A DNA stretch of 64,000 nucleotides, taken from the NCBI RefSeq assembly GCF_030690725.1, contig NZ_JAUYGD010000053.1:62001-126000 (forward strand), read 5' to 3'. Below, in pieces: positions 1 through 64,000 of the stretch. Every line of letters begins with the position of its first letter. Within the stretch, counting starts at the first letter, position 1. A program made the position numbers and the translations under genes. The notes beneath the pieces were generated by a model. The model was not told the DNA's origin and did no database searches. It saw only the letters and a list, made by a program, of their open reading frames with translations. The stretch comes from Pseudomonas sp. (GTDB lineage Bacteria > Pseudomonadota > Gammaproteobacteria > Pseudomonadales > Pseudomonadaceae).

Positions 1-1185
1 CGCGAGGCGCCCAGCGCCCTGGGTAATTTCAGTTTGCTTGGCTTGGCGCAGATGCTGCTGGTGTGGGGTGCGGCCTGGTGGGCGTTGGCACTGAGCAGTG
101 AAGTGCTGCGATTTGTCGCCGCTGAATGGCAGAGTAGCGCCTTGCTCGCGCTGTTGGCGGCTAGCGTCGCCCTGGCGGCATTCCTTGCGCCGCGCACACG
201 CTGGGCCGAACTGGCGCTACTGTGTTGCCTGCTGACGCCGCTGGCCGGCGTGGTGCTGCTGCATGCCTGGCACCTGCACTATCACCCGGCAGCGCAGTTT
301 GGCTGGCTGTCCTGGACGCTGCTGTTCGCCGTGCACTTCTGGGCGCTACGGCGTTTGGCTGTACAGCTGCCGGCGGGGGCGCTGAGCGCGGCCCATGTGC
401 TCGGCTGCTGGTTGCTGCTGGGCGTGCTGGCGCTGGAGTTGCGCTACCTGCTGCTGGCGCTTTCAGAGCATTACAACGCCTGGCGCTGGCTGGGCTGGGC
501 GCTGCTGCCGAGTGCCTATCTGTGGCTGATGGCGTTGCCTCGTCGCTGGCCTTGGCCGCTGGCGGCCTATCCGCGGGAATACCGTTTGCTGGCGGCGGCG
601 CCGCTGGCGCTGCTGATGCTCGGCTGGTTCTGGCTGGCCAACGTCGCCAGCGCCGGGGATGCCGAACCGCTGGCCTATCTGCCGTTGCTCAATCCGCTGG
701 AGCTGGGTTTGCTGTTTGCCCTTGGCGCAGTGTTCGCCTGGGCGCGCATGGGCTTGGCTGAGCTGGGCGTGACAAACGTGCGCAGCCAGTGGCTGACTCA
801 GGCCGTGGCGGGGGCTTCGCTGTTCGTCCTGTTGACTGCCATGGTCATGCGCAGCGCCCATCACTGGGGGGGCGTGCCTTATCAGCTGGATGCGCTGCTC
901 GATTCGATGCTGGTGCAGGCCGGCTTGTCGATTGTCTGGACGCTGATCGCTCTACCGCTGATGGTCCTCGGCAACCGCCGTGGTCGGCGCGAGCTGTGGC
1001 TGATCGGTGCGGCGTTGATCGCGCTGGTGGTGGCCAAGCTGTTCTTCGTCGAACTGGGTAATCGCGGTGGCCTGGAGCGCATCGTGTCGTTTATTGGTGT
1101 GGGTGTGTTGCTGTTGGTGGTGGGCTATTTCGCCCCCTTGCCGGCACGCAAGGCGGATGCGGATCAGCCGCAGGAGCAAGCATGA
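1..1185 (+). CDS. DUF2339-family multi-TM membrane protein (5' end outside window)
   Basis: Frame open from nt 1 with no convincing start; very hydrophobic multi-TM protein; followed by a DUF3999-like gene, a common pairing. Confidence 0.7.
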   Translation, partial: REAPSALGNFSLLGLAQMLLVWGAAWWALALSSEVLRFVAAEWQSSALLALLAASVALAAFLAPRTRWAELALLCCLLTPLAGVVLLHAWHLHYHPAAQFGWLSWTLLFAVHFWALRRLAVQLPAGALSAAHVLGCWLLLGVLALELRYLLLALSEHYNAWRWLGWALLPSAYLWLMALPRRWPWPLAAYPREYRLLAAAPLALLMLGWFWLANVASAGDAEPLAYLPLLNPLELGLLFALGAVFAWARMGLAELGVTNVRSQWLTQAVAGASLFVLLTAMVMRSAHHWGGVPYQLDALLDSMLVQAGLSIVWTLIALPLMVLGNRRGRRELWLIGAALIALVVAKLFFVELGNRGGLERIVSFIGVGVLLLVVGYFAPLPARKADADQPQEQA

Positions 1186-2552
1186 TCAGTCGTTTTATCC
1201 CTGGCGCATGCTGCGCTGCGTTTCTCGGCCTGCTGTGCAGCGCGTCAGTCCTGGCACAGGAGCAGCCGGGCGACTATGCGGTGCAATTACCGCTGAGTCT
1301 TAGTGGCGACGGCCCCTGGTATCGCCTGGATGTGCCGATGGCGGTGCATTTTGCCGCGCGCTATGGCGATTTGCGTGATCTGCGGGTGTTTAACGCCGAA
1401 GGTCAGGCCCTGGCTTATGCCCTGGTGGCAGGGCAGGGCGAGTCGCGCGACAGCCAGCAGGAGCAGGCGGTGAAGTGGTTTCCGCTGTACGCCGAGCAGG
1501 GCGACAGCAGTGCTACGCCGAGCCTGCGGGTACAGCGCAGTACCAGCGGCACGCTGATCGAGCTGCTCGATGAGGCGGGCTCCTCAGCCAAACCAGCCTT
1601 GCTGCGTGGTTGGCTGCTGGATGCCAGCGCACTGCAAGAGCCGTTGGTGCATCTGCAACTGGACTGGAGCGGCGGCCAGGATGGTTTTCAGCGTTTTAGC
1701 ATCGAAGCCAGTGATGACCTGCAAGCCTGGCAGCCCTGGGGCAGCGGCCAATTAGCGCGTCTGTCGTTTGATGGTGAGCGTGTCGAACAGCGCCAGGTCG
1801 AGCTGCCGGGGCGCAAGGCGCGCTACCTGCGCCTGCTCTGGCAAAGCCCACAGCAAGCGCCGCAGCTGACGGCGGCCAGCTTGCGCAGCCAACGCAGTGA
1901 CAGCATGCCGGCGCCGCTGGTGTGGTCGCAGCCGCTGGCGGCGACGCGCAGTCCGGATGGCCAGTATCAGTGGCAATTGCCCCTGGCCTTGCCGCTTGAG
2001 CGCCTGCACGTCGAGCTCAGTCAAGCCAATAGCCTGGCGCCGATCCGTGTCAGCGGTCGCAGCGAAGCCAAGGGCGCCTGGCAATCGCTGGCGCAGGGTC
2101 TGCTTTATAGGCTGCCGGAAAATGGCGTGGAAATCCGTCAGGACGAATTGCCGTTGCCGGGTTGGGCGATGCAGCAGCTGCGTCTGCAGGTGGATGAGCG
2201 CGGCGGCGGCCTGGGCGTCGAGCCGCCGCAGATCAAAGTCGCGGTGCGCGCGACCCAGCTGGTGTTTCTCCAACGCGGCAGTCCGCCCTATCGGCTGGCA
2301 CTGGGGCGGGCAGGTGCAAAATCGGCCGCCTTGCCGTTGACTACGCTGATTCCTGGCTATCAGCCGCAGCGCCTGCAGCAACTGGGCACAGCCGAAGCGC
2401 AGTTGCAGGCGGAGAACCTGGCGCAGCAAGAACAGGCCGCAGCTGCTGAGAGCGACTGGAAACGCTGGGGCTTGTGGCTGGTGCTGCTACTCGGGGTAGG
2501 CTTATTGGCACTGATGGCGGTCAGCCTGTTACGCCGGCCGAGTGCTGAATAG
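1182..2552 (+). CDS. DUF3999-family protein (signal peptide, C-terminal TM)
   Basis: 456 aa; signal peptide, periplasmic domain, C-terminal TM; start overlaps the upstream stop. Confidence 0.7.
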   Translation: MISRFIPGACCAAFLGLLCSASVLAQEQPGDYAVQLPLSLSGDGPWYRLDVPMAVHFAARYGDLRDLRVFNAEGQALAYALVAGQGESRDSQQEQAVKWFPLYAEQGDSSATPSLRVQRSTSGTLIELLDEAGSSAKPALLRGWLLDASALQEPLVHLQLDWSGGQDGFQRFSIEASDDLQAWQPWGSGQLARLSFDGERVEQRQVELPGRKARYLRLLWQSPQQAPQLTAASLRSQRSDSMPAPLVWSQPLAATRSPDGQYQWQLPLALPLERLHVELSQANSLAPIRVSGRSEAKGAWQSLAQGLLYRLPENGVEIRQDELPLPGWAMQQLRLQVDERGGGLGVEPPQIKVAVRATQLVFLQRGSPPYRLALGRAGAKSAALPLTTLIPGYQPQRLQQLGTAEAQLQAENLAQQEQAAAAESDWKRWGLWLVLLLGVGLLALMAVSLLRRPSAE

Positions 2553-2746
2553 AGCCCGCTAACAGAAATAAAGCCCAGCTGCCTAACGAATTTTGCAGTA
2601 TGGTTGGCATCTTCAATTGATTGGCGTTTGAGGTCAGGAAGGCCCTTGCGTATTTCTACTGCGACCCGTCTTCGGGTGATTTACGTGCGTTTGCCAGGCT
2701 CGATTGGCAAACGCGCCGAGCCGTTTTCCTTGGCAGTGCCCTACCG

Positions 2747-4390
2747 ATGAATGCCTGCGGTAATTCCGGCTGGGCGCTCAGTGGGCAGGTTCTTCTGACT
2801 TCTGTGGTCTGCATCGGTGTGCTGCTGTTGGCCCGCTGGGTTACGCAGCAACGTTATTTCCCAGGGCGCGAAAGCTTTATCGTGCTGCACCTGGCGAGCC
2901 TCTGGTGGCTGATCGCCGCGAGCCTGGAAATGGCCGCGCAAGGCCCGCAGTGCAAGGTGTTCTGGGCCACCATGGCCTGGCCGGGGATTCTTGTGGTGCC
3001 CACCTTCTGGGCAATCTTCCTCTGGCAATACGTCAACAGCGTGCGCCAATCGCTGCCACTGCGCAGTACCCTGGGTTTGGCCGTGGTGCCGGTGCTGATC
3101 TGGCTGATGGCCCTGAGCAATCCCTGGCATGGTCTGTTCTACGGCGCAGGTACCGCGCCGCTCAGTGATGAGCCGGGCGCGCCGATTCGTTATCAGCATG
3201 GGCCGCTGTTCTACGCCGCCGCCGCTTATGTCTACCTGTTTATGACCTTCTGCATGGGCGTGGTGCTGCGTGCGGCGATCGTCAGCTATGGCGTGCATCG
3301 ACGTCATTACCTGGCTTTTGTCTTCGTTACGGCAGTGCCCTGGATCGCCAATATCAGCTATGTGGTGTTCGGCTGGATGCTCTTCGGCTTCGACCCGACG
3401 CCCTTCAGTTTCGCCTTTACCTTGGTGGCCTTTGCCTGGCTGATTGTCGGTGTGCGGTTATTCGACCTGCTGCCTGTGGCTCGCCACCTGCTGCTGGATG
3501 CCCTGCTCGATCCGGTGCTGGTGGTCGATGCGCAGTTGCGGGTGATCGAGGCGAACCCGGCCGCATTGAAACTGGCTGGACTGCGCAGTGGCTGGCAGGG
3601 CCGGCAGCTGGCCGACTGGCCGATCCTTGGTGCGGATTTGCAGCAGTTACTGAGCCAGCAGACGCAGGGCGAGCATGATCGGCTGCTGACCCTGGCCAAC
3701 TCGGCGCGGTATTTCGAAGTGCGTATCCGCGCCATCGAGCGGGTGACCCATCGCGGCACCCTGGTGCTGGGGCAGATGCTCTACCTGCGTGATGTCACCC
3801 AGCGCCACCTTAGCGAACTGAAGCTGGCCGAAGCCCTGGCCCTTAGCGAAGAGCGTCTGCGCACTATCACCAATCTGCATGAGCAGCTGCAGGAGCAGGC
3901 GCTGTGTGACCCGCTGACCGGGTTGTACAACCGGCGTTATCTGGATGAGTTCTTTACCCGCGAGTTGGCCGTGGCGCAGCGCGAACGCACGCCGATTTCC
4001 CTGGCGCTGATCGATCTGGATCATTTCAAGCAGCTCAACGACGAGCATGGCCACCTGGAAGGCGACGATGTGCTCAAGGGCGTGGCCCAGCACCTGCTGG
4101 AGAACCTGCGCAGCTCGGATGCGGTATTCCGTATCGGTGGCGAAGAGTTCCTGCTGATCCTGCCGCGCGCCGATGCCCATGAAGCCCGCGCGCGTCTGGA
4201 AACCATCTGCCGCGATTTAGCCGCACATCCCCTGCCGACCCGTGGCGGCGCACGCTATGTAACCCTGTCCGCGGGCCTGGCGCTGTGGCCCGAGCAGGGC
4301 CTGGTGCTCGATGAGTTGCTGCAGGTGGCCGATGCCGCCCTGTATCAGGCTAAGCATGCAGGGCGTAATAGGGTTTGTAGCCTGGCCTGA
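2747..4390 (+). CDS. Diguanylate cyclase with N-terminal 7TM and PAS-like region
   Basis: GGEEF motif (RIGGEEFLLILPRADA), DPLTGLYNRRYLDEF; ATG at 2747 preferred over the TTG-initiated ORF start at 2621. Confidence 0.85.
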   Translation: MNACGNSGWALSGQVLLTSVVCIGVLLLARWVTQQRYFPGRESFIVLHLASLWWLIAASLEMAAQGPQCKVFWATMAWPGILVVPTFWAIFLWQYVNSVRQSLPLRSTLGLAVVPVLIWLMALSNPWHGLFYGAGTAPLSDEPGAPIRYQHGPLFYAAAAYVYLFMTFCMGVVLRAAIVSYGVHRRHYLAFVFVTAVPWIANISYVVFGWMLFGFDPTPFSFAFTLVAFAWLIVGVRLFDLLPVARHLLLDALLDPVLVVDAQLRVIEANPAALKLAGLRSGWQGRQLADWPILGADLQQLLSQQTQGEHDRLLTLANSARYFEVRIRAIERVTHRGTLVLGQMLYLRDVTQRHLSELKLAEALALSEERLRTITNLHEQLQEQALCDPLTGLYNRRYLDEFFTRELAVAQRERTPISLALIDLDHFKQLNDEHGHLEGDDVLKGVAQHLLENLRSSDAVFRIGGEEFLLILPRADAHEARARLETICRDLAAHPLPTRGGARYVTLSAGLALWPEQGLVLDELLQVADAALYQAKHAGRNRVCSLA

Positions 4391-4482
4391 TGGCCCGGCC
4401 GCTCCTTCCATCCAGTGCTAAAGCGCTTTCCCCGCTAAAGGGGTAAACTGCGCGCGATTTTTCTTCCTTCCCGGAGCCATCC

Positions 4483-5490
4483 ATGTCCCGCGTTACCCTC
4501 AGCCGCTACCTGATCGAGCAGACCCGCTGCAACCACACCCCGGCCGATCTGCGTTTCCTTATCGAAGTGGTCGCACGGGCCTGTAAGGAGATCAGCCATC
4601 AGGTATCCAAGGGTGCACTGGGCGGCGTGCTGGGCAGCATGGGCACCGAGAACGTGCAGGGCGAGGTGCAGAAGAAGCTCGACGTGATTTCCAACGAAAT
4701 CCTGTTGGAAGCCAACGAGTGGGGCGGTCACCTGGCCGGTATGGCGTCCGAAGAAATGGACAATGCCTACCAGATTCCCGGCAAGTACCCGAAAGGTGCC
4801 TACCTGCTGGTTTTCGACCCGCTGGACGGCTCCAGCAACATCGATGTCAACGTCTCGGTCGGCACCATCTTCTCGGTACTGCGTTGCCCGGACCGCAATG
4901 GCGATGAAGGCGATCTGGGTGAGGAAGCCTTCCTGCAGCCGGGCACCGAGCAGGTGGCTGCCGGTTATGCAATCTACGGCCCGCAGACCATGCTGCTGCT
5001 GACCCTGGGTGATGGCGTTAAAGGCTTCACCCTGGACCGCGAGTTGGGCAGCTTCGTGCTGACCCACGACAACATCAAGGTGCCGGAGTCGACCAAGGAA
5101 TTCGCCATCAACATGTCCAACCAGCGTCACTGGGAGGCGCCGGTACAGCGCTATGTCAGCGAGTTGCTGGCGGGCGAAGAAGGCCCGCTGGGCAAGAACT
5201 ACAACATGCGCTGGATCGCCTCGATGGTGGCCGATGTGCATCGCATCCTCACCCGTGGTGGCGTGTTTATGTACCCGCGCGACAGCCGCGAGCCAGAGAA
5301 GCCGGGCAAGCTGCGCTTGATGTACGAAGCCAACCCGATGTCGATGATCATCGAGCAGGCTGGCGGCGTGGCCACCAACGGCACTCAGCGCATTCTCGAT
5401 ATTCAGCCGACTTCCCTGCACCAGCGTGTCGCGGTCTTCCTCGGTTCCAAGGAAGAAGTGCTGCGCATCAGCGCCTATCACCGCGAGTAA
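4483..5490 (+). CDS. fbp: Fructose-1,6-bisphosphatase class I
   Basis: 335 aa with [21 protein letters not shown] and [15 protein letters not shown]. Confidence 0.95.
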
Positions 5491-5493
5491 GCG

Positions 5494-6111
5494 ATGAACG
5501 CGCCCTGGCAGCCGTTGCTTGACTGGTGGTTCGGTGCGGCCGGCTGCGGCCCTGGCGTGACGGCTGCTGAGGTGGCTGCCAGTCGTACCGCGTTGTGGTT
5601 CGGCAAGCAGGACCGCCAGGATGATCAGGCGCGCGAGCAGTTTGGCGCGCTGGTCGAGCAGGCTCTGGCCAGTGGGTTGCAAGACTGGCAAGGCGAGCCT
5701 GAAGGCTGGCTGGCGACCCTGCTGTTGCTTGATCAGCTGCCGCGGATGATCTTTCGCGATACCCCGCGCGCTTTTGCCGGCGACCCGCTGGCTCGACCTT
5801 TGGCCCTGCACGGGCTGGCCCAGGGCTGGGATCAGCAGCTGCGCCCGATCCAACGGGTGTTTGCCTATCTGGTGCTGGAGCATGCCGAAGACCTGACGCT
5901 GCAGAATCAGGCCGTGCAGCTGTTTCAGGCATTGCTTGAGCAGGCTGCAAGCGCCGAGCGCGAGCTGTTTGCCGGCTATCTGGACTATGCCGAGCGCCAT
6001 CAGCGAGTAATCGCGCGCTTTGCTCGCTTCCCCCATCGCAATCAGATACTCGGCCGCACTTCCAGTGCCGAGGAATCTGCCTTTCTGCTGGAACCTGGCT
6101 CGCGCTTCTAG
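5494..6111 (+). CDS. DUF924 family protein
   Basis: LLLLDQLPRMIFRDTPRAFAGDPLA, typical of DUF924; directly downstream of fbp. Confidence 0.85.
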   Translation: MNAPWQPLLDWWFGAAGCGPGVTAAEVAASRTALWFGKQDRQDDQAREQFGALVEQALASGLQDWQGEPEGWLATLLLLDQLPRMIFRDTPRAFAGDPLARPLALHGLAQGWDQQLRPIQRVFAYLVLEHAEDLTLQNQAVQLFQALLEQAASAERELFAGYLDYAERHQRVIARFARFPHRNQILGRTSSAEESAFLLEPGSRF

Positions 6112-6179
6112 CATCCAAGCAGGCAAGCTCGGCATTGCTATGCCAAGCTGGTCTTGGTTCTTTTCTCAGGAGTTTCCCC

Positions 6180-6434
6180 ATGTCTCTGCGTGTCGTCGCT
6201 CTACTCGCCGGTTGCCTGCTGCTGGCCGCCTGCAACAAGATCAATCAGGACAATTACACCCAGCTCAAGGCGGGTATGAGCAAGGATGAGGTCGAGAGCC
6301 TGCTGGGCAAGCCAGGCGAATGCGCCGGCGCGCTGGGCATGTCCAGCTGCACCTGGGGCGATGAACAGCGCTTTATCAGCGTTCAGTACGCCGGCGACAA
6401 GGTCATGATGTTTTCCGGCAAGGGTTTGAAGTGA
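6180..6434 (+). CDS. Small lipoprotein, SmpA/OmlA-like fold
   Basis: Lipobox LLLAAC; YTQLKAGMSKDEVESLLGKPGEC. Confidence 0.7.
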   Translation: MSLRVVALLAGCLLLAACNKINQDNYTQLKAGMSKDEVESLLGKPGECAGALGMSSCTWGDEQRFISVQYAGDKVMMFSGKGLK

Positions 6435-6997
6435 TGCGCCTGCTGGCGGCGTTGGCCGCAGCGGCTCTGCTGGTGGGCTGCGCCAATTCCGGTACGGGCG
6501 TGGTGCCGCCGAAGACTGTCGAGCAGGTCGATCTAAAGCGTTATCAAGGCCTCTGGTACGAACAGGCGCGTTTGCCGATGTTCTTCCAGCGCAATTGCGC
6601 GCAGTCCGAGGCGCTTTATGAGCTGCAGGAAGGCGGCACTATCGGCGTGACCAATCGCTGCCGCACCTACGATGGCGATATGCAGCAGGTGCAGGGCCAG
6701 GCCGTGGCGCAGGTGCCGGGCGAGACTAATAAACTCTGGGTGCGTTTCGACAACTGGGCCAGCAGCCTGCTGCCGGGGCTGACCAAGGGCGAGTACTGGG
6801 TGCTCTATCTGGATGATGGTTACCAGGCCGCGCTGGTTGGGCATCCCAATCGCAAGTATCTCTGGCTGCTGACCCGTGATCAGGACCCCAGCGCGAAACA
6901 CCTTGCGACGCTACTTGAAGAAGCGCGTAGCCGTGGTTATGACACCCGTGAGCTGATCTGGCGACGCACGGCTGCTGAGATGGCCCTGCAGCGTTAA
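6434..6997 (+). CDS. Lipocalin family lipoprotein (Blc-like)
   Basis: Lipobox LLVGC; DLKRYQGLWYEQARLPMFFQ; GEYWVLYLDDGYQAALVG. Confidence 0.85.
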   Translation: MRLLAALAAAALLVGCANSGTGVVPPKTVEQVDLKRYQGLWYEQARLPMFFQRNCAQSEALYELQEGGTIGVTNRCRTYDGDMQQVQGQAVAQVPGETNKLWVRFDNWASSLLPGLTKGEYWVLYLDDGYQAALVGHPNRKYLWLLTRDQDPSAKHLATLLEEARSRGYDTRELIWRRTAAEMALQR

Positions 6998-7004
6998 GCA
7001 GCGC

Positions 7005-7451
7005 TTATTTCTTGGCTTTCGGGCTCTGCAGGCGGATGTGCAGTTGAGTGTCCGCCGTGCCGTGCTCGAACAGGCTGTCAATCGGTGTGGGCTTGCCATT
7101 GAGCAGCGGTGGGTTGGCGGAAAAGCCCACCGGTTCCAGCGGGATGCCGCGCCGGCCATGGTCGAGCTGGCCGTTGCCGTTGCTGTCCTGGTACAGCTGA
7201 ATGGCATAACGCCCAGGCGGCAGGTCGACTAGGCGCAGCTGGCCGTCGCCACTCTGCTGCAGGCGCAGTGGCTGTTCCGGCCAACGTTGCAGCATGCCGC
7301 TCACCAGCGCCGCATGTACGGTTGCCGTGGCTTGTATGCCATCTACTGTGACCAGGATGTCACCGGCTCGGGCATATGAGCCGACCAGTAGCAGCAAAAG
7401 GCCAGTCTGATAGCCTGCCTTCTTTACGGTTTGAAGAATTCTCTGTGGCAT
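7005..7451 (-). CDS. DUF2141 domain-containing exported protein
   Basis: YAIQLYQDSNGNGQLDHGRRGIPLEPVGFS is typical of DUF2141. Confidence 0.75.
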   Translation of the reverse strand: MPQRILQTVKKAGYQTGLLLLLVGSYARAGDILVTVDGIQATATVHAALVSGMLQRWPEQPLRLQQSGDGQLRLVDLPPGRYAIQLYQDSNGNGQLDHGRRGIPLEPVGFSANPPLLNGKPTPIDSLFEHGTADTQLHIRLQSPKAKK

Positions 7452-7482
7452 AATCCGGGCATTTCGCAGGAAGTGGCTGGCG

Positions 7483-8400
7483 ATGCGTCAGGTCTTGATC
7501 GTTCATTTTTCACAAACCGGCCAGCTAGACAGGTTGGCGCAATCGGTATGCGAGCCGTTACAGCAATGCAGCGATATTCAGTTGGATTACCTCCAGCTGC
7601 AACCCGCGCAACCTTACCCCTTTCCCTGGCCGTTTCTCGAGTTTTTCCGGATTTTTCCGGAAACCGTGCTGATGCGCCCGCAGCCTCTGTTGCCGTTGGC
7701 GGTGGATGCGAGCAAGCGTTATGACCTGGTGATTCTTGCCTATCAGGTGTGGTTTCTTTCGCCGTCGCAGCCGATGACTGCTTTCCTTGCTTCGCCTGAG
7801 GCCGCGCACTTGCTCAAGGGCACGCCGGTGGTAACCCTGATCGGCTGCCGCAATATGTGGCTGATGGCCCAGGAGAAGGTCAAGAGCCGCCTTACTGAAC
7901 TGGGCGCGCGGCTGGTGGACAATATCGCTCTGACTGACGCCTGCGGCACTGCGGCGAGTTTTCTGGCGACGCCCTTGTGGCTGTTTACCGGGCGGCAGAA
8001 ATCCTACAGCTGGGTGCCGCGCGCCGGTATTGATGAGGCTGAAATTGTCGCCGCCAGCCGCTTTGGCGTGGCCATGGCGCAACGCTTGACGGCCGACAGT
8101 CTGCCGATTGAGCAGCCGATGCTCAGCGGCCTGGGGGCGGTGAAGATTGATGAAAAGCTGATCGCCAGTGAGAAGGTCGGCAATCGCAGCTTTCAGCTCT
8201 GGAGCCGCTTGCTGGCCGCTTTAGGCCCGCAACATAGCCGTCGCCGCGGTGCCGGGCTGGTGGTTTATATCCTGTTTCTGTTGTGCCTGATCGTCACCGT
8301 AGTGCCGCTCAGTGCCTTGCTTAAAAAGTTGTTGGCGCCGCTGTTAAAAGAGCGCACCCAGCGTGAGAAGGCGTACTTTGCCGGCCCGTCTGGCGAGTGA
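7483..8400 (+). CDS. DarA-like (dialkylresorcinol condensing enzyme family) protein, flavodoxin-like N-terminus
   Basis: VLIVHFSQTGQLDRLA flavodoxin-like start; next to a KSIII; C-terminal TM segment. Confidence 0.65.
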   Translation: MRQVLIVHFSQTGQLDRLAQSVCEPLQQCSDIQLDYLQLQPAQPYPFPWPFLEFFRIFPETVLMRPQPLLPLAVDASKRYDLVILAYQVWFLSPSQPMTAFLASPEAAHLLKGTPVVTLIGCRNMWLMAQEKVKSRLTELGARLVDNIALTDACGTAASFLATPLWLFTGRQKSYSWVPRAGIDEAEIVAASRFGVAMAQRLTADSLPIEQPMLSGLGAVKIDEKLIASEKVGNRSFQLWSRLLAALGPQHSRRRGAGLVVYILFLLCLIVTVVPLSALLKKLLAPLLKERTQREKAYFAGPSGE

Positions 8401-8419
8401 AGTGACCTGAGGAAGTCCC

Positions 8420-9586
8420 GTGGTACAACCTGTATTTATCAATCGCATCAGCGCTTTCCTGCCCCATGAGCCGGTCGACAACGAGCAGATGGAAGCGTGC
8501 CTGGGCCTGGTCGGCGGCAAGCCGTCGCGCGCGCGCAAGCTGATTTTGCGTAGCAACGGCATCCAGCAGCGTCACTATGTGATCGACCCGCAGACCGGCG
8601 CGCCGAGCATGAACAATGCCCAGGTCAGTGCGGCAGCGATTCGCGGCCTGTTGGGCGGCGATTTCCAGCTGGCGGATCTTGATTGTCTGGTGGCCAGCAG
8701 CGCCTCACCGGATCAGGTCATGCCCGGCCATGCGGTGATGGTGCAGGGCGAACTGGGCAACCCACCGTGCGAAGTGGTGTCCACCGCCGGTATCTGCCTG
8801 TGCGGCATGACCGCGCTGAAATACGCTTGGATGAGCGTGGCCAGTGGCGAAAGCCGCAACGCCGTGGCCTGTGGCTCGGAAGTGGCTTCGACGCTGATGC
8901 AGGCGAGCAACTTCAACGCCGAGTATGAGAGCCGCCTCGACGAGTTGGAAACCCACCCGGAAATCGCCTTTGAGAAGGACTTTCTGCGCTGGATGCTCTC
9001 CGATGGCGCCGGTGCCGTGCTGCTCCAGGGCCAGCCGAACCGCAAGGGCCTGAGCCTGCGCATCGACTGGATCGACATCTTTTCCTTCGCCGACCAGATG
9101 CCGCCGTGCATGTACGCCGGGGCGGAAATGGTCGACGGCCAGCTGCAGGGCTGGAGCCGCTATGAAGGCGCTGAGCGCAATCGGCGCTCGCTGATGGCGA
9201 TCAAGCAGGACGTCAAACTGCTTAACGACAACATCGTCAAATACACCGTCGAAGAAACCCTCAAACGCATCATGGCGCGCCGCGAGCTGCATGCCGAGGC
9301 GATCGATTATTTTCTCCCGCACTACTCGTCGGAGTTCTTCCGCGAACGCCTGTCCGTGGGCCTGGCCAATGCGGGTTTGCCGATTCCGCAAGAACGCTGG
9401 TTTACCAACCTGACCAGCAAAGGCAATACCGGCGCTGCGTCGATCTTTATCATGCTTGATGAGTTGTTCAATTCAGGTAGCCTGCGCAGCGGCCAGCGTT
9501 TGCTCTGCTATGTGCCAGAAAGTGGGCGCTTCTCCAGCGCCTTTATGCAGTTGACAGTGGTTGGCCAGGACGGTGACAACACATGA
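8420..9586 (+). CDS. Beta-ketoacyl-ACP synthase III family protein (DarB-like)
   Basis: STAGICLCGMTALKYA (Cys), FLPHYSSEFF (His), NLTSKGNTGAAS (Asn): complete KSIII triad. GTG start. Confidence 0.85.
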   Translation: MVQPVFINRISAFLPHEPVDNEQMEACLGLVGGKPSRARKLILRSNGIQQRHYVIDPQTGAPSMNNAQVSAAAIRGLLGGDFQLADLDCLVASSASPDQVMPGHAVMVQGELGNPPCEVVSTAGICLCGMTALKYAWMSVASGESRNAVACGSEVASTLMQASNFNAEYESRLDELETHPEIAFEKDFLRWMLSDGAGAVLLQGQPNRKGLSLRIDWIDIFSFADQMPPCMYAGAEMVDGQLQGWSRYEGAERNRRSLMAIKQDVKLLNDNIVKYTVEETLKRIMARRELHAEAIDYFLPHYSSEFFRERLSVGLANAGLPIPQERWFTNLTSKGNTGAASIFIMLDELFNSGSLRSGQRLLCYVPESGRFSSAFMQLTVVGQDGDNT

Positions 9587-9990
9587 AGCTCGATGAGGTT
9601 CCCCAGGATCACAGCTCCACTTACGGCGGCCACTGCAAGTTGGTCTACGCCGTGGATGCCAGCGGCCATTATCAGGGCGCGCAGAGCGATGGCTGGGAGC
9701 CGGAAGCCTTCGCCACCCAGCTGGCTGTAGCCGAACTGCAGGAGCAGGAAGCCGAGGCCGAAGCGGGCTGGCAGCGCGGCGAGCTGTCGCCACTGAAGTG
9801 CCTGATGTACCGCTACCGCCTGGATGAGCCGGCGCTGGCGCAGATTACCGGGCTGTGGCAATGGCGTATTCGTCGGCATTTTCGCCCGACGATTTACCGC
9901 AAGCTGTCGGCAGCCATCCTGGCGCGTTATGCGGAGGCGTTCGGCCTGCCCGTTGAGCAATTGATTTCTTATCAGAAGGGCATGGCATGA
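9583..9990 (+). CDS. Hypothetical protein with C-terminal HTH-like segment
   Basis: 135 aa; overlaps stop of KSIII and start of next gene; LAQITGLWQWRIRRHF...LARYAEAFGLPVEQL resembles XRE HTH. Confidence 0.6.
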   Translation: MKLDEVPQDHSSTYGGHCKLVYAVDASGHYQGAQSDGWEPEAFATQLAVAELQEQEAEAEAGWQRGELSPLKCLMYRYRLDEPALAQITGLWQWRIRRHFRPTIYRKLSAAILARYAEAFGLPVEQLISYQKGMA

Positions 9991-10982
9991 GCAGCTTTCA
10001 GCATCAACAGAGCGCCCACTGCGAAAGCGGGGTGATGGCCAGCCTGTTGACCCATGCCGGTCTGCCGATAAGCGAGCCGATGGCCTTCGGCCTGGCGTCT
10101 GGCCTGGCGTTCGCCTACCTGCCGATCGTCAAACTTAGCGGCATGCCGCTGATTGCTTACCGCATGCCGCCCAAGCACCTGATCAAGACCCTGAGTAAGC
10201 GTTTGGGGGCGAAGCTGCACACGCGCACCTTTGGCGATCCCGAGCAGGGCCGTCGTGAGCTGGACGCCGCGCTGGACAGCGGTCGCCTGGCCGGGCTGCA
10301 GAGTTCGGTGTTCTGGTTGCCGTACTTTCCGCCGGAGATGCGTTTTCACTTCAACGCGCACAACCTGCTGGCCTATGGCCGCGAGGGCAATGACTACCTG
10401 ATCAGCGACCCGGTGTTTGAAGAACCGGTGCGTTGCGCCGCCGAAGACCTGCAGAAAGCCCGTTTCGCCAAAGGTGCGCTGGCCGCCAAGGGGCTGATGT
10501 ACTGGCTCGATGATGTGCCGCTGGAGCAGGACTGGAACAAGCTGATCCGCCAGAGCGTGCTCTCCACCACGCGCATTCTCGATGGCATGCCGCTGCCCTG
10601 GATCGGTATTCGCGGCATCCAGCATCTGGCCAAGCAGATCGACAGACTCGATCCGGCGCAGAGCAAATACAACCGTCTGTACCTGACCCATATTGTGCGC
10701 ATGCAGGAAGAAATCGGCACCGGCGGTGCGGGTTTTCGCTTTATGTACGCGAGCTTTTTGCAGGAGGCCGGCGAGCTGATCGGCGACGCCAGCTTGCAGG
10801 AGGCCTCGGCCCAGCTGACGGCGATCGGCGATGATTGGCGGCAGTTCGCCTCGGCCTGCGTACGCGCCAGCCGCAACAAGGGTGAGACGCCAAGCTTTGC
10901 GCCCATCGCCGAGAGTCTGCGCAGCATTGCCCTGCAGGAGCGTGGGTTGATGCAGGAACTGGCGGCCTGGAGCAAGCGGTAG
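9987..10982 (+). CDS. BtrH N-terminal domain (acyltransferase-like) protein
   Basis: QQSAHCESGVMASLL (Cys) and FHFNAHNLLAYG...YLISDPVFEEP (His/Asp) as in the BtrH_N/DUF4872 architecture. Confidence 0.7.
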   Translation: MSSFQHQQSAHCESGVMASLLTHAGLPISEPMAFGLASGLAFAYLPIVKLSGMPLIAYRMPPKHLIKTLSKRLGAKLHTRTFGDPEQGRRELDAALDSGRLAGLQSSVFWLPYFPPEMRFHFNAHNLLAYGREGNDYLISDPVFEEPVRCAAEDLQKARFAKGALAAKGLMYWLDDVPLEQDWNKLIRQSVLSTTRILDGMPLPWIGIRGIQHLAKQIDRLDPAQSKYNRLYLTHIVRMQEEIGTGGAGFRFMYASFLQEAGELIGDASLQEASAQLTAIGDDWRQFASACVRASRNKGETPSFAPIAESLRSIALQERGLMQELAAWSKR

Positions 10983-11051
10983 GTGGATCGTGCTTTATCG
11001 ATCCACCGATCAGTACCACAGGGGGATGAAAACAGCGTCATCCACCCTACA
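10981..11051. repeat. GTAGGTGGAT...ATCCACCCTAC inverted repeat between convergent operons (possible bidirectional terminator)
   Basis: Inverted GTAGG(G)TGGAT arms plus an internal GGTGGATCG/CGATCCACC hairpin. Confidence 0.55.
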
Positions 11052-11604
11052 GATGCAGGCGCAGCACCTCGACACCACGGCTTAGCTCGGCAAAGTCGTT
11101 GGCGTAAGCCCCGGCTATCGCCCCCTCCAGCAGCAGCGCCTGCACGCAGAAATCCCCCCGCTCATCACAAACCAGCAGCAACGCCTGCTCGATCAAACCA
11201 TCCTGCAAATCCAGATTGGCCAGGGTCTGCAATTGCGCCCAGACCTGCTCGCCAGCACCGATAAATAGATTCGGCCCGTCGATGCCCAGTTGCTGGGCGA
11301 TATGAAAGCCGGCGGCGTTGCTGACGCTATTCACAAACTCGAAGGGCTTGGGCTGTTTGTGCTGCACGTACACCGCTTCCAGCAACGCGCCCATGGTGGC
11401 CCGCGCCGGGTGGGCGGAGGCCAGGTACAGGCCGCAGTTGTTGCGCACCTGTGCTTTCAGGGGCGCAGCGGCCAGCAGGCATTGCAGGATCAGGCGGTCG
11501 ATACGCCGTGGCGGGCTGTCCAGCCACTGGCCGAGGGCTGCCTTCAACTGTTTGTCATCCGTGCTGGCCAGGCCATGGACTTCACTGGCGGCTATTACCG
11601 GCAT
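11047..11604 (-). CDS. Half-size beta-ketoacyl synthase-like protein lacking the active-site Cys (CLF-like)
   Basis: NSVSNAAGFHIAQQLGIDGPNLFIGAGEQVW aligns with the KS nucleophile region, but GAG replaces the Cys context. Confidence 0.65.
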   Translation of the reverse strand: MPVIAASEVHGLASTDDKQLKAALGQWLDSPPRRIDRLILQCLLAAAPLKAQVRNNCGLYLASAHPARATMGALLEAVYVQHKQPKPFEFVNSVSNAAGFHIAQQLGIDGPNLFIGAGEQVWAQLQTLANLDLQDGLIEQALLLVCDERGDFCVQALLLEGAIAGAYANDFAELSRGVEVLRLHL

Positions 11605-12719
11605 GTCATGTCCCCCTGAGCGCAGCCTTGCAATACCAGGCTGGCGTTATTGCCGCCAAAGCCGAAGAAGTTGGTCAGCAGCAGGCTATCTGCCGCCAGT
11701 TGCTGCGGTTCTGCACTCAATGGCAGCAGTGCTTCGCTGGCGTAGCTCACGCCGGGCAGTGGGCCGTTTTGCAGGGCCTTGAGCAGCAGCAGGCTTTCAC
11801 TTAGCCCGCAGGCACCCAGGGTATGGCCGAGCCAGGGTTTGAGCAGGCTTAGGCCCGGCATCTGTTCGCCATAGAGCAGGCGCATGCCGTTGCTTTCGGC
11901 TACATCGTTAGCGCTGGTGGCGGTGCCGTGCAGTTTCACCAGGTCGATCTGCGCCGCCGTGCAGCTGGCGCTGCGTAGCGCCTGTTGCATGACCCAGTGG
12001 ATATGACTGCCATCTTCGCGGGTGGTGGTTAGGCTGCTGGTGTCGCAGGCGCTAAAACCGCCCAGCAGGCGCGCCAAGGGTGCGTCATCCGGCTCGCGGC
12101 CGAGCAGCACGGCGGCATAGGCTTCGCCCAGCAGCAGGCCGTCGCGCTCGGGGTGAAAGGGCCGGTACTGGCCGCTGGGGCTGGTCAGCATCAGCGCGCC
12201 GAAACCCTGCTTGGCGATAGCGCTGGGGGTTTCGAAACTCAGCACCAGGGCGCGGGCGTACTGACCGGTGTTGACCAGCCGGGCACCATACAGCAGGCCG
12301 TTGGCGGCGCTGGTGCAGGCGGTATTCAGGGTAAAGGCGGCGGCAAAACCCCAGCGCTGGCGCAGCTGGCTGGCGAGCAGATCCAGCGGCGTTGAGTCTT
12401 CCGGGCGAAAGCCCTGCTGCTGGCGGGTCAGGGCTTCCAGTTCGCTGATATCCAGGCTGGTGCTGGCGATAATCAGCAGGCAGTCGTCGAGTGCCTGAGG
12501 ATTGGCACCGAGGGTTTCGCCGAGCAGGCGATCCAGGCGCTCACTCAGGCTTTCGCCAGTTTTCGTGGCGTACAGATAAGTACGCGGCTCAAGCACTTCA
12601 TGCAGCACAAAGGGCTCGCCCTGGGGCGGCTGATCGCTTTGCAGGGCGCGGGCGGCGCTGTGCAGGTCATCACCCAGGGCGCAGTGCAGGGCGGCGCGTT
12701 GCAGATAGATCGGGGTCAC
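11595..12719 (-). CDS. Beta-ketoacyl-ACP synthase (KAS I/II type)
   Basis: TLNTACTSAANGLLYGA (Cys), KLHGTATSANDVAE (His), PWLGHTLGACG (His). Confidence 0.85.
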   Translation of the reverse strand: MTPIYLQRAALHCALGDDLHSAARALQSDQPPQGEPFVLHEVLEPRTYLYATKTGESLSERLDRLLGETLGANPQALDDCLLIIASTSLDISELEALTRQQQGFRPEDSTPLDLLASQLRQRWGFAAAFTLNTACTSAANGLLYGARLVNTGQYARALVLSFETPSAIAKQGFGALMLTSPSGQYRPFHPERDGLLLGEAYAAVLLGREPDDAPLARLLGGFSACDTSSLTTTREDGSHIHWVMQQALRSASCTAAQIDLVKLHGTATSANDVAESNGMRLLYGEQMPGLSLLKPWLGHTLGACGLSESLLLLKALQNGPLPGVSYASEALLPLSAEPQQLAADSLLLTNFFGFGGNNASLVLQGCAQGDMTCR

Positions 12720-12982
12720 TGCTGCTGCCTGATATAGGCGGCGATGCTGGCGATAGTGCCGAGGATGCGTCGACCGTCCTTGGCGCCCTCAATACGCACG
12801 CCGTAGTGCTGCTGCAGCGCCAGGGAGACTTGCAGGGCATCCAGGCTGTCCATGGCGATACGGCTCTTCGCGCCGAACAGTGGCTCGTCATCGCTGATGC
12901 TTTGCCAGTCGATATCATCTTCCTTGTCGCACTCGCGGATCAGCAGTTGTTTGAGTTGTTGTTCTAGTAGTGAGTGGTCCAT
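12716..12982 (-). CDS. Acyl carrier protein
   Basis: 88 aa; KSRIAMDSLDALQVSLALQQHYGVRI carries the phosphopantetheine Ser (DSL). Confidence 0.8.
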   Translation of the reverse strand: MDHSLLEQQLKQLLIRECDKEDDIDWQSISDDEPLFGAKSRIAMDSLDALQVSLALQQHYGVRIEGAKDGRRILGTIASIAAYIRQQQ

Positions 12983-14148
12983 TGCGTGCGCTGTACTCGT
13001 CGGGTGAACAAAAGCAGCCCGGCCACGCCGCACAGCGCTGCAAACAGCAGCAGGCGTGCGCAGTAGGGGGCGATGTCGGCCAGTGAGCCGTGGCCCACCA
13101 GCAGGGTGAGAAAGGCATCCAGCGCCCAGCTCATTGGGGAGATTTCCGCCAGTTGGGCCATGGCCGCCGGCATTACACTTTTCGGCACCATAATCCCGCC
13201 AATCGCGGCGAGGAGGATATTGATACCGCCGCCGAGCAATAGCGCCTGCTCGTTGCTGCGCGCCAATGCGGCCAGCAGCAAGCCCAGGCTGCAGGTGGCC
13301 AGAGCGATGCTGATGGCCAATAGCGGGTAGGCCACGGCGCTACCGGGCAGGCTAAGCGCCGGCAGACCAAGCAGTGGTAGGCCGTAGACGCCAATACTCA
13401 GCAGCAGAGCGAACTGCAGCAGGTTGATGGCGAAGTACGGCAGCAGTTTGCTCAACACCAGGGTGCCAAGGTTTAGCCCGAGGCAGCGCAGGCGCAGCAG
13501 GGTGCCGCTTTGTTGTTCGCGCTGAAAGCCACCGGCCATGGGCAGCACGACGAAGAACATGCCGAAAATCAGCCAGGCCGGCACGCTCAGTTGGGTGGCG
13601 TTGGCACGGCCGCTAAGGTCGCCGCTGGCCAGCTGTTCCTGCTCATTGATCTGGCTCTGGGTGCGCTGCTGCACCAGTTGCAGGCGCTCGGCGCGGCTTA
13701 GTTCGGCATCGATCACACCGCTATCTTCCAGATAGGCCAGCAGCCGGGTCTGCGCCAGGGCGATGCTCACCGCGCTGTGCAAGCGCTGGCGCGAGAGTTT
13801 GTCGAACTGCGCCGGGAAGCTCAGGCTCGGCCCTTGATGCGGGCTGTCCAGCAGCTTGTCGGAGAAGTCTGCGGGCAAGCGCACATGGGCCAGGCTTTCG
13901 CTGCTCTCGTCGAACAGCTGGCTGTCCGGCAGTTGCGCCTGCAAAGCGTCGCGGAAGAACTGGCTGGCGTCGTCGTGCGGCGCTTCGATAATCAGGCGCA
14001 GCGCCGGCGGCTTGTCCTGCATATAGCTGGACATGGCCCCTGCCATCAGCAGCAGAAACAGGGTCGGCATAATAAACAGCACGGCCAGCGCATGGGGGTC
14101 GCGCAGCAGCAACAGCACTTCCTTGCGCGCCAGCGCCCAGAGCCTCAT
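12964..14148 (-). CDS. ABC-2 type transporter permease
   Basis: KEVLLLLRDPHALAVLFIMPTLFLLLM N-terminus, large periplasmic loop, C-terminal TM bundle. Confidence 0.85.
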   Translation of the reverse strand: MRLWALARKEVLLLLRDPHALAVLFIMPTLFLLLMAGAMSSYMQDKPPALRLIIEAPHDDASQFFRDALQAQLPDSQLFDESSESLAHVRLPADFSDKLLDSPHQGPSLSFPAQFDKLSRQRLHSAVSIALAQTRLLAYLEDSGVIDAELSRAERLQLVQQRTQSQINEQEQLASGDLSGRANATQLSVPAWLIFGMFFVVLPMAGGFQREQQSGTLLRLRCLGLNLGTLVLSKLLPYFAINLLQFALLLSIGVYGLPLLGLPALSLPGSAVAYPLLAISIALATCSLGLLLAALARSNEQALLLGGGINILLAAIGGIMVPKSVMPAAMAQLAEISPMSWALDAFLTLLVGHGSLADIAPYCARLLLFAALCGVAGLLLFTRRVQRTQWTTHY

Positions 14149-15029
14149 AGCCGGCCTCCGTTAAGGCGCAGGTAGAGCTGCTCGAGCGAAGGGCGGCCAA
14201 AGCGCAGCAGATTGGGCAGGCCATCCTGCGCGGCAACAAATTCGCTGATTGCCAGCAGCTGTTGGCCGTTCAGGGCGGCAATACGCAGGCCCTTGGGCAG
14301 CACTTCGACCGTCAGCTGCAGGCTCGCGAGCAGTTGGTGAAGGCCGGCGGGTGGCGCGTCCGGCCATTCCAGCAGCAGGCCGTGGTCGTCGCCGAGCAGC
14401 TGGCGCTTGTCCAGGTCCAGGCGCACCTGACCTTCGTGCAGCAGCAGAATGCGCTGCGCCACCCGCTCGACCTCTTCCAGGTAGTGGCTGGTGTAGATCA
14501 CCGCCTTGCCCTCGGCGGTCAGCTGTTCCACGGCGGCCAGCAAGTGTTGACGACTCGCCGCATCGACGCCCACGGTGGCTTCATCGAACAGATAGAGATC
14601 GGCGGGTTGCAGCAGGCCGATGGCGAAATTCAAGCGCCGCTGTTCGCCGCCGGAGAGCTGCTCGCTGCGCCGGGTCAGCTTGTCTTGCAGGGCGCAGATT
14701 TCGATGCACTGCTGCAGGCGCTGGCGGCGCTCATTGCCGCGCAGGCGATAGAGGTCGGCAAAGAGTTCGAGGTTTTCGCCCACCTTGAGCCCGGCATAGA
14801 AGGCCAGCTGTTGCGGCACCAGGCCGAGCCTGGGTTGGCCCTCCCAGCGCAGCTCGCCCTGCTGCAGCGCCAGCACGCCGCTCAGCAGCGAGAGCAGGGT
14901 GGTCTTGCCGGCGCCATTGCTGCCGAGCAGGCCCAGGCATTCGCCGGCCTGCAGCTGCAGGTCGATGCCTTGCAGTGCGGCGCGGTTGGCTCCTGGATAG
15001 CTGTGGACGACATTGCGCAGTTCAAGCAT
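14145..15029 (-). CDS. ABC transporter ATP-binding protein
   Basis: Walker A GSNGAGKTT, LSGGEQRR signature, Walker B LYLFDEATVGVD. Confidence 0.9.
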   Translation of the reverse strand: MLELRNVVHSYPGANRAALQGIDLQLQAGECLGLLGSNGAGKTTLLSLLSGVLALQQGELRWEGQPRLGLVPQQLAFYAGLKVGENLELFADLYRLRGNERRQRLQQCIEICALQDKLTRRSEQLSGGEQRRLNFAIGLLQPADLYLFDEATVGVDAASRQHLLAAVEQLTAEGKAVIYTSHYLEEVERVAQRILLLHEGQVRLDLDKRQLLGDDHGLLLEWPDAPPAGLHQLLASLQLTVEVLPKGLRIAALNGQQLLAISEFVAAQDGLPNLLRFGRPSLEQLYLRLNGGRL

Positions 15030-15429
15030 GGATCAGCACCAGCAGCAGTTTGCCGTCGAGCAGCAGGCGTTGCTCGCTATGGATGCTGAAGGCATACAGC
15101 GCGCCGGCCGGGCTTAGCGCTTCTTGCTGGGCGCTGACCTGCAGCGCGCCACTGCGCTGGGTCGGTTCATGGTGCAGCTGCAACTGCGAGAGCTTGCCGA
15201 CCAGTGCCATTTCAATGGCACTGGCATCGCCGTATAAGGCACCATGCGCGGCGCATAATTGGGCGGCCGCCTCGAACAGCAGGCAGGGTGAGGCGTCGGT
15301 GCCAAATGTGTCCAGATAGCGCCAGGCACTCAGGCCCTGAATGTTCAGGCTGTCATGCGCCAACAGGCCATCCAGCCAGAGGGCTGGGCCTTGGTGGGGC
15401 AGCAGGCTGTGCAGTTGAGTGCGATCCAT
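15022..15429 (-). CDS. Hotdog-fold 3-hydroxyacyl-ACP dehydratase-like protein (ApeP/FabA-like)
   Basis: LLPHQGPALWLDGLL...CLLFEAAAQLCAAHGAL; ATG at 15429. Confidence 0.7.
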   Translation of the reverse strand: MDRTQLHSLLPHQGPALWLDGLLAHDSLNIQGLSAWRYLDTFGTDASPCLLFEAAAQLCAAHGALYGDASAIEMALVGKLSQLQLHHEPTQRSGALQVSAQQEALSPAGALYAFSIHSEQRLLLDGKLLLVLIHA

Positions 15430-15531
15430 TGCGGGCGGCCGAGGTAAACAGGCCGGCAGTGTAACAGAGGGGCTGCAGGTCACGCAGCGCCTGGCTTTGA
15501 CGGATTATTGGGCGGAGTGGGAGAAGGCGTT

Positions 15532-16086
15532 ATGGGCTGGTTGCAGGGGTTGGCCTTCGGGCTGGGGACATTGGTGTTGCTGGCGCTGTCCTGGCGGGCG
15601 TTGCTGCGGCCGCAGTCCCACGGCTTCTACCGGTTCTTCGCCTGGGAGGCGATTTTGGCCTTGCTGGTGCTTAACGGGCCGGTCTGGTTTGTCGACCGTT
15701 TTGCCCTGCATCAGCGCCTGTCCTGGCTGTTGTTGTTCGCCTCTTTGCTGCTGCTGTTTGCCGGCCTCTATCAGCTTCGGCGTATGGGCCGTCCCGATGG
15801 GCAGCGTACGGATGCCGAGCTGTTCGCCTTCGAGCGCACCTCGCAGTTGGTCACCAGCGGCATCTTCCGCCTGATCCGCCACCCGCTGTACGCCTCGCTG
15901 CTGTTGCTGGCTTGGGGCGTGGCCTGCAAACAGCCCAATGGCCTGAGCCTGGTTCTGGCATTACTGGCCAGCCTGGCACTCTGGCTGACCGCCAAGCGCG
16001 ACGAGGCCGAGTGTTTGCAGCAGTTTGGTGAGGCGTACCGCGACTATATGCAGCGCAGCAAGATGTTTATTCCTTGGCTCCTCTAA
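15532..16086 (+). CDS. Isoprenylcysteine carboxyl methyltransferase (ICMT)-like membrane protein
   Basis: TSGIFRLIRHPLYASLLLLAWG...DEAECLQQFGEAYRDYMQRSKMFIPWLL. Confidence 0.8.
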   Translation: MGWLQGLAFGLGTLVLLALSWRALLRPQSHGFYRFFAWEAILALLVLNGPVWFVDRFALHQRLSWLLLFASLLLLFAGLYQLRRMGRPDGQRTDAELFAFERTSQLVTSGIFRLIRHPLYASLLLLAWGVACKQPNGLSLVLALLASLALWLTAKRDEAECLQQFGEAYRDYMQRSKMFIPWLL

Positions 16087-16090
16087 TCAT

Positions 16091-16525
16091 CTATTCCCAG
16101 TTCAGCCGCGCCAGCTTCCACTCATCGCCTTCCAGCCACCATTCCAGTTTTACGCTGTAGTGACGGGCACTGTCGGGTATCAAACCTTCGGCGCCGGCCA
16201 GACCGACCTGGGCCTCGGTGTGGCCTTTTTCGCGGTAGGTCGTATCGAGGTAGCTGTTCTTGCTCAGGGCCAGCACCTTGACGTTCTTGTGGCGCATAAA
16301 CAGCAGCAACATGGTGCGCTGCGCCCACTCGCGGTCGAACTCCCCCTGGGCCGAAAACTGCGGGTGCAATTGGTCGAGTACCGCGCTGTTCTGCTTCGCC
16401 TCCAGATTGTCCTGCAGTTGTTGCACGGCCGCTTCCAGCGCTGCTTGCGGGTCATCCTTGGCGCCGCAACCGGCGAGCAGGGTGCAAAACATTAGGAAAG
16501 CTAAGGCAAATATCCTTGTTGGCAT
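16091..16525 (-). CDS. Hypothetical lipoprotein
   Basis: MPTRIFALAFLMFCTLLAGC lipobox. Confidence 0.7.
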   Translation of the reverse strand: MPTRIFALAFLMFCTLLAGCGAKDDPQAALEAAVQQLQDNLEAKQNSAVLDQLHPQFSAQGEFDREWAQRTMLLLFMRHKNVKVLALSKNSYLDTTYREKGHTEAQVGLAGAEGLIPDSARHYSVKLEWWLEGDEWKLARLNWE

Positions 16526-16633
16526 GCTCAACTCCTTTTTCATGGTTATGATGCCCGGCAGGGCTTTAGGCGGCCGCGACAGGCGAATCACCTTCGCCAG
16601 CCGTCAAGTTACGCATCAATTCAGGAGCATGCC

Positions 16634-17605
16634 ATGCAGACCTTGTATCCGGAGATTAAACCCTACGCCCGTCATGAGCTGGCGGTGCAGGCGCCGCACG
16701 TGCTCTATGTCGACGAAAGTGGTTCGCCGGATGGTTTGCCCGTGGTGTTTATCCATGGCGGCCCGGGTGCCGGGTGCGACGCTGCCAGCCGGCGCTACTT
16801 CGACCCCAACCTCTATCGCATCGTCACCTTTGATCAGCGTGGCTGCGGCCGTTCCACCCCCCACGCCAGCCTGGACAACAACACCACCCAGGCGCTGATC
16901 GCCGACATGGAGCAAATCCGCGAGCACCTCGGTATCGACAAGTGGGTGCTGTTCGGCGGCTCCTGGGGTTCGACCCTGGCCCTGGCTTACGCCCAGGCCC
17001 ATCCGCAGCGCGTGCATGGGCTGATTCTGCGCGGCATCTTCCTGTGTCGCCCACAGGAAATTCAGTGGTTCTACCAGGAAGGTGCCAGCCGCCTGTTCCC
17101 CGATTACTGGGAAGACTACCTGGCGCCGATCCCGGCCGATGAGCGTGGTGATCTGGTACAAGCCTTCCATAAACGGCTGACCGGCCCGGATCAGATTGCC
17201 CAGATGCACGCCGCCAAAGCCTGGTCGACCTGGGAAGGCCGCACCGCCACCCTGCGCCCTAATCCGCAGGTGGTCGACCGCTTCAGCGACGCCCACCGCG
17301 CGCTGTCGATCGCCCGCATCGAATGTCATTACTTCGTTAACAACGCCTTCCTCGAAACCGATCAGCTGTTGCGCGATATGCCGAAGATCGCCCACCTGCC
17401 GGGGGTAATCGTGCATGGCCGCTATGACGTGATCTGCCCGCTGGACAACGCCTGGGCACTGCATCAGGCCTGGCCGAACAGCGAACTGCAGATCATCCGC
17501 GACGCCGGCCATTCGGCGGCCGAAACCGGGATCACCGACGCCCTGGTGCGTGCGGCGGATGAACTGGCGCGGCGCCTGCTCAACCTGGCTCCGGACGAAG
17601 CATGA
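16634..17605 (+). CDS. pip: Prolyl aminopeptidase
   Basis: [44 protein letters not shown]. Confidence 0.93.
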
Positions 17606-18039
17606 AGGCACTGATCCAGCGCGTGCGCGGTGCACGGGTGGAAGTAGCGGGTGAGGTGGTTGGCGCGATTGATCAGGGCCTGCTGGCGCTGGTCGGCGTT
17701 GAGCCGCAGGACACTCCGGCCAGCGTCGAGAAAACTCTGCACAAACTGCTCAACTACCGCGTGTTCAGCGATGCGGCCGGCAAGATGAATCTGTCGCTCA
17801 GCGATATTGGCGGCGGTCTGCTGCTGGTCTCGCAATTCACCCTGGCTGCCGATACCAAGAGCGGCCTACGGCCAAGTTTCTCCAGCGCTGCACCGCCGAC
17901 GCTGGGTGCTGAACTGTTCGACCTGCTGGTCGCCCAGGCCCGCGCCAAGCACCCGCAGGTCGCTACCGGCCAGTTCGGTGCCGATATGCAGGTGCATCTG
18001 GTTAATGATGGGCCGGTGACCTTTCTTCTAGAAAGCTAG
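17602..18039 (+). CDS. dtd: D-aminoacyl-tRNA deacylase
   Basis: [52 protein letters not shown]. Confidence 0.95.
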
Positions 18040-18623
18040 CGCGCCAGGGCTTCGGCGACAAAATCCAAGCGATCCTGACCGAAGTGCATCTCGCTGCCGA
18101 CAAAGAACGTCGGTGCGCCAAACACGCCGCGTTTGACCGCCTCTTCGGTGGTGGCCTTGAGGCGTTCTTTGACCACTTCATCGCTGACCAGGTGCTCGAA
18201 CTCGGCCGGGTCGAAGCCAGCGGCGCTAAGCACTTCGGCGACTACTTCAGGTTTGCCGAGGTTCTTCTGTTGCACCCATAGCGCCCCGAAGATGGTTTTC
18301 ACGTAGTGCTCGAAACGCTCGCTGTTTTCATAGCCGGCCGCGCCGCGCATCAGCGTCAGGGTGTTGATCGGGAAGCCCGGGCTGAAGGCCATCGGCACGC
18401 CGTAGCGACTGGCGAAACGCGCCAGGTCCTTGAGCATCCAGGCGCCCTTGCTCGGAATCATGACCGGCGACTGGTTACCGGTGGCCTTGAATACGCCGCC
18501 GAGCAGCATCGGTCGCCAGACGATCTGCGCGCCGGCTTCGCGGGCAATTCGCGGTAACTGAGTCCAGGCCAGGTAGCTGGCCGGGCTGCCGAAATCGAAA
18601 AAGAACTCTAGGGTTTTGCTCAT
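18036..18623 (-). CDS. 2-hydroxychromene-2-carboxylate isomerase / DsbA-family protein
   Basis: [44 protein letters not shown]. Confidence 0.85.
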
Positions 18624-18669
18624 TACATGCTCCTTTGGGAGGTCTTGTTATTGGGAGAGCGCGCAGTTG

Positions 18670-19398
18670 TTAAAACGTCTCGGACCATGGCCGTAGATCC
18701 AGCTCATGCACCCAGCAATCGCGAGGCTGGCAATGGATCTGCCAGTAGGTGTCGGCAATGTGCTCGGGGTTGAGGATGCCGTCCTGATCCTTAAGTTGGT
18801 AAAGCTGGGGAAAGGTATCGCGGATAAACGCAGTGTCGATGGCCCCGTCGATGATCGGGTGCGCGACATGGATGCCTTTGGGGCCGAGTTCGCGGGCCAT
18901 GCTCTGGGCCAACGCACGCAGGGCGAACTTGGCGCTGGCGAAGGCGGAGAAATTCGCCCGGCCGCGCAAGGAAGCTGTGGCGCCGGTAAAGATGATGGTG
19001 CCCTGGCCACGCGGCAGCATGACCTTGGCCCCTTCACGGCCGGTGAGAAAACCAGCCAGCGCCGCCATTTCCCAGACTTTGCGATAGACCCGTTCGGTGG
19101 TTTCGGTAATGGAAAACTGCACGTTGGCGCCGATGTTGAACACCACCGCATGCAGTGGGCCGACCTCGCGCTCAATGGTGGCGAACAGCTCGACCACTTG
19201 CTCTTCGATCCGCGCATCGCAACCAAAGGCGCGAGCCGTTCCGCCAGCCGCTTCGATCTCTGCTACCAGTGGGCCAAGTTTCTCGGCATTGCGCCTTGCC
19301 ACACAGGCGACATAGCCCTCGCGGGCGAAGCGCTTGGCGATGGCGCCGCCCGTGGCATCCCCCGCACCGACGACCAGAATTGCTTTGCGTTCGCTCAT
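18670..19398 (-). CDS. SDR family oxidoreductase (Phe in place of catalytic Tyr)
   Basis: ILVVGAGDATGGAIAKRF, Rossmann fold; SAFASAKFALRALAQSMARELGPKG; ATG at 19398. Confidence 0.85.
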   Translation of the reverse strand: MSERKAILVVGAGDATGGAIAKRFAREGYVACVARRNAEKLGPLVAEIEAAGGTARAFGCDARIEEQVVELFATIEREVGPLHAVVFNIGANVQFSITETTERVYRKVWEMAALAGFLTGREGAKVMLPRGQGTIIFTGATASLRGRANFSAFASAKFALRALAQSMARELGPKGIHVAHPIIDGAIDTAFIRDTFPQLYQLKDQDGILNPEHIADTYWQIHCQPRDCWVHELDLRPWSETF

Positions 19399-19412
19399 TG
19401 CAGTCTCCATAA

Positions 19413-19427
19413 GTTCTATTTTGGAAC
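19413..19427. promoter_or_regulatory. Palindromic operator-like site GTTCTATTTTGGAAC
   Basis: Near-perfect palindrome upstream of the SDR gene. Confidence 0.6.
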
Positions 19428-19442
19428 CGTGCTTGATAGTCA

Positions 19443-19457
19443 GTTCCATTTTGGAAC
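19443..19457. promoter_or_regulatory. Palindromic operator-like site GTTCCATTTTGGAAC
   Basis: Palindrome with perfect 5-nt arms, 30 bp centre-to-centre from the previous site, between divergent SDR and HxlR genes. Confidence 0.65.
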
Positions 19458-19498
19458 CTGTCAAGCTATGGTGAGCCATTGCGGTTGGAGACTGGCTT

Positions 19499-19984
19499 AT
19501 GCGTTGGGAAGAACTTGAGCAGCAACCCTGCTCCCTGGCTCGCACGTTATCGGTGGTGGGTGACCGCTGGACGCTGCTGGTGCTGCGCGAGAGCTTTCTC
19601 GGTATTCGTCGTTTCGACGAGTTCGAGAAACGCCTGGGGATTACCCGCCACGTGCTGGCCGAGCGGCTGAAAAAGCTGGTGGACGCTGGGGTGCTGGACA
19701 AGGTGGCCTATCAGCAGCGGCCGTTGCGTGAGGAATACTGCCTGAGCGCCAAGGGCCGCGATCTGTATCCGGCCATCATGGCCCTGGTGCATTGGGGCGA
19801 CCGCCATATGAGCGGCGCCGAGGGTGCGCCGATTCGGCATATACACCGCACCTGTGGGCAGCCGATGCATGGCGTGCTGGTGTGTTCGGATTGTGGAGAG
19901 CCGCTTGAACCTAGGGATGTTCAGCTGGAAGAAGCGCCTGCGCTCAAGGGGCAGCTATTACCTGTGCATTGGCATGCACAATAG
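19499..19984 (+). CDS. HxlR family transcriptional regulator
   Basis: CSLARTLSVVGDRWTLLVLRESFLGIRRFDEFEKRLGITRHVLAERLKKLVDAGVL. Confidence 0.92.
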   Translation: MRWEELEQQPCSLARTLSVVGDRWTLLVLRESFLGIRRFDEFEKRLGITRHVLAERLKKLVDAGVLDKVAYQQRPLREEYCLSAKGRDLYPAIMALVHWGDRHMSGAEGAPIRHIHRTCGQPMHGVLVCSDCGEPLEPRDVQLEEAPALKGQLLPVHWHAQ

Positions 19985-19998
19985 ACTGGAGAGAAACC

Positions 19999-20066
19999 GT
20001 AGGAGCACGCCATGCGTGCGAGCGATTTCCCAGATACCGCCACTCGCGGGCATGGCCCGCTCCTAC
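19999..20066. repeat. GTAGGAGC...GCTCCTAC REP-like inverted repeat
   Basis: gtaggagcacgcc ... ggcatggcccgctcctac. Confidence 0.65.
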
Positions 20067-20082
20067 ATAGTCAGGTGTTCGT

Positions 20083-20790
20083 TTAGAAAAGTCGCGCCAA
20101 CAAGGCAGTAACCGCGGTTTCCACCCGCAGAATCCGCGCGCCCAGTTGCACCGGTTGCAGGCCTGCTTCGGCAAGCTTTTCCACTTCGTAGGCAATCCAG
20201 CCACCTTCCGGACCGATGGCCAGCGTCACGGCCTGTTCGACTGCCCGTGGGCAGGCCGGGAAGTCACCGGGGTGGCCGACCAGACCCAGGGTATCGGCTG
20301 CGATGCCTGGTAGTTGGTCTTCGACAAAGGGCTTAAAGCGCTTTTCGATAATCACTTCCGGCAGCACGGTATCGCGGGCTTGCTCCAGGCCAAGGATCAG
20401 TTGCTCGCGAATGGCTGCGGGTTCCAGAAAAGGCGTCTGCCAGAAGCTTTTTTCCACCCGGTAGCTGTTCAGCAGAATCAGCCGAGGCACGCCCATGCTG
20501 CTGACGGTTTGCAGCACGCGGCGCAGCATCTTCGGTCGGGGCAGGGCCAGCAGCAGGGTCAGTGGCAGTTTTTCCGGCGGTAGTTGGTCGAGCTGGATCG
20601 ACAGCTCGGCATGCTCGGCATCCAGACGCAGCAACTGACCGCTGCCCATCAGGCCATTCAGGCGGCCAACACGCAGGCTGTCGCCGGCTTCGGCGCGATG
20701 AACCTCATGCAGGTGCTTGAGGCGGCGGCCGCTAAGCAGCACGCGGTCGGCGGCGATAAAGTCGCCGTCTTCCAGTAGCAGCAGGTTCAC
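20083..20790 (-). CDS. rsmE: 16S rRNA (uracil1498-N3)-methyltransferase
   Basis: [45 protein letters not shown]. Confidence 0.93.
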
Positions 20791-21590
20791 GGTTGCGCGG
20801 CGGGCGGCTGGTCGTTGGAGGGGCTGTCGCTTTCGGCTTCAGCCGCCGCGTCCTGTTCGGCGCGGCGTTTGACCAGGCTGCCGCAGAGCAGGCCAGCTTC
20901 GAACAGCAGCCACATGGGCACGGCCAGCAGGGTTTGCGAGAACACGTCCGGTGGAGTCAGCACCATGCCGACGACAAAGCAGCCGACTACCACATAGGGC
21001 CGGCTTTTACGCAGGGTGGCAACGTCGACAACGCCGATCCAGATCAGCAGAAAGGTGGCAATCGGGATCTCGAACGCCACGCCGAAGGCGAAGAACAGGG
21101 TGAGGACGAAATCCAGGTATTGACCGATATCGGTCATCATCGCCACGCCTTCCGGGGTCACGCTGGCGAAGAAGCCGAACATGATCGGGAACACCACGAA
21201 GTAGGCGAAGGCCATGCCGGCGTAGAACAGCAGGATGCTGGAGATCAGCAGCGGTATGGCAATGCGCTTCTCGTGCTTGTACAGCCCGGGCGCGATAAAG
21301 CCCCAGATCTGATGCAGGATGATCGGTATCGCCAAAAACAGCGCAACCATCAGCGTCAGCTTGAACGGCGTGAGGAACGGCGAGGCCACCCCGGTGGCGA
21401 TCATCGTCGCGCCTTCGGGCAGGTAGGCACGCAACGGCGCGGCGACCAGCGCGTAGATGTCCTGGGAGAAATAGAACAGTCCGGCGAACAGCAGCAGGAC
21501 GGCGCCGACAATACGCAGCAGGCGCGTGCGCAGTTCGGTCAGGTGGGAGACCAGGGGCATTTCCTGATCGCTGTCCGGTCGTTGGCTCAT
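20787..21590 (-). CDS. tatC: Sec-independent protein translocase TatC
   Basis: [39 protein letters not shown]; in tatABC order. Confidence 0.97.
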
Positions 21591-21940
21591 GGCTGCGGGC
21601 TTTTATCCTGGCGGGTGCTATCAGTCGCGGCGGCCGACTCTGCTGCTGGGGGCGTGGCAGGGCTCGGTTCCGTGATGCTGCTGAGCGGCGCGTTGAGGCT
21701 TTGCTTCATCGCGTTCATTTCCCGCTCCAGCTCAAGGATCTGCTCGTTATGCAGTTGGCGGCGGATTTCATCCGCGCCGATCTCGCGCTCGACTTCAGCC
21801 TTGATCGCACTGAAGCTGCGTTTGATCCGGCCGATCCACAAACCGGCCGTGCGCACTGCGCCGGGCAGGCGATCAGGCCCCAGCACCACCAGGGCGACCA
21901 CCGCGATCAGCAGCAGCTCGGTAAAGCCGATATCGAACAT
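21587..21940 (-). CDS. tatB: Sec-independent protein translocase TatB
   Basis: [35 protein letters not shown]. Confidence 0.96.
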
Positions 21941-21943
21941 GGC

Positions 21944-22174
21944 TTAGTCTTTTTTCGCCGGCTCTTCGACCTTGCGCGCCTGAGCGTCAATGGTCTGGCC
22001 TTTGGGTTCTTCCACGGCAGGTTTGTCTTCTTCGTTGCCCATGGACTTCTTGAAGCCCTTGATCGCATCGCCCAGATCCGAGCCGAGGCCCTTGAGGCGC
22101 TTGGTGCCGAACAGCATGACCACGATCAGCAGGACGATCAGGAGTTGCCAGATGCTAATGCCACCGAATCCCAT
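21944..22174 (-). CDS. tatA: Sec-independent protein translocase TatA
   Basis: [45 protein letters not shown]. Confidence 0.97.
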
Positions 22175-22202
22175 AACGCGTACTCCGTAATTTAAGGGTT
22201 AA

Positions 22203-22550
22203 TCAGTCTTGTGCGCGCGCAGCTTTTTCCGCGTGCCCGGACAAGCCGAAACGCCGGTCCAGTTCGTCCAGTACGGCTTGGGGATGCTGGCCGAGTGCGG
22301 CGAGCATGACCAGGCTGTGGAACCACAGGTCGGCGGTTTCATAAATCACATCGCTGCAGTCACCGCTGACGGCAGCATCCTTGGCGGCGAGGATGGTTTC
22401 CACCGATTCCTCACCGACCTTTTCCAGAATCTTGTTCAGGCCCTTGTGGTACAGGCTGGCGACATAGGAACTGTCGGCGGCCGCGCCTTTGCGCGACTCC
22501 AGCACTTCGGCCAGGCGGCTCAGGGTGTCGGTCATGTCCGCGCTACTCAT
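22203..22550 (-). CDS. hisE: Phosphoribosyl-ATP diphosphatase
   Basis: [34 protein letters not shown] at 22550. Confidence 0.93.
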
Positions 22551-22944
22551 GACTGCCTCCTGCGGCATAGATGGCATGCGGGTCTTTGAGTACCGCATCG
22601 ACGGTTTTCCACTCGGCATTCTCATAGACGCGATAGAAGCAGCTCTCGCGACCGGTATGGCAGGCGATGCCGCCCAGTTGCTCGACCATCAGGATGATCA
22701 CGTCGGCGTCGCAATCCAGGCGCAGCTCGTGGAGCTTCTGCACATGGCCGGATTCTTCACCCTTGCGCCACAGCTTGCCACGCGAGCGCGACCAGTAGAT
22801 GGCACGCTGCTCGGCGGCGGTCAGGGTCAGGGCCTCACGGTTCATCCAGGCCATCATCAGCACGCGGCCGGTTTTGTGGTCCTGGGCGATGGCCGGCACC
22901 AGGCCGTCCGCGTTCCAGTTGATTTCGTCGAGCCAGTCAGTCAT
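22543..22944 (-). CDS. hisI: Phosphoribosyl-AMP cyclohydrolase
   Basis: [47 protein letters not shown]. Confidence 0.95.
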
Positions 22945-23011
22945 TGCGCTATCCGCCCATCTCGGGCTGTTTGATTCAGAAAGCTAGTGTGCCAGTGCGC
23001 ACCCGGTGTGG

Positions 23012-24601
23012 CTATCGGCGCAGCACCAGATAGAGGCCGCCGGCGAGCATCAGCCAGCTCGGCCAGGCGATCAGGCTTAATGCCAGGCCTTGTGTAGCCG
23101 CGCCAGCGATCAGCGCTGCGCCGAGCAGGCGGGCCGGCCATTGGCGGCTCGGTGCAGGCTGTTCCTGACGGCTGGTCGGTTGCTGGTTTAGGCGCTCCAG
23201 GGTTTCGCGGGCGATCTGCGACAGGTGCGGCACCTGCTCGGCCTGCAGTTGCAGGTTGCGCAGCAGGTGCAGCGGGCTGATGCGCTCGCGCATCCAGCGT
23301 TCGAGAAACGGCTGGGCGGTGCTCCACAGGTCCAGATCCGGGTACAGCTGACGCCCGAGGCCTTCGATATTCAGCAGGGTCTTCTGCAGCAGCACCAGTT
23401 GCGGTTGCACTTCCATATTGAAGCGTCGCGCGGTCTGGAACAGGCGCAGCAGCACCTGGCCGAAGGAGATGTCCTTCAGTGGTTTTTCGAAGATCGGCTC
23501 GCACACGGTGCGGATTGCCGCCTCGAAATCATTGATCTTGGTTTCCGCCGGCACCCAGCCCGAGTCGATATGCAGCTGCGCCACGCGGCGGTAATCGCGC
23601 TTGAAGAAGGCGATCAGGTTGCGCGCCAGGTAGTCCTGATCTTCGGCGGTGAGGCTGCCGATGATGCCGCAGTCGATGGCAATGTACTGCGGATTCCACG
23701 GTGTGCGGGTGCTGACGAAGATATTGCCGGGGTGCATGTCTGCGTGGAAGAAGCTGTCGCGGAACACCTGGGTGAAGAAAATCTCCACGCCGCGCTCGGC
23801 CAGCAGTTTCATGTCGGTGCGCTGGTCGGCCAGGGTGTCCAGGTCGGTGACCTGAATGCCGTAGATACGCTCCATCACCAGCACTTTCGGCCGGCAATAG
23901 TCCCAGTACACCTGCGGCACATAGAGCAGCGGCGAGCCTTCAAAGTTACGCCGCAGCTGGCTGGCGTTGGCCGCTTCGCGCAGCAGGTCGAGCTCGTCGT
24001 AAATGGTCTTTTCGTAATCGCTGACCACTTCCACCGGGCGTAGCCGGCGCGCGTCTGCGGAGGCGCGCTCGGCCACTTTGGCGAGCAGGAACAACCAGGC
24101 GATGTCCTGCTCAATCACCGGTTTCAGGCCGGGGCGGATGACCTTGACCACCACCTCTTCGCCGCTTTTCAGCTGCGCGGCATGTACCTGGGCGACGGAG
24201 GCCGAGGCCAGCGGCTGCGTATCAAAGCGGGCAAACACTTCACCGACCTTGGCACCCAGCTGGGACTCGATCAGCGCCAGCGCCTTGGCCGGATCGAAGG
24301 GCGGTACCTGATCCTGCAGCTTGGCCAGCTCATCGGCGATATCGGTTGGCAGCAGGTCGCGGCGGGTGGAAAGCAGCTGGCCGAACTTGATAAAGATCGG
24401 CCCCAGTTCCTCCAGCGCCAAACGCAAGCGTGCACCGCGCGACAGCAACAAGTCGCGGCGTGGCAGCCAGCGCCAGGGCAATACATAACGCAGCGCGCGT
24501 GCCCAGAAGGGCAGCGGCAGGGCGAATAACAGGTCGTCCAGCTGGTAGCGAATGACTACGCGCTGGATACGCAACAGACGACGAACGGCAAGCAGCTTCA
24601 T
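23012..24601 (-). CDS. ubiB: Ubiquinone biosynthesis kinase-like protein UbiB
   Basis: [39 protein letters not shown]-terminal TM. Confidence 0.95.
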
Positions 24602-25215
24602 GCGATGGGCTTATGGCGTTGGGCGAGGCGCTCGATGCGCGCGTCGAGTCGGTCGAGGGATAGCTTGAGGTGGTCCAGTTCGGCGAAGCGCGCATCGGCT
24701 TCGCGCTGGCCGACCAGGCTGCGGGATTCTTCACTGAGGTAATCGGCCAGGTTCAGGCGCAGGCTGTCGAGCGCCTGGCTGCTCCAGTTCACTCGGCTGC
24801 GCAGATGGCCACCGAGCAGCTGGCTGCCGACCGGGCCGAGCCAGCGCGACAGTTCGTATTCCCAGTCCAGCTCGAGATCCTGAAGGATTCCGGCCAGTTC
24901 CAGCAGGGCGGCGCTATCGCCATCCAGGCTGACGTCCGGGCTGTGCAGGATGCTGGTCTTGTCGCGGCTCAAGGCCAGACGCACCAGACTGGCGGCGGGG
25001 GCGCGCAGGTGGCAATCCGCTTCACCCGCCCACTGCGCGGCCAGTTGCAGACCGCTGGCGCTGGGCAGGATAAACAGCTGCAGATTCGGTGCGGCGCACT
25101 CCACGGCAATCACCCGGCCACTCAAGCGCGCCAGGCGCGGCAGCGCGGTGCTGTCCATGGCCAATACGCGATTGAGGCCGAGTTCGACGCCGGCCAGCAG
25201 CCCGGTCAGCAGCAT
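24598..25215 (-). CDS. ubiJ: Ubiquinone biosynthesis accessory factor UbiJ (SCP2)
   Basis: Between ubiE and ubiB; SCP2-like N-terminus, C-terminal coiled coil. Confidence 0.88.
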
Positions 25216-25985
25216 CAGGGCTTGATGCCGCGGTGCAGGGCGACGATGCCGCCGGTCATATTGTGGAAGGTCACGCGCTCGAAGCCGGCTTCAACCATCA
25301 TAGCCTTGAGGGTGTCCTGATCCGGGTGCATGCGGATCGACTCGGCCAAGTAGCGGTAGCTTTCGGCGTCGTTGGTGATCAGCTTGCCGGCCAGCGGCAT
25401 GAACTTGAACGAGTAGGCGTCGTAGAACTTCGACAGCAGCGGGCTGGACGGTTTGGAGAATTCCAGGATCAGCAGGCGACCGCCCGGTTTGAGCACGCGC
25501 AGCATCGAACGGATGGCGTCCTCTTTATGCGTCACGTTGCGCAGGCCGAAGGCGATGGTCACCACGTCGAAGTGGTTGTCCGGGAACGGCAGTTTCTCCG
25601 CATCGGCCTGGACGAAGCTGACGTTGCCGGCCACGCCCTTGTCGAGCAGGCGATCACGGCCGACACGCAGCATCGATTCGTTGATATCAGCCAGCACCAC
25701 TTCGCCAGTCGGACCGACCAGGCTGGAGAACTTACGGGTCAGATCGCCGGTGCCGCCGGCGATATCCAGCACCCGGTTGCCACTGCGCACGCCCGACAGT
25801 TCGATGGTGAAACGCTTCCACAGGCGGTGCATACCGCCCGACAGCACATCGTTCATCAGGTCGTACTTGGCCGCCACCGAGTGGAAGACTTCGGCGACTT
25901 TTTCCGCCTTCTGGCTTTCCGGCACGCTCTGGAAACCAAAGTGCGTGGTGGGTTCGCTGTCGCTGCTCTTGCGCGGATCGTTCAT
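25215..25985 (-). CDS. ubiE: Ubiquinone/menaquinone C-methyltransferase UbiE
   Basis: [41 protein letters not shown]. Confidence 0.97.
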
Positions 25986-26159
25986 CTTGCCCTTTCCTAA
26001 AACACAGAGGCTGCATCTAAAGTGGCGGCCATTCTAAACCTAAAAGCCGCCCTAGGCTTCAAGCCGCGCGCGCAAGTAAAAGCCTGAAGGCTTTGCACCC
26101 GCGCAGCTTGCTATAGTCTCGCGACCTAAGGTCGCAGTTAACTGGCGAGGAGAAATGCC

Positions 26160-26438
26160 ATGGCCAAGATCACCGTCGAACGTCCCCACTCCCTGGGGCG
26201 CGAAGTCGCCCGGGAAAAAGCCGAGCAACTGGCCGAGCGCCTGGCCCGCGAATACGACGTGCGCTACCGCTGGAATGGCGACAACCTGGAGTTCAAGCGC
26301 AGCGGCGCGGATGGCCGTATTGAAGTGCATGAGCACAGCGTGCGTGTGCAGCTCAGCCTGGGGCTGTTGTTGTCGGCAATGAGCAGCAGCATCAAGCGCG
26401 AAATTGAAGAAGTGCTGGATAAGAATCTGCAGGCGTGA
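26160..26438 (+). CDS. Polyhydroxyalkanoic acid system family protein
   Basis: 92 aa; MAKITVERPHSLGREVAREKAEQLAERLAREYDV; immediately upstream of phasins. Confidence 0.85.
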   Translation: MAKITVERPHSLGREVAREKAEQLAERLAREYDVRYRWNGDNLEFKRSGADGRIEVHEHSVRVQLSLGLLLSAMSSSIKREIEEVLDKNLQA

Positions 26439-26588
26439 GGTTTTTATGGCCGTTGCTGGGCATTCTTAAAGATGGCTTTCTGTAATTTTTTACAGGCTTA
26501 GTATGCGGTTTCTAATTTTCATCGATACCGTGCTCCTAAGCCTGCATTCCGTGGGCGTTTCCTCGAAACACTTAGAGTGAGGTGCACC

Positions 26589-27029
26589 ATGTCGAAAGTT
26601 GCCGTTAAAAAGAAAGCCGTCGTTGAAGAAGCCAGCAGCGTGCTGAGCGACGCAAAAGTGTACGCCCGCAAGATTTACTTGGCTGGCCTGGGCGCTTACG
26701 CCAAAGCGGGCCAGGAAGGTGCCGAGTACTTCAAAGAACTCGTGAAGAGCGGCGAAGGCGTTGAAAAACAAGGCAAAAAACTGGTCAACGAACAAGTTGA
26801 AGCAGCCAACAGCCAGATCGACAGCGTTAAAAGCACTGTCACCAGCAACGTCAGCAGCGTCAAAGGCAAGTTTGAAGTGCAGCTCGACAAAATCGAGAAA
26901 GCCTTCGACAACCGCGTTGCCAGCGCCCTGAACCGCATTGGTATCCCGTCCAAGCAGGATGTTGAAGCACTCTCTGCTAAGCTGGATGAGCTGAGCGCGT
27001 TGCTCGAGCACGTCGCGCGTACCAAGTAA
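26589..27029 (+). CDS. phaI: Phasin PhaI
   Basis: VYARKIYLAGLGAYAKAGQEGAEYFKELVKSGE phasin domain; paired with phaF. Confidence 0.88.
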   Translation: MSKVAVKKKAVVEEASSVLSDAKVYARKIYLAGLGAYAKAGQEGAEYFKELVKSGEGVEKQGKKLVNEQVEAANSQIDSVKSTVTSNVSSVKGKFEVQLDKIEKAFDNRVASALNRIGIPSKQDVEALSAKLDELSALLEHVARTK

Positions 27030-27039
27030 GGAGAGCAGG

Positions 27040-27834
27040 ATGGCTGTCAAAAAGAAAACCGAAAAGCAAACCACTTCCTGGATCGGCGAAGTAGAAAAAT
27101 ACTCGCGTCAAATCTGGCTGGCTGGTTTGGGTGCCTACTCCAAGGTCAGCAAGGACGGCAACAAGCTGTTCGACACGCTGGTCAAGGATGGCGAAAAAGC
27201 TGAGAAGCAAGCCAAGACCGAAGTCGACAAGCAAGTTGGCGCAGTGAAGTCCACTGTGGGTTCGAAAGTGGACACTGCCAAGTCGAAAGTCGATGAAGTC
27301 AAAGACAAGGCTATTGGCAAGTGGGGCGAGCTGGAAGAAGCCTTCGACAAGCGTCTGAACAATGCCATTTCGCGTCTCGGTGTACCGAGCCGCAATGAAG
27401 TGAAAGCGCTCAACGCCAAAGTGGAAAGCCTGACCAAGCAGATCGAGCAACTGACCGGTGTTTCGGTTAAGTCGGTCAAGCCTGCCGTCAAGAAGGTTGC
27501 TGCCAAGCCTGCCGCTAAACCCGCTGCCAAGCCGGTTGCCAAAGCTGCAGCTAAGCCAGCGGCCAAACCTGCCGCTAAACCGGTAGCCAAGGCTGCTGCC
27601 AAGCCAGCTGCTAAACCTGCTGCCAAGCCGGTTGCCAAAGCAGCAGCTAAACCAGCTGCCAAACCAGCTGCCAAACCAGCAGCCAAGCCTGCCGCTAAAC
27701 CGGCAGTCAAAGCTGCCGCCAAGCCGGCACCAGCCAAGCCAGTAGCCGCCAAACCGGCTGCTCCGGCAGCCGCTGCTGCACCTGCTCCGGCCGCTGCACC
27801 TGCTGCACCCGTGACACCTGCCGCCCAGTCGTAA
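27040..27834 (+). CDS. phaF: PHA granule-associated protein PhaF (phasin domain plus histone-like Lys/Ala/Pro tail)
   Basis: SRQIWLAGLGAYSKVSKDGNKLFDTLVKDGE phasin domain, then KPAAKPAAKPVAKAA repeats. Confidence 0.93.
   Translation: MAVKKKTEKQTTSWIGEVEKYSRQIWLAGLGAYSKVSKDGNKLFDTLVKDGEKAEKQAKTEVDKQVGAVKSTVGSKVDTAKSKVDEVKDKAIGKWGELEEAFDKRLNNAISRLGVPSRNEVKALNAKVESLTKQIEQLTGVSVKSVKPAVKKVAAKPAAKPAAKPVAKAAAKPAAKPAAKPVAKAAAKPAAKPAAKPVAKAAAKPAAKPAAKPAAKPAAKPAVKAAAKPAPAKPVAAKPAAPAAAAAPAPAAAPAAPVTPAAQS
27487..27800 (+). repeat. Degenerate in-frame repeat encoding KPAAKPAAKPVAKAA units
   Basis: Repeated gccaagcctgccgctaaacc-type units within phaF. Confidence 0.85.
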
Positions 27835-27850
27835 GACGCGCAGCAGTCAA

Positions 27851-27883
27851 CGCAAACGCCCGGCCTAGTGCCGGGCGTTTGCG
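27851..27883. terminator. Rho-independent terminator between phaF and phaD (convergent)
   Basis: CGCAAACGCCCGGC-ctagt-GCCGGGCGTTTGCG, perfect 14-bp stem. Confidence 0.85.
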
Positions 27884-27897
27884 TTTAGGTGTACGGG

Positions 27898-28512
27898 TTA
27901 ATCTTCCAGGTAGCGTTGCGCCAGGTGTTCGGCGGCGTAGCGCGACTCTTCGGCCAGGTGCGGGGCCACCAGCATCATCACCTGATAGACCACCAGGCGA
28001 CTCTCGCCTTCGCGACCGATGATGCGCTGGTAGTCGAGGGAGAACAGCAGGGTCAGGGTGATCTGCTCGACCAGTTGGCCCAGCGACTGGGTGTCGCTTT
28101 GCAGTTGGCCATCAAGTTGCAGTTGGGCGAGCAATTCGGCCAGCGCACGTTTGAGGCTATTGAGCCAGTGACGCATGCCACGTTCCAGTTTTGGCAAGCG
28201 GCTGGTCAGGTTGGACAGGTCCTGGAACAGAAAGCGGTAGTGCGCCAGGCGCTCGACGATCAGGTGCAGAAACAGCCAGTAATCCTCCACATCCAGCTGC
28301 ACGTCTTCCGGCGGCGAAAGCAGCGGCGCGAGTTCCGCCTGAAAGCGCTCGAACAGGCCGAGGATCAGCGGCTCTTTGCCGTGGAAGTGGTAGTACAGGT
28401 TGCCCGGGCTGATACCCAGTTCGTTGGCGATTTCCAGGGTGGAAACGTTCGGTTCGCCCTTCTGGTTGAACAGCAGCAGGGCGCATTCAAGGATTCTGTC
28501 GCGGGTTTTCAT
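27898..28512 (-). CDS. phaD: TetR family regulator PhaD
   Basis: MKTRDRILECALLLFNQKGEPNVSTLEIANELGISPGNLYYHFHGKEPL. Confidence 0.92.
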   Translation of the reverse strand: MKTRDRILECALLLFNQKGEPNVSTLEIANELGISPGNLYYHFHGKEPLILGLFERFQAELAPLLSPPEDVQLDVEDYWLFLHLIVERLAHYRFLFQDLSNLTSRLPKLERGMRHWLNSLKRALAELLAQLQLDGQLQSDTQSLGQLVEQITLTLLFSLDYQRIIGREGESRLVVYQVMMLVAPHLAEESRYAAEHLAQRYLED

Positions 28513-28599
28513 CCGGTCTTCTTATTCTGGCCGCGGGAAGGCTGACGATACCTGGCCGCAAGGGTTTGCGGCCAGTCTGATCATGCGTGGCTTGGCGTT

Positions 28600-30282
28600 T
28601 TAGCGCACATGCACATAGGTGCCGGGCGCGGCTTCCATGGCCGGGTAATTCTGGTTGCCCAGGGCCATCAGGGTGTCCTTCTGCTCGCCCGAGCGTTCCT
28701 GCATCCAGTTCAGCCACACTGGCCACCAACTGCCCTGTACGTGCTCGGCATCGTGGTACCAGGCGCGCGGGTCGCCGGTGAGTTTGGGGTTTTCCAGGTA
28801 GTTGGATTTGGGGTTGCCCGGCGGGTTGAGGATGCTCTGGATATGCCCGCTGTTGGACAGGATAAAGCGGCGGTCGCCGCCCAGCAGCAGGGTCGAGCGG
28901 TACACCGCATCCCAGGGGGTGATGTGGTCGTTGATCCCGGCGACGCTGAAGCTGTCCACCGTGACCTTCTGCAGATCGACCGGGGTGCCGCAGACTTCCA
29001 GGCCGCGCGGGTGGGTCAGCGGGTTGTGTTTGAAGAAGTCGATCAGGTCGCCATGCAGGGCGGCCGGCAGGCGGGTGTTGTCGTTGTTCCAGTAGAGAAT
29101 GTCGAAGGCCGGTGGCTGCTTGCCGAGCAGGTAGTTGTTGACCCAGTAATTCCAGATCAGATCATTCGGCCGCATCCAGGCAAACACCCGCGCCATGTCG
29201 CGGCCATCCAGCACGCCCTGTTGATAGGAACGGCGTTTGGCGGCTTCGAGGGTCAGCTCATCGGCAAACAGCATGGCCGGGCTGTCGATCTGGCTGTCCA
29301 GCAGGCTGACCATATAGGTGGCGCTGGCCACTTTGCGCAGCTGGCGTTTGGCCTGCAGATGGCCTTGTAGCGCGGCGATGGTCAGGCCGCCGGCGCAGGC
29401 GCCGAGCAGGTTGACGTCCTTGCTGCCGGTGATTTCCCGGCAGGCATCGATGGCGACTTCCAGCGCTTCCACGTAGCTCGACAGGCCCCACTCGCGGTGC
29501 CGTGGATCGGGGTTGCGCCAGCTGACCACGAAGGTCTGCAGGCCGTTCTTCAGCGCGTACTGGACGAAGCTCTTCTCGCTGGAGAGGTCGAAAATATAGA
29601 ACTTGTTGATCTGTGGCGGCACGATCAGCAGCGGCTTGGCGTACTGCTTTTCGCTCATCGGCTTGTACTGGATCAGCTCCAGCAGCTCGCTGCGAAACAC
29701 CACGGCGCCGCTGGTGGTGGCCAGGTTACGGCCGACCTCGAAGGCATGCTTGCTGACCTGGCTGGGCATACCGTCGTTGTTCACCAGGTCATCGAACAGA
29801 TGGCTTACGCCCTTGAGCAGACTGCTGCCGCCGCTGTTGAACAGCTCCTTGATCACCTGTGGGTTGAGCAGGGTGTTGCTGGGGGCCAGGGCGTCACCGA
29901 GAAGGGTGGCAACAAAGCGCGCGCGGGCGCGGTCATCGGCATCCAGGTTGCTCTCGTCGATCCAGCTGTTCAGCTGTTTCTGGCAGGCCAGGTAGGCTTG
30001 CAGGCTGCGGCTGTAAATCGGGTTGTCACGCCAGGTTGGGTCGGCGAAGCGCGGGTCTTGCGGGTTGACCTTGAACGGCTTGTCGCCCATCAGCACGCGA
30101 CCCAGTTGGCCGCCCAGCGCAGCAACATGCCGGGCACTGTGAATGGGTTGCTTGATCCCCTGCAGGGCCAGGCCACGCAGGGTGGACAGCAGGTCGCGGC
30201 CGCGCAGACCGACTACTGCATTTTGCGCGTTCATCACGCTTTTGTTCGCCGGCAAGGCGCGTTTGCTGGGTTGGTCTCGCAT
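28600..30282 (-). CDS. phaC2: Class II PHA synthase PhaC2
   Basis: Lipase-like box GACAGG; order C1-Z-C2-D; ATG at 30282. Confidence 0.95.
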   Translation of the reverse strand: MRDQPSKRALPANKSVMNAQNAVVGLRGRDLLSTLRGLALQGIKQPIHSARHVAALGGQLGRVLMGDKPFKVNPQDPRFADPTWRDNPIYSRSLQAYLACQKQLNSWIDESNLDADDRARARFVATLLGDALAPSNTLLNPQVIKELFNSGGSSLLKGVSHLFDDLVNNDGMPSQVSKHAFEVGRNLATTSGAVVFRSELLELIQYKPMSEKQYAKPLLIVPPQINKFYIFDLSSEKSFVQYALKNGLQTFVVSWRNPDPRHREWGLSSYVEALEVAIDACREITGSKDVNLLGACAGGLTIAALQGHLQAKRQLRKVASATYMVSLLDSQIDSPAMLFADELTLEAAKRRSYQQGVLDGRDMARVFAWMRPNDLIWNYWVNNYLLGKQPPAFDILYWNNDNTRLPAALHGDLIDFFKHNPLTHPRGLEVCGTPVDLQKVTVDSFSVAGINDHITPWDAVYRSTLLLGGDRRFILSNSGHIQSILNPPGNPKSNYLENPKLTGDPRAWYHDAEHVQGSWWPVWLNWMQERSGEQKDTLMALGNQNYPAMEAAPGTYVHVR

Positions 30283-30486
30283 TGGGCAACACTCCGTCGT
30301 CAAACCGTGAGACTTCAAGGTTGATAGATAAGCAGCAAGGCTTATACCAATGCGCGCGCATGTGCGTTCCAGACTGCCGCGCGCCAAGTCCCAGGTAATA
30401 CAACGTGCCCGAAAGTGGGTCAAGCACTGTGCGTGCAGCACAGCCTCAGTGCGCGCTGTTGAGGCGCTTGCCCAACCAAGGTGCGG

Positions 30487-31347
30487 TTAGCCGAGCGTGC
30501 GGGCTGACGCGGGCTGCGGGTGCATGACCGCGCGCTGACGTTCTTCCTCGAGGAATTTCATGATGATCGGTGCCACGGCTTCGGCGCGGGTCACCAAGAA
30601 CAGGTGGCCATCGTCGATTACGTGCAGCTCGGAGTTGGGGATGCGCCAGGCCAGCAGACGCATATTCACCAGCGGGATCAGCGGGTCATCGTCACCGGCC
30701 ATTACCAGCGTCGGTTGGCGGATCTTGTGCAGCCAGTGGATGCTGGTCCAGCCTAGCCCAGCGAACAGCTGCCAGTAGTAGCCCATCTTGCCGCCCGAAC
30801 GGACTTTACTGGCGTGCGCCAGGGCCAGTTTCGGGTCGCGGCGGAAGGCGCCGCCGTAGATTTCCGGGGCAATCTGCACGCCGTAGGACGGCTGCACGTA
30901 GCGCCGCGGGCTGGCCATGCACCAGAGCACCTTGGGTTTGCCAGGCACCATCACCGCGCCGGCCGAGGTGGCGGCGAGGATCAGCTTCTTGCAACGCTCC
31001 GGGTAGTCATGGGCGAACTGCTGCGCCAGGGCACCGCCCCAGGACACGCCAATCGCATTGACCTGACCGTAGTCGAGGTAATCGAGCATGCGCGCGGCGA
31101 GTTTGGCCAGGCCAGGAAAGCGATACGGCGTGCTGGGCGTAGAGGAGCCGCCAACGCCGGGTACGTCGAAGGCGATGACCTCCAGGCCTGGGTCCAGGGC
31201 GCGCACGAAAGGCATGACCAGCTCCAGGTTGGCCCCGATGCCGTTGAAGATCAGCAGCGGGGTCATCTTGCCGTTACCGGGGCGAACCGCGGTACGGATG
31301 GTCTGGCCGTCCAGTTCAATGGTACGGAATACGAAAGGTAGCGACAT
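30487..31347 (-). CDS. phaZ: PHA depolymerase
   Basis: GVSWGGALAQQFAHDYPERC; between the two synthases; ATG at 31347. Confidence 0.95.
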   Translation of the reverse strand: MSLPFVFRTIELDGQTIRTAVRPGNGKMTPLLIFNGIGANLELVMPFVRALDPGLEVIAFDVPGVGGSSTPSTPYRFPGLAKLAARMLDYLDYGQVNAIGVSWGGALAQQFAHDYPERCKKLILAATSAGAVMVPGKPKVLWCMASPRRYVQPSYGVQIAPEIYGGAFRRDPKLALAHASKVRSGGKMGYYWQLFAGLGWTSIHWLHKIRQPTLVMAGDDDPLIPLVNMRLLAWRIPNSELHVIDDGHLFLVTRAEAVAPIIMKFLEEERQRAVMHPQPASARTLG

Positions 31348-31424
31348 GCGCAAAAGCCCTATCAATTAAAACGCTGGATCAGACCCTCCGGGTCTTTTCC
31401 AGAAACGCCAGGGCAAAGCCTGGT

Positions 31425-31457
31425 TCGCCTCACCCGCGCAAATGAGCGGGTGGGCGA
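31425..31457 (-). terminator. Hairpin between phaC1 and phaZ
   Basis: TCGCCTCACCCGC ... GCGGGTGGGCGA, one-nt bulge. Confidence 0.5.
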
Positions 31458-31503
31458 GCGACACCTCCAGTGCCGCGGGCAGTGTTGCGCAGTGCGCAGT
31501 TGA

Positions 31504-33183
31504 TCAACGTTCGTGAACGTAGGTACCGGGGGCTGCTTCGCCGGCCGGATGTTTCTTGTTGCCCAGTTGGCTCGGTGCCTTTTTCTGCGCGCCGGAGCGC
31601 TCGCCAAGCCAGACCTGCCAATGCAGCCACCAGGAGTCGGCGTGCTTGGTCGAACTGGCTTGCCAGGTTTTCGGGTCCGCGTGCATCTGGGTGTTGGTCA
31701 TGTAACGTGATTTCGGGTTGCCCGGCGGGTTGAGAATGCTCTGGATATGCCCGCTGTTGGACAGAATGAATTCGACATTGCCGCCAAACAGCTTGGCCGA
31801 CTTGTAGCACGACTCCCACGGGGTGATGTGGTCGGTGGTGCCGGCCACGCAGTAGAGGTCGCTGGTCACCTGCTTGAGGTCGACCGGGGTACCGCAGACT
31901 TCCAGCGCACCTGGGCGAATCAGCGGGTTGGAGGTAAACATGTCGATAAATTCGCCATGCAGGGCAGCCGGCAGGCGCGTGGTGTCGTTGTTCCAGTAGA
32001 GGATGTCGAACACCGGTGGCTCGTTGCCGAGCAGGTAGTTGTTCACCCAGTAGTTCCAGATCAGGTCGTTGGGGCGCATCCAGGCGAACACCTTGGCCAT
32101 GTCGCTGCCTTCCAGCACGCCGGCCTGATAGGAGCGGCGCTTGGCCATCTCCAGGCTTTTCTCGTCGGCGAACAGCGCCACGTCGGTTTCCAGGCGGTTA
32201 TCCAGCACGCTGACCAGCAGGGTCAAGGCATGCACCTTCTTCTCACCCAGCGCGGCGTAATGGCCCAACAGCGAGGTAGTGGTCAGGCCGCCGGAGCAGG
32301 CGCCGAGCATGTTGATGTCTTTGCTGCCGGTGACGGCAGTAACCACGTCGATGGCTTCTTTCAGTGCTTCGATATAGGTCGACAGGCCCCACTCGCGGTG
32401 GGCCTTGGTCGGGTTGCGCCAGCTCACCACGAAGGTCTGGATGCCGTTGCGCAACAGGAAGCGCGCCACGCTCTTTTCCGGTGACAGGTCGAAGACGTAG
32501 AACTTGTTGATCTGCGGCGGCACCACCAGCAGTGGGCGCTCGTGCACCTGCTCGGTGATCGGCTTGTACTGGATCAGCTCCAGCAGGTCGTTGCGGAAAA
32601 TCACCGCGCCATCGGTGGTGGCCAAGCTTTTGCCGACCTCGAAGGCATTCATGTTGACCTGGCTCGGCATGCCACCGTTGTTGACGATGTCCTGGGCCAG
32701 GTGCGACAGGCCGTCAAGCAGGCTCTTGCCGCCGGTTTCAAAGAAGCGCTTAACGGCCGCCGGGTTGGCCATGCTGTTGCTCGGGGCCATGGCTTCGGTC
32801 ATCAGGTTGATCACGAAGTGGCCACGGCTGGCATCCTGTTCAGACAGGTTGCTGTGCTCGACCCAGTCATGCAGCTCTTTGCGCCAGGCCAGGTAGGTCT
32901 GCAGGTAGCGGCGGTACAGCGGATTCTGACTCCAGGCCGGATCGGCAAAACGCCGGTCGCCTTCGGTGGGGGTGAGGTCGGATTGGCCGAGCATCACGTT
33001 CTTCAGCTCCATGCTGAAGTGGGCAAGGTGTTTGGCGCTGTGCAGGGGTTGCTTGAGGGCTTGCTTGAGCACGACTCGGGCGGAGCTAAGTAGGTCTTTA
33101 CCGCGGATGCCGATCACCGGGTTAAGGCCCAAAGTGTTCTCGGAGGCCTGGTGTTTCAGGTCATCATTATTCTTATCTGTCAT
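31504..33183 (-). CDS. phaC1: Class II PHA synthase PhaC1
   Basis: GACSGGLTTTSLLGHYA; GLNPVIGIRGKDLLSSARVVLKQAL. Confidence 0.96.
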   Translation of the reverse strand: MTDKNNDDLKHQASENTLGLNPVIGIRGKDLLSSARVVLKQALKQPLHSAKHLAHFSMELKNVMLGQSDLTPTEGDRRFADPAWSQNPLYRRYLQTYLAWRKELHDWVEHSNLSEQDASRGHFVINLMTEAMAPSNSMANPAAVKRFFETGGKSLLDGLSHLAQDIVNNGGMPSQVNMNAFEVGKSLATTDGAVIFRNDLLELIQYKPITEQVHERPLLVVPPQINKFYVFDLSPEKSVARFLLRNGIQTFVVSWRNPTKAHREWGLSTYIEALKEAIDVVTAVTGSKDINMLGACSGGLTTTSLLGHYAALGEKKVHALTLLVSVLDNRLETDVALFADEKSLEMAKRRSYQAGVLEGSDMAKVFAWMRPNDLIWNYWVNNYLLGNEPPVFDILYWNNDTTRLPAALHGEFIDMFTSNPLIRPGALEVCGTPVDLKQVTSDLYCVAGTTDHITPWESCYKSAKLFGGNVEFILSNSGHIQSILNPPGNPKSRYMTNTQMHADPKTWQASSTKHADSWWLHWQVWLGERSGAQKKAPSQLGNKKHPAGEAAPGTYVHER

Positions 33184-33300
33184 CTACAACGCTCCATTGT
33201 CCTGAGACGAAATACCGGCATACGGCTGTGCACGGCGACACAGGGCTAGAACCTGCTCCAAGTCTGCTGCGCGTCGGTCCTGCTGCGTTAAGAGCAGACT

Positions 33301-33383
33301 CGGAATGCTCATGTACAAAAGTACACTCCGCTTCCTCGCCTGTTCTTGCCTTGCATGACTCTAGCTCGCGAGACTTTGAACAG
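33301..33383 (-). repeat. Dispersed intergenic repeat, copy 1
   Basis: Minus strand: ctgttcaaagtctcgcgagctagagtcatgcaaggcaagaacaggcgaggaagcggagtgtacttttgtacatgagcattccg; similar to 35541-35625. Confidence 0.65.
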
Positions 33384-33698
33384 GTTCCATGAACCAGGTA
33401 TTGCCCGGATTACCAAGGGCGGATCGCTCCGCAATCTTCCTCGTCGCAGGGGCTGCCTGGCGCGAGAAACTTCCAACTACTTGGTTACCCGAGTTTGAGA
33501 ATTTGTGCAAGCCGGCCGCGATCCAGGCCGAATGCGCGATGAGTATGCAGGGAAGGATTAGAAAATGCGCTCTAACCGGTCAGGATCAACGGGCTAGACG
33601 GGCTGCTGCGCTGCGGCAGATTGCCGCTCGGCGCTGTGCGAGTGAGGAAATAGCTGAAGCACCTGAGTCAATTCCTGACGGCATGTGGCCCGGGCACT

Positions 33699-34073
33699 TC
33701 AGAGCATCAGTTTGACCACGCTTTCGCTGGGGTCACGGGACTTGCCGGCGGCGGCGAGGGTGGCGAGGTAATCGCTCCACAGTTCGCTCTGGCGCAGGGA
33801 CAGCTGTTCCAGATAATCCCAGGTGAACAGGCCGCTGTCGTGGCCGTCATCAAAGGTCAGTTTGAGGGCGTAATTGCCGGCGGGCTCGATCTTGCTCAGG
33901 CCGACGCCGAGCTTGCCGGTTTGCAGAATCGGTTTGCCATGGCCCTGTACTTCCGCCGATGGCGAATGTACGCGCAGAAACTCGGCGGGCAGGGTGTAGT
34001 GCTCGTCCGCCCCGTAATGCAGCTCCAGGGTTTTCGAGGCCTTGTGTAGTTTGATCGCCGTGGGGATACGCAT
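33699..34073 (-). CDS. DUF971 (gamma-butyrobetaine hydroxylase-like N-terminal) protein
   Basis: RIPTAIKLHKASKTLELHYGADEHYTLPAEFLRVHSPSAEVQGHG. Confidence 0.88.
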   Translation of the reverse strand: MRIPTAIKLHKASKTLELHYGADEHYTLPAEFLRVHSPSAEVQGHGKPILQTGKLGVGLSKIEPAGNYALKLTFDDGHDSGLFTWDYLEQLSLRQSELWSDYLATLAAAGKSRDPSESVVKLML

Positions 34074-34092
34074 GCTCGATTCCAGAGGCGGT

Positions 34093-34152
34093 GTAGCCCG
34101 GATGCAATCCGGGGGCTTCGTAATACGCTCCCTCGGATTGCAACCGGGCTAC
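34093..34152. repeat. GTAGCCCGGAT...ATCCGGGCTAC inverted repeat
   Basis: gtagcccggatgcaatccggg ... cggattgcaaccgggctac. Confidence 0.8.
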
Positions 34153-34164
34153 GGGGTGGGGTGG

Positions 34165-35505
34165 TTACAGAATATAGCGCGACAGGTCTTCGTCCTGCGC
34201 CAGCTCGCCGAGGTGACTGTTGACGTAAGCGGCGTCGATCACGATCGGCGTGCCGTTCTGCTGGCCAGCCAGGTCGCCAGCGCTGAAAGAGACTTCCTCC
34301 AACAGGCGCTCGAGCAGGGTGTGCAGGCGGCGCGCGCCGATGTTCTCGGTCTTCTCGTTGACCTGATAAGCAATTTCGGCGATGCGCTTGATGCCTTCGG
34401 CGACAAACTGGATGCCCAGGCCTTCGGTGTTGAGCAGCGCGGCGTATTGCTCGGTCAGCGAGGCGTGCGGCTCGGTGAGGATGCGCTCGAAGTCCTGTGG
34501 GGTCAGGGCTTTCAGCTCCACGCGAATCGGCAGGCGGCCTTGCAGCTCCGGCACCAGGTCGCTTGGCTTGCTCAGGTGAAAGGCGCCGGAGGCGATAAAC
34601 AAAATGTGGTCGGTTTTCACCATACCCAGCTTGGTGTTCACCGTGCAGCCTTCGATCAGCGGCAGCAGGTCGCGCTGCACGCCTTCGCGGGATACGTCGG
34701 CGCCGCCGGTATTGCCGCGCTTGGCCACCTTGTCGATCTCGTCGATAAACACGATGCCGTTCTGTTCCACGGCTTCCAGAGCCTGGGCCTTGAGTTCTTC
34801 CTCGTTGACCAGGCGCGCGGCTTCTTCATCGCGCACCATCTTCAGGGCTTCCTTGACCTTGAGCTTGCGGCTCTTCTTCTTGCCCTTGCCCATGTTGGAA
34901 AACAGGCTTTGCAGCTGGTTGGTCATCTCTTCCATGCCCGGCGGGGTCATGATTTCGATGCCGGCCGGGGCGTCGGCCACTTCGATCTCGATGTCCTTGT
35001 CGTCCAGCTGGCCTTCGCGCAGGCGCTTGCGGAACAGCTGACGGGTGTTGGAATCGCTGCCCGGCGCGGCTTCCTCGCTGAAACCGGTGCGGGCCGGTGG
35101 CAGCAGGGCATCGAGGATGCGCTCTTCGGCGGCATCTTCGGCGCGGTGGCGCACCTTGATCATCTCCTGCTCGCGCAGCATCTTGATCGCCGCATCGGCG
35201 AGGTCACGGATCATCGACTCGACATCTCGGCCGACATAGCCGACCTCGGTGAACTTGGTCGCTTCCACCTTGATAAACGGCGCATTGGCCAGCTTGGCCA
35301 GGCGGCGGGCGATTTCGGTCTTGCCGACGCCGGTAGGGCCGATCATCAGGATGTTCTTCGGCGTTACTTCGGTGCGCAGCTCAAGCGGCAGCTGCATGCG
35401 CCGCCAGCGGTTGCGCAGGGCAATGGCCACGGCGCGCTTGGCGTCGTCCTGACCGATGATATGGCGGTTGAGTTCGTGAACGATCTCGCGGGGCGTCATG
35501 GACAT
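34165..35505 (-). CDS. hslU: ATP-dependent protease ATPase subunit HslU
   Basis: [54 protein letters not shown]-terminus DEDLSRYIL. Confidence 0.98.
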
Positions 35506-35540
35506 GCGGGTTTACTCCAGAAAAGACCGCTAATCAGGGT

Positions 35541-35625
35541 GTTTAAAGCGTCGCGAGCGAAGGTCAGGCAAGGCGAAAGTAGGCGAGGAAGCGGAGTTTA
35601 CGTCTGTAAATGAGCATGACTCATT
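35541..35625 (+). repeat. Dispersed intergenic repeat, copy 2
   Basis: gtttaaagcgtcgcgagcgaaggtcaggcaaggcgaaagtaggcgaggaagcggagtttacgtctgtaaatgagcatgactcattc. Confidence 0.65.
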
Positions 35626-35717
35626 CCATTCGCTCTCCGGGCCGCCCTTACGGGCGTTCAGCGACAAGTCGCTGTCCGAAGCCTGCTTGCAACGCAGCAT
35701 GGCCGAGCGCAGCAGCT

Positions 35718-36272
35718 TTAAACGGCCGGATCGGCGCAGTCCTCTTCTTCGATAGTCAGGGTTTGGTTAGTGAAGACACAGATGGAGCCGGCAATGTTCA
35801 GCGCGGTTTCGGTGATTTCACGGGCACTCAAATCGGTTTTCTGCAGCAGGGCCATGGCCGCGGCCTGGGCGAAGCCGCCACCGGAACCCATGGCGATCAG
35901 GCCGTGCTCGGGCTCAACCACATCGCCGTTGCCGGTGATGATCAGCGAGGCGTCCTTGTTGGCCACTGCCAGCATGGCTTCCAGGCGGCTCAGCGAGCGG
36001 TCGGTGCGCCAGTCTTTGGCCAGCTCGACGGCAGCGCGCACCAGGTGGCCCTGGTGTTTTTCCAGCTGGCCTTCAAAGCGTTCAAACAGGGTAAAGGCGT
36101 CGGCGGTGGCACCGGCGAAGCCGGCCAGCACCTGGCCGTGGTACAGGCGACGAACTTTTTTCGCGTTGCCTTTCATCACGGTATTGCCGAGGGACACCTG
36201 GCCGTCGCCGCCCATGACGACTTTGCCGTTGCGGCGCACTGAAACGATGGTGGTCAAGGGGAGAGTCTCCAC
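35718..36272 (-). CDS. hslV: ATP-dependent protease peptidase subunit HslV
   Basis: [37 protein letters not shown]; start either GTG 36272 or, more like known HslV, TTG 36257. Confidence 0.96.
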
Positions 36273-36389
36273 GCAGCGGGGCGAAAGTGCCCAATGCCGA
36301 ATGAAGTGGGGGCAGCGATGCCCTGCTTCAAGCCCTGGGGCATCCGCTGTCCGACAAATAGTCGTGCGAATGCGCCACAGGGCCTGAAC

Positions 36390-37070
36390 TTACTGGCTTT
36401 GCCGCTGCTGTAACAACAGATTGCTAAAGCCGCTGGCGGCCAGGGATTTCTGCGCTTGGCCGAGCTGTTCGCGGGTGGCGAAGGGGCCGACCAGCACGCG
36501 GTGCCAGGTTTCTTCGCGCACCGTGCCGGATTCCACCTGCACGTTCTGTCCGAGCAGGATGATCTGCGCGCGCAGGCTGTCGGCGTCGTCCTTGCGGCGG
36601 AACGAGCCGGCCTGGAGGAAGAATTGCGAGCTGACCGGACCTTTGGCGACTACTGGCGGCGGTGGCGGCACCTGGCCGTTGAGCGCGGCTTCGGCGCGGG
36701 CGGCATCGATCTTCGCCGCTTCTTCCGGGGTAACCGGCTTCTGCGCGGGCGGTGCGACGGGCTCGATGCTTTGCGGCGGCAGGATCACTTCCGATTCCGG
36801 CAGCAGGGTGTAGAAGTCGTATTTGGGCTTGGCCGGCTCGTTAGTGGCAGGCTTGGCGGCCGCCGCTTTATTGGCCTGAGTGACGCGCGCCTGTTCGACC
36901 TTGTTGCGCTTGATCTCGTCGCGGCCCGGTTCGAGGCTGAACAGAAACACCATAAAACCGCCGATCACCAGGCCGCAGACCAGCCAGAACCAGCCCGGCA
37001 CCGGTTTTTTCGCCGGTGCTTGGTAACGGCTGGCGCCGCGTTTGGCGGCGGGTTTTTTCTTGGCGGCCAC
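36390..37070 (-). CDS. SPOR domain-containing protein
   Basis: N-terminal TM; C-terminal FFLQAGSFRRKDDADSLRAQI...WHRVLVGPFATREQ. Confidence 0.88.
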   Translation of the reverse strand: MAAKKKPAAKRGASRYQAPAKKPVPGWFWLVCGLVIGGFMVFLFSLEPGRDEIKRNKVEQARVTQANKAAAAKPATNEPAKPKYDFYTLLPESEVILPPQSIEPVAPPAQKPVTPEEAAKIDAARAEAALNGQVPPPPPVVAKGPVSSQFFLQAGSFRRKDDADSLRAQIILLGQNVQVESGTVREETWHRVLVGPFATREQLGQAQKSLAASGFSNLLLQQRQSQ

Positions 37071-38870
<1,800 letters not shown>

Positions 38871-38942
38871 TTATCGACGCCCTTCGCCCGCAGCTTCAAG
38901 CAGCGTGTGGTTTTGGCCGGTTAAAGGCAGGCGAGCCGTGGT

Positions 38943-39009
38943 GTAGCCCGGATGAAATCCGGGGAGCGTCGGCCCCGGCAAAGCCGCTCCCGGATTGCAT
39001 CCGGGCTAC
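38943..39009. repeat. GTAGCCCGGAT...ATCCGGGCTAC inverted repeat
   Basis: gtagcccggatgaaatccgggg ... cccggattgcatccgggctac. Confidence 0.8.
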
Positions 39010-39024
39010 GGGTGATCGCGCTGA

Positions 39025-40713
39025 CTACGCGGAGCGTTGCGCCGTGCCGCGTACTGCCGCGTTACCGGCGACGAAATACGGCGCGCTGCTGCGTGGCAGC
39101 GGGGCGCGGCCACGGATTTTGTCGGCAATCTTCTCGGCCATCATGATGGTTGGCGCATTCAGATTGCCGGTGACGATCAGCGGCATGATCGACGCATCCA
39201 CCACCCGCAGGCCCTGCACACCGTGCACCCGGCCCTGACCATCGACCACCGCCATATCGTCTTCGCCCATCTTGCAGGAACATGACGGATGGTAGGCGGT
39301 TTCTGCATGTTCGCGGATAAAGGCGTCCAGTTCGGCATCCGTCTGCAGCTCGGCACCGGGGCTGATCTCACGACCGCGATACGGGTCCAGCGCCGCCTGC
39401 GCCATGATTTCGCGGGTGATGCGGATGCCGTCGCGGAACTCGCGCCAGTCCTGCTCGTGCGCCATGTAGTTAAAGAGGATGCTCGGGTGCTGGCGCGGGT
39501 CCTTGGATTTGACCTGAATGCGTCCACGGCTTGGCGAGCGCATGGAACCCATATGCGCCTGGAAACCATGTTCCTTCACCGCGTTGCTGCCGTTGTAGTT
39601 AATTGCCACCGGCAGGAAGTGGTACTGGATATTTGGCCACTCGAACTCGCTACTTGAGCGGATAAAACCGCCGGCTTCGAACTGGTTGCTGGCGCCGATG
39701 CCCTTGCCGAGGAACAGCCAATTGGCGCCGATCATCGGCTGGTTCCACCATTGCAGCGCCGGGTACAGCGACACCGGCTGCTTGCAGGCGTATTGCAGGT
39801 ACACCTCCAGATGGTCCTGCAGGTTCTGGCCGACGCCGGGCAGGTCGTGCACCAAGGGGATGTCCAGTTCACGCAGCAGCGCCGCCGGGCCGACGCCGGA
39901 GCGTTGCAGCACCTGCGGGGAAGCAATCGCACCGCCACACAGCAGCACTTCGCGGCGCGCGTTGACGGTGATCGGCGTGTCGTTGTCGCCGAGCAGGTAA
40001 GCCACGCCGCTGGCGCGTTTGCCGCTGAACAGAATACGGTCGGTGAGGGCGTGGGTAACGATGGTCAGGTTTGGCCGTTCGCGGGCCTGATCGAGATAAC
40101 CACGCGCGGTGCTGGAGCGGCGGCCCTTGGGCGTAACGGTGCGGTCCATCGGGCCGAAGCCTTCCTGCTGGTAGCCGTTGAGGTCGTCGGTGCGTGGATA
40201 ACCGGCTTGCACGCCGGCTTCGATCATGGCGTGGAACAGCGGGTTATTGCCGTTCTTCGGCGTGGTTACCGACACCGGGCCCTCGCCGCCGTGATAGGCG
40301 TTGGCGCCAATATCACGGGTTTCCGCCTTGCGGAAATACGGCAGGCAATCCAGGTAGCTCCAGTCTTCCAGGCCTTTTTCCTCGGCCCAACCGTCGTAAT
40401 CCATAGCGTTGCCACGGATGTAGCACATGCCGTTGATCAAGGATGAACCGCCCAGGCCCTTGCCGCGTCCGCATTCCATGCGGCGGTTGTTCATATGCGG
40501 TTCGGGCTCGGTCAGGTAGGCCCAGTTGTAGCGCCGGCCTTGCAGCGGGAAGGCCAGGGCGGCGGGCATCTGGGTGCGGAAATCCAGGCGGTAATCCGGG
40601 CCGCCGGCTTCCAGCAGCAGCACGCTGACGTCAGCGTCTTCGGTCAGGCGGGTGGCCAGCACGTTACCGGCCGAGCCGGCGCCGATGATGATGTAGTCGA
40701 ATTCCTGGGGCAT
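39025..40713 (-). CDS. betA: Choline dehydrogenase
   Basis: [53 protein letters not shown]. Confidence 0.95.
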
Positions 40714-40723
40714 AAAAACTCCT

Positions 40724-40783
40724 GTAGCCCGGATGCACTCCGGGGAAAACGCGGTGACTGTTCCCGGATTGCATCCGGGCTAC
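40724..40783. repeat. GTAGCCCGGAT...ATCCGGGCTAC inverted repeat
   Basis: gtagcccggatgcactccgggg ... cccggattgcatccgggctac. Confidence 0.8.
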
Positions 40784-40834
40784 GGGGCGGTGAAGACCGG
40801 GTGATCGGGTTGCCGTATGGATAGCAGTCGGTCT

Positions 40835-40884
40835 GTGGGAGGGGCTTTAGCCGCGACACCTTTCGCGGCCAAAGCCCCTCCCAC
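40835..40884. repeat. GTGGGAGGGGCTTT...AAAGCCCCTCCCAC inverted repeat
   Basis: Long near-perfect hairpin between betB and betA. Confidence 0.8.
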
Positions 40885-40895
40885 GGATAAGATGC

Positions 40896-42368
<1,473 letters not shown>

Positions 42369-42457
42369 GGCGCGTTCCTCGTGTGCGGTGGGCGACGCGA
42401 GCCAGCTGGCGCAGGTCGTCGGTGTAAGCAATATAGACCCAAGGCTAAATTATCTTA

Positions 42458-42475
42458 ATTGAACGATCAATCAAT
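42458..42475. promoter_or_regulatory. BetI-like operator ATTGAACGATCAATCAAT upstream of betB
   Basis: ATTGA/TCAAT inverted repeat; 16-nt core identical to the site upstream of betI. Confidence 0.65.
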
Positions 42476-42641
42476 AAAAACGACAGGGCACAACCAAACG
42501 CGACACGCAGGGCATCTAGCCGGTGGGTGCTGTGGCGCAAAAAAGCATGTTGGGTGCTTTTTAACCACCGTCCGTCAATGCCAGTTTGTCCCTTTGAATA
42601 CCTTGTAATACATTGCATTCAATAGTGTGGAGGGCACCTTA

Positions 42642-42914
42642 ATGAGCGTCACAACCGTGCGGCTGCAACCTGAACTCGAAGAAAATCTTGGGGCCATGGC
42701 CGAAAAGCTTAATCGCAGTAAAAGCTGGCTTATTAATCAGGCGCTTAGAGAGTTTTTTGAGCGCCAGGCGCTAGAGCAGAACCGCTGGCAGGAAACACTC
42801 CAAGCTATTGAGTCCGTCGCACAGGGCAAGGTCGTGTCCGGTGAGGCGGTAAACACCTGGCTGCAAAGCTGGGGCAGCTCCAATGAACTGCCACCACCCA
42901 AGGCGGGCGAATGA
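42642..42914 (+). CDS. Ribbon-helix-helix (CopG-family) antitoxin
   Basis: TTVRLQPELEENLGAMAEKLNRSKSWLINQALREFFE; overlaps downstream toxin start. Confidence 0.85.
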   Translation: MSVTTVRLQPELEENLGAMAEKLNRSKSWLINQALREFFERQALEQNRWQETLQAIESVAQGKVVSGEAVNTWLQSWGSSNELPPPKAGE

Positions 42915-43201
42915 AGCTGGTCTACTCAGAAGAGTCCGTGGCAGATCTGGTTCGTCTGCGGGCATTTATTGCTGAGAAAGATCCCCTTGCCGCCGCACGT
43001 GTAGCAACAGAACTCATTGCGCGCATCGAAAGTCTCCGCCTATTCCCAACAATGGGACGCGCAGTCGAGTTAGCTCCAGACCCCAGCGCTATTCGTGACG
43101 CAATATTCGGGAAGTACGTAATTCGCTATGCCGCTCATAGCCAGACAGTCGTGATTCTTCGTATATGGCATCACTACGAAGACCGCATGCAAAGCATCTA
43201 A
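42911..43201 (+). CDS. RelE/ParE family toxin
   Basis: VYSEESVADLVRLRAFIAEKDPLAAARVATELIARIESLRLFPTMGRAVE...VVILRIWHHYEDR. Confidence 0.88.
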   Translation: MKLVYSEESVADLVRLRAFIAEKDPLAAARVATELIARIESLRLFPTMGRAVELAPDPSAIRDAIFGKYVIRYAAHSQTVVILRIWHHYEDRMQSI

Positions 43202-43289
43202 CTACGGGTTCAGTCGTTGACTGTGCTGCGTTGGTCGAACGCCGTGTAACCCTCCAGGCAGGAGGCTGGTTGAGCCCCATGGTGAGTTA

Positions 43290-43350
43290 CGGCGCAATCA
43301 AACCATCTGTGGCTGGGCGCTAGTGGCCGGTGCCTAACCCACCCTACGTG
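43290..43350. repeat. Degenerate copy of the TAACCCACCCTAC-type repeat downstream of the TA module
   Basis: catggtgagttacggcgc ... cctaacccaccctacg; compare 62433-62597. Confidence 0.5.
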
Positions 43351-43934
43351 GCCTTGGCCAATTGCAGATCAAGGTATTCATAGGCGATCTCAATCGCCTG
43401 GCGGGTGTCGAAGCCTTCGCCGGACAGCGCGCCGCGCAGCCACAAACCATCGATCAAAGCCGCCAGACCACGGGCAGCGGTGCGCGCCTGATCCTGCGGC
43501 AATACCCGGCTGAATTGCCCACACAGGTTGGAATACAAACGGTGATCGTTGACCCGCTGCAAACGCCGCAGCGCCGGCTGGTGCATGCTGGTGGCCCAGA
43601 ACGCCAGCCAGGTTTTCATCGCCGGGCCGTTGACCTGGCTGTCATCGAAGTTGCCTTCAATCATCGCCCGCAGGTGTTCGCGCGGCTGGTCCGGCGGCAG
43701 GCTGGCGCGGCGTTCGCGCACGGCATCGCTGAGCGCCTGCATCAGGTGGCGCATGGTGGCGTCGAGCAGGCCGTTCTTGTCGCGGAAATAGTGGCTGATG
43801 ATGCCGTTGGAGACCCCGGCGATCCGCGCAATATAGGCGATGCTGGCATCGCTCATGCCGACCTGATCAACCGCTTCGAGGGTGGCCGCGATCAATTGCG
43901 AGCGGCGGATCGGTTGCATTCCGACCTTGGGCAT
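43344..43934 (-). CDS. betI: Transcriptional repressor BetI
   Basis: [57 protein letters not shown]. Confidence 0.95.
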
Positions 43935-43991
43935 CTGCTTCTCCATCGATGGGGGCGTCCCCGGAATGCGCGCAGTCTAGGCCGGTTATTG

Positions 43992-44007
43992 TTGAACGAT
44001 CAATCAA
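43992..44007. promoter_or_regulatory. BetI-like operator TTGAACGATCAATCAA upstream of betI
   Basis: Identical 16-mer to the site at 42459-42474. Confidence 0.65.
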
Positions 44008-44069
44008 ACATGACGTTCCAGAGATGACCTGTCGGTCAGGGGCATGCCGCTGCGCGAGGGCCGACGGAG

Positions 44070-44759
44070 CTAGATTCCAGGCTGATCAGCGGCGGTTTTA
44101 TCGACGCCCGTGCCTTCGCGAGCAATCAGCTGAACGGGCGGCACGCTAAAGCGGAAATCGCAGTAGGCCGCGCCGCCGGCGAGGGTTTGCGTGCGCTGCA
44201 GAGTCACGCGCCAATCGCTGGCCATGCGGTAATCCAGGCTGCACGCGGCAAAGTGGGTCAGCTCCGGCACGCCCTGGTCGCGCAAGTAGCTGGCCAGCGG
44301 GCACACCTGCACATCAAAGGCCACGCCATCGGCGGCGGGCAGATTGCTGCGGCGGAAAGGGCGGGTAAACACCAGGCTGAACAGCGCATCGAGTAGCCAC
44401 TTGATGCGCGTCTGCAAGCGGCCGCTGCGCAGGCGCGACACCTTGAACGCCATGGCGCTGGCCGGGGCAAAGATCTGCCAGTTTATCTGCTCGATCCACT
44501 CGCCGGCCTGCTGCTGGCCAATGCCTTGCTCCTGCAGGACGCGGTACAGCGCGCAATCCCACTGCATATAACGCAGCAGCAGATTCACCCCAGGCGAATG
44601 GCTTACCTGCGTGTATTGCAATTCACGTTGTATTTCCAGGGTTCTGGCCCACACCGCTGCCGCCGTGGCCGCTGGTAAACAAGCACCCAGCTGCGCCTGC
44701 GCCGCCCGGCGAAAGGCGATGCGCGGGAGATAAACCAGCAGCAGGGCGAGTGGCTTCAT
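44070..44759 (-). CDS. L-2-amino-thiazoline-4-carboxylate hydrolase-like protein
   Basis: FAACSLDYRMASDWRVTLQRTQTLAGGAAYCDFRFS; family recalled, not searched. Confidence 0.5.
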   Translation of the reverse strand: MKPLALLLVYLPRIAFRRAAQAQLGACLPAATAAAVWARTLEIQRELQYTQVSHSPGVNLLLRYMQWDCALYRVLQEQGIGQQQAGEWIEQINWQIFAPASAMAFKVSRLRSGRLQTRIKWLLDALFSLVFTRPFRRSNLPAADGVAFDVQVCPLASYLRDQGVPELTHFAACSLDYRMASDWRVTLQRTQTLAGGAAYCDFRFSVPPVQLIAREGTGVDKTAADQPGI

Positions 44760-44793
44760 CGGCTGTCTTGGCTCTGGTGGATTGCGGAGCGCA

Positions 44794-45336
44794 TTAGCGC
44801 GGCTCAACGTCGGCAATCAGCGCCAGTAAATCGGTCACGCCGATATCCTGGCCGGCCTGGTGCAGCAAGGTGCTGGCCTGACCGCGATGGTGGGTTTGAT
44901 GATTGAAGAAATGCAGCATCAGGCTGGCGTACGGCCGCTGCGCCGGCACGCCCTTCATATTGCCGTAGGCCAGCACATGCTCCAGGTCCGGCTCGGTCAG
45001 TGCTGCTACCCAGTCGCTGATATGCCCATCCAGCCGGCCGCGCAAGGTATGCAGCGGCGCGAAGGTGTCGAACAAAAGCTGATCCAGTGCCACTGGCCGT
45101 TGCAGATCGCTGATCACTTCACGCAGCTCCGCGCAGGCCGGGTGCTCGGCAAAGCGCTTGAGCCAGATGATATCGGCCACCGCAATATGGTTAAGCGTGG
45201 CGAGGATGGACGGGAAAAACCCCCCGCGATCCTCACTCAGCGCCTGCGACGACAGCTGGCCGGCAGCCGCGTAGAGCTTGTCATTCATCCATGCGTTATA
45301 GCGGGCCATTAACTGAAAGTGGGCGAGCTGGGACAT
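44794..45336 (-). CDS. DinB family protein
   Basis: LMARYNAWMNDKLY; ILATLNHIAVADIIWLKRF; MLHFFNHQTHHRGQASTLLHQAG. Confidence 0.9.
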   Translation of the reverse strand: MSQLAHFQLMARYNAWMNDKLYAAAGQLSSQALSEDRGGFFPSILATLNHIAVADIIWLKRFAEHPACAELREVISDLQRPVALDQLLFDTFAPLHTLRGRLDGHISDWVAALTEPDLEHVLAYGNMKGVPAQRPYASLMLHFFNHQTHHRGQASTLLHQAGQDIGVTDLLALIADVEPR

Positions 45337-45363
45337 GCGCTTAACTCGGCAATTAAGGTTCAG

Positions 45364-45672
45364 TCAGGCATCGAATACCGGGCGGAAAAAGGTGCGCTCG
45401 TAGCTGATCACGCACTGGGTCTCTTCCGCATATTTAAAGGCCGCCAGGCACTCGGCGTCGGCAAAGGATTTCAGCCGGTACTGCTCGTACTCCGCGAGGC
45501 TGGGGAAGCTGAACATCGCCAGGCCGATATTGTTGGCACCTTCCGAGGGCAGAAAGTAACCGTGATGCGTACCGCCAAACTTCGCCACCAGGGCAATCCA
45601 CAGCTTGCCGTAATGCTCGAATTCCTTGAGTTTGCGCGGGTCGAGCACATAGCGGATATGGCAGGTGATCAT
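45364..45672 (-). CDS. NIPSNAP family protein
   Basis: MITCHIRYVLDPRKLKEFEHYGKLWIALVAKFGGTHHGYFLPSEG. Confidence 0.8.
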   Translation of the reverse strand: MITCHIRYVLDPRKLKEFEHYGKLWIALVAKFGGTHHGYFLPSEGANNIGLAMFSFPSLAEYEQYRLKSFADAECLAAFKYAEETQCVISYERTFFRPVFDA

Positions 45673-45743
45673 GGTGGTCCCTCAATGATTGGAATGGCTT
45701 GCTGTGCGGGTGCAGGCGGTTAGGCAAAGTAAACCTGTCGCCT

Positions 45744-46712
45744 TTATTTCTCTAGCGTCGGCACCAGGCGAACCAGTACCGGCAAATGATCCGAGCCCAA
45801 CGGTGGACCTACCTGGCGCGCCGCCACCGCCCAATGCGGCGTGACCAACACATGGTCGATAGGCAACCCGAGCACGCCCTGCAAGACGGCCGGCCAGGTC
45901 GCGGCCAAACCGCTGGCGCGGCGCAAACCCAATTGCGCTAGCCCGCTAAAGGCCGACGACCAAGGCGTGGCATTCAGGTCGCCGGCTAAAACCGTCGGTA
46001 TGGCGCTGGCTGCGGCTTGCGTGGCCAGGGCCGCCAACTTGGCGTTACGCACGCTGTGATACTGCGGCGAAAGCGGCGGCATCGGGTGCAGGGCGATAAT
46101 CCCGATCGGCTGGCCGTGCCACTGCAACTGCGCCTCGATATGGGCAATCCCCTGCGCATCCTCGACCACCTCTACCTGCTGCAGCGGGTGGCGTGACAAC
46201 ACAGCGATGCCAAAGGGGCTGTCCTGGGCAACGATGTGTTGAAAGGGGTAATCGCGCAGCGTGCGCAAGCCTTGCGCATAGGCTGGGGAAACCTCCAGCA
46301 GCACCACCACATCCGGCTTTTCCTGGGCCAACCAAGTGGCTAACCCTTGCGTGTTGCGGCTATCTAGATGGACGTTGGCACTGGCCACGGCAAACAGCTG
46401 GACCTGCGGCTCGCCAGTTGGTGCCGGCGCGGATGCCGTCAGCCAGGGCAATGGCAGCGCCAACAGCAGAACGGCCCAGCGTTTATCACGGCAACAGGCC
46501 AACCCGGCAAACACCACTAACCCGAGCAAGAACAGCCACTGCCAATGGCTGGCCAGGTCGATCAGCCAGGCCAGCGTGCCTGCGGAGTCTGCGAGCAGGT
46601 GCGAGAGCAGCGGTAGCAGCAGGCCGAGTAGGCAAAGCAGCGCGAGCGTAATAACGCGTCTGGCCCAGAAGGCGCTGCGGTTGGGCTTATCGGGCGGGCT
46701 AGTTGTGGCCAT
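45744..46712 (-). CDS. Endonuclease/exonuclease/phosphatase family membrane protein
   Basis: N-terminal TMs; SANVHLDSRNTQGLATWLAQEKPDVVVLLEVS; LAGDLNATPWSSAF; GSDHLPVLVRL. Confidence 0.88.
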   Translation of the reverse strand: MATTSPPDKPNRSAFWARRVITLALLCLLGLLLPLLSHLLADSAGTLAWLIDLASHWQWLFLLGLVVFAGLACCRDKRWAVLLLALPLPWLTASAPAPTGEPQVQLFAVASANVHLDSRNTQGLATWLAQEKPDVVVLLEVSPAYAQGLRTLRDYPFQHIVAQDSPFGIAVLSRHPLQQVEVVEDAQGIAHIEAQLQWHGQPIGIIALHPMPPLSPQYHSVRNAKLAALATQAAASAIPTVLAGDLNATPWSSAFSGLAQLGLRRASGLAATWPAVLQGVLGLPIDHVLVTPHWAVAARQVGPPLGSDHLPVLVRLVPTLEK

Positions 46713-46741
46713 ATTCGATTATTCGCGCTGCCAACAACTGG

Positions 46742-47437
46742 TTAGGGGTCATGGTTGAAATGACCATGCTGCAGAAACAGCTTGATCTGGCTGGTCACAA
46801 CATCTGCATTGGCCATAAACGTATGGCTGTGCGGAACAGTAATAAAGTCCTTCATCTCAGCGAGCTTTGCGCTCTCCACCGAAACCTTGCCATCGTTTGG
46901 CTTGGGCAAATCGCCTGCAAACCATGGGTCCAGGCTTTCTGTGCCGGCGACTATGCCGATCTCCAGAGGGATCGATTTAAGCTGGTTGGGCGTGCTGTCG
47001 GCTTCCGTGCCGAGCTGCTGTCCGGCTGGCCCGGTCGCTATTTTGTACCACCACTGGTCTTTCTTATTCGTTGCCACCTCGCTGCCGTGGTTGGGTGGGC
47101 CAAGCATGACCACCCGCTTGGCTTCGGCAACGACGTTGTTCTGAAAGTACTGCCTGACCAAGATGCCGCCCAGAGAATGGGTAACAAAGTGGATGCTCTG
47201 CGCCCCCGCCTTTTTACACTCGGCAATGCCGTCCCCCACCACTGACGCCAGCTGTTGAATGTCTTGTTCCGTGGACGGGTAGCTGTTGTTGATAACGGTG
47301 TAGTGCTCTTTGGCTAACGAGTCTTCGATTGCATTCATCGAATAGCTGGTTCGGCCCATGCCATGCAATAGCACCACGCACTCATTGGCCAGTGATGCCG
47401 GCGCAATAAACAACAAGAGATAAAGACTGAGGCGCAT
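46742..47437 (-). CDS. Exported alpha/beta hydrolase (lipase-like)
   Basis: CVVLLHGMGRTSYSM; IHFVTHSLGGILVRQYF; VMLGPPNHGSEVA. Confidence 0.85.
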   Translation of the reverse strand: MRLSLYLLLFIAPASLANECVVLLHGMGRTSYSMNAIEDSLAKEHYTVINNSYPSTEQDIQQLASVVGDGIAECKKAGAQSIHFVTHSLGGILVRQYFQNNVVAEAKRVVMLGPPNHGSEVATNKKDQWWYKIATGPAGQQLGTEADSTPNQLKSIPLEIGIVAGTESLDPWFAGDLPKPNDGKVSVESAKLAEMKDFITVPHSHTFMANADVVTSQIKLFLQHGHFNHDP

Positions 47438-47442
47438 GTGGG

Positions 47443-47751
47443 TTAACCCTGAAACCAGAACTCAACCTCATCCGTCTCGACCTCAAATAAAGCCGAGTGC
47501 TCAACGTTTGCAGGTACGTGATACCACTCACCGACGCTAACCCTGATCGTTTGGTTATTCATAGTCAGGACCAACTCGCCGCGCGTAATCACGCCATGGT
47601 TGTCGGTGTCATGGCTGTGCGGCGGGATGGATGTTCCGGCGGGGTAGGAGGCAAACAGAACGGTGCTGTCTTTTGCCTCAAGCTTGTAGGCGTCAAAGCG
47701 GCCGTCGAATAAGGGCAGTTGTTTGATTCTGTTTGGGTATTGGCCTGGCAT
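47443..47751 (-). CDS. Cupin domain protein
   Basis: YPAGTSIPPHSHDTDNHGVITRGELVLTMNN...GEWYHVPANVEHSALFEVE. Confidence 0.85.
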   Translation of the reverse strand: MPGQYPNRIKQLPLFDGRFDAYKLEAKDSTVLFASYPAGTSIPPHSHDTDNHGVITRGELVLTMNNQTIRVSVGEWYHVPANVEHSALFEVETDEVEFWFQG

Positions 47752-47791
47752 ATGAGCGTTCTTCCTTGTAGTCCATCACTGCGTATTGAAT

Positions 47792-47998
47792 TTATGGCTG
47801 TGGCGCGTCTTTGATTGGAGCAGTTAAATCCGATTCCGTTGGCTCGGGAGTAACGATTGAATCTTGGCCGGCTTCAGCGGCCAGCTTTAAACGGTCGGCT
47901 TTGCTGATGTAGGTGGATTTCTTTTTTGGTGCCAATTTGGCGTTGGCTTTTTTGGCGTGAGCTTCTAGTAGCTGTTTGATCTTTTTGCGGCGGTTCAT
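47792..47998 (-). CDS. DUF2986-like small basic protein
   Basis: MNRRKKIKQLLEAHAKKANAKLAPKKKSTYISKADR. Confidence 0.75.
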   Translation of the reverse strand: MNRRKKIKQLLEAHAKKANAKLAPKKKSTYISKADRLKLAAEAGQDSIVTPEPTESDLTAPIKDAPQP

Positions 47999-48137
47999 GG
48001 ATTTAGGCCGGGTTGGTTAATAGTGGTATGCAAAGAAAGTAAGTTTTGCGAGCTGTCTAGCGGTGTGATGGTTCTGAGTAGATCAAAAATAAGCCACTCC
48101 GACCTCTTTAGCTTTTTGGGCCCCGCGCCCATTTCCG

Positions 48138-48374
48138 TCACGGTAATGGGCCGATACGGGAAAGCAGCGAAGGCTTGTTGCGGAGTGCGCTAGCAATGGC
48201 ATCAATGCCCAAGACGCTAATGACTACAGCGGCTAGTAGGGGGCCGACAGTGCGGTCAGACACGACGACAATTGCGACCGCAAGTACGACGAAGAATAGT
48301 CCGAAGACCGCGGTTACGATTCTGTAGTTGCTTGATCCGCCTGTACTTTTTTTCAGAGTTTCCTTAGGCATCAC
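48138..48374 (-). CDS. Small two-TM hypothetical protein
   Basis: 78 aa with two hydrophobic stretches. Confidence 0.55.
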   Translation of the reverse strand: MMPKETLKKSTGGSSNYRIVTAVFGLFFVVLAVAIVVVSDRTVGPLLAAVVISVLGIDAIASALRNKPSLLSRIGPLP

Positions 48375-48405
48375 CGGGTTCCAGTTCGGCTTTGAGGGGT
48401 TCGGG

Positions 48406-48957
48406 TCAAGTCTTCAGCCAGTCGTCGCGAGTGACCACATGGGTAGCCTCGAGTGTACCGTACCAAGTTTCTACGCCTCGGTAGTGCATGTGCAGCCTAT
48501 CCATCACGCGTGCTGATGCGACGTTGTCAGGGTGGCGCACAGCGATCAGTTCCTGGGCGGCAAGAGAGTCGAAAGCGAACTCAGCCATGCGCAGCGCTGC
48601 CTCGCTGGCCATGCCTTTGCGCCAGAAATCGGGATGCAGTCGCCAGCCAATTTCGAGTGGGTTGCTCCTCAAGCTGTCCAGGTCGTCGGGAAGGTCGGCT
48701 TCGCGACGGGCGTACTGAATGCAGCCAGTACCAGCGACCCGGCCGCTTGCGGGGTCGATGAAGGCCCACCAGCTGGTACCCCAAGCAGCCCAGCATCGCT
48801 GAACTCGGGCGATCCAGGCCGCGGTCTGTTCACGTGTTGCCGGCTGGCCACTGATATAGCGCATGACTTCGGGGATCTGGTCCATTGCGTACACACCGTC
48901 GAGATGCTGCTCGGTAATCGGCTCCAGACGCATGCGAGTTGTGTGCAAGATGATCAA
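48406..48957 (-). CDS. GNAT family N-acetyltransferase
   Basis: TTRMRLEPITEQHL; EIGWRLHPDFWRKGMASEAALRMAEFAF; RVMDRLHMHYRG. Confidence 0.9.
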   Translation of the reverse strand: MIILHTTRMRLEPITEQHLDGVYAMDQIPEVMRYISGQPATREQTAAWIARVQRCWAAWGTSWWAFIDPASGRVAGTGCIQYARREADLPDDLDSLRSNPLEIGWRLHPDFWRKGMASEAALRMAEFAFDSLAAQELIAVRHPDNVASARVMDRLHMHYRGVETWYGTLEATHVVTRDDWLKT

Positions 48958-48983
48958 GACTGCTCCGTGAGGCTTGTGGTGGC

Positions 48984-49027
48984 AAAGGGGACAGATTTAT
49001 TTTGCGATAAATAAATCTGTCCCCTTT
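48984..49027. repeat. Perfect 19-bp palindrome AAAGGGGACAGATTTATTT-tgcgat-AAATAAATCTGTCCCCTTT (RAYT/REP-like)
   Basis: Arms 48984-49002 and 49009-49027 pair perfectly. Confidence 0.75.
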
Positions 49028-49074
49028 AGTTGTGTCCCCTTTAGTTCAGTGAGCGCAGCGAACGGTTTGAACCA

Positions 49075-49905
49075 CTAGTTAGGGCTCTCACCTTCAGAAG
49101 TGAATTCTATTTTTGGAGGCAATTCGGACATGGCATAGTGGACGAATTGCTGCCCAAGCGCAGTTAGTTCATAACCTTCATGTACATCGAATGCCGATAC
49201 AAGAGGTTTAGGTCCGCTCCCTTGCGGCTTTCTGGCGGCTGGCTTTGCAATGAAATTACCAAATCGATCTGTTTCCCTGTGTTGCCGTATTATTCCGCCG
49301 GTGCTTAAATCGCGAAATAATAATTTATAAAGATCGGCGTCTGCTGAGTCTTCGCGTACAGCACCCTTTCCGATCTTTTTCCATATACCGCCGCGCGTTA
49401 TTCCGGCACTGTTGTAGATGGCCCCAATTACTTGAAAGTGCATTTCTGAATATGTATTAATCCAATCAATGTACATTCTTACCACGTCGTCGCTTGAGAC
49501 TGTTGTAGCAGCAGCGTTTGACAGAATATTCCTTATGTAAATGCGTTTTTCTTCACTTTCAGCGCCGGCCCATTCGCGAAATGTTTTCTTAACTAATGAC
49601 TGATATTCTTTACTTTCTATTCTTTCGGTAACCGTTTCATCTTGAAGGTCAAGCCTAGCCATTATCTCGATAATGGTTTCTTCTTTCTCTTTGAGTTCAT
49701 CTCGAAGCATTTGCACCCAGTGTTCGAAAAAGCGATTTACCTTTTCCTGCTCGCCTTCTGACCACGCGCCTGCAATAGCCGAAAAAACTCCTCCTGCAAA
49801 AGGGACTGCGCCTCCAATAGCTTGTAAGGCACCGCGTGAATATTTTGCAATTTTTCCTTCTTTAGGTAGTTCAAGGTTTTCGTCATTATTGACTTCATCA
49901 TTCAT
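49075..49905 (-). CDS. Hypothetical protein with Gly/Ala-rich N-terminal hydrophobic segment
   Basis: 276 aa; AT-richer than surroundings; YSRGALQAIGGAVPFAGGVFSAIAGAWSEGEQEKVNRFFEHWVQ. Confidence 0.75.
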   Translation of the reverse strand: MNDEVNNDENLELPKEGKIAKYSRGALQAIGGAVPFAGGVFSAIAGAWSEGEQEKVNRFFEHWVQMLRDELKEKEETIIEIMARLDLQDETVTERIESKEYQSLVKKTFREWAGAESEEKRIYIRNILSNAAATTVSSDDVVRMYIDWINTYSEMHFQVIGAIYNSAGITRGGIWKKIGKGAVREDSADADLYKLLFRDLSTGGIIRQHRETDRFGNFIAKPAARKPQGSGPKPLVSAFDVHEGYELTALGQQFVHYAMSELPPKIEFTSEGESPN

Positions 49906-50129
49906 GGCGTTCTCCTTATTGCCCTAACTATTAATTCTGCGACATGCCAATGTCGCTTTTACCTGCCGTATAACGCCGCTTTACCTGCTAGAGCCTGTTT
50001 ATATCCCACACCGTATGTCGCAACTCAGCGGGATTAGGCGAAAGCGGTGCAGCCACAATCCCCCAACCCTATCCACCCCCATCTCCACCTGTCTAGAACA
50101 TTCTCCACCGTCATTTCGCAGGCACAAAA

Positions 50130-50149
50130 AAGCGGGCCGTAGCCCGCTT
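50130..50149 (-). terminator. Rho-independent terminator downstream of the 50173-51033 gene
   Basis: Minus strand AAGCGGGC-tacg-GCCCGCTT then T-run. Confidence 0.8.
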
Positions 50150-50172
50150 CTATATAGAGGTGCAGCCTGGGC

Positions 50173-51033
50173 TTATTTAAGCCACTCGGCGACGCGCTCT
50201 GGGTTTTTGCTGATCCAGTCTTTGGCGGCATCTTCCGGTTTGGCGCCTTCGCGGATGGCGAGCATGACGGCGCCGACTTCTTCACCGCTCCAGGAGAATT
50301 TCTTCAGGAAGGCAGCGGCTTCTGGGGCTTTGCCGGCGAGGCTGGGGTTGGCCACGGTGTCGACGTGTTCGTCATCGCCGAAGACTTTTTTCGGGTCTTC
50401 GAGGAAGCGCAGGTTCCATTTGGCGAACATCCAGTGCGGAATCCAGCCGGTGACGACGATGGCTTGTTTGTTTTTCTCGGCGCGGGTCAGGGCGGTGGCC
50501 ATGGCCGGGCCGGAGCTTGGCATCAGTTTGATGTCAGCCAGGGCGTATTCCTTGATCGCTTCTTCGGCGCGGCGCATGACGCCGGCACCGGCGTCGATGC
50601 CGGTGATTTTGCCGTCGAAGTCTTTGGCGTAGGTTTGCAGGTCGGCGATGGTTTTGGCTTGGACGTAGTCCGGTACGATCAGGCCGATTTTGGCGCCGGC
50701 GTAGTTGGTGCCGAGCACTTCGACTTTGTCTTTGAGTTTTTCAAAGTATTCGCCGTGGGTGGCGGGCAGCCAGGCGGAGAGGGTGGCGTCGAGGTCGCCG
50801 CGCGCTACGCCTTGCCACATGATGGCCGGCTCTACAGGTTTGAGTGCCACGCTGTAGCCGAGTTTGCTCTGGAGAATTTCCCCGGCGACAAAGGTGGCGG
50901 CGACGCTGTCGTCCCAGCCGTTGACGTAGCCGATGTTCAGGGTGGGTTTGTCCGCCGCCATGGCGCTGCTCATGCCGAGGGCCAGGGCGGCGACGCCGAG
51001 GCTTTGCAGGCAGAGGTTTTTCAGGTTTCGCAT
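50173..51033 (-). CDS. Glycine betaine/choline ABC transporter substrate-binding protein
   Basis: Signal peptide; PTLNIGYVNGWDDSVAATFVAGEILQSKLGYSVALKPVEPAIMWQGVARGDLDATLSAWLP. Confidence 0.88.
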   Translation of the reverse strand: MRNLKNLCLQSLGVAALALGMSSAMAADKPTLNIGYVNGWDDSVAATFVAGEILQSKLGYSVALKPVEPAIMWQGVARGDLDATLSAWLPATHGEYFEKLKDKVEVLGTNYAGAKIGLIVPDYVQAKTIADLQTYAKDFDGKITGIDAGAGVMRRAEEAIKEYALADIKLMPSSGPAMATALTRAEKNKQAIVVTGWIPHWMFAKWNLRFLEDPKKVFGDDEHVDTVANPSLAGKAPEAAAFLKKFSWSGEEVGAVMLAIREGAKPEDAAKDWISKNPERVAEWLK

Positions 51034-51129
51034 AGGGTGTGCTCCGTCAGTGAGAGTGGCAGTTCAGTGAGTTACTGGCGCGTTCTTCTTGCGGGCCTAG
51101 CTGGGTAAACATGTTGCTGTTGCGCTTGT

Positions 51130-51196
51130 GTAGCCCGGATGGAATCCGGGGTTTTGCAGTGCCGGCGAGTCCGTTCCCGGATTGCATCCGGGCTAC
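51130..51196. repeat. GTAGCCCGGAT...ATCCGGGCTAC inverted repeat
   Basis: gtagcccggatggaatccgggg ... cccggattgcatccgggctac. Confidence 0.8.
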
Positions 51197-51433
51197 GTAT
51201 TGATTTCCTGTAGCCCCTCTCCCCAACCCTCGGCTTTGGCATCCTGCGTCGCCCTACCTCTTGCATCCATGCAGTCGTCTCCCCAAAGGGGCGAGGGGGT
51301 TGATCGGTCGCGAGGTAAATCGCGGGTGCAGCAAACCAGGCGATGGCCGTGTGGCCTCGCTGGTTGAGTTGCTAAATAGGTGAATCAGTTAACCGCGCCG
51401 CCCGCAGATCACTGGGGCGGCGCGGTGTTTGAC

Positions 51434-52378
51434 TTACAGGCCGAGGTGTTTCTTCACCGCTGCAAGGCCGTCCTGGCCGTCATAGGTGGTTACGCCGGCC
51501 AGCCACTGGTCGAGGATTGCCGGGTTGGCTTTGATCCACTCTTTGGCGACGGTGGTGGGGTTCTGTTTATCCAGAACCTTTTCCATCAGCTGGCTTTCGA
51601 TTTCCACGGTGAACTGCAGGTTGTTCAGCAGTTTGCCGACGTTGGCGCAGCGTGCTTCGTAATCCGCCGGTACTACGGTGTAGACCTTGGCGGCGCCGAA
51701 ATCCGGGCCGAACACGTCATCGCCGCCTTCCAGGTAGGTGATGTCGAACTGGGTGTTCATCGGGTGCGGTGCCCAGCCGAGGAACACGGCGGGTTCATTC
51801 TTCTTCACCGCGCGTTGCAGCTGAACCAGCATGCCGGCTTCGCTGGATTCGACCATTTTGAAGTCGCCGAGGCCGAACTGGTTGCTCTTGATCATGCCGT
51901 CGATCAGCAGGTTGCCGTCGTTGCCTGGCTCGATGCCGAAGATTTTGCCGTCCAGCTGATCCTTGAACTTGGCGATATCGGCAAAGCTTTTCAGCCCGGC
52001 TTCAGCGGCGTAGGTCGGCACGGCGAGGGTGTATTTGGCGCCTTCCAGGTTGGCTTTGGGCAGTACTTTGACGCCGCCATCCTTGGTGAAGGGTTCGATC
52101 ACGGCGTCCATCGAGGGCGCCCAGTAACCGAGGAATACGTCGATCTGGCCTTTCTGCACGCCGGTAAAGGCGATGGGCACGGAGGCCATGATTTTGCGGG
52201 TCTGGTAGCCCAGGCCTTCGCTGAGGGTCATGGCGACGCCGGTGGTGGCGGCGATGTCGGCCCAGCCGATTTCGGCGAAGCGCACCATCTTGCAACTCTC
52301 CGGCTCCTGCGCCCAGGCGCTTTGCAGCATGGCCACGGAGAGCAGGCCGACACCTGCGAGCTGTTTAATCGTTTTCAT
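51434..52378 (-). CDS. cbcX: Choline ABC transporter substrate-binding protein (CbcX/ChoX-like)
   Basis: MVRFAEIGWADIAATTGVAMTLSEGLGY; operon with permease and ATPase. Confidence 0.82.
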   Translation of the reverse strand: MKTIKQLAGVGLLSVAMLQSAWAQEPESCKMVRFAEIGWADIAATTGVAMTLSEGLGYQTRKIMASVPIAFTGVQKGQIDVFLGYWAPSMDAVIEPFTKDGGVKVLPKANLEGAKYTLAVPTYAAEAGLKSFADIAKFKDQLDGKIFGIEPGNDGNLLIDGMIKSNQFGLGDFKMVESSEAGMLVQLQRAVKKNEPAVFLGWAPHPMNTQFDITYLEGGDDVFGPDFGAAKVYTVVPADYEARCANVGKLLNNLQFTVEIESQLMEKVLDKQNPTTVAKEWIKANPAILDQWLAGVTTYDGQDGLAAVKKHLGL

Positions 52379-52410
52379 CTGCGACTCCCTGTGATGGCAA
52401 AAGCTAAGGC

Positions 52411-53292
52411 TTACTGACGTTGAAGCTTGCCGCTGAACCAGCCGAACAGGCTGCTGCGTTTGGCGGTTTGCGGGGTACCGAAACTTTCCGTGATGCGGTC
52501 GAGAATGATCGCCAACAGCACCACGGCCATGCCGCTTTCGAAGCCCAGGCCGATGTCCAGGCGCTGGATGCTCGCCAGTACGTCGTTACCCAGGCCGCCG
52601 GCGCCGACCATCGAGGCGATGATCACCATCGACAGGGCCATCATGATGGTTTGGTTGACCCCGGCCATGATCGACGGCATGGCGTTGGGCAGCTGGACCT
52701 TGAACAGTAGCTGACGCGGGGTGCAGCCGAAGGATTGGCCGGCTTCGATGATTTCTTTATTCACCTGGCGGATGCCCAGGTTGGTCAGGCGCACGGCCGG
52801 TGGCATGGCGAATATCACCGTGGCGATGATCCCCGGCACGCGGCCGAGGCCGAACAGCATGGCGGCGGGAATCAGGTAAACGAACGCCGGCATGGTCTGC
52901 ATAAAGTCGAGAATCGGCCGGATGATGGTTGCCACCCGCTCACTGCGCGCCGCCCAGATGCCCAGGGGAATGCCGAGTAGCAAGCTGATCAGCGTGGCGG
53001 AGAAGGTCAGGCCTAGGGTCACCACGGTCTGTTCCCAGAAGCCGGTGAGCACGATCAGCACGAAGGAGATGGCGGTGAAGATGGCGAACTTGTAGCCGAT
53101 TCGCCACAGGCCGAGGCCGATAAAGATGGCGATCAGCAGCCAGGCCGGTGGCAGCATCAGCAGCCATTCGATGCCTTCGGAGAAGCCGTTGACCACCGCG
53201 CCGATGCTGTCGAAGCCATCGCTGTAGTTGTCCAGCAGGTGCTGCACCACGTCGTTGACCCAGCTGCCCAGGTCGAGCTGTTTCTCACTCAT
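52411..53292 (-). CDS. cbcW: Choline ABC transporter permease (CbcW-like)
   Basis: ProW-like; AGVNQTIMMALSMVIIASMVGAGGLGNDVLASIQRLDIG. Confidence 0.88.
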   Translation of the reverse strand: MSEKQLDLGSWVNDVVQHLLDNYSDGFDSIGAVVNGFSEGIEWLLMLPPAWLLIAIFIGLGLWRIGYKFAIFTAISFVLIVLTGFWEQTVVTLGLTFSATLISLLLGIPLGIWAARSERVATIIRPILDFMQTMPAFVYLIPAAMLFGLGRVPGIIATVIFAMPPAVRLTNLGIRQVNKEIIEAGQSFGCTPRQLLFKVQLPNAMPSIMAGVNQTIMMALSMVIIASMVGAGGLGNDVLASIQRLDIGLGFESGMAVVLLAIILDRITESFGTPQTAKRSSLFGWFSGKLQRQ

Positions 53293-54490
53293 GGAACTCT
53301 CCCTGCAGGCGGGTCAGCAGACGACCTTTGCTGATGGCGCCGCTGTAGCGGCCATTGCTGTCGACCACCGGAATCGGCCCTTCGTTGTCCACCAGGCGTT
53401 CAATCACCTGGTCCAGCGGCAGGTCTTCGGGGATCGGTTTGATTGACTTGAGCACCTGGTCGTCGAGGCCGCAGGTGCCGCCGCCTTCGACCAGCAGGGC
53501 GATGCGCTCCAGGCTGATGGAGCCCTGGAAGGTGTGCTGTTCGTCGACCACAAAGGCGTAGTGCTTATCCAGCGCCTGCAGCTCCTGGCAGACCTTCTGC
53601 GCATCCGGCGCTTTGCCGTTGTGCACGTAGATCGGCACGCTGTCGGCCATCAGCTGGCCGGCGGTGAGGTAGCGGTTGGTGTCGACGGTGTTGAAGAAGT
53701 TGCGCACGTAATCGTTGGCGGGGTTATCGATCAGCTCCTGCGGGGTGCCGACCTGAACCAGTTTGCCGCCTTCCATGATGCCGATGCGGGTGCCGATGCG
53801 CATGGCTTCTTCGATGTCGTGGGAAACGAAGATGATGGTGCGGCGGTCGGTCTTCTGCAGCTCCAGCAGCACGTCCTGCATCTCGCGGCGCTTGAGCGGG
53901 TCGAGGGCAGAAAACGCCTCGTCCATGATGATCATTGACGGGTCAACCGCCAGGGCGCGGGCCAGGCCGACGCGCTGTTGCATGCCGCCGGACAGCTCAT
54001 GCGGCATCTTGTGCGCAAAGGTGTCCAGGCCAACCTGCTTGAGTACCTGCATGGCGCGCTCTTCGCGCACCTTCTTGCTCTTGCCGGCTACTTCCAGGCC
54101 GAAGGCGGCGTTGTCCAGCACGCTGCGCGAGGGCATCAGGGCGAAGGACTGGAAGACCATGCTCATGTCGCGGCGGCGCAGATCGATCAGCTCCGCCTTG
54201 GGCATCTTGGCGACGTTCTGACCGTCGATGTAGACGTTGCCGCCGCTGGGTTCAACCAGGCGGTTGATCAGGCGAATCAGGGTGGATTTGCCGGAGCCGG
54301 AGAGGCCCATCAGCACGAAAATTTCACCTTCCTCGACGCTGAAGGACACGTCGCTGACGCCGATAACCGCGCCTTTCTCCGCAAGAATCCGTTCCTTGCT
54401 CCACCCCTGCTTGAGCAGGTCGATGGCTTCTTGTGGCTCTGCGCCGAACACCTTGTAGAGGTTTTCGACGACGATTTTTCCAGACTGCAT
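53285..54490 (-). CDS. cbcV: Choline/betaine ABC transporter ATP-binding protein (CbcV-like, CBS domains)
   Basis: GLSGSGKSTLIRLINRL; ELSGGMQQRVGLARALAVDP; C-terminal CBS region. Confidence 0.9.
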   Translation of the reverse strand: MQSGKIVVENLYKVFGAEPQEAIDLLKQGWSKERILAEKGAVIGVSDVSFSVEEGEIFVLMGLSGSGKSTLIRLINRLVEPSGGNVYIDGQNVAKMPKAELIDLRRRDMSMVFQSFALMPSRSVLDNAAFGLEVAGKSKKVREERAMQVLKQVGLDTFAHKMPHELSGGMQQRVGLARALAVDPSMIIMDEAFSALDPLKRREMQDVLLELQKTDRRTIIFVSHDIEEAMRIGTRIGIMEGGKLVQVGTPQELIDNPANDYVRNFFNTVDTNRYLTAGQLMADSVPIYVHNGKAPDAQKVCQELQALDKHYAFVVDEQHTFQGSISLERIALLVEGGGTCGLDDQVLKSIKPIPEDLPLDQVIERLVDNEGPIPVVDSNGRYSGAISKGRLLTRLQGEFHE

Positions 54491-55062
54491 GGGATGATTC
54501 CCCTTCAGTAGACATCCAGATCAGTGCTGCGGAACCGCGCCTACGCCAGCTGGCGTACGTACGGTGATGCCGACTGTTCTTGCCTGTGTGGGTTTACTGG
54601 GTTCCGGGGTCGGGTCCGTGCCTTGCCGCGCAACACATTCAGGGCGCTCAGGCACAACCGCTGCAACGCTCCAGTTGCCTTGTGGGCAATGGACGCTATG
54701 GGGGCGTACTGTCGAGTCAACCTTGCTGTGCCGTGCTGCAAACCGCGTTCCAAACCCTCTGGCAGTGTTACGAAGTCCCATCCTTGGGTTTTACACACCT
54801 CGACCCGAGGTGCGCGTACATCCGAAATTTCTTGTTGGGCTGGCACCCATCGCGTGGTGAGCCAGCGCTTATATATTCTTCGGTCCGGGGCTGTGGGCTC
54901 CCGGTCTGTCGACCCTGCTCAGGCGACAGCGACGAAATCGGCTGACTCAACGATATAGTCTTCGGCCTGTCGCAATTGTCGGTTTGCGACTCTGACGTGT
55001 TGCGCGGCGACATGCCCTTTGACTAAAAAAACCATAACAGACTTTTTACCCGCGATGCCAAG

Positions 55063-55098
55063 GCTGCAAGCCACGCCGGCCGTGGTTTGCAGCTTTTT
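55063..55098 (+). terminator. Plus-strand-oriented Rho-independent terminator-like hairpin with no annotated plus-strand gene
   Basis: GCTGCAAGCCACG-ccggc-CGTGGTTTGCAGC-TTTTT; single G.U wobble valid only in the plus-strand RNA. Confidence 0.6.
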
Positions 55099-55155
55099 AA
55101 ATGGCCACAGCCACGATGACCCGTGGGCTGTGGCGAAATCGAAAAAAACTCAAAA

Positions 55156-56097
55156 TTAGTCATTCGCCGCCAGGCTCGCGGGGGCTTTTGGCGGCTGCCC
55201 GTCGCGTCGGGTTACCCCTTGCAGCCAGCTGGCCAGAGCCTGCGGATTGGCTTTCAACCAGGCCTTGGCCTCGCGTCGCGGGTTGGTGTTCTTATTGAGG
55301 ATCGCGCCCATCAGGTAGCTTTCCATCTCCAGGCTGAAGCGCAGGTTCTGCAGCAACTGGGTGACGTTCGGGCACTGTTCGGCCAGGCCGGCGCGCACGT
55401 TGGTGTACACCGTTGCGCCGCCGTAGTTGGGGCCGAAGAACTCATCGCCGCCGTCCAGGTAATGCATCTGCAGTTGGTTGTTCATCGGGTGCGGCGCCCA
55501 GCCGAGAAATACCACCCATTGCTTGAGGTGTTCGGCGCGTTTGACCTGGGCCAGCATGCCGTTCTCGCTGGATTCCACCAGGCTGAAACCGGCCAGGCCG
55601 AAGGCGTTCTTGTCGATCATCTGCTGGATCAGCTTGTTGCCGTCGTTGCCCGGTTCGATGCCGTAGAGTTTGCCGCCCAGTTCTTTACTGAAGCGCGCAA
55701 GATCGGCGAAGTTCTTCACGCCGCCATCATAGGCGGCCTGATTCACCGCCAGGGTGTATTTGGCACCGATGAGGTTGGCGCCGAGGGTCTTCACCGAGCC
55801 GTTGGCGGCGTAGGGCTTGATGTCGTTTTCCATGCTCGGCATCCAGTTACCGAGGAATACGTCGATCTTGCCGTCCTGCATGGCCTGGTAGGTATCCGGC
55901 ACAGACAGGCGTTTGACCTGGGTGCGGTAACCCAGCTCGCTGAGCACCTGGCGGGTGACGGCGGTGGTCACGGTAATGTCGGTCCAGCCGACATCGGCAA
56001 AGCGAATCAGCCCGCACTGCGCCGGCTCAGCAGCCTGCGCCAGTAGTGGTGTGCTCAGAGCTGCCGCCAGCAGGCAACCGCGCATATTCAGTGTCAT
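55156..56097 (-). CDS. Choline ABC transporter substrate-binding protein (paralog)
   Basis: CGLIRFADVGWTDITVTTAVTRQVLSELGYRTQ; ATG at 56097. Confidence 0.85.
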   Translation of the reverse strand: MTLNMRGCLLAAALSTPLLAQAAEPAQCGLIRFADVGWTDITVTTAVTRQVLSELGYRTQVKRLSVPDTYQAMQDGKIDVFLGNWMPSMENDIKPYAANGSVKTLGANLIGAKYTLAVNQAAYDGGVKNFADLARFSKELGGKLYGIEPGNDGNKLIQQMIDKNAFGLAGFSLVESSENGMLAQVKRAEHLKQWVVFLGWAPHPMNNQLQMHYLDGGDEFFGPNYGGATVYTNVRAGLAEQCPNVTQLLQNLRFSLEMESYLMGAILNKNTNPRREAKAWLKANPQALASWLQGVTRRDGQPPKAPASLAAND

Positions 56098-56421
56098 CAA
56101 GCCTCTCCCGATTACGGTGACAGGGCGCGCCTGTGCAGGCACGCAGTCGGCCACGGGGCGGGCAGGGCAAGCAGCGGCTGGCCGGTCCATGGGCGCGGCG
56201 ATCATGCCGACAGATTTCCTTCGCTGCCTATGCGTGAAGTCGCAACTAGAACGCTGCTGTCGTGAATTGCTGCTGCAGTGCTTGAAACTGCGCGCTGTCG
56301 CACAAGTCGCGTTCGTTTGCGGCGCTGACGGATTTAGATATGGACGGGTCGGTGTGGAGCGACAGCGGCGTGGGGAAATCCTGATCATGGCCTGCATGTA
56401 GCAATCGTGCAGGAGAGTGTC

Positions 56422-57801
56422 GTGGCTATCAGCGTGTTTGACCTGTTCAAGATCGGCATTGGCCCGTCCAGCTCGCATACCGTCGGGCCGATGCGCGCGG
56501 CGGCGCTGTTTAGCGGCGCATTGGCCGAGCGGCGTTTGCTGGAACGTACGGCGCGCCTGCAGGTGCGCCTGTACGGTTCGTTGTCGGCCACCGGTGTTGG
56601 CCATGGCAGCGACCGTGCAGTGATCATGGGGCTGATGGGTGAGTGGCCGGATCAGGTCGACCCGAGCAGCATCGAGCCGCGTATCGCCGAGCTATTGGCC
56701 AGCGGCCAGTTGCAGCTTGGCGGGCGCGTCAGCATCGCCTTCGATTGGCAGTGTGACATGCTGCTGCTGGATGAAAACCTGCCCTATCACCCCAACGCCA
56801 TGACCCTCAGCGCCTTTGCCGCCGATGGCAGCCTGCTGCACGAAAACACCTATTACTCGGTGGGCGGCGGTTTTGTCGTGGATGCCGAGCAGGCCGCCAG
56901 CGGCCAGCTGGATCAGGACCACACCGTACTGCCCTACGACTTCAACAGCGCCGAACAGCTGTTGCAGCTGTGTAAGGAGAATGGCCTACGCGTCTCCGAA
57001 CTGATGATGGCCAACGAAAAGGCCTGGCGCAGCGAGGCGGAAATCCGCAGCGGGCTGATGCGCCTGTAGCAGGCCATGCGCGAGTGTGTCGAGCAGGGCT
57101 TGAAGCACGAGGGCATTCTGCCCGGCGGGCTGAATGTGAAGCGCCGCGCCGCCAAGCTGCACCGCAGCTTGCAGGAAATGAGTAAGCCCAATGTGATCGG
57201 CTCGACCCTCAGCGGTATGGAGTGGGTCAACCTGTTCGCCCTGGCGGTAAACGAGGAAAACGCCGCTGGCGGGCGCATGGTCACCGCACCGACCAATGGC
57301 GCGGCGGGGATTATTCCGGCGGTGCTGCATTACTTTGTGCGCTTCAGCCCGGCGGTCAGCGAAGCCAATGTCGTCGACTACCTACTGGCGGCTGCGGCCA
57401 TCGGCATTCTGTGCAAGAAGAACGCGTCCATCTCCGGCGCTGAAGTCGGTTGTCAGGGCGAAGTCGGTTCGGCTTGTGCCATGGCGGCGGCGGGGCTGGC
57501 GGAGATTCTCGGGGCTACGCCTGAGCAGGTGGAGAACGCCGCGGAAATCGGCCTGGAACATAACCTTGGTCTGACCTGCGATCCGGTCGGCGGTCTGGTG
57601 CAGGTGCCCTGTATCGAGCGCAACGCGATTGCTGCGGTGAAAGCGATCAACGCCGCACAGATGGCCTTGCGCGGTGACGGTCAGCACTTTATCTCGCTGG
57701 ACCGGGTGATCCGCACCATGCGCGACACCGGCGCGGATATGCATGACAAGTACAAGGAAACCTCGCGCGGCGGTTTAGCCGTCAGCGCGGTTGAATGTTA
57801 A
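56422..57801 (+). pseudogene. sdaA: L-serine ammonia-lyase interrupted by an in-frame TAG at 57067-57069
   Basis: ORFs 56407-57069 and 57076-57801 are in the same frame; SVFDLFKIGIGPSSSHTVGPMRAA to [59 protein letters not shown]. Confidence 0.85.
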
Positions 57802-58074
57802 AGCGCACGCTCAGGCCGCTGCGCACGATTGTGGTGCAGGGCTGTTCGGTGCGGCGGAAAAGGGCAGCGCAACGCTGCTGAATACGGCCTGACCGTTGGT
57901 CCGTTACCGCGCTGTTTTTACCCTGCGTAGCGGGGTGACAAAGCACCTGCCCGGCAGTGCTACCGAAATGCTCAAGCGCCCGCCGAACGGGCGTTTGCGG
58001 TCGTAATCAGAATGCTTCTGTCGCTCCTGCCAACGCCTAGTGGCACTAGCGGTGGGCTAACTCGTCTGTTTTTA

Positions 58075-58092
58075 ATTGAACGCCCAATCAAT
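58075..58092. promoter_or_regulatory. BetI-like motif ATTGAACGCCCAATCAAT upstream of gbdR
   Basis: Matches the betI/betB sites except for the central bases; 124 bp before the gbdR ATG. Confidence 0.5.
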
Positions 58093-58215
58093 TTAGGCAC
58101 GGCCTTTGCGTTGTGCTGATTGTCGATCTGGCGTTGTGCAGTCCCAGAACCATAAGAAGAGCCACCCTATAGAGGGGCTCACTACCGTGCTTTGCTTCGC
58201 GTGAGGGTTTACCTG

Positions 58216-59319
58216 ATGTCACAGTCCACTCAAGGGGCACAACCCCAGAGCCGTGCGCCGCAGTCCATCGGCTTTCTCCTGCTCGACAACTTCACCCTGA
58301 TTTCCCTGGCGTCTGCCGTTGAGCCGCTGCGTATGGCCAACCAGTTGTCCGGCAAGGAGTTGTACCGCTGGCACACCCTCAGCCAAAGCGGCCTGCCGGT
58401 TTGCGCCAGTGATGGCCTGCAGATCACCCCGGACGCCAGCCTGGTTACGGCGCCGCGTCTGGATGCGGTGATCGTCTGCGGCGGTGTGGACATTCAGCAC
58501 AGCGTTACCCGCGAGCACGTGCAGTGGCTGCAAAGCCAGGCCCGCCATGGCGCGCAACTGGGCGCGGTATGCACCGGCAGCTGGGCGCTGGCCAAGGCCG
58601 GGCTGCTCGATGGTTTCGATTGCAGCGTGCACTGGGAATGCCTGGCCTCGATGCAGGAAGCCTTCCCCCGCGCAGCAGTCAGCACTCGCCTGTTCTCGAT
58701 TGATCGCAATCGCCACACCAGCTCCGGCGGCACCGCGCCGATGGACATGATGCTGCACGTGATCGGCCGCGAGCATGGCCGCGAACTGGCGGCGGCGATT
58801 TCCGAGATGTTTATCTACGAACGTATCCGCAACGAGCAGGATCACCAGCGTGTGCCGCTCAAACATATGCTTGGCACCAACCAGCCGAAGCTGCAGGAAA
58901 TCGTCGCGCTGATGGAAGCCAACCTGGAAGAGCCCATCGACCTCGATCAGCTGGCGCTGTATGTCGATGTCTCGCGCCGTCAGCTGGAGCGCCTGTTCCA
59001 GAAGTACCTGCACTGCTCGCCGTCGCGCTACTACCTCAAGCTGCGCCTGATTCGCGCACGCCAGCTGCTCAAGCAGACCAGCATGTCGATCATCGAAGTG
59101 GCCTCGGTCTGCGGTTTTGTCTCCACGCCGCATTTTTCCAAGTGCTACCGCGAATACTTCGGCATCCCGCCGCGCGACGAACGCGCCGGCCAGCAGAGCG
59201 GCCATGTAGTGGCGTTGCTGCCCATGCCGGAAGACCTGATGCGCCCTTCGCCATCCTCGGCCATGGCGGCGCTGACGCGGGCGCAGGGGGAGTCGACCTT
59301 TGCCAGCGTCAGGCTTTAA
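58216..59319 (+). CDS. gbdR: GlxA/AraC-family regulator GbdR
   Basis: SIGFLLLDNFTLISLASAVEPLRMANQLSGKELYRWHTLS; C-terminal AraC HTH; gbc neighbourhood. Confidence 0.93.
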   Translation: MSQSTQGAQPQSRAPQSIGFLLLDNFTLISLASAVEPLRMANQLSGKELYRWHTLSQSGLPVCASDGLQITPDASLVTAPRLDAVIVCGGVDIQHSVTREHVQWLQSQARHGAQLGAVCTGSWALAKAGLLDGFDCSVHWECLASMQEAFPRAAVSTRLFSIDRNRHTSSGGTAPMDMMLHVIGREHGRELAAAISEMFIYERIRNEQDHQRVPLKHMLGTNQPKLQEIVALMEANLEEPIDLDQLALYVDVSRRQLERLFQKYLHCSPSRYYLKLRLIRARQLLKQTSMSIIEVASVCGFVSTPHFSKCYREYFGIPPRDERAGQQSGHVVALLPMPEDLMRPSPSSAMAALTRAQGESTFASVRL

Positions 59320-59337
59320 GCCACGCTGAATACCCTG

Positions 59338-59389
59338 TAGGAGCGGGCTTGCCCGCGATCAGTTTTATCGCGGGCAAGCCCGCTCCTAC
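59338..59389. repeat. GTAGGAGCGGGCTTGCCCGCGAT...ATCGCGGGCAAGCCCGCTCCTAC REP element
   Basis: Near-perfect inverted repeat. Confidence 0.85.
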
Positions 59390-59421
59390 AAAGGCCCATC
59401 GCAGCATGTTCCGCTCAAACA

Positions 59422-59460
59422 AAAACGCCGCACTGGCCTTGATGGCGAGTGCGGCGTTTT
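59422..59460. terminator. Bidirectional terminator between gbdR and gbcB
   Basis: aaaacgccgcact ... agtgcggcgtttt. Confidence 0.8.
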
Positions 59461-59490
59461 GCTGTGTGCGCTGTGGTGGTTACAAGGTGC

Positions 59491-60594
59491 TCAATACTCG
59501 ATTGCCACATCACCCTGCGGCACGCTGCAGCACGACAGGATATAACCCTCGGCGACGTCTTCGTCGGTGATGCCGCCGTTGTGTTCCATGCTCACTTCGC
59601 CAGCGGTCTTCAGCACCTTGCAGGTGCCGCAGATACCCATGCCGCAGGCCTTGGGGATATGCAGGCCGAGCTTGGCGGCGGCCGCATGCACGGTTTCGCC
59701 TGGGTCGACGCGGATGCTCTTGCCGGTGTTGGTGAACGCCACCTGATGCTGATCGGCCGCTGGCACCGGGTCGGCATCGGCGGCTTCGGCAGCCAGCTCC
59801 TTGACCTCGGCGCGTACCTCCGGCGGCGTCGCACCGAAGGATTCTTCGTGGTAGCGGCTGATGTCGTAGTGGTTGGCTTCGAGCAGGCGCTTGACCGCAT
59901 TCATATAGGGCGTCGGGCCGCAGCAGAAGATTTCCCGCTCCAGATAATCCGGGGCAATCAGCTCCAGCATTTTCTGGTTGAGGTAGCCGCGATAACCGGC
60001 CCAGGCCTCGCCCAGGCCGTGTTTTTCACAGATCACGTGCAGGCTGAAGTTGCTGATCCGCGCGGCCATATGTTCCAGCTCGCGGTGGTAGATGATGTCC
60101 TTCGGCGAGCGCGCGCTGTGCACGAACACCATGTCGACATTGCCGTTGGTGTCGTAGAACCAGCGCGCCATCGACATCACTGGGGTGATACCGACGCCGC
60201 CGCTGAGGTAGAGCACCTTCTCGGCGGGAAAGTCGATGGCGTTGAACAGCCCGACCGGGCCGTGCACCGGCAGCTCGTCACCTTCATTGAGGTTGTCGTG
60301 CAGCCAGTTGGAGACCTTGCCGCCCGGCACCCGCTTGATGGTGATGGAGAAGCTGTAGGGCACCGAAGGCGAGCTGGAAATGGTGTAGGAGCGCATCACC
60401 GGTTGGCCGTCGATCTCCAGCTCCAGGGTGACGAACTGCCCCGGTTTGAAGAAATACAGCACCGGCTGATCGGCCATAAAGCAGAAGGTGCGCACGTCCC
60501 AGGTTTCCTGGATGACTTTGACGCAACGCACCATATGCCGACCATTGCTCCAGGTCTGCGTGGTAACCGGGTTGAGGAAGTCGTTCGTCGTCAT
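59491..60594 (-). CDS. gbcB: Glycine betaine demethylase reductase subunit GbcB
   Basis: FAD/NAD reductase (RSYTISSSPS) with C-terminal 2Fe-2S CGMGICGTCKV...CCSVPQGDVAIEY; divergent from gbcA. Confidence 0.94.
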   Translation of the reverse strand: MTTNDFLNPVTTQTWSNGRHMVRCVKVIQETWDVRTFCFMADQPVLYFFKPGQFVTLELEIDGQPVMRSYTISSSPSVPYSFSITIKRVPGGKVSNWLHDNLNEGDELPVHGPVGLFNAIDFPAEKVLYLSGGVGITPVMSMARWFYDTNGNVDMVFVHSARSPKDIIYHRELEHMAARISNFSLHVICEKHGLGEAWAGYRGYLNQKMLELIAPDYLEREIFCCGPTPYMNAVKRLLEANHYDISRYHEESFGATPPEVRAEVKELAAEAADADPVPAADQHQVAFTNTGKSIRVDPGETVHAAAAKLGLHIPKACGMGICGTCKVLKTAGEVSMEHNGGITDEDVAEGYILSCCSVPQGDVAIEY

Positions 60595-60945
60595 GGACGT
60601 CTCTCCGCGCGGCCGGACATCGGCCTTGTATGGGCGGATTGTGCGTACTGGCAGGCGCGCTCATTTATCTGCCAGCGACATTTACATGCTTATCGCGACC
60701 TGCCGCGCAGGCCTTGGTTTGCCGCGTCGGAAACGGATGTGACCATGTCGCCCATAGATAAGGTTTCGCCCCCACTCAGCGCCACACTCGCGGCCAGCCG
60801 AAGCAAAAGGTCACGAGCGAATTCCTCTTTCATCCAGTCGCCATCGGCAGGCGCAGAACGGGGCAATGACGCCACCTTGCGTAGCAACCGATTAGCCACT
60901 TTATTGCGGCAACTCGCCGAGCGAGTCGCCATTGAGGAGTTACCG

Positions 60946-62238
60946 ATGGACGTCACTTCCACCCTGAGCTTGGGCGATCCGCTGGAGCCCGCACGCAAGG
61001 CCACCGCCGAGATGCTGCAAACCCGCGAGCGCACCTTTTCGCTGCCGCAGCCGTTCTATAACGATGAGCGGCTGTTCAAGATCGATATGCAGGAGATCTT
61101 CCACAAGGAATGGCTGATCGCCGGCATGACCTGCGAGATCCCGGCCAAGGGCAACTACCTCACCCTGCAGATTGGCGACAACCCGATCATGGTGATTCGC
61201 GGCGCCGATGGTGTGGTGCATGCCTTCCATAACGTCTGCCGGCATCGCGGCTCGCGCCTGTGCACCAGCGACAAGGGTAAGGTGGCCAAGTTGGTCTGCC
61301 ACTACCACCAGTGGACCTACGAGCTGGACGGACGCCTGCTGTTCGCCGGCACCGAAATGGGCGCGGATTTCGACCTCAAGGACTACAGCCTCAAGCCGGT
61401 CAACTGCAAGGTGGCGGGCGGCTATATCTTTATCTCCCTGGCGGAAAACCCGCCGGCCATCGACGATTTCCTCAGCACCCTGGCCCATTACATGGAGCCC
61501 TACGACATGGAAAACACCAAGGTGGCGGTGCAGACCACCTTGATGGAAAAGGCCAACTGGAAGCTGGTGCTGGAAAACAACCGCGAGTGCTACCACTGCA
61601 ACGGTTCGCACCCGGAGCTGCTGAATACCCTGCTGGAGTGGGATGACGTCACCGACCCGCGCGCCACCCAGGCGTTCAAAGATCAGGTAAGCGAGTGCAC
61701 GACCCGCTGGGACAAGGACAACATCCCCTACGCCCACGCCAGCTTTGGCCTGCGTAACCGCATCGTGCGCATGCCGCTGCTCAAGGGCACCGTGTCGATG
61801 ACCATGGACGGCAAGCCAGGCTGCAAGAAACTGATGGGCCGCATCACCGACCCGGACCTGGGCTCGATGCGCATCCTCCATCTGCCGCATTCGTGGAACC
61901 ACTGCATGGGCGATCACCTGATCGTCTTCACCGTCTGGCCGATCAGCGCCCAGGAAACCATGGTCACCACCAAATGGCTGGTGCACAAGGATGCGGTGGA
62001 AGGTGTCGATTACGACGTGGCGCGCCTGCGTCAGGTATGGGACGCCACCAACGATCAGGATCGGCGCCTGGCCGAAGAGAACCAGCGCGGCATCAATTCC
62101 ACCGCCTACCAGCCCGGCCCCTACTCGAAGACCTACGAGTTCGGCGTGGTCAACTTTGTCGACTGGTACAGCGAGCGCGTGCTCAACAACCTCGGCGCAG
62201 CGCCAGCGCCGTACTTGCGTCAGGTCGGCGCGGAGTAA
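60946..62238 (+). CDS. gbcA: Glycine betaine demethylase Rieske subunit GbcA
   Basis: Rieske CRHRGSRLC...CHYHQWTYELDG; ENNRECYHCNGSHPEL; ATG at 60946. Confidence 0.95.
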   Translation: MDVTSTLSLGDPLEPARKATAEMLQTRERTFSLPQPFYNDERLFKIDMQEIFHKEWLIAGMTCEIPAKGNYLTLQIGDNPIMVIRGADGVVHAFHNVCRHRGSRLCTSDKGKVAKLVCHYHQWTYELDGRLLFAGTEMGADFDLKDYSLKPVNCKVAGGYIFISLAENPPAIDDFLSTLAHYMEPYDMENTKVAVQTTLMEKANWKLVLENNRECYHCNGSHPELLNTLLEWDDVTDPRATQAFKDQVSECTTRWDKDNIPYAHASFGLRNRIVRMPLLKGTVSMTMDGKPGCKKLMGRITDPDLGSMRILHLPHSWNHCMGDHLIVFTVWPISAQETMVTTKWLVHKDAVEGVDYDVARLRQVWDATNDQDRRLAEENQRGINSTAYQPGPYSKTYEFGVVNFVDWYSERVLNNLGAAPAPYLRQVGAE

Positions 62239-62246
62239 GGCTGCAG

Positions 62247-62336
62247 ATGACGCTTGGCCTGTGGCTACTGCTCGGCCTGACCGCCTACGGTCTGCTGGCC
62301 GCGCGCCCCAGGCCCGCGTCCACCGCAACACACTGA
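62247..62336 (+). CDS. Candidate small membrane protein, 29 aa
   Basis: MTLGLWLLLGLTAYGLLAARPRPASTATH; 8 nt after gbcA stop, before a terminator. Confidence 0.4.
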   Translation: MTLGLWLLLGLTAYGLLAARPRPASTATH

Positions 62337-62362
62337 GACCCTCCTCAAGGGTCACCTTGGCC

Positions 62363-62396
62363 TCTGCCGGATACCCCCGGGCAGGGGCTTTTTTTA
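62363..62396 (+). terminator. Rho-independent terminator downstream of gbcA
   Basis: gcctctgccgg atacc cccgggcaggggc ttttttt. Confidence 0.75.
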
Positions 62397-62432
62397 TTGG
62401 CGATGTATCAGAACTGTATGCAGGCTGCTTTT

Positions 62433-62597
62433 GTAGGGTGGGTTAGTGGCGCCGGGGCTAGTTATTGACTGCACCACGCAACTCGGGCGCTGCGTAACCC
62501 ACCATTGCGGTTTGCCGGTAGATCGTCATGGTGGGTTACGGCGCGTTGAGAATCGGTGGTATTTGCCTGATTCCGGTTCGCGCCTAACCCACCCTAC
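62433..62597. repeat. Nested inverted repeat of GTAGGGTGGGTTA type
   Basis: Outer arms 62433-62446/62584-62597; inner arms 62493-62505/62528-62540. Confidence 0.75.
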
Positions 62598-62776
62598 GGG
62601 TAGTCGCTGCCTTGTACCGACCCTCTGGCCTGCGCATATCCGCCTGCGACCCGGCTTTGACGCTTTCGGCAATACCCCGGTCGTTTTTGCACCGGGTCGC
62701 CTCAGCCCCCAGGGATATGCTCAGTCCAAAGCGCCAACAACGGGTTTGGCGACACAGCTAAAAAGGGGACTGCCTG

Positions 62777-63754
62777 ATGAGCCCAGCCGAATTGCACGCC
62801 GACAGCATCGTTATTGACGGGCTGATCATCGCCAAGTGGAACCGCGAACTGTTCGAAGACATGCGCAAAGGCGGCCTGACGGCGGCCAACTGCACCGTGT
62901 CGGTGTGGGAGGGCTTTCAGGCCACGGTGAACAATATCGCTGCCAGCCAGAAGCTGATCCGCGAGAACAGCGACTTGGTGATGCCGGTGCGCACCACCGC
63001 CGACATCCGTAAGGCTAAAGAGCAGGGCAAGACCGGCATCCTCTTCGGCTTCCAGAATGCCCACGCGTTTGAAGACCAGATCGGCTATGTCGAGGTGTTC
63101 AAGCAGCTCGGCGTGGGCATCGTGCAGATGTGCTACAACACCCAGAACCTGGTCGGCACCGGCTGCTACGAGCGTGACGGCGGGCTGTCCGGCTTCGGTC
63201 GCGAGATCGTTGCCGAGATGAACCGCGTCGGCATTATGTGCGACCTGTCGCATGTGGGTTCGAAGACTTCCGAGGAAGTCATTCACGAATCGAAAAAGCC
63301 GGTGTGCTACTCCCACTGCCTGCCGTCCGGCTTGAAAGAACACCCGCGCAACAAGTCCGATGAAGAGCTGAAATTTATCGCCGACCACGGCGGTTTCGTC
63401 GGTGTGACCATGTTCGCCCCCTTCCTGGCCAAGGGCATCGATTCGACCATCGACGACTACGCCGAAGCCATCGAGTACGTGATGAATATCGTCGGCGAAG
63501 ACGCCATCGGCATCGGCACCGACTTCACCCAGGGCCACGGCCAAGACTTCTTCGAGTACCTGACCCACGACAAGGGCTACGCCCGCCGCCTGACCAGCTT
63601 CGGCAAGATCATCAACCCGCTGGGCATCCGCACCGTCGGCGAATTTCCCAACCTCACCGAGACCTTGCTCAAACGCGGCCATTCCGAACGCGTGGTGCGC
63701 AAGATCATGGGCGAGAACTGGGTAAACGTCCTCAGGGATGTTTGGGGCGAATAA
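62777..63754 (+). CDS. Membrane dipeptidase (M19) family protein
   Basis: MCDLSHVGSKTSEEVIHESKKPVCYSHC; IGIGTDFTQGHGQDFFEYL; adjacent to gbc genes. Confidence 0.9.
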   Translation: MSPAELHADSIVIDGLIIAKWNRELFEDMRKGGLTAANCTVSVWEGFQATVNNIAASQKLIRENSDLVMPVRTTADIRKAKEQGKTGILFGFQNAHAFEDQIGYVEVFKQLGVGIVQMCYNTQNLVGTGCYERDGGLSGFGREIVAEMNRVGIMCDLSHVGSKTSEEVIHESKKPVCYSHCLPSGLKEHPRNKSDEELKFIADHGGFVGVTMFAPFLAKGIDSTIDDYAEAIEYVMNIVGEDAIGIGTDFTQGHGQDFFEYLTHDKGYARRLTSFGKIINPLGIRTVGEFPNLTETLLKRGHSERVVRKIMGENWVNVLRDVWGE

Positions 63755-63777
63755 GGTCCGAGCACAACACGATAAAT

Positions 63778-63868
63778 GTGGGAGGGGCTTTAGCCGCGAC
63801 CTGCCCCGTCAGGGCAGCGCTGTTAAGAGCCTCGCGGCTAAAGCGGTACGCCGCCCGGCCCCTCCCAC
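63778..63868. repeat. GTGGGAGGGGCTTTAGCC...CCCTCCCAC inverted repeat
   Basis: gtgggaggggctttagccgcgac ... gcggctaaagcgg ... cccctcccac. Confidence 0.7.
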
Positions 63869-63899
63869 AAACCAAACAAGACTCTGGAGCACTAAACAT

Positions 63900-64000
63900 A
63901 TGGCCACCCACGCACCCGAAATGCCGATTCAGGTCGACGACGAAACCGGCGTCTGGACCACCGACGCCCTGCCGATGCTCTATGTGCCGCGGCATTTCTT
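63900..64000 (+). CDS. 5' end of a conserved protein of the betaine/dimethylglycine catabolism region (truncated by window)
   Basis: MATHAPEMPIQVDDETGVWTTDALPMLYVPRHFF, open to window end. Confidence 0.6.
   Translation, partial: MATHAPEMPIQVDDETGVWTTDALPMLYVPRHF

Follow-up and report, generated by a model that had tools for sequence, protein, structure and literature searches.

Pigments in which an aryl polyene is joined to a resorcinol have a use as markers in taxonomy, and a protective role against oxidation is assumed for them. In Azoarcus sp. BH72, the dar cluster azo0283-0293 comprises darA, darB, a hypothetical gene, a BtrH-like gene, an ABC ATPase, an ABC permease, an acyl carrier protein (ACP), a ketosynthase (KS) and another hypothetical gene, and its product is arcuflavin (PMC3949708). 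The flexirubin pathway of Chitinophaga and Flavobacterium, which belong to another phylum, combines darA/darB with an ammonia-lyase-initiated aryl polyene (APE) to yield a polyene-dialkylresorcinol ester, for which FlxW is the proposed ester enzyme (PMC3992019). Hybrid clusters of aryl polyene and dialkylresorcinol (DAR) genes, termed V1-V3, were reported in silico for Pseudomonadaceae in 2023 (PMC10165715). Free dialkylresorcinols such as HPR are made by P. chlororaphis from darABC-darSR (PMC6403133), and for comparison this type was defined as darABC with adjacent AraC-type darS/darR and without conjugation genes.

We analyzed a window of 64,000 nucleotides from a Pseudomonas genome, in which two convergent operons face each other. 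The locus is very probably the DAR half of an arcuflavin/flexirubin-type ester pigment pathway that is split from its APE half in this genome. Most likely, it makes a dialkylresorcinol that is predicted to be esterified with an aryl-polyene acid, which another, separate cluster of this genome would supply. What the sequence itself shows is the identity of the genes, their catalytic residues, the presence of that other cluster, the co-occurrence and the synteny. This kind of locus is already known and largely ordinary, yet it indicates which enzyme does the joining. The sequence-only reading of the same stretch had called it uncharacterised, which did not hold: NCBIfam already models DarG and DarH as dialkylresorcinol/flexirubin proteins, and Azoarcus BH72 carries the same genes with a known product (PMC3949708), as judged by the published annotation in place of a MIBiG comparison. 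A known cluster of this sort was the first refutation that the sequence-only reading had named for itself.

Table 1 Genes of the DAR unit, with positions in the window and the match supporting each assignment.
Feature	Position	Strand	Evidence
DUF2141 protein of 148 aa, probable accessory protein (secreted or periplasmic)	7005..7451	-	Pfam PF09912 60 bits
darA, DAR aromatase-type, C-terminal membrane helix	7483..8400	+	position next to darB; homology to darA of darAB-only loci
darB, StlD/DarB-family ketosynthase (cyclohexanedione-forming)	8420..9586	+	NF005293 597 bits, cut-off 450
darG (Azoarcus: darD), small protein, XRE-like helix-turn-helix fold in C-terminal half	9583..9990	+	NF053536 173 bits, cut-off 70
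darH (Azoarcus: darE), acyltransferase related to BtrH	9987..10982	+	NF053550 equivalog 480 bits, cut-off 300
half-KS, N-terminal half of a KS, lacks the active-site Cys, resembles a chain-length factor	11047..11604	-	hhalign
ketosynthase, full Cys-His-His set	11595..12719	-	best PDB match 6qsp_A
acyl carrier protein	12716..13033	-	PP-binding 21 bits; PRK09184 48 bits, under 70 cut-off
ABC-2 permease	12964..14148	-	PF12698 90 bits
ABC ATPase (DrrA-like)	14145..15029	-	PF00005 90 bits
hot-dog dehydratase, ApeP-like; probable start 15429	15022..15483	-	hhalign to APE ApeP-type family
PEMT/ICMT-like membrane methyltransferase; candidate DAR O-methyltransferase	15508..16086	+	PEMT 36 bits

The gene set corresponds to the Azoarcus dar cluster with the addition of the dehydratase, the DUF2141 protein and the small methyltransferase. 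Azoarcus has two additional toxin-antitoxin-like genes, and neither a dehydratase nor a PEMT/ICMT-type gene is listed there. Its dar genes read as one series, whereas here the ABC-ACP-KS block faces them across a convergent gap of 64 bp between darH and the half-KS. Within the plus operon, darA-darB-darG-darH, the gaps are 19, -4 and -4 bp, and three of the four products score above their NCBIfam cut-offs. In the minus operon the genes overlap throughout (half-KS/KS -10, KS/ACP -4, ACP/permease -70, permease/ATPase -4, ATPase/dehydratase -8). Because the listed ACP frame overlaps the permease by 70 bp, its true start is probably downstream of 13033. Positions and overlaps of the ten frames from darA to the dehydratase agreed with the sequence-only reading. 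Of 40 loci examined in the family, 38 bear dar genes, and each of the ten frames is kept in 35-38 of these; thus they are not chance frames. A promoter and terminator scan gave signals near chance level.

The unit is wider than these ten genes, as the DUF2141 and methyltransferase genes travel with the dar genes. The former adjoins darA in 38/40 family loci, even where other flanks differ; the latter occurs in 36/40 and is placed upstream of darA in loci L050/L059. The methyltransferase exceeds the PEMT cut-off, and its ICMT score of 23.5 bits lies just under the threshold of 24. We presume that it resembles BpsB/SrsB. A literature search for an ICMT-type alkylresorcinol methyltransferase returned just general text on bpsA-bpsB.

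The darA-darB pair typical of APE-DAR hybrids is present, with DarA recognized via homology and position only. DarA matched no Pfam or NCBIfam model, but a profile built from the DarA family of this locus type scored 384-401 bits against darA of darAB-only loci, and the gene adjoins darB everywhere. DarB aligned with the StlD structure 5gk0 at 499 bits. Its Cys-His-Asn triad, already noticed in the sequence-only reading, was located at C126/H301/N336 and is invariant in 92 sequences. Against the NCBIfam exception model NF053539 (dialkylresorcinol biosynthesis protein DarB) it reached 484 bits, under the curated cut-off of 550; since it passes the broader model, it was filed at the StlD/DarB subfamily level. 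The chemistry of DarB has been described (PMC5515871).

A small DarG/DarD protein and a BtrH-like protein also lie in the dar operon, as in APE-DAR hybrids. For DarG, the AlphaFold2 model (pLDDT 78.6) is unreliable in its N-terminal third, and Foldseek returned XRE-type folds with a best E of 2.5e-3. A DarG profile search of the PDB retrieved designed repeat proteins only, which were taken as chance.

The ABC ATPase and permease, the ACP and the KS of hybrid dar clusters are likewise all present. The KS retains C135 and H299 in 82/82 sequences and H264 in 81; its top PDB match is itself a KS, with 7f28_B close behind. S63 of the ACP is invariant in 63 sequences. The half-KS and the dehydratase matched no Pfam or NCBIfam model and were therefore placed through profile-profile comparison. 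The half-KS aligned with the APE chain-length factor (CLF) family of this genome and its relatives at 97% hhalign probability and showed a weak profile match to 7f28_A. The dehydratase aligned with the APE ApeP-type family at 55% probability (E 1.2e-4), its His30 and Glu71 falling on the family His and Glu; a profile search found no PDB relative of it.

The genes of a canonical APE cluster, namely a PF13723 CLF, an ammonia lyase, an AMP-ligase, a ketoreductase and an MMPL exporter, are absent from the window locus. All of them are found in the same genome, which was covered through family searches and by stretches, in an APE cluster that also has LolA, a KS and ApeP (contigs C11 and C26). This cluster was read from two contig ends, each with part of the ammonia lyase gene, and the adjacency of the two contigs is assumed. 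It lies at least about 69 kb from the DAR unit. The lack of a ketoreductase, an aromatic starter enzyme and a PPTase, which the sequence-only reading had noted, would at most concern the window and fails for the genome, where these genes are located elsewhere; the apparent absence of the first two arose because one window had been examined. The unlinked arrangement is as in Azoarcus, whose polyene starter is 3-hydroxybenzoate (XanB2 type), whereas an aromatic ammonia lyase is present here. For P. flavescens, no xanthomonadin-like pigment turned up in the literature searched.

To assess how the two halves are distributed, 399 genomes of the family were screened. DarH exceeded its cut-off in 52, all of which carry the APE CLF; this marker occurs in 248 genomes, 196 of them without DarH. 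The hypergeometric value for this co-occurrence is 1.9e-12, which treats related and hence non-independent genomes as independent. Two genomes (G067, G187) have DarH-like matches below cut-off at loci that lack dar genes; these matches were left out of the count. The genomes with the half-KS are precisely the 52 that have DarH, and because of this identical distribution the two convergent operons belong together. The sequence-only reading had treated them as one locus and had named a failure to co-occur as a possible refutation; instead, they co-occur in all 52. Unrelated neighbouring operons were considered and ruled out on this basis and by one genome (G349) that retains both blocks although they are about 870 kb apart. 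The series darA-B-G-H-ATPase-permease-ACP-KS-half-KS is collinear in Burkholderiales and Neisseria loci (L136, L150).

In 16/40 loci inspected, APE genes lie immediately next to the DAR unit, and the whole cluster is contiguous in one genome (G342). P. straminea is an example of a pigmented species with such a fused cluster. The same 12-gene unit occurs in Pseudomonas sp. 8O (L112, G277/L069), a V1 carrier (PMC10165715), with gene order compared from sequence and not from the paper's figure; there it touches the APE cluster. An independent pathway with no tie to aryl polyenes, leading to a new acyl product of non-ribosomal origin in line with the sequence-only reading, would fit the missing polyene genes in the window alone, but is scarcely credible given the polyene cluster in the same genome, the fused loci and the same genes in the arcuflavin producer.

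We also considered that the locus makes a free dialkylresorcinol, as for HPR in P. chlororaphis, with the APE cluster yielding a separate pigment and DarH, KS and half-KS serving DAR tailoring or supply. DarA and DarB do suffice for DARs in published work (PMC6403133), and three genomes with DarB and without DarH, whose sole DAR locus is darAB-only, all carry the APE marker, so that both pathways can coexist unlinked. However, the darAB-only loci examined share darA and darB homologues with this locus and have no darG, darH, half-KS, KS, dehydratase or ABC genes, whereas within the family darG, half-KS, KS and ABC genes all follow DarH, which never exceeds its cut-off without the APE marker. 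In addition, the ORF list of the locus holds no adjacent AraC-type darS/darR and does hold extra genes. A free-DAR product is thus very improbable.

Within the hybrid pathway, DarH was singled out as the probable joining enzyme by its nested distribution together with its fold match to carrier-protein acyltransferases. APE clusters without DAR genes lack DarH, which ties it to the hybrid and not to polyene making. DarH scored over the Pfam cut-offs for BtrH_N (165 bits) and DUF4872 (177 bits), and its Cys-His-Asp triad C12/H125/D141, invariant in 97 sequences, matches the CtaG PDB variants C11A/H128A/D144N. A sequence search found no PDB relative, and identity to BtrH, CtaG, CcbD and AziU3 is 12-15%. 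The AlphaFold2 model (pLDDT 85), in turn, has AziU3, CtaG and CcbD as its closest structures over nearly full length, and PDB titles describe CtaG in complex with PHBA and CcbD in complexes with PCP. The proposed acceptor of DarH is a phenol. CtaG, CcbD and BtrH, the solved DarH-like enzymes of known chemistry, presumably acylate nitrogen instead, which counts against esterification by DarH.

The ester might alternatively come from another enzyme, either a ligase resembling FlxW or an acyltransferase encoded in the APE cluster, with DarH, for example, proofreading or releasing ACP-bound acyl chains. The role proposed for FlxW in flexirubin synthesis (PMC3992019), which was compared at the level of the whole pathway, would favour this, as would the fold that DarH has in common with peptidases (C39, phytochelatin synthase). 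In view of the full-length matches to acyltransferases and the absence of DarH from most APE-positive genomes, we regard it as unlikely, and DarH would be the enzyme that esterifies the DAR with the ACP-bound polyene. The sequence-only reading appears right in assigning a dedicated ACP, a likely acyl transferase of BtrH type and an ABC transporter as likely exporter.

In the proposed pathway, the KS and its Cys-less half-KS partner would work with the ACP, the dehydratase and an outside ketoreductase to provide 3-oxoacyl and 2-enoyl thioesters. DarB would join both to a cyclohexanedione and DarA would aromatize it to a 2,5-dialkylresorcinol, as established in relatives; the adjacent methyltransferase may methylate a phenol. 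The unlinked cluster would build the aryl polyene acid on its own ACPs from an ammonia-lyase-derived starter, again as in relatives. The polyene would then move from ACP to Cys12 of DarH and on to a resorcinol hydroxyl, the ester itself being established in relatives, and the ABC transporter may export either the product or the DAR from the cytoplasm. Taken as a whole, the more specific proposal of a new O-methylated APE-DAR pigment, which combines DarH as a BtrH/CtaG/CcbD-class O-acyltransferase that forms the ester, a KS/half-KS/ACP/dehydratase set dedicated to supplying both DarB substrates and PEMT/ICMT-type resorcinol methylation in Pseudomonadaceae, is tentative and rather doubtful.

DarH is found only where both halves exist and is absent from free-DAR and polyene-only genomes. 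Our reading predicts that such pigments would be made by many pseudomonads, among them species whose colonies are yellow.

The gene set that the sequence-only reading regarded as uncharacterised has already been published as the dar cluster for arcuflavin in Azoarcus BH72. Table 1 of that study lists darA, darB, darD (hypothetical), darE (BtrH-like), darF (ABC ATPase), two toxin-antitoxin-like genes, darI (ABC permease), darC (ACP), darJ (KS) and darK (hypothetical) (PMC3949708). The Azoarcus cluster equals the window set minus the dehydratase, DUF2141 and methyltransferase genes, with NCBIfam DarG and DarH corresponding to Azoarcus darD and darE, respectively. Arcuflavin consists of a dialkylresorcinol (DAR) and a xanthomonadin-like aryl polyene (APE), apparently ester-linked (PMC3949708), and the Azoarcus polyene genes are unlinked to the DAR genes, as in the window genome. 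An in silico description of hybrid APE-DAR clusters in Pseudomonadaceae appeared in 2023 and called them unique and chemically uncharacterised (PMC10165715). Since Pseudomonas sp. 8O, named in that work, has the same unit, the window represents another example of the hybrid, here with unlinked halves.

The ten open reading frames and their overlaps were confirmed in the window, the limits of the unit were not. In 40 family loci inspected around DarH-like matches, darA, darB and darG were each present in 38, the half-KS, KS, ACP, permease and ATPase genes in 37, and the dehydratase gene in 35. The DUF2141 gene (38/40) and the methyltransferase gene (36/40) were kept as well, so that the unit runs from 7005 to 16086 and includes two genes more than claimed; all twelve occur together in 34 loci. 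In one otherwise complete unit (G390:C1:121432-122563), darB lies in two overlapping frames, reflecting a frameshift or sequencing error. Elsewhere in the window, a 276-aa ORF (49075-49905, minus strand) has 44% GC against 60-62% for the genome. It showed no Pfam match and only a marginal PADLOC match (DpdD, E 0.009), and is likely a recently acquired orphan gene.

The two convergent operons do belong together. Burkholderiales and Neisseria loci (L136, L150) carry the collinear order darA-B-G-H-ATPase-permease-ACP-KS-half-KS, indicating that the window operons are two blocks of one pathway, rearranged. DarH scored above cut-off in 52/399 family genomes, and exactly these 52 and no others encode the half-KS. 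In genome G349, darABGH lies ~870 kb from the minus block with its methyltransferase on the same contig; both are intact, which argues for joint retention beyond mere adjacency. An inversion that broke between darH and the half-KS gene would leave such a layout. In this genome (loci L164, G349:C11:140000-159999, and L045), the ABC-ACP-KS block is accompanied by its flank of methyltransferase and 16091 and 16634 homologues. In two Neisseria loci (L145, L149), unlike L150, darABGH sits within an APE cluster with no KS/half-KS/permease block nearby; other ABC ATPase genes are present. These loci offer a possible natural test of the need for that block.

The APE chain-length factor (CLF) was found in all 52 DarH genomes compared to 248/399 overall (hypergeometric 1.9e-12, uncorrected for kinship), and 196 APE genomes lack DarH. 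The DAR unit adjoins APE genes in 16/40 loci; in G342, DUF2141-darA through methyltransferase, APE KS and APE CLF form one cluster. The DarB family occurs in 55/398 genomes, the same 52 plus three. The three additional genomes contain darA-darB, with an ACP-like gene in one or two, and all lack darG, darH, half-KS, KS, permease and ATPase. This gene content is that of the free-DAR type, as in P. chlororaphis (PMC6403133), and ties darG, darH and the minus block to the hybrid and not to DAR making itself.

The window genome also encodes a canonical APE cluster, read from the end of contig C11 and the start of C26. Of the 466 positions in the ammonia lyase profile, the two pieces account for 1-233 and 317-453, and this complementarity suggests that the contigs may adjoin. 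The window corresponds to C10:62001-126000; on this contig, ~69 kb separate the DAR locus from the closer end, and it is thus not adjacent to the APE cluster. The absence of a KR, an aromatic starter enzyme and a PPTase, claimed for the window, does not extend to the genome, which supplies all three.

Features of the DAR unit (window positions) and of the APE half in the same genome
Feature	Position	Assignment
darB	8420-9586	NCBIfam StlD/DarB family, 597 bits (cut-off 450)
darG	9583-9990	NCBIfam DarG family, 173 bits (cut-off 70)
darH	9987-10982	NCBIfam DarH, BtrH-related acyltransferase, 480 bits (cut-off 300)
Methyltransferase	15508-16086	PEMT/ICMT-like
CLF	C11 end	PF13723, 262 bits
Acyltransferase, two ACPs	C11 end	
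AMP-ligase	C11 end	with ApeI-type dehydratase domain
Glycosyltransferase	C11 end	
Acyltransferase	C11 end	lipid A-type
Ammonia lyase	C11 end	aromatic, N-terminal part
Ammonia lyase	C26 start	aromatic, C-terminal part
Thioesterase, LolA-like protein	C26 start	
Exporter	C26 start	MMPL-type, named from sequence
Halogenase-like protein	C26 start	FAD-dependent
Methyltransferase, DUF3261	C26 start	
KS	C26 start	527 bits, above PRK09185 cut-off
ApeP dehydratase, KR, KS	C26 start	
PPTase	C29	PF01648 family

Solved StlD is a close relative of the window DarB (499 bits), and C126, H301 and N336 are kept in 92/92 sequences. As the narrower DarB exception model gave 484 against 550, DarB is assigned at the broader StlD/DarB level. 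darA matched no family model; its name derives from its constant position ahead of darB and from homology with the darA genes of darAB-only loci. DarB was reported to couple a beta-oxo-acyl unit with a 2-enoyl unit, which was 2-butenoyl in one case (PMC5515871). KS, half-KS and ACP would provide the former, KR and dehydratase the latter. Such 2-enoyl supply would give the dehydratase a role, though DarB outside this group works without one. The KS keeps C135/H264/H299, its nearest solved relatives being ketosynthase 6qsp_A and, close behind, 7f28_B. The half-KS lacks the active-site Cys, resembles the APE CLF family by profile comparison (97%) and weakly matches 7f28_A, which is the chain paired with 7f28_B. 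The dehydratase belongs with the ApeP-like hot-dog proteins, though distantly (55%, E 1.2e-4), and its catalytic His and Glu align. Similar methyltransferases are found in type III PKS operons; this analogy and the linkage provide a lead toward a DAR O-methyltransferase. In two loci (L050, L059), the methyltransferase homologue (46-48%) is placed upstream of darA rather than downstream of the dehydratase gene, which supports a functional link with the DAR genes. DarG, annotated merely as dialkylresorcinol biosynthesis protein, has a predicted XRE-like helix-turn-helix fold in one half and may be a regulator or scaffold.

The closest DarH relatives are from a gammaproteobacterial MAG (97%), P. 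peli (96%) and P. anguilliseptica (95%). Two DarH-like, sub-cut-off BtrH-family relatives (G067:C15:32725-33654 and G187:C81:19225-20142) have no dar genes nearby. The AF2 model of DarH (pLDDT 85) matches AziU3, CtaG and CcbD over almost its full length (E 1e-10 to 1e-6). PDB titles include CtaG variants at C11, H128 and D144, a PHBA complex of CtaG, and CcbD in complex with a PCP domain; C12, H125 and D141 of DarH are invariant. Fold match and invariant residues support a reaction in which an aryl acyl group is passed on from its carrier via an acyl-cysteine. From the known arcuflavin/flexirubin ester and the distribution, we infer that the acceptor would be a DAR hydroxyl. A rival proposal, made for flexirubin, has FlxW as the ester-forming enzyme (PMC3992019). 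The useful part of the result is that it clearly singles out DarH as the candidate enzyme joining the two halves.
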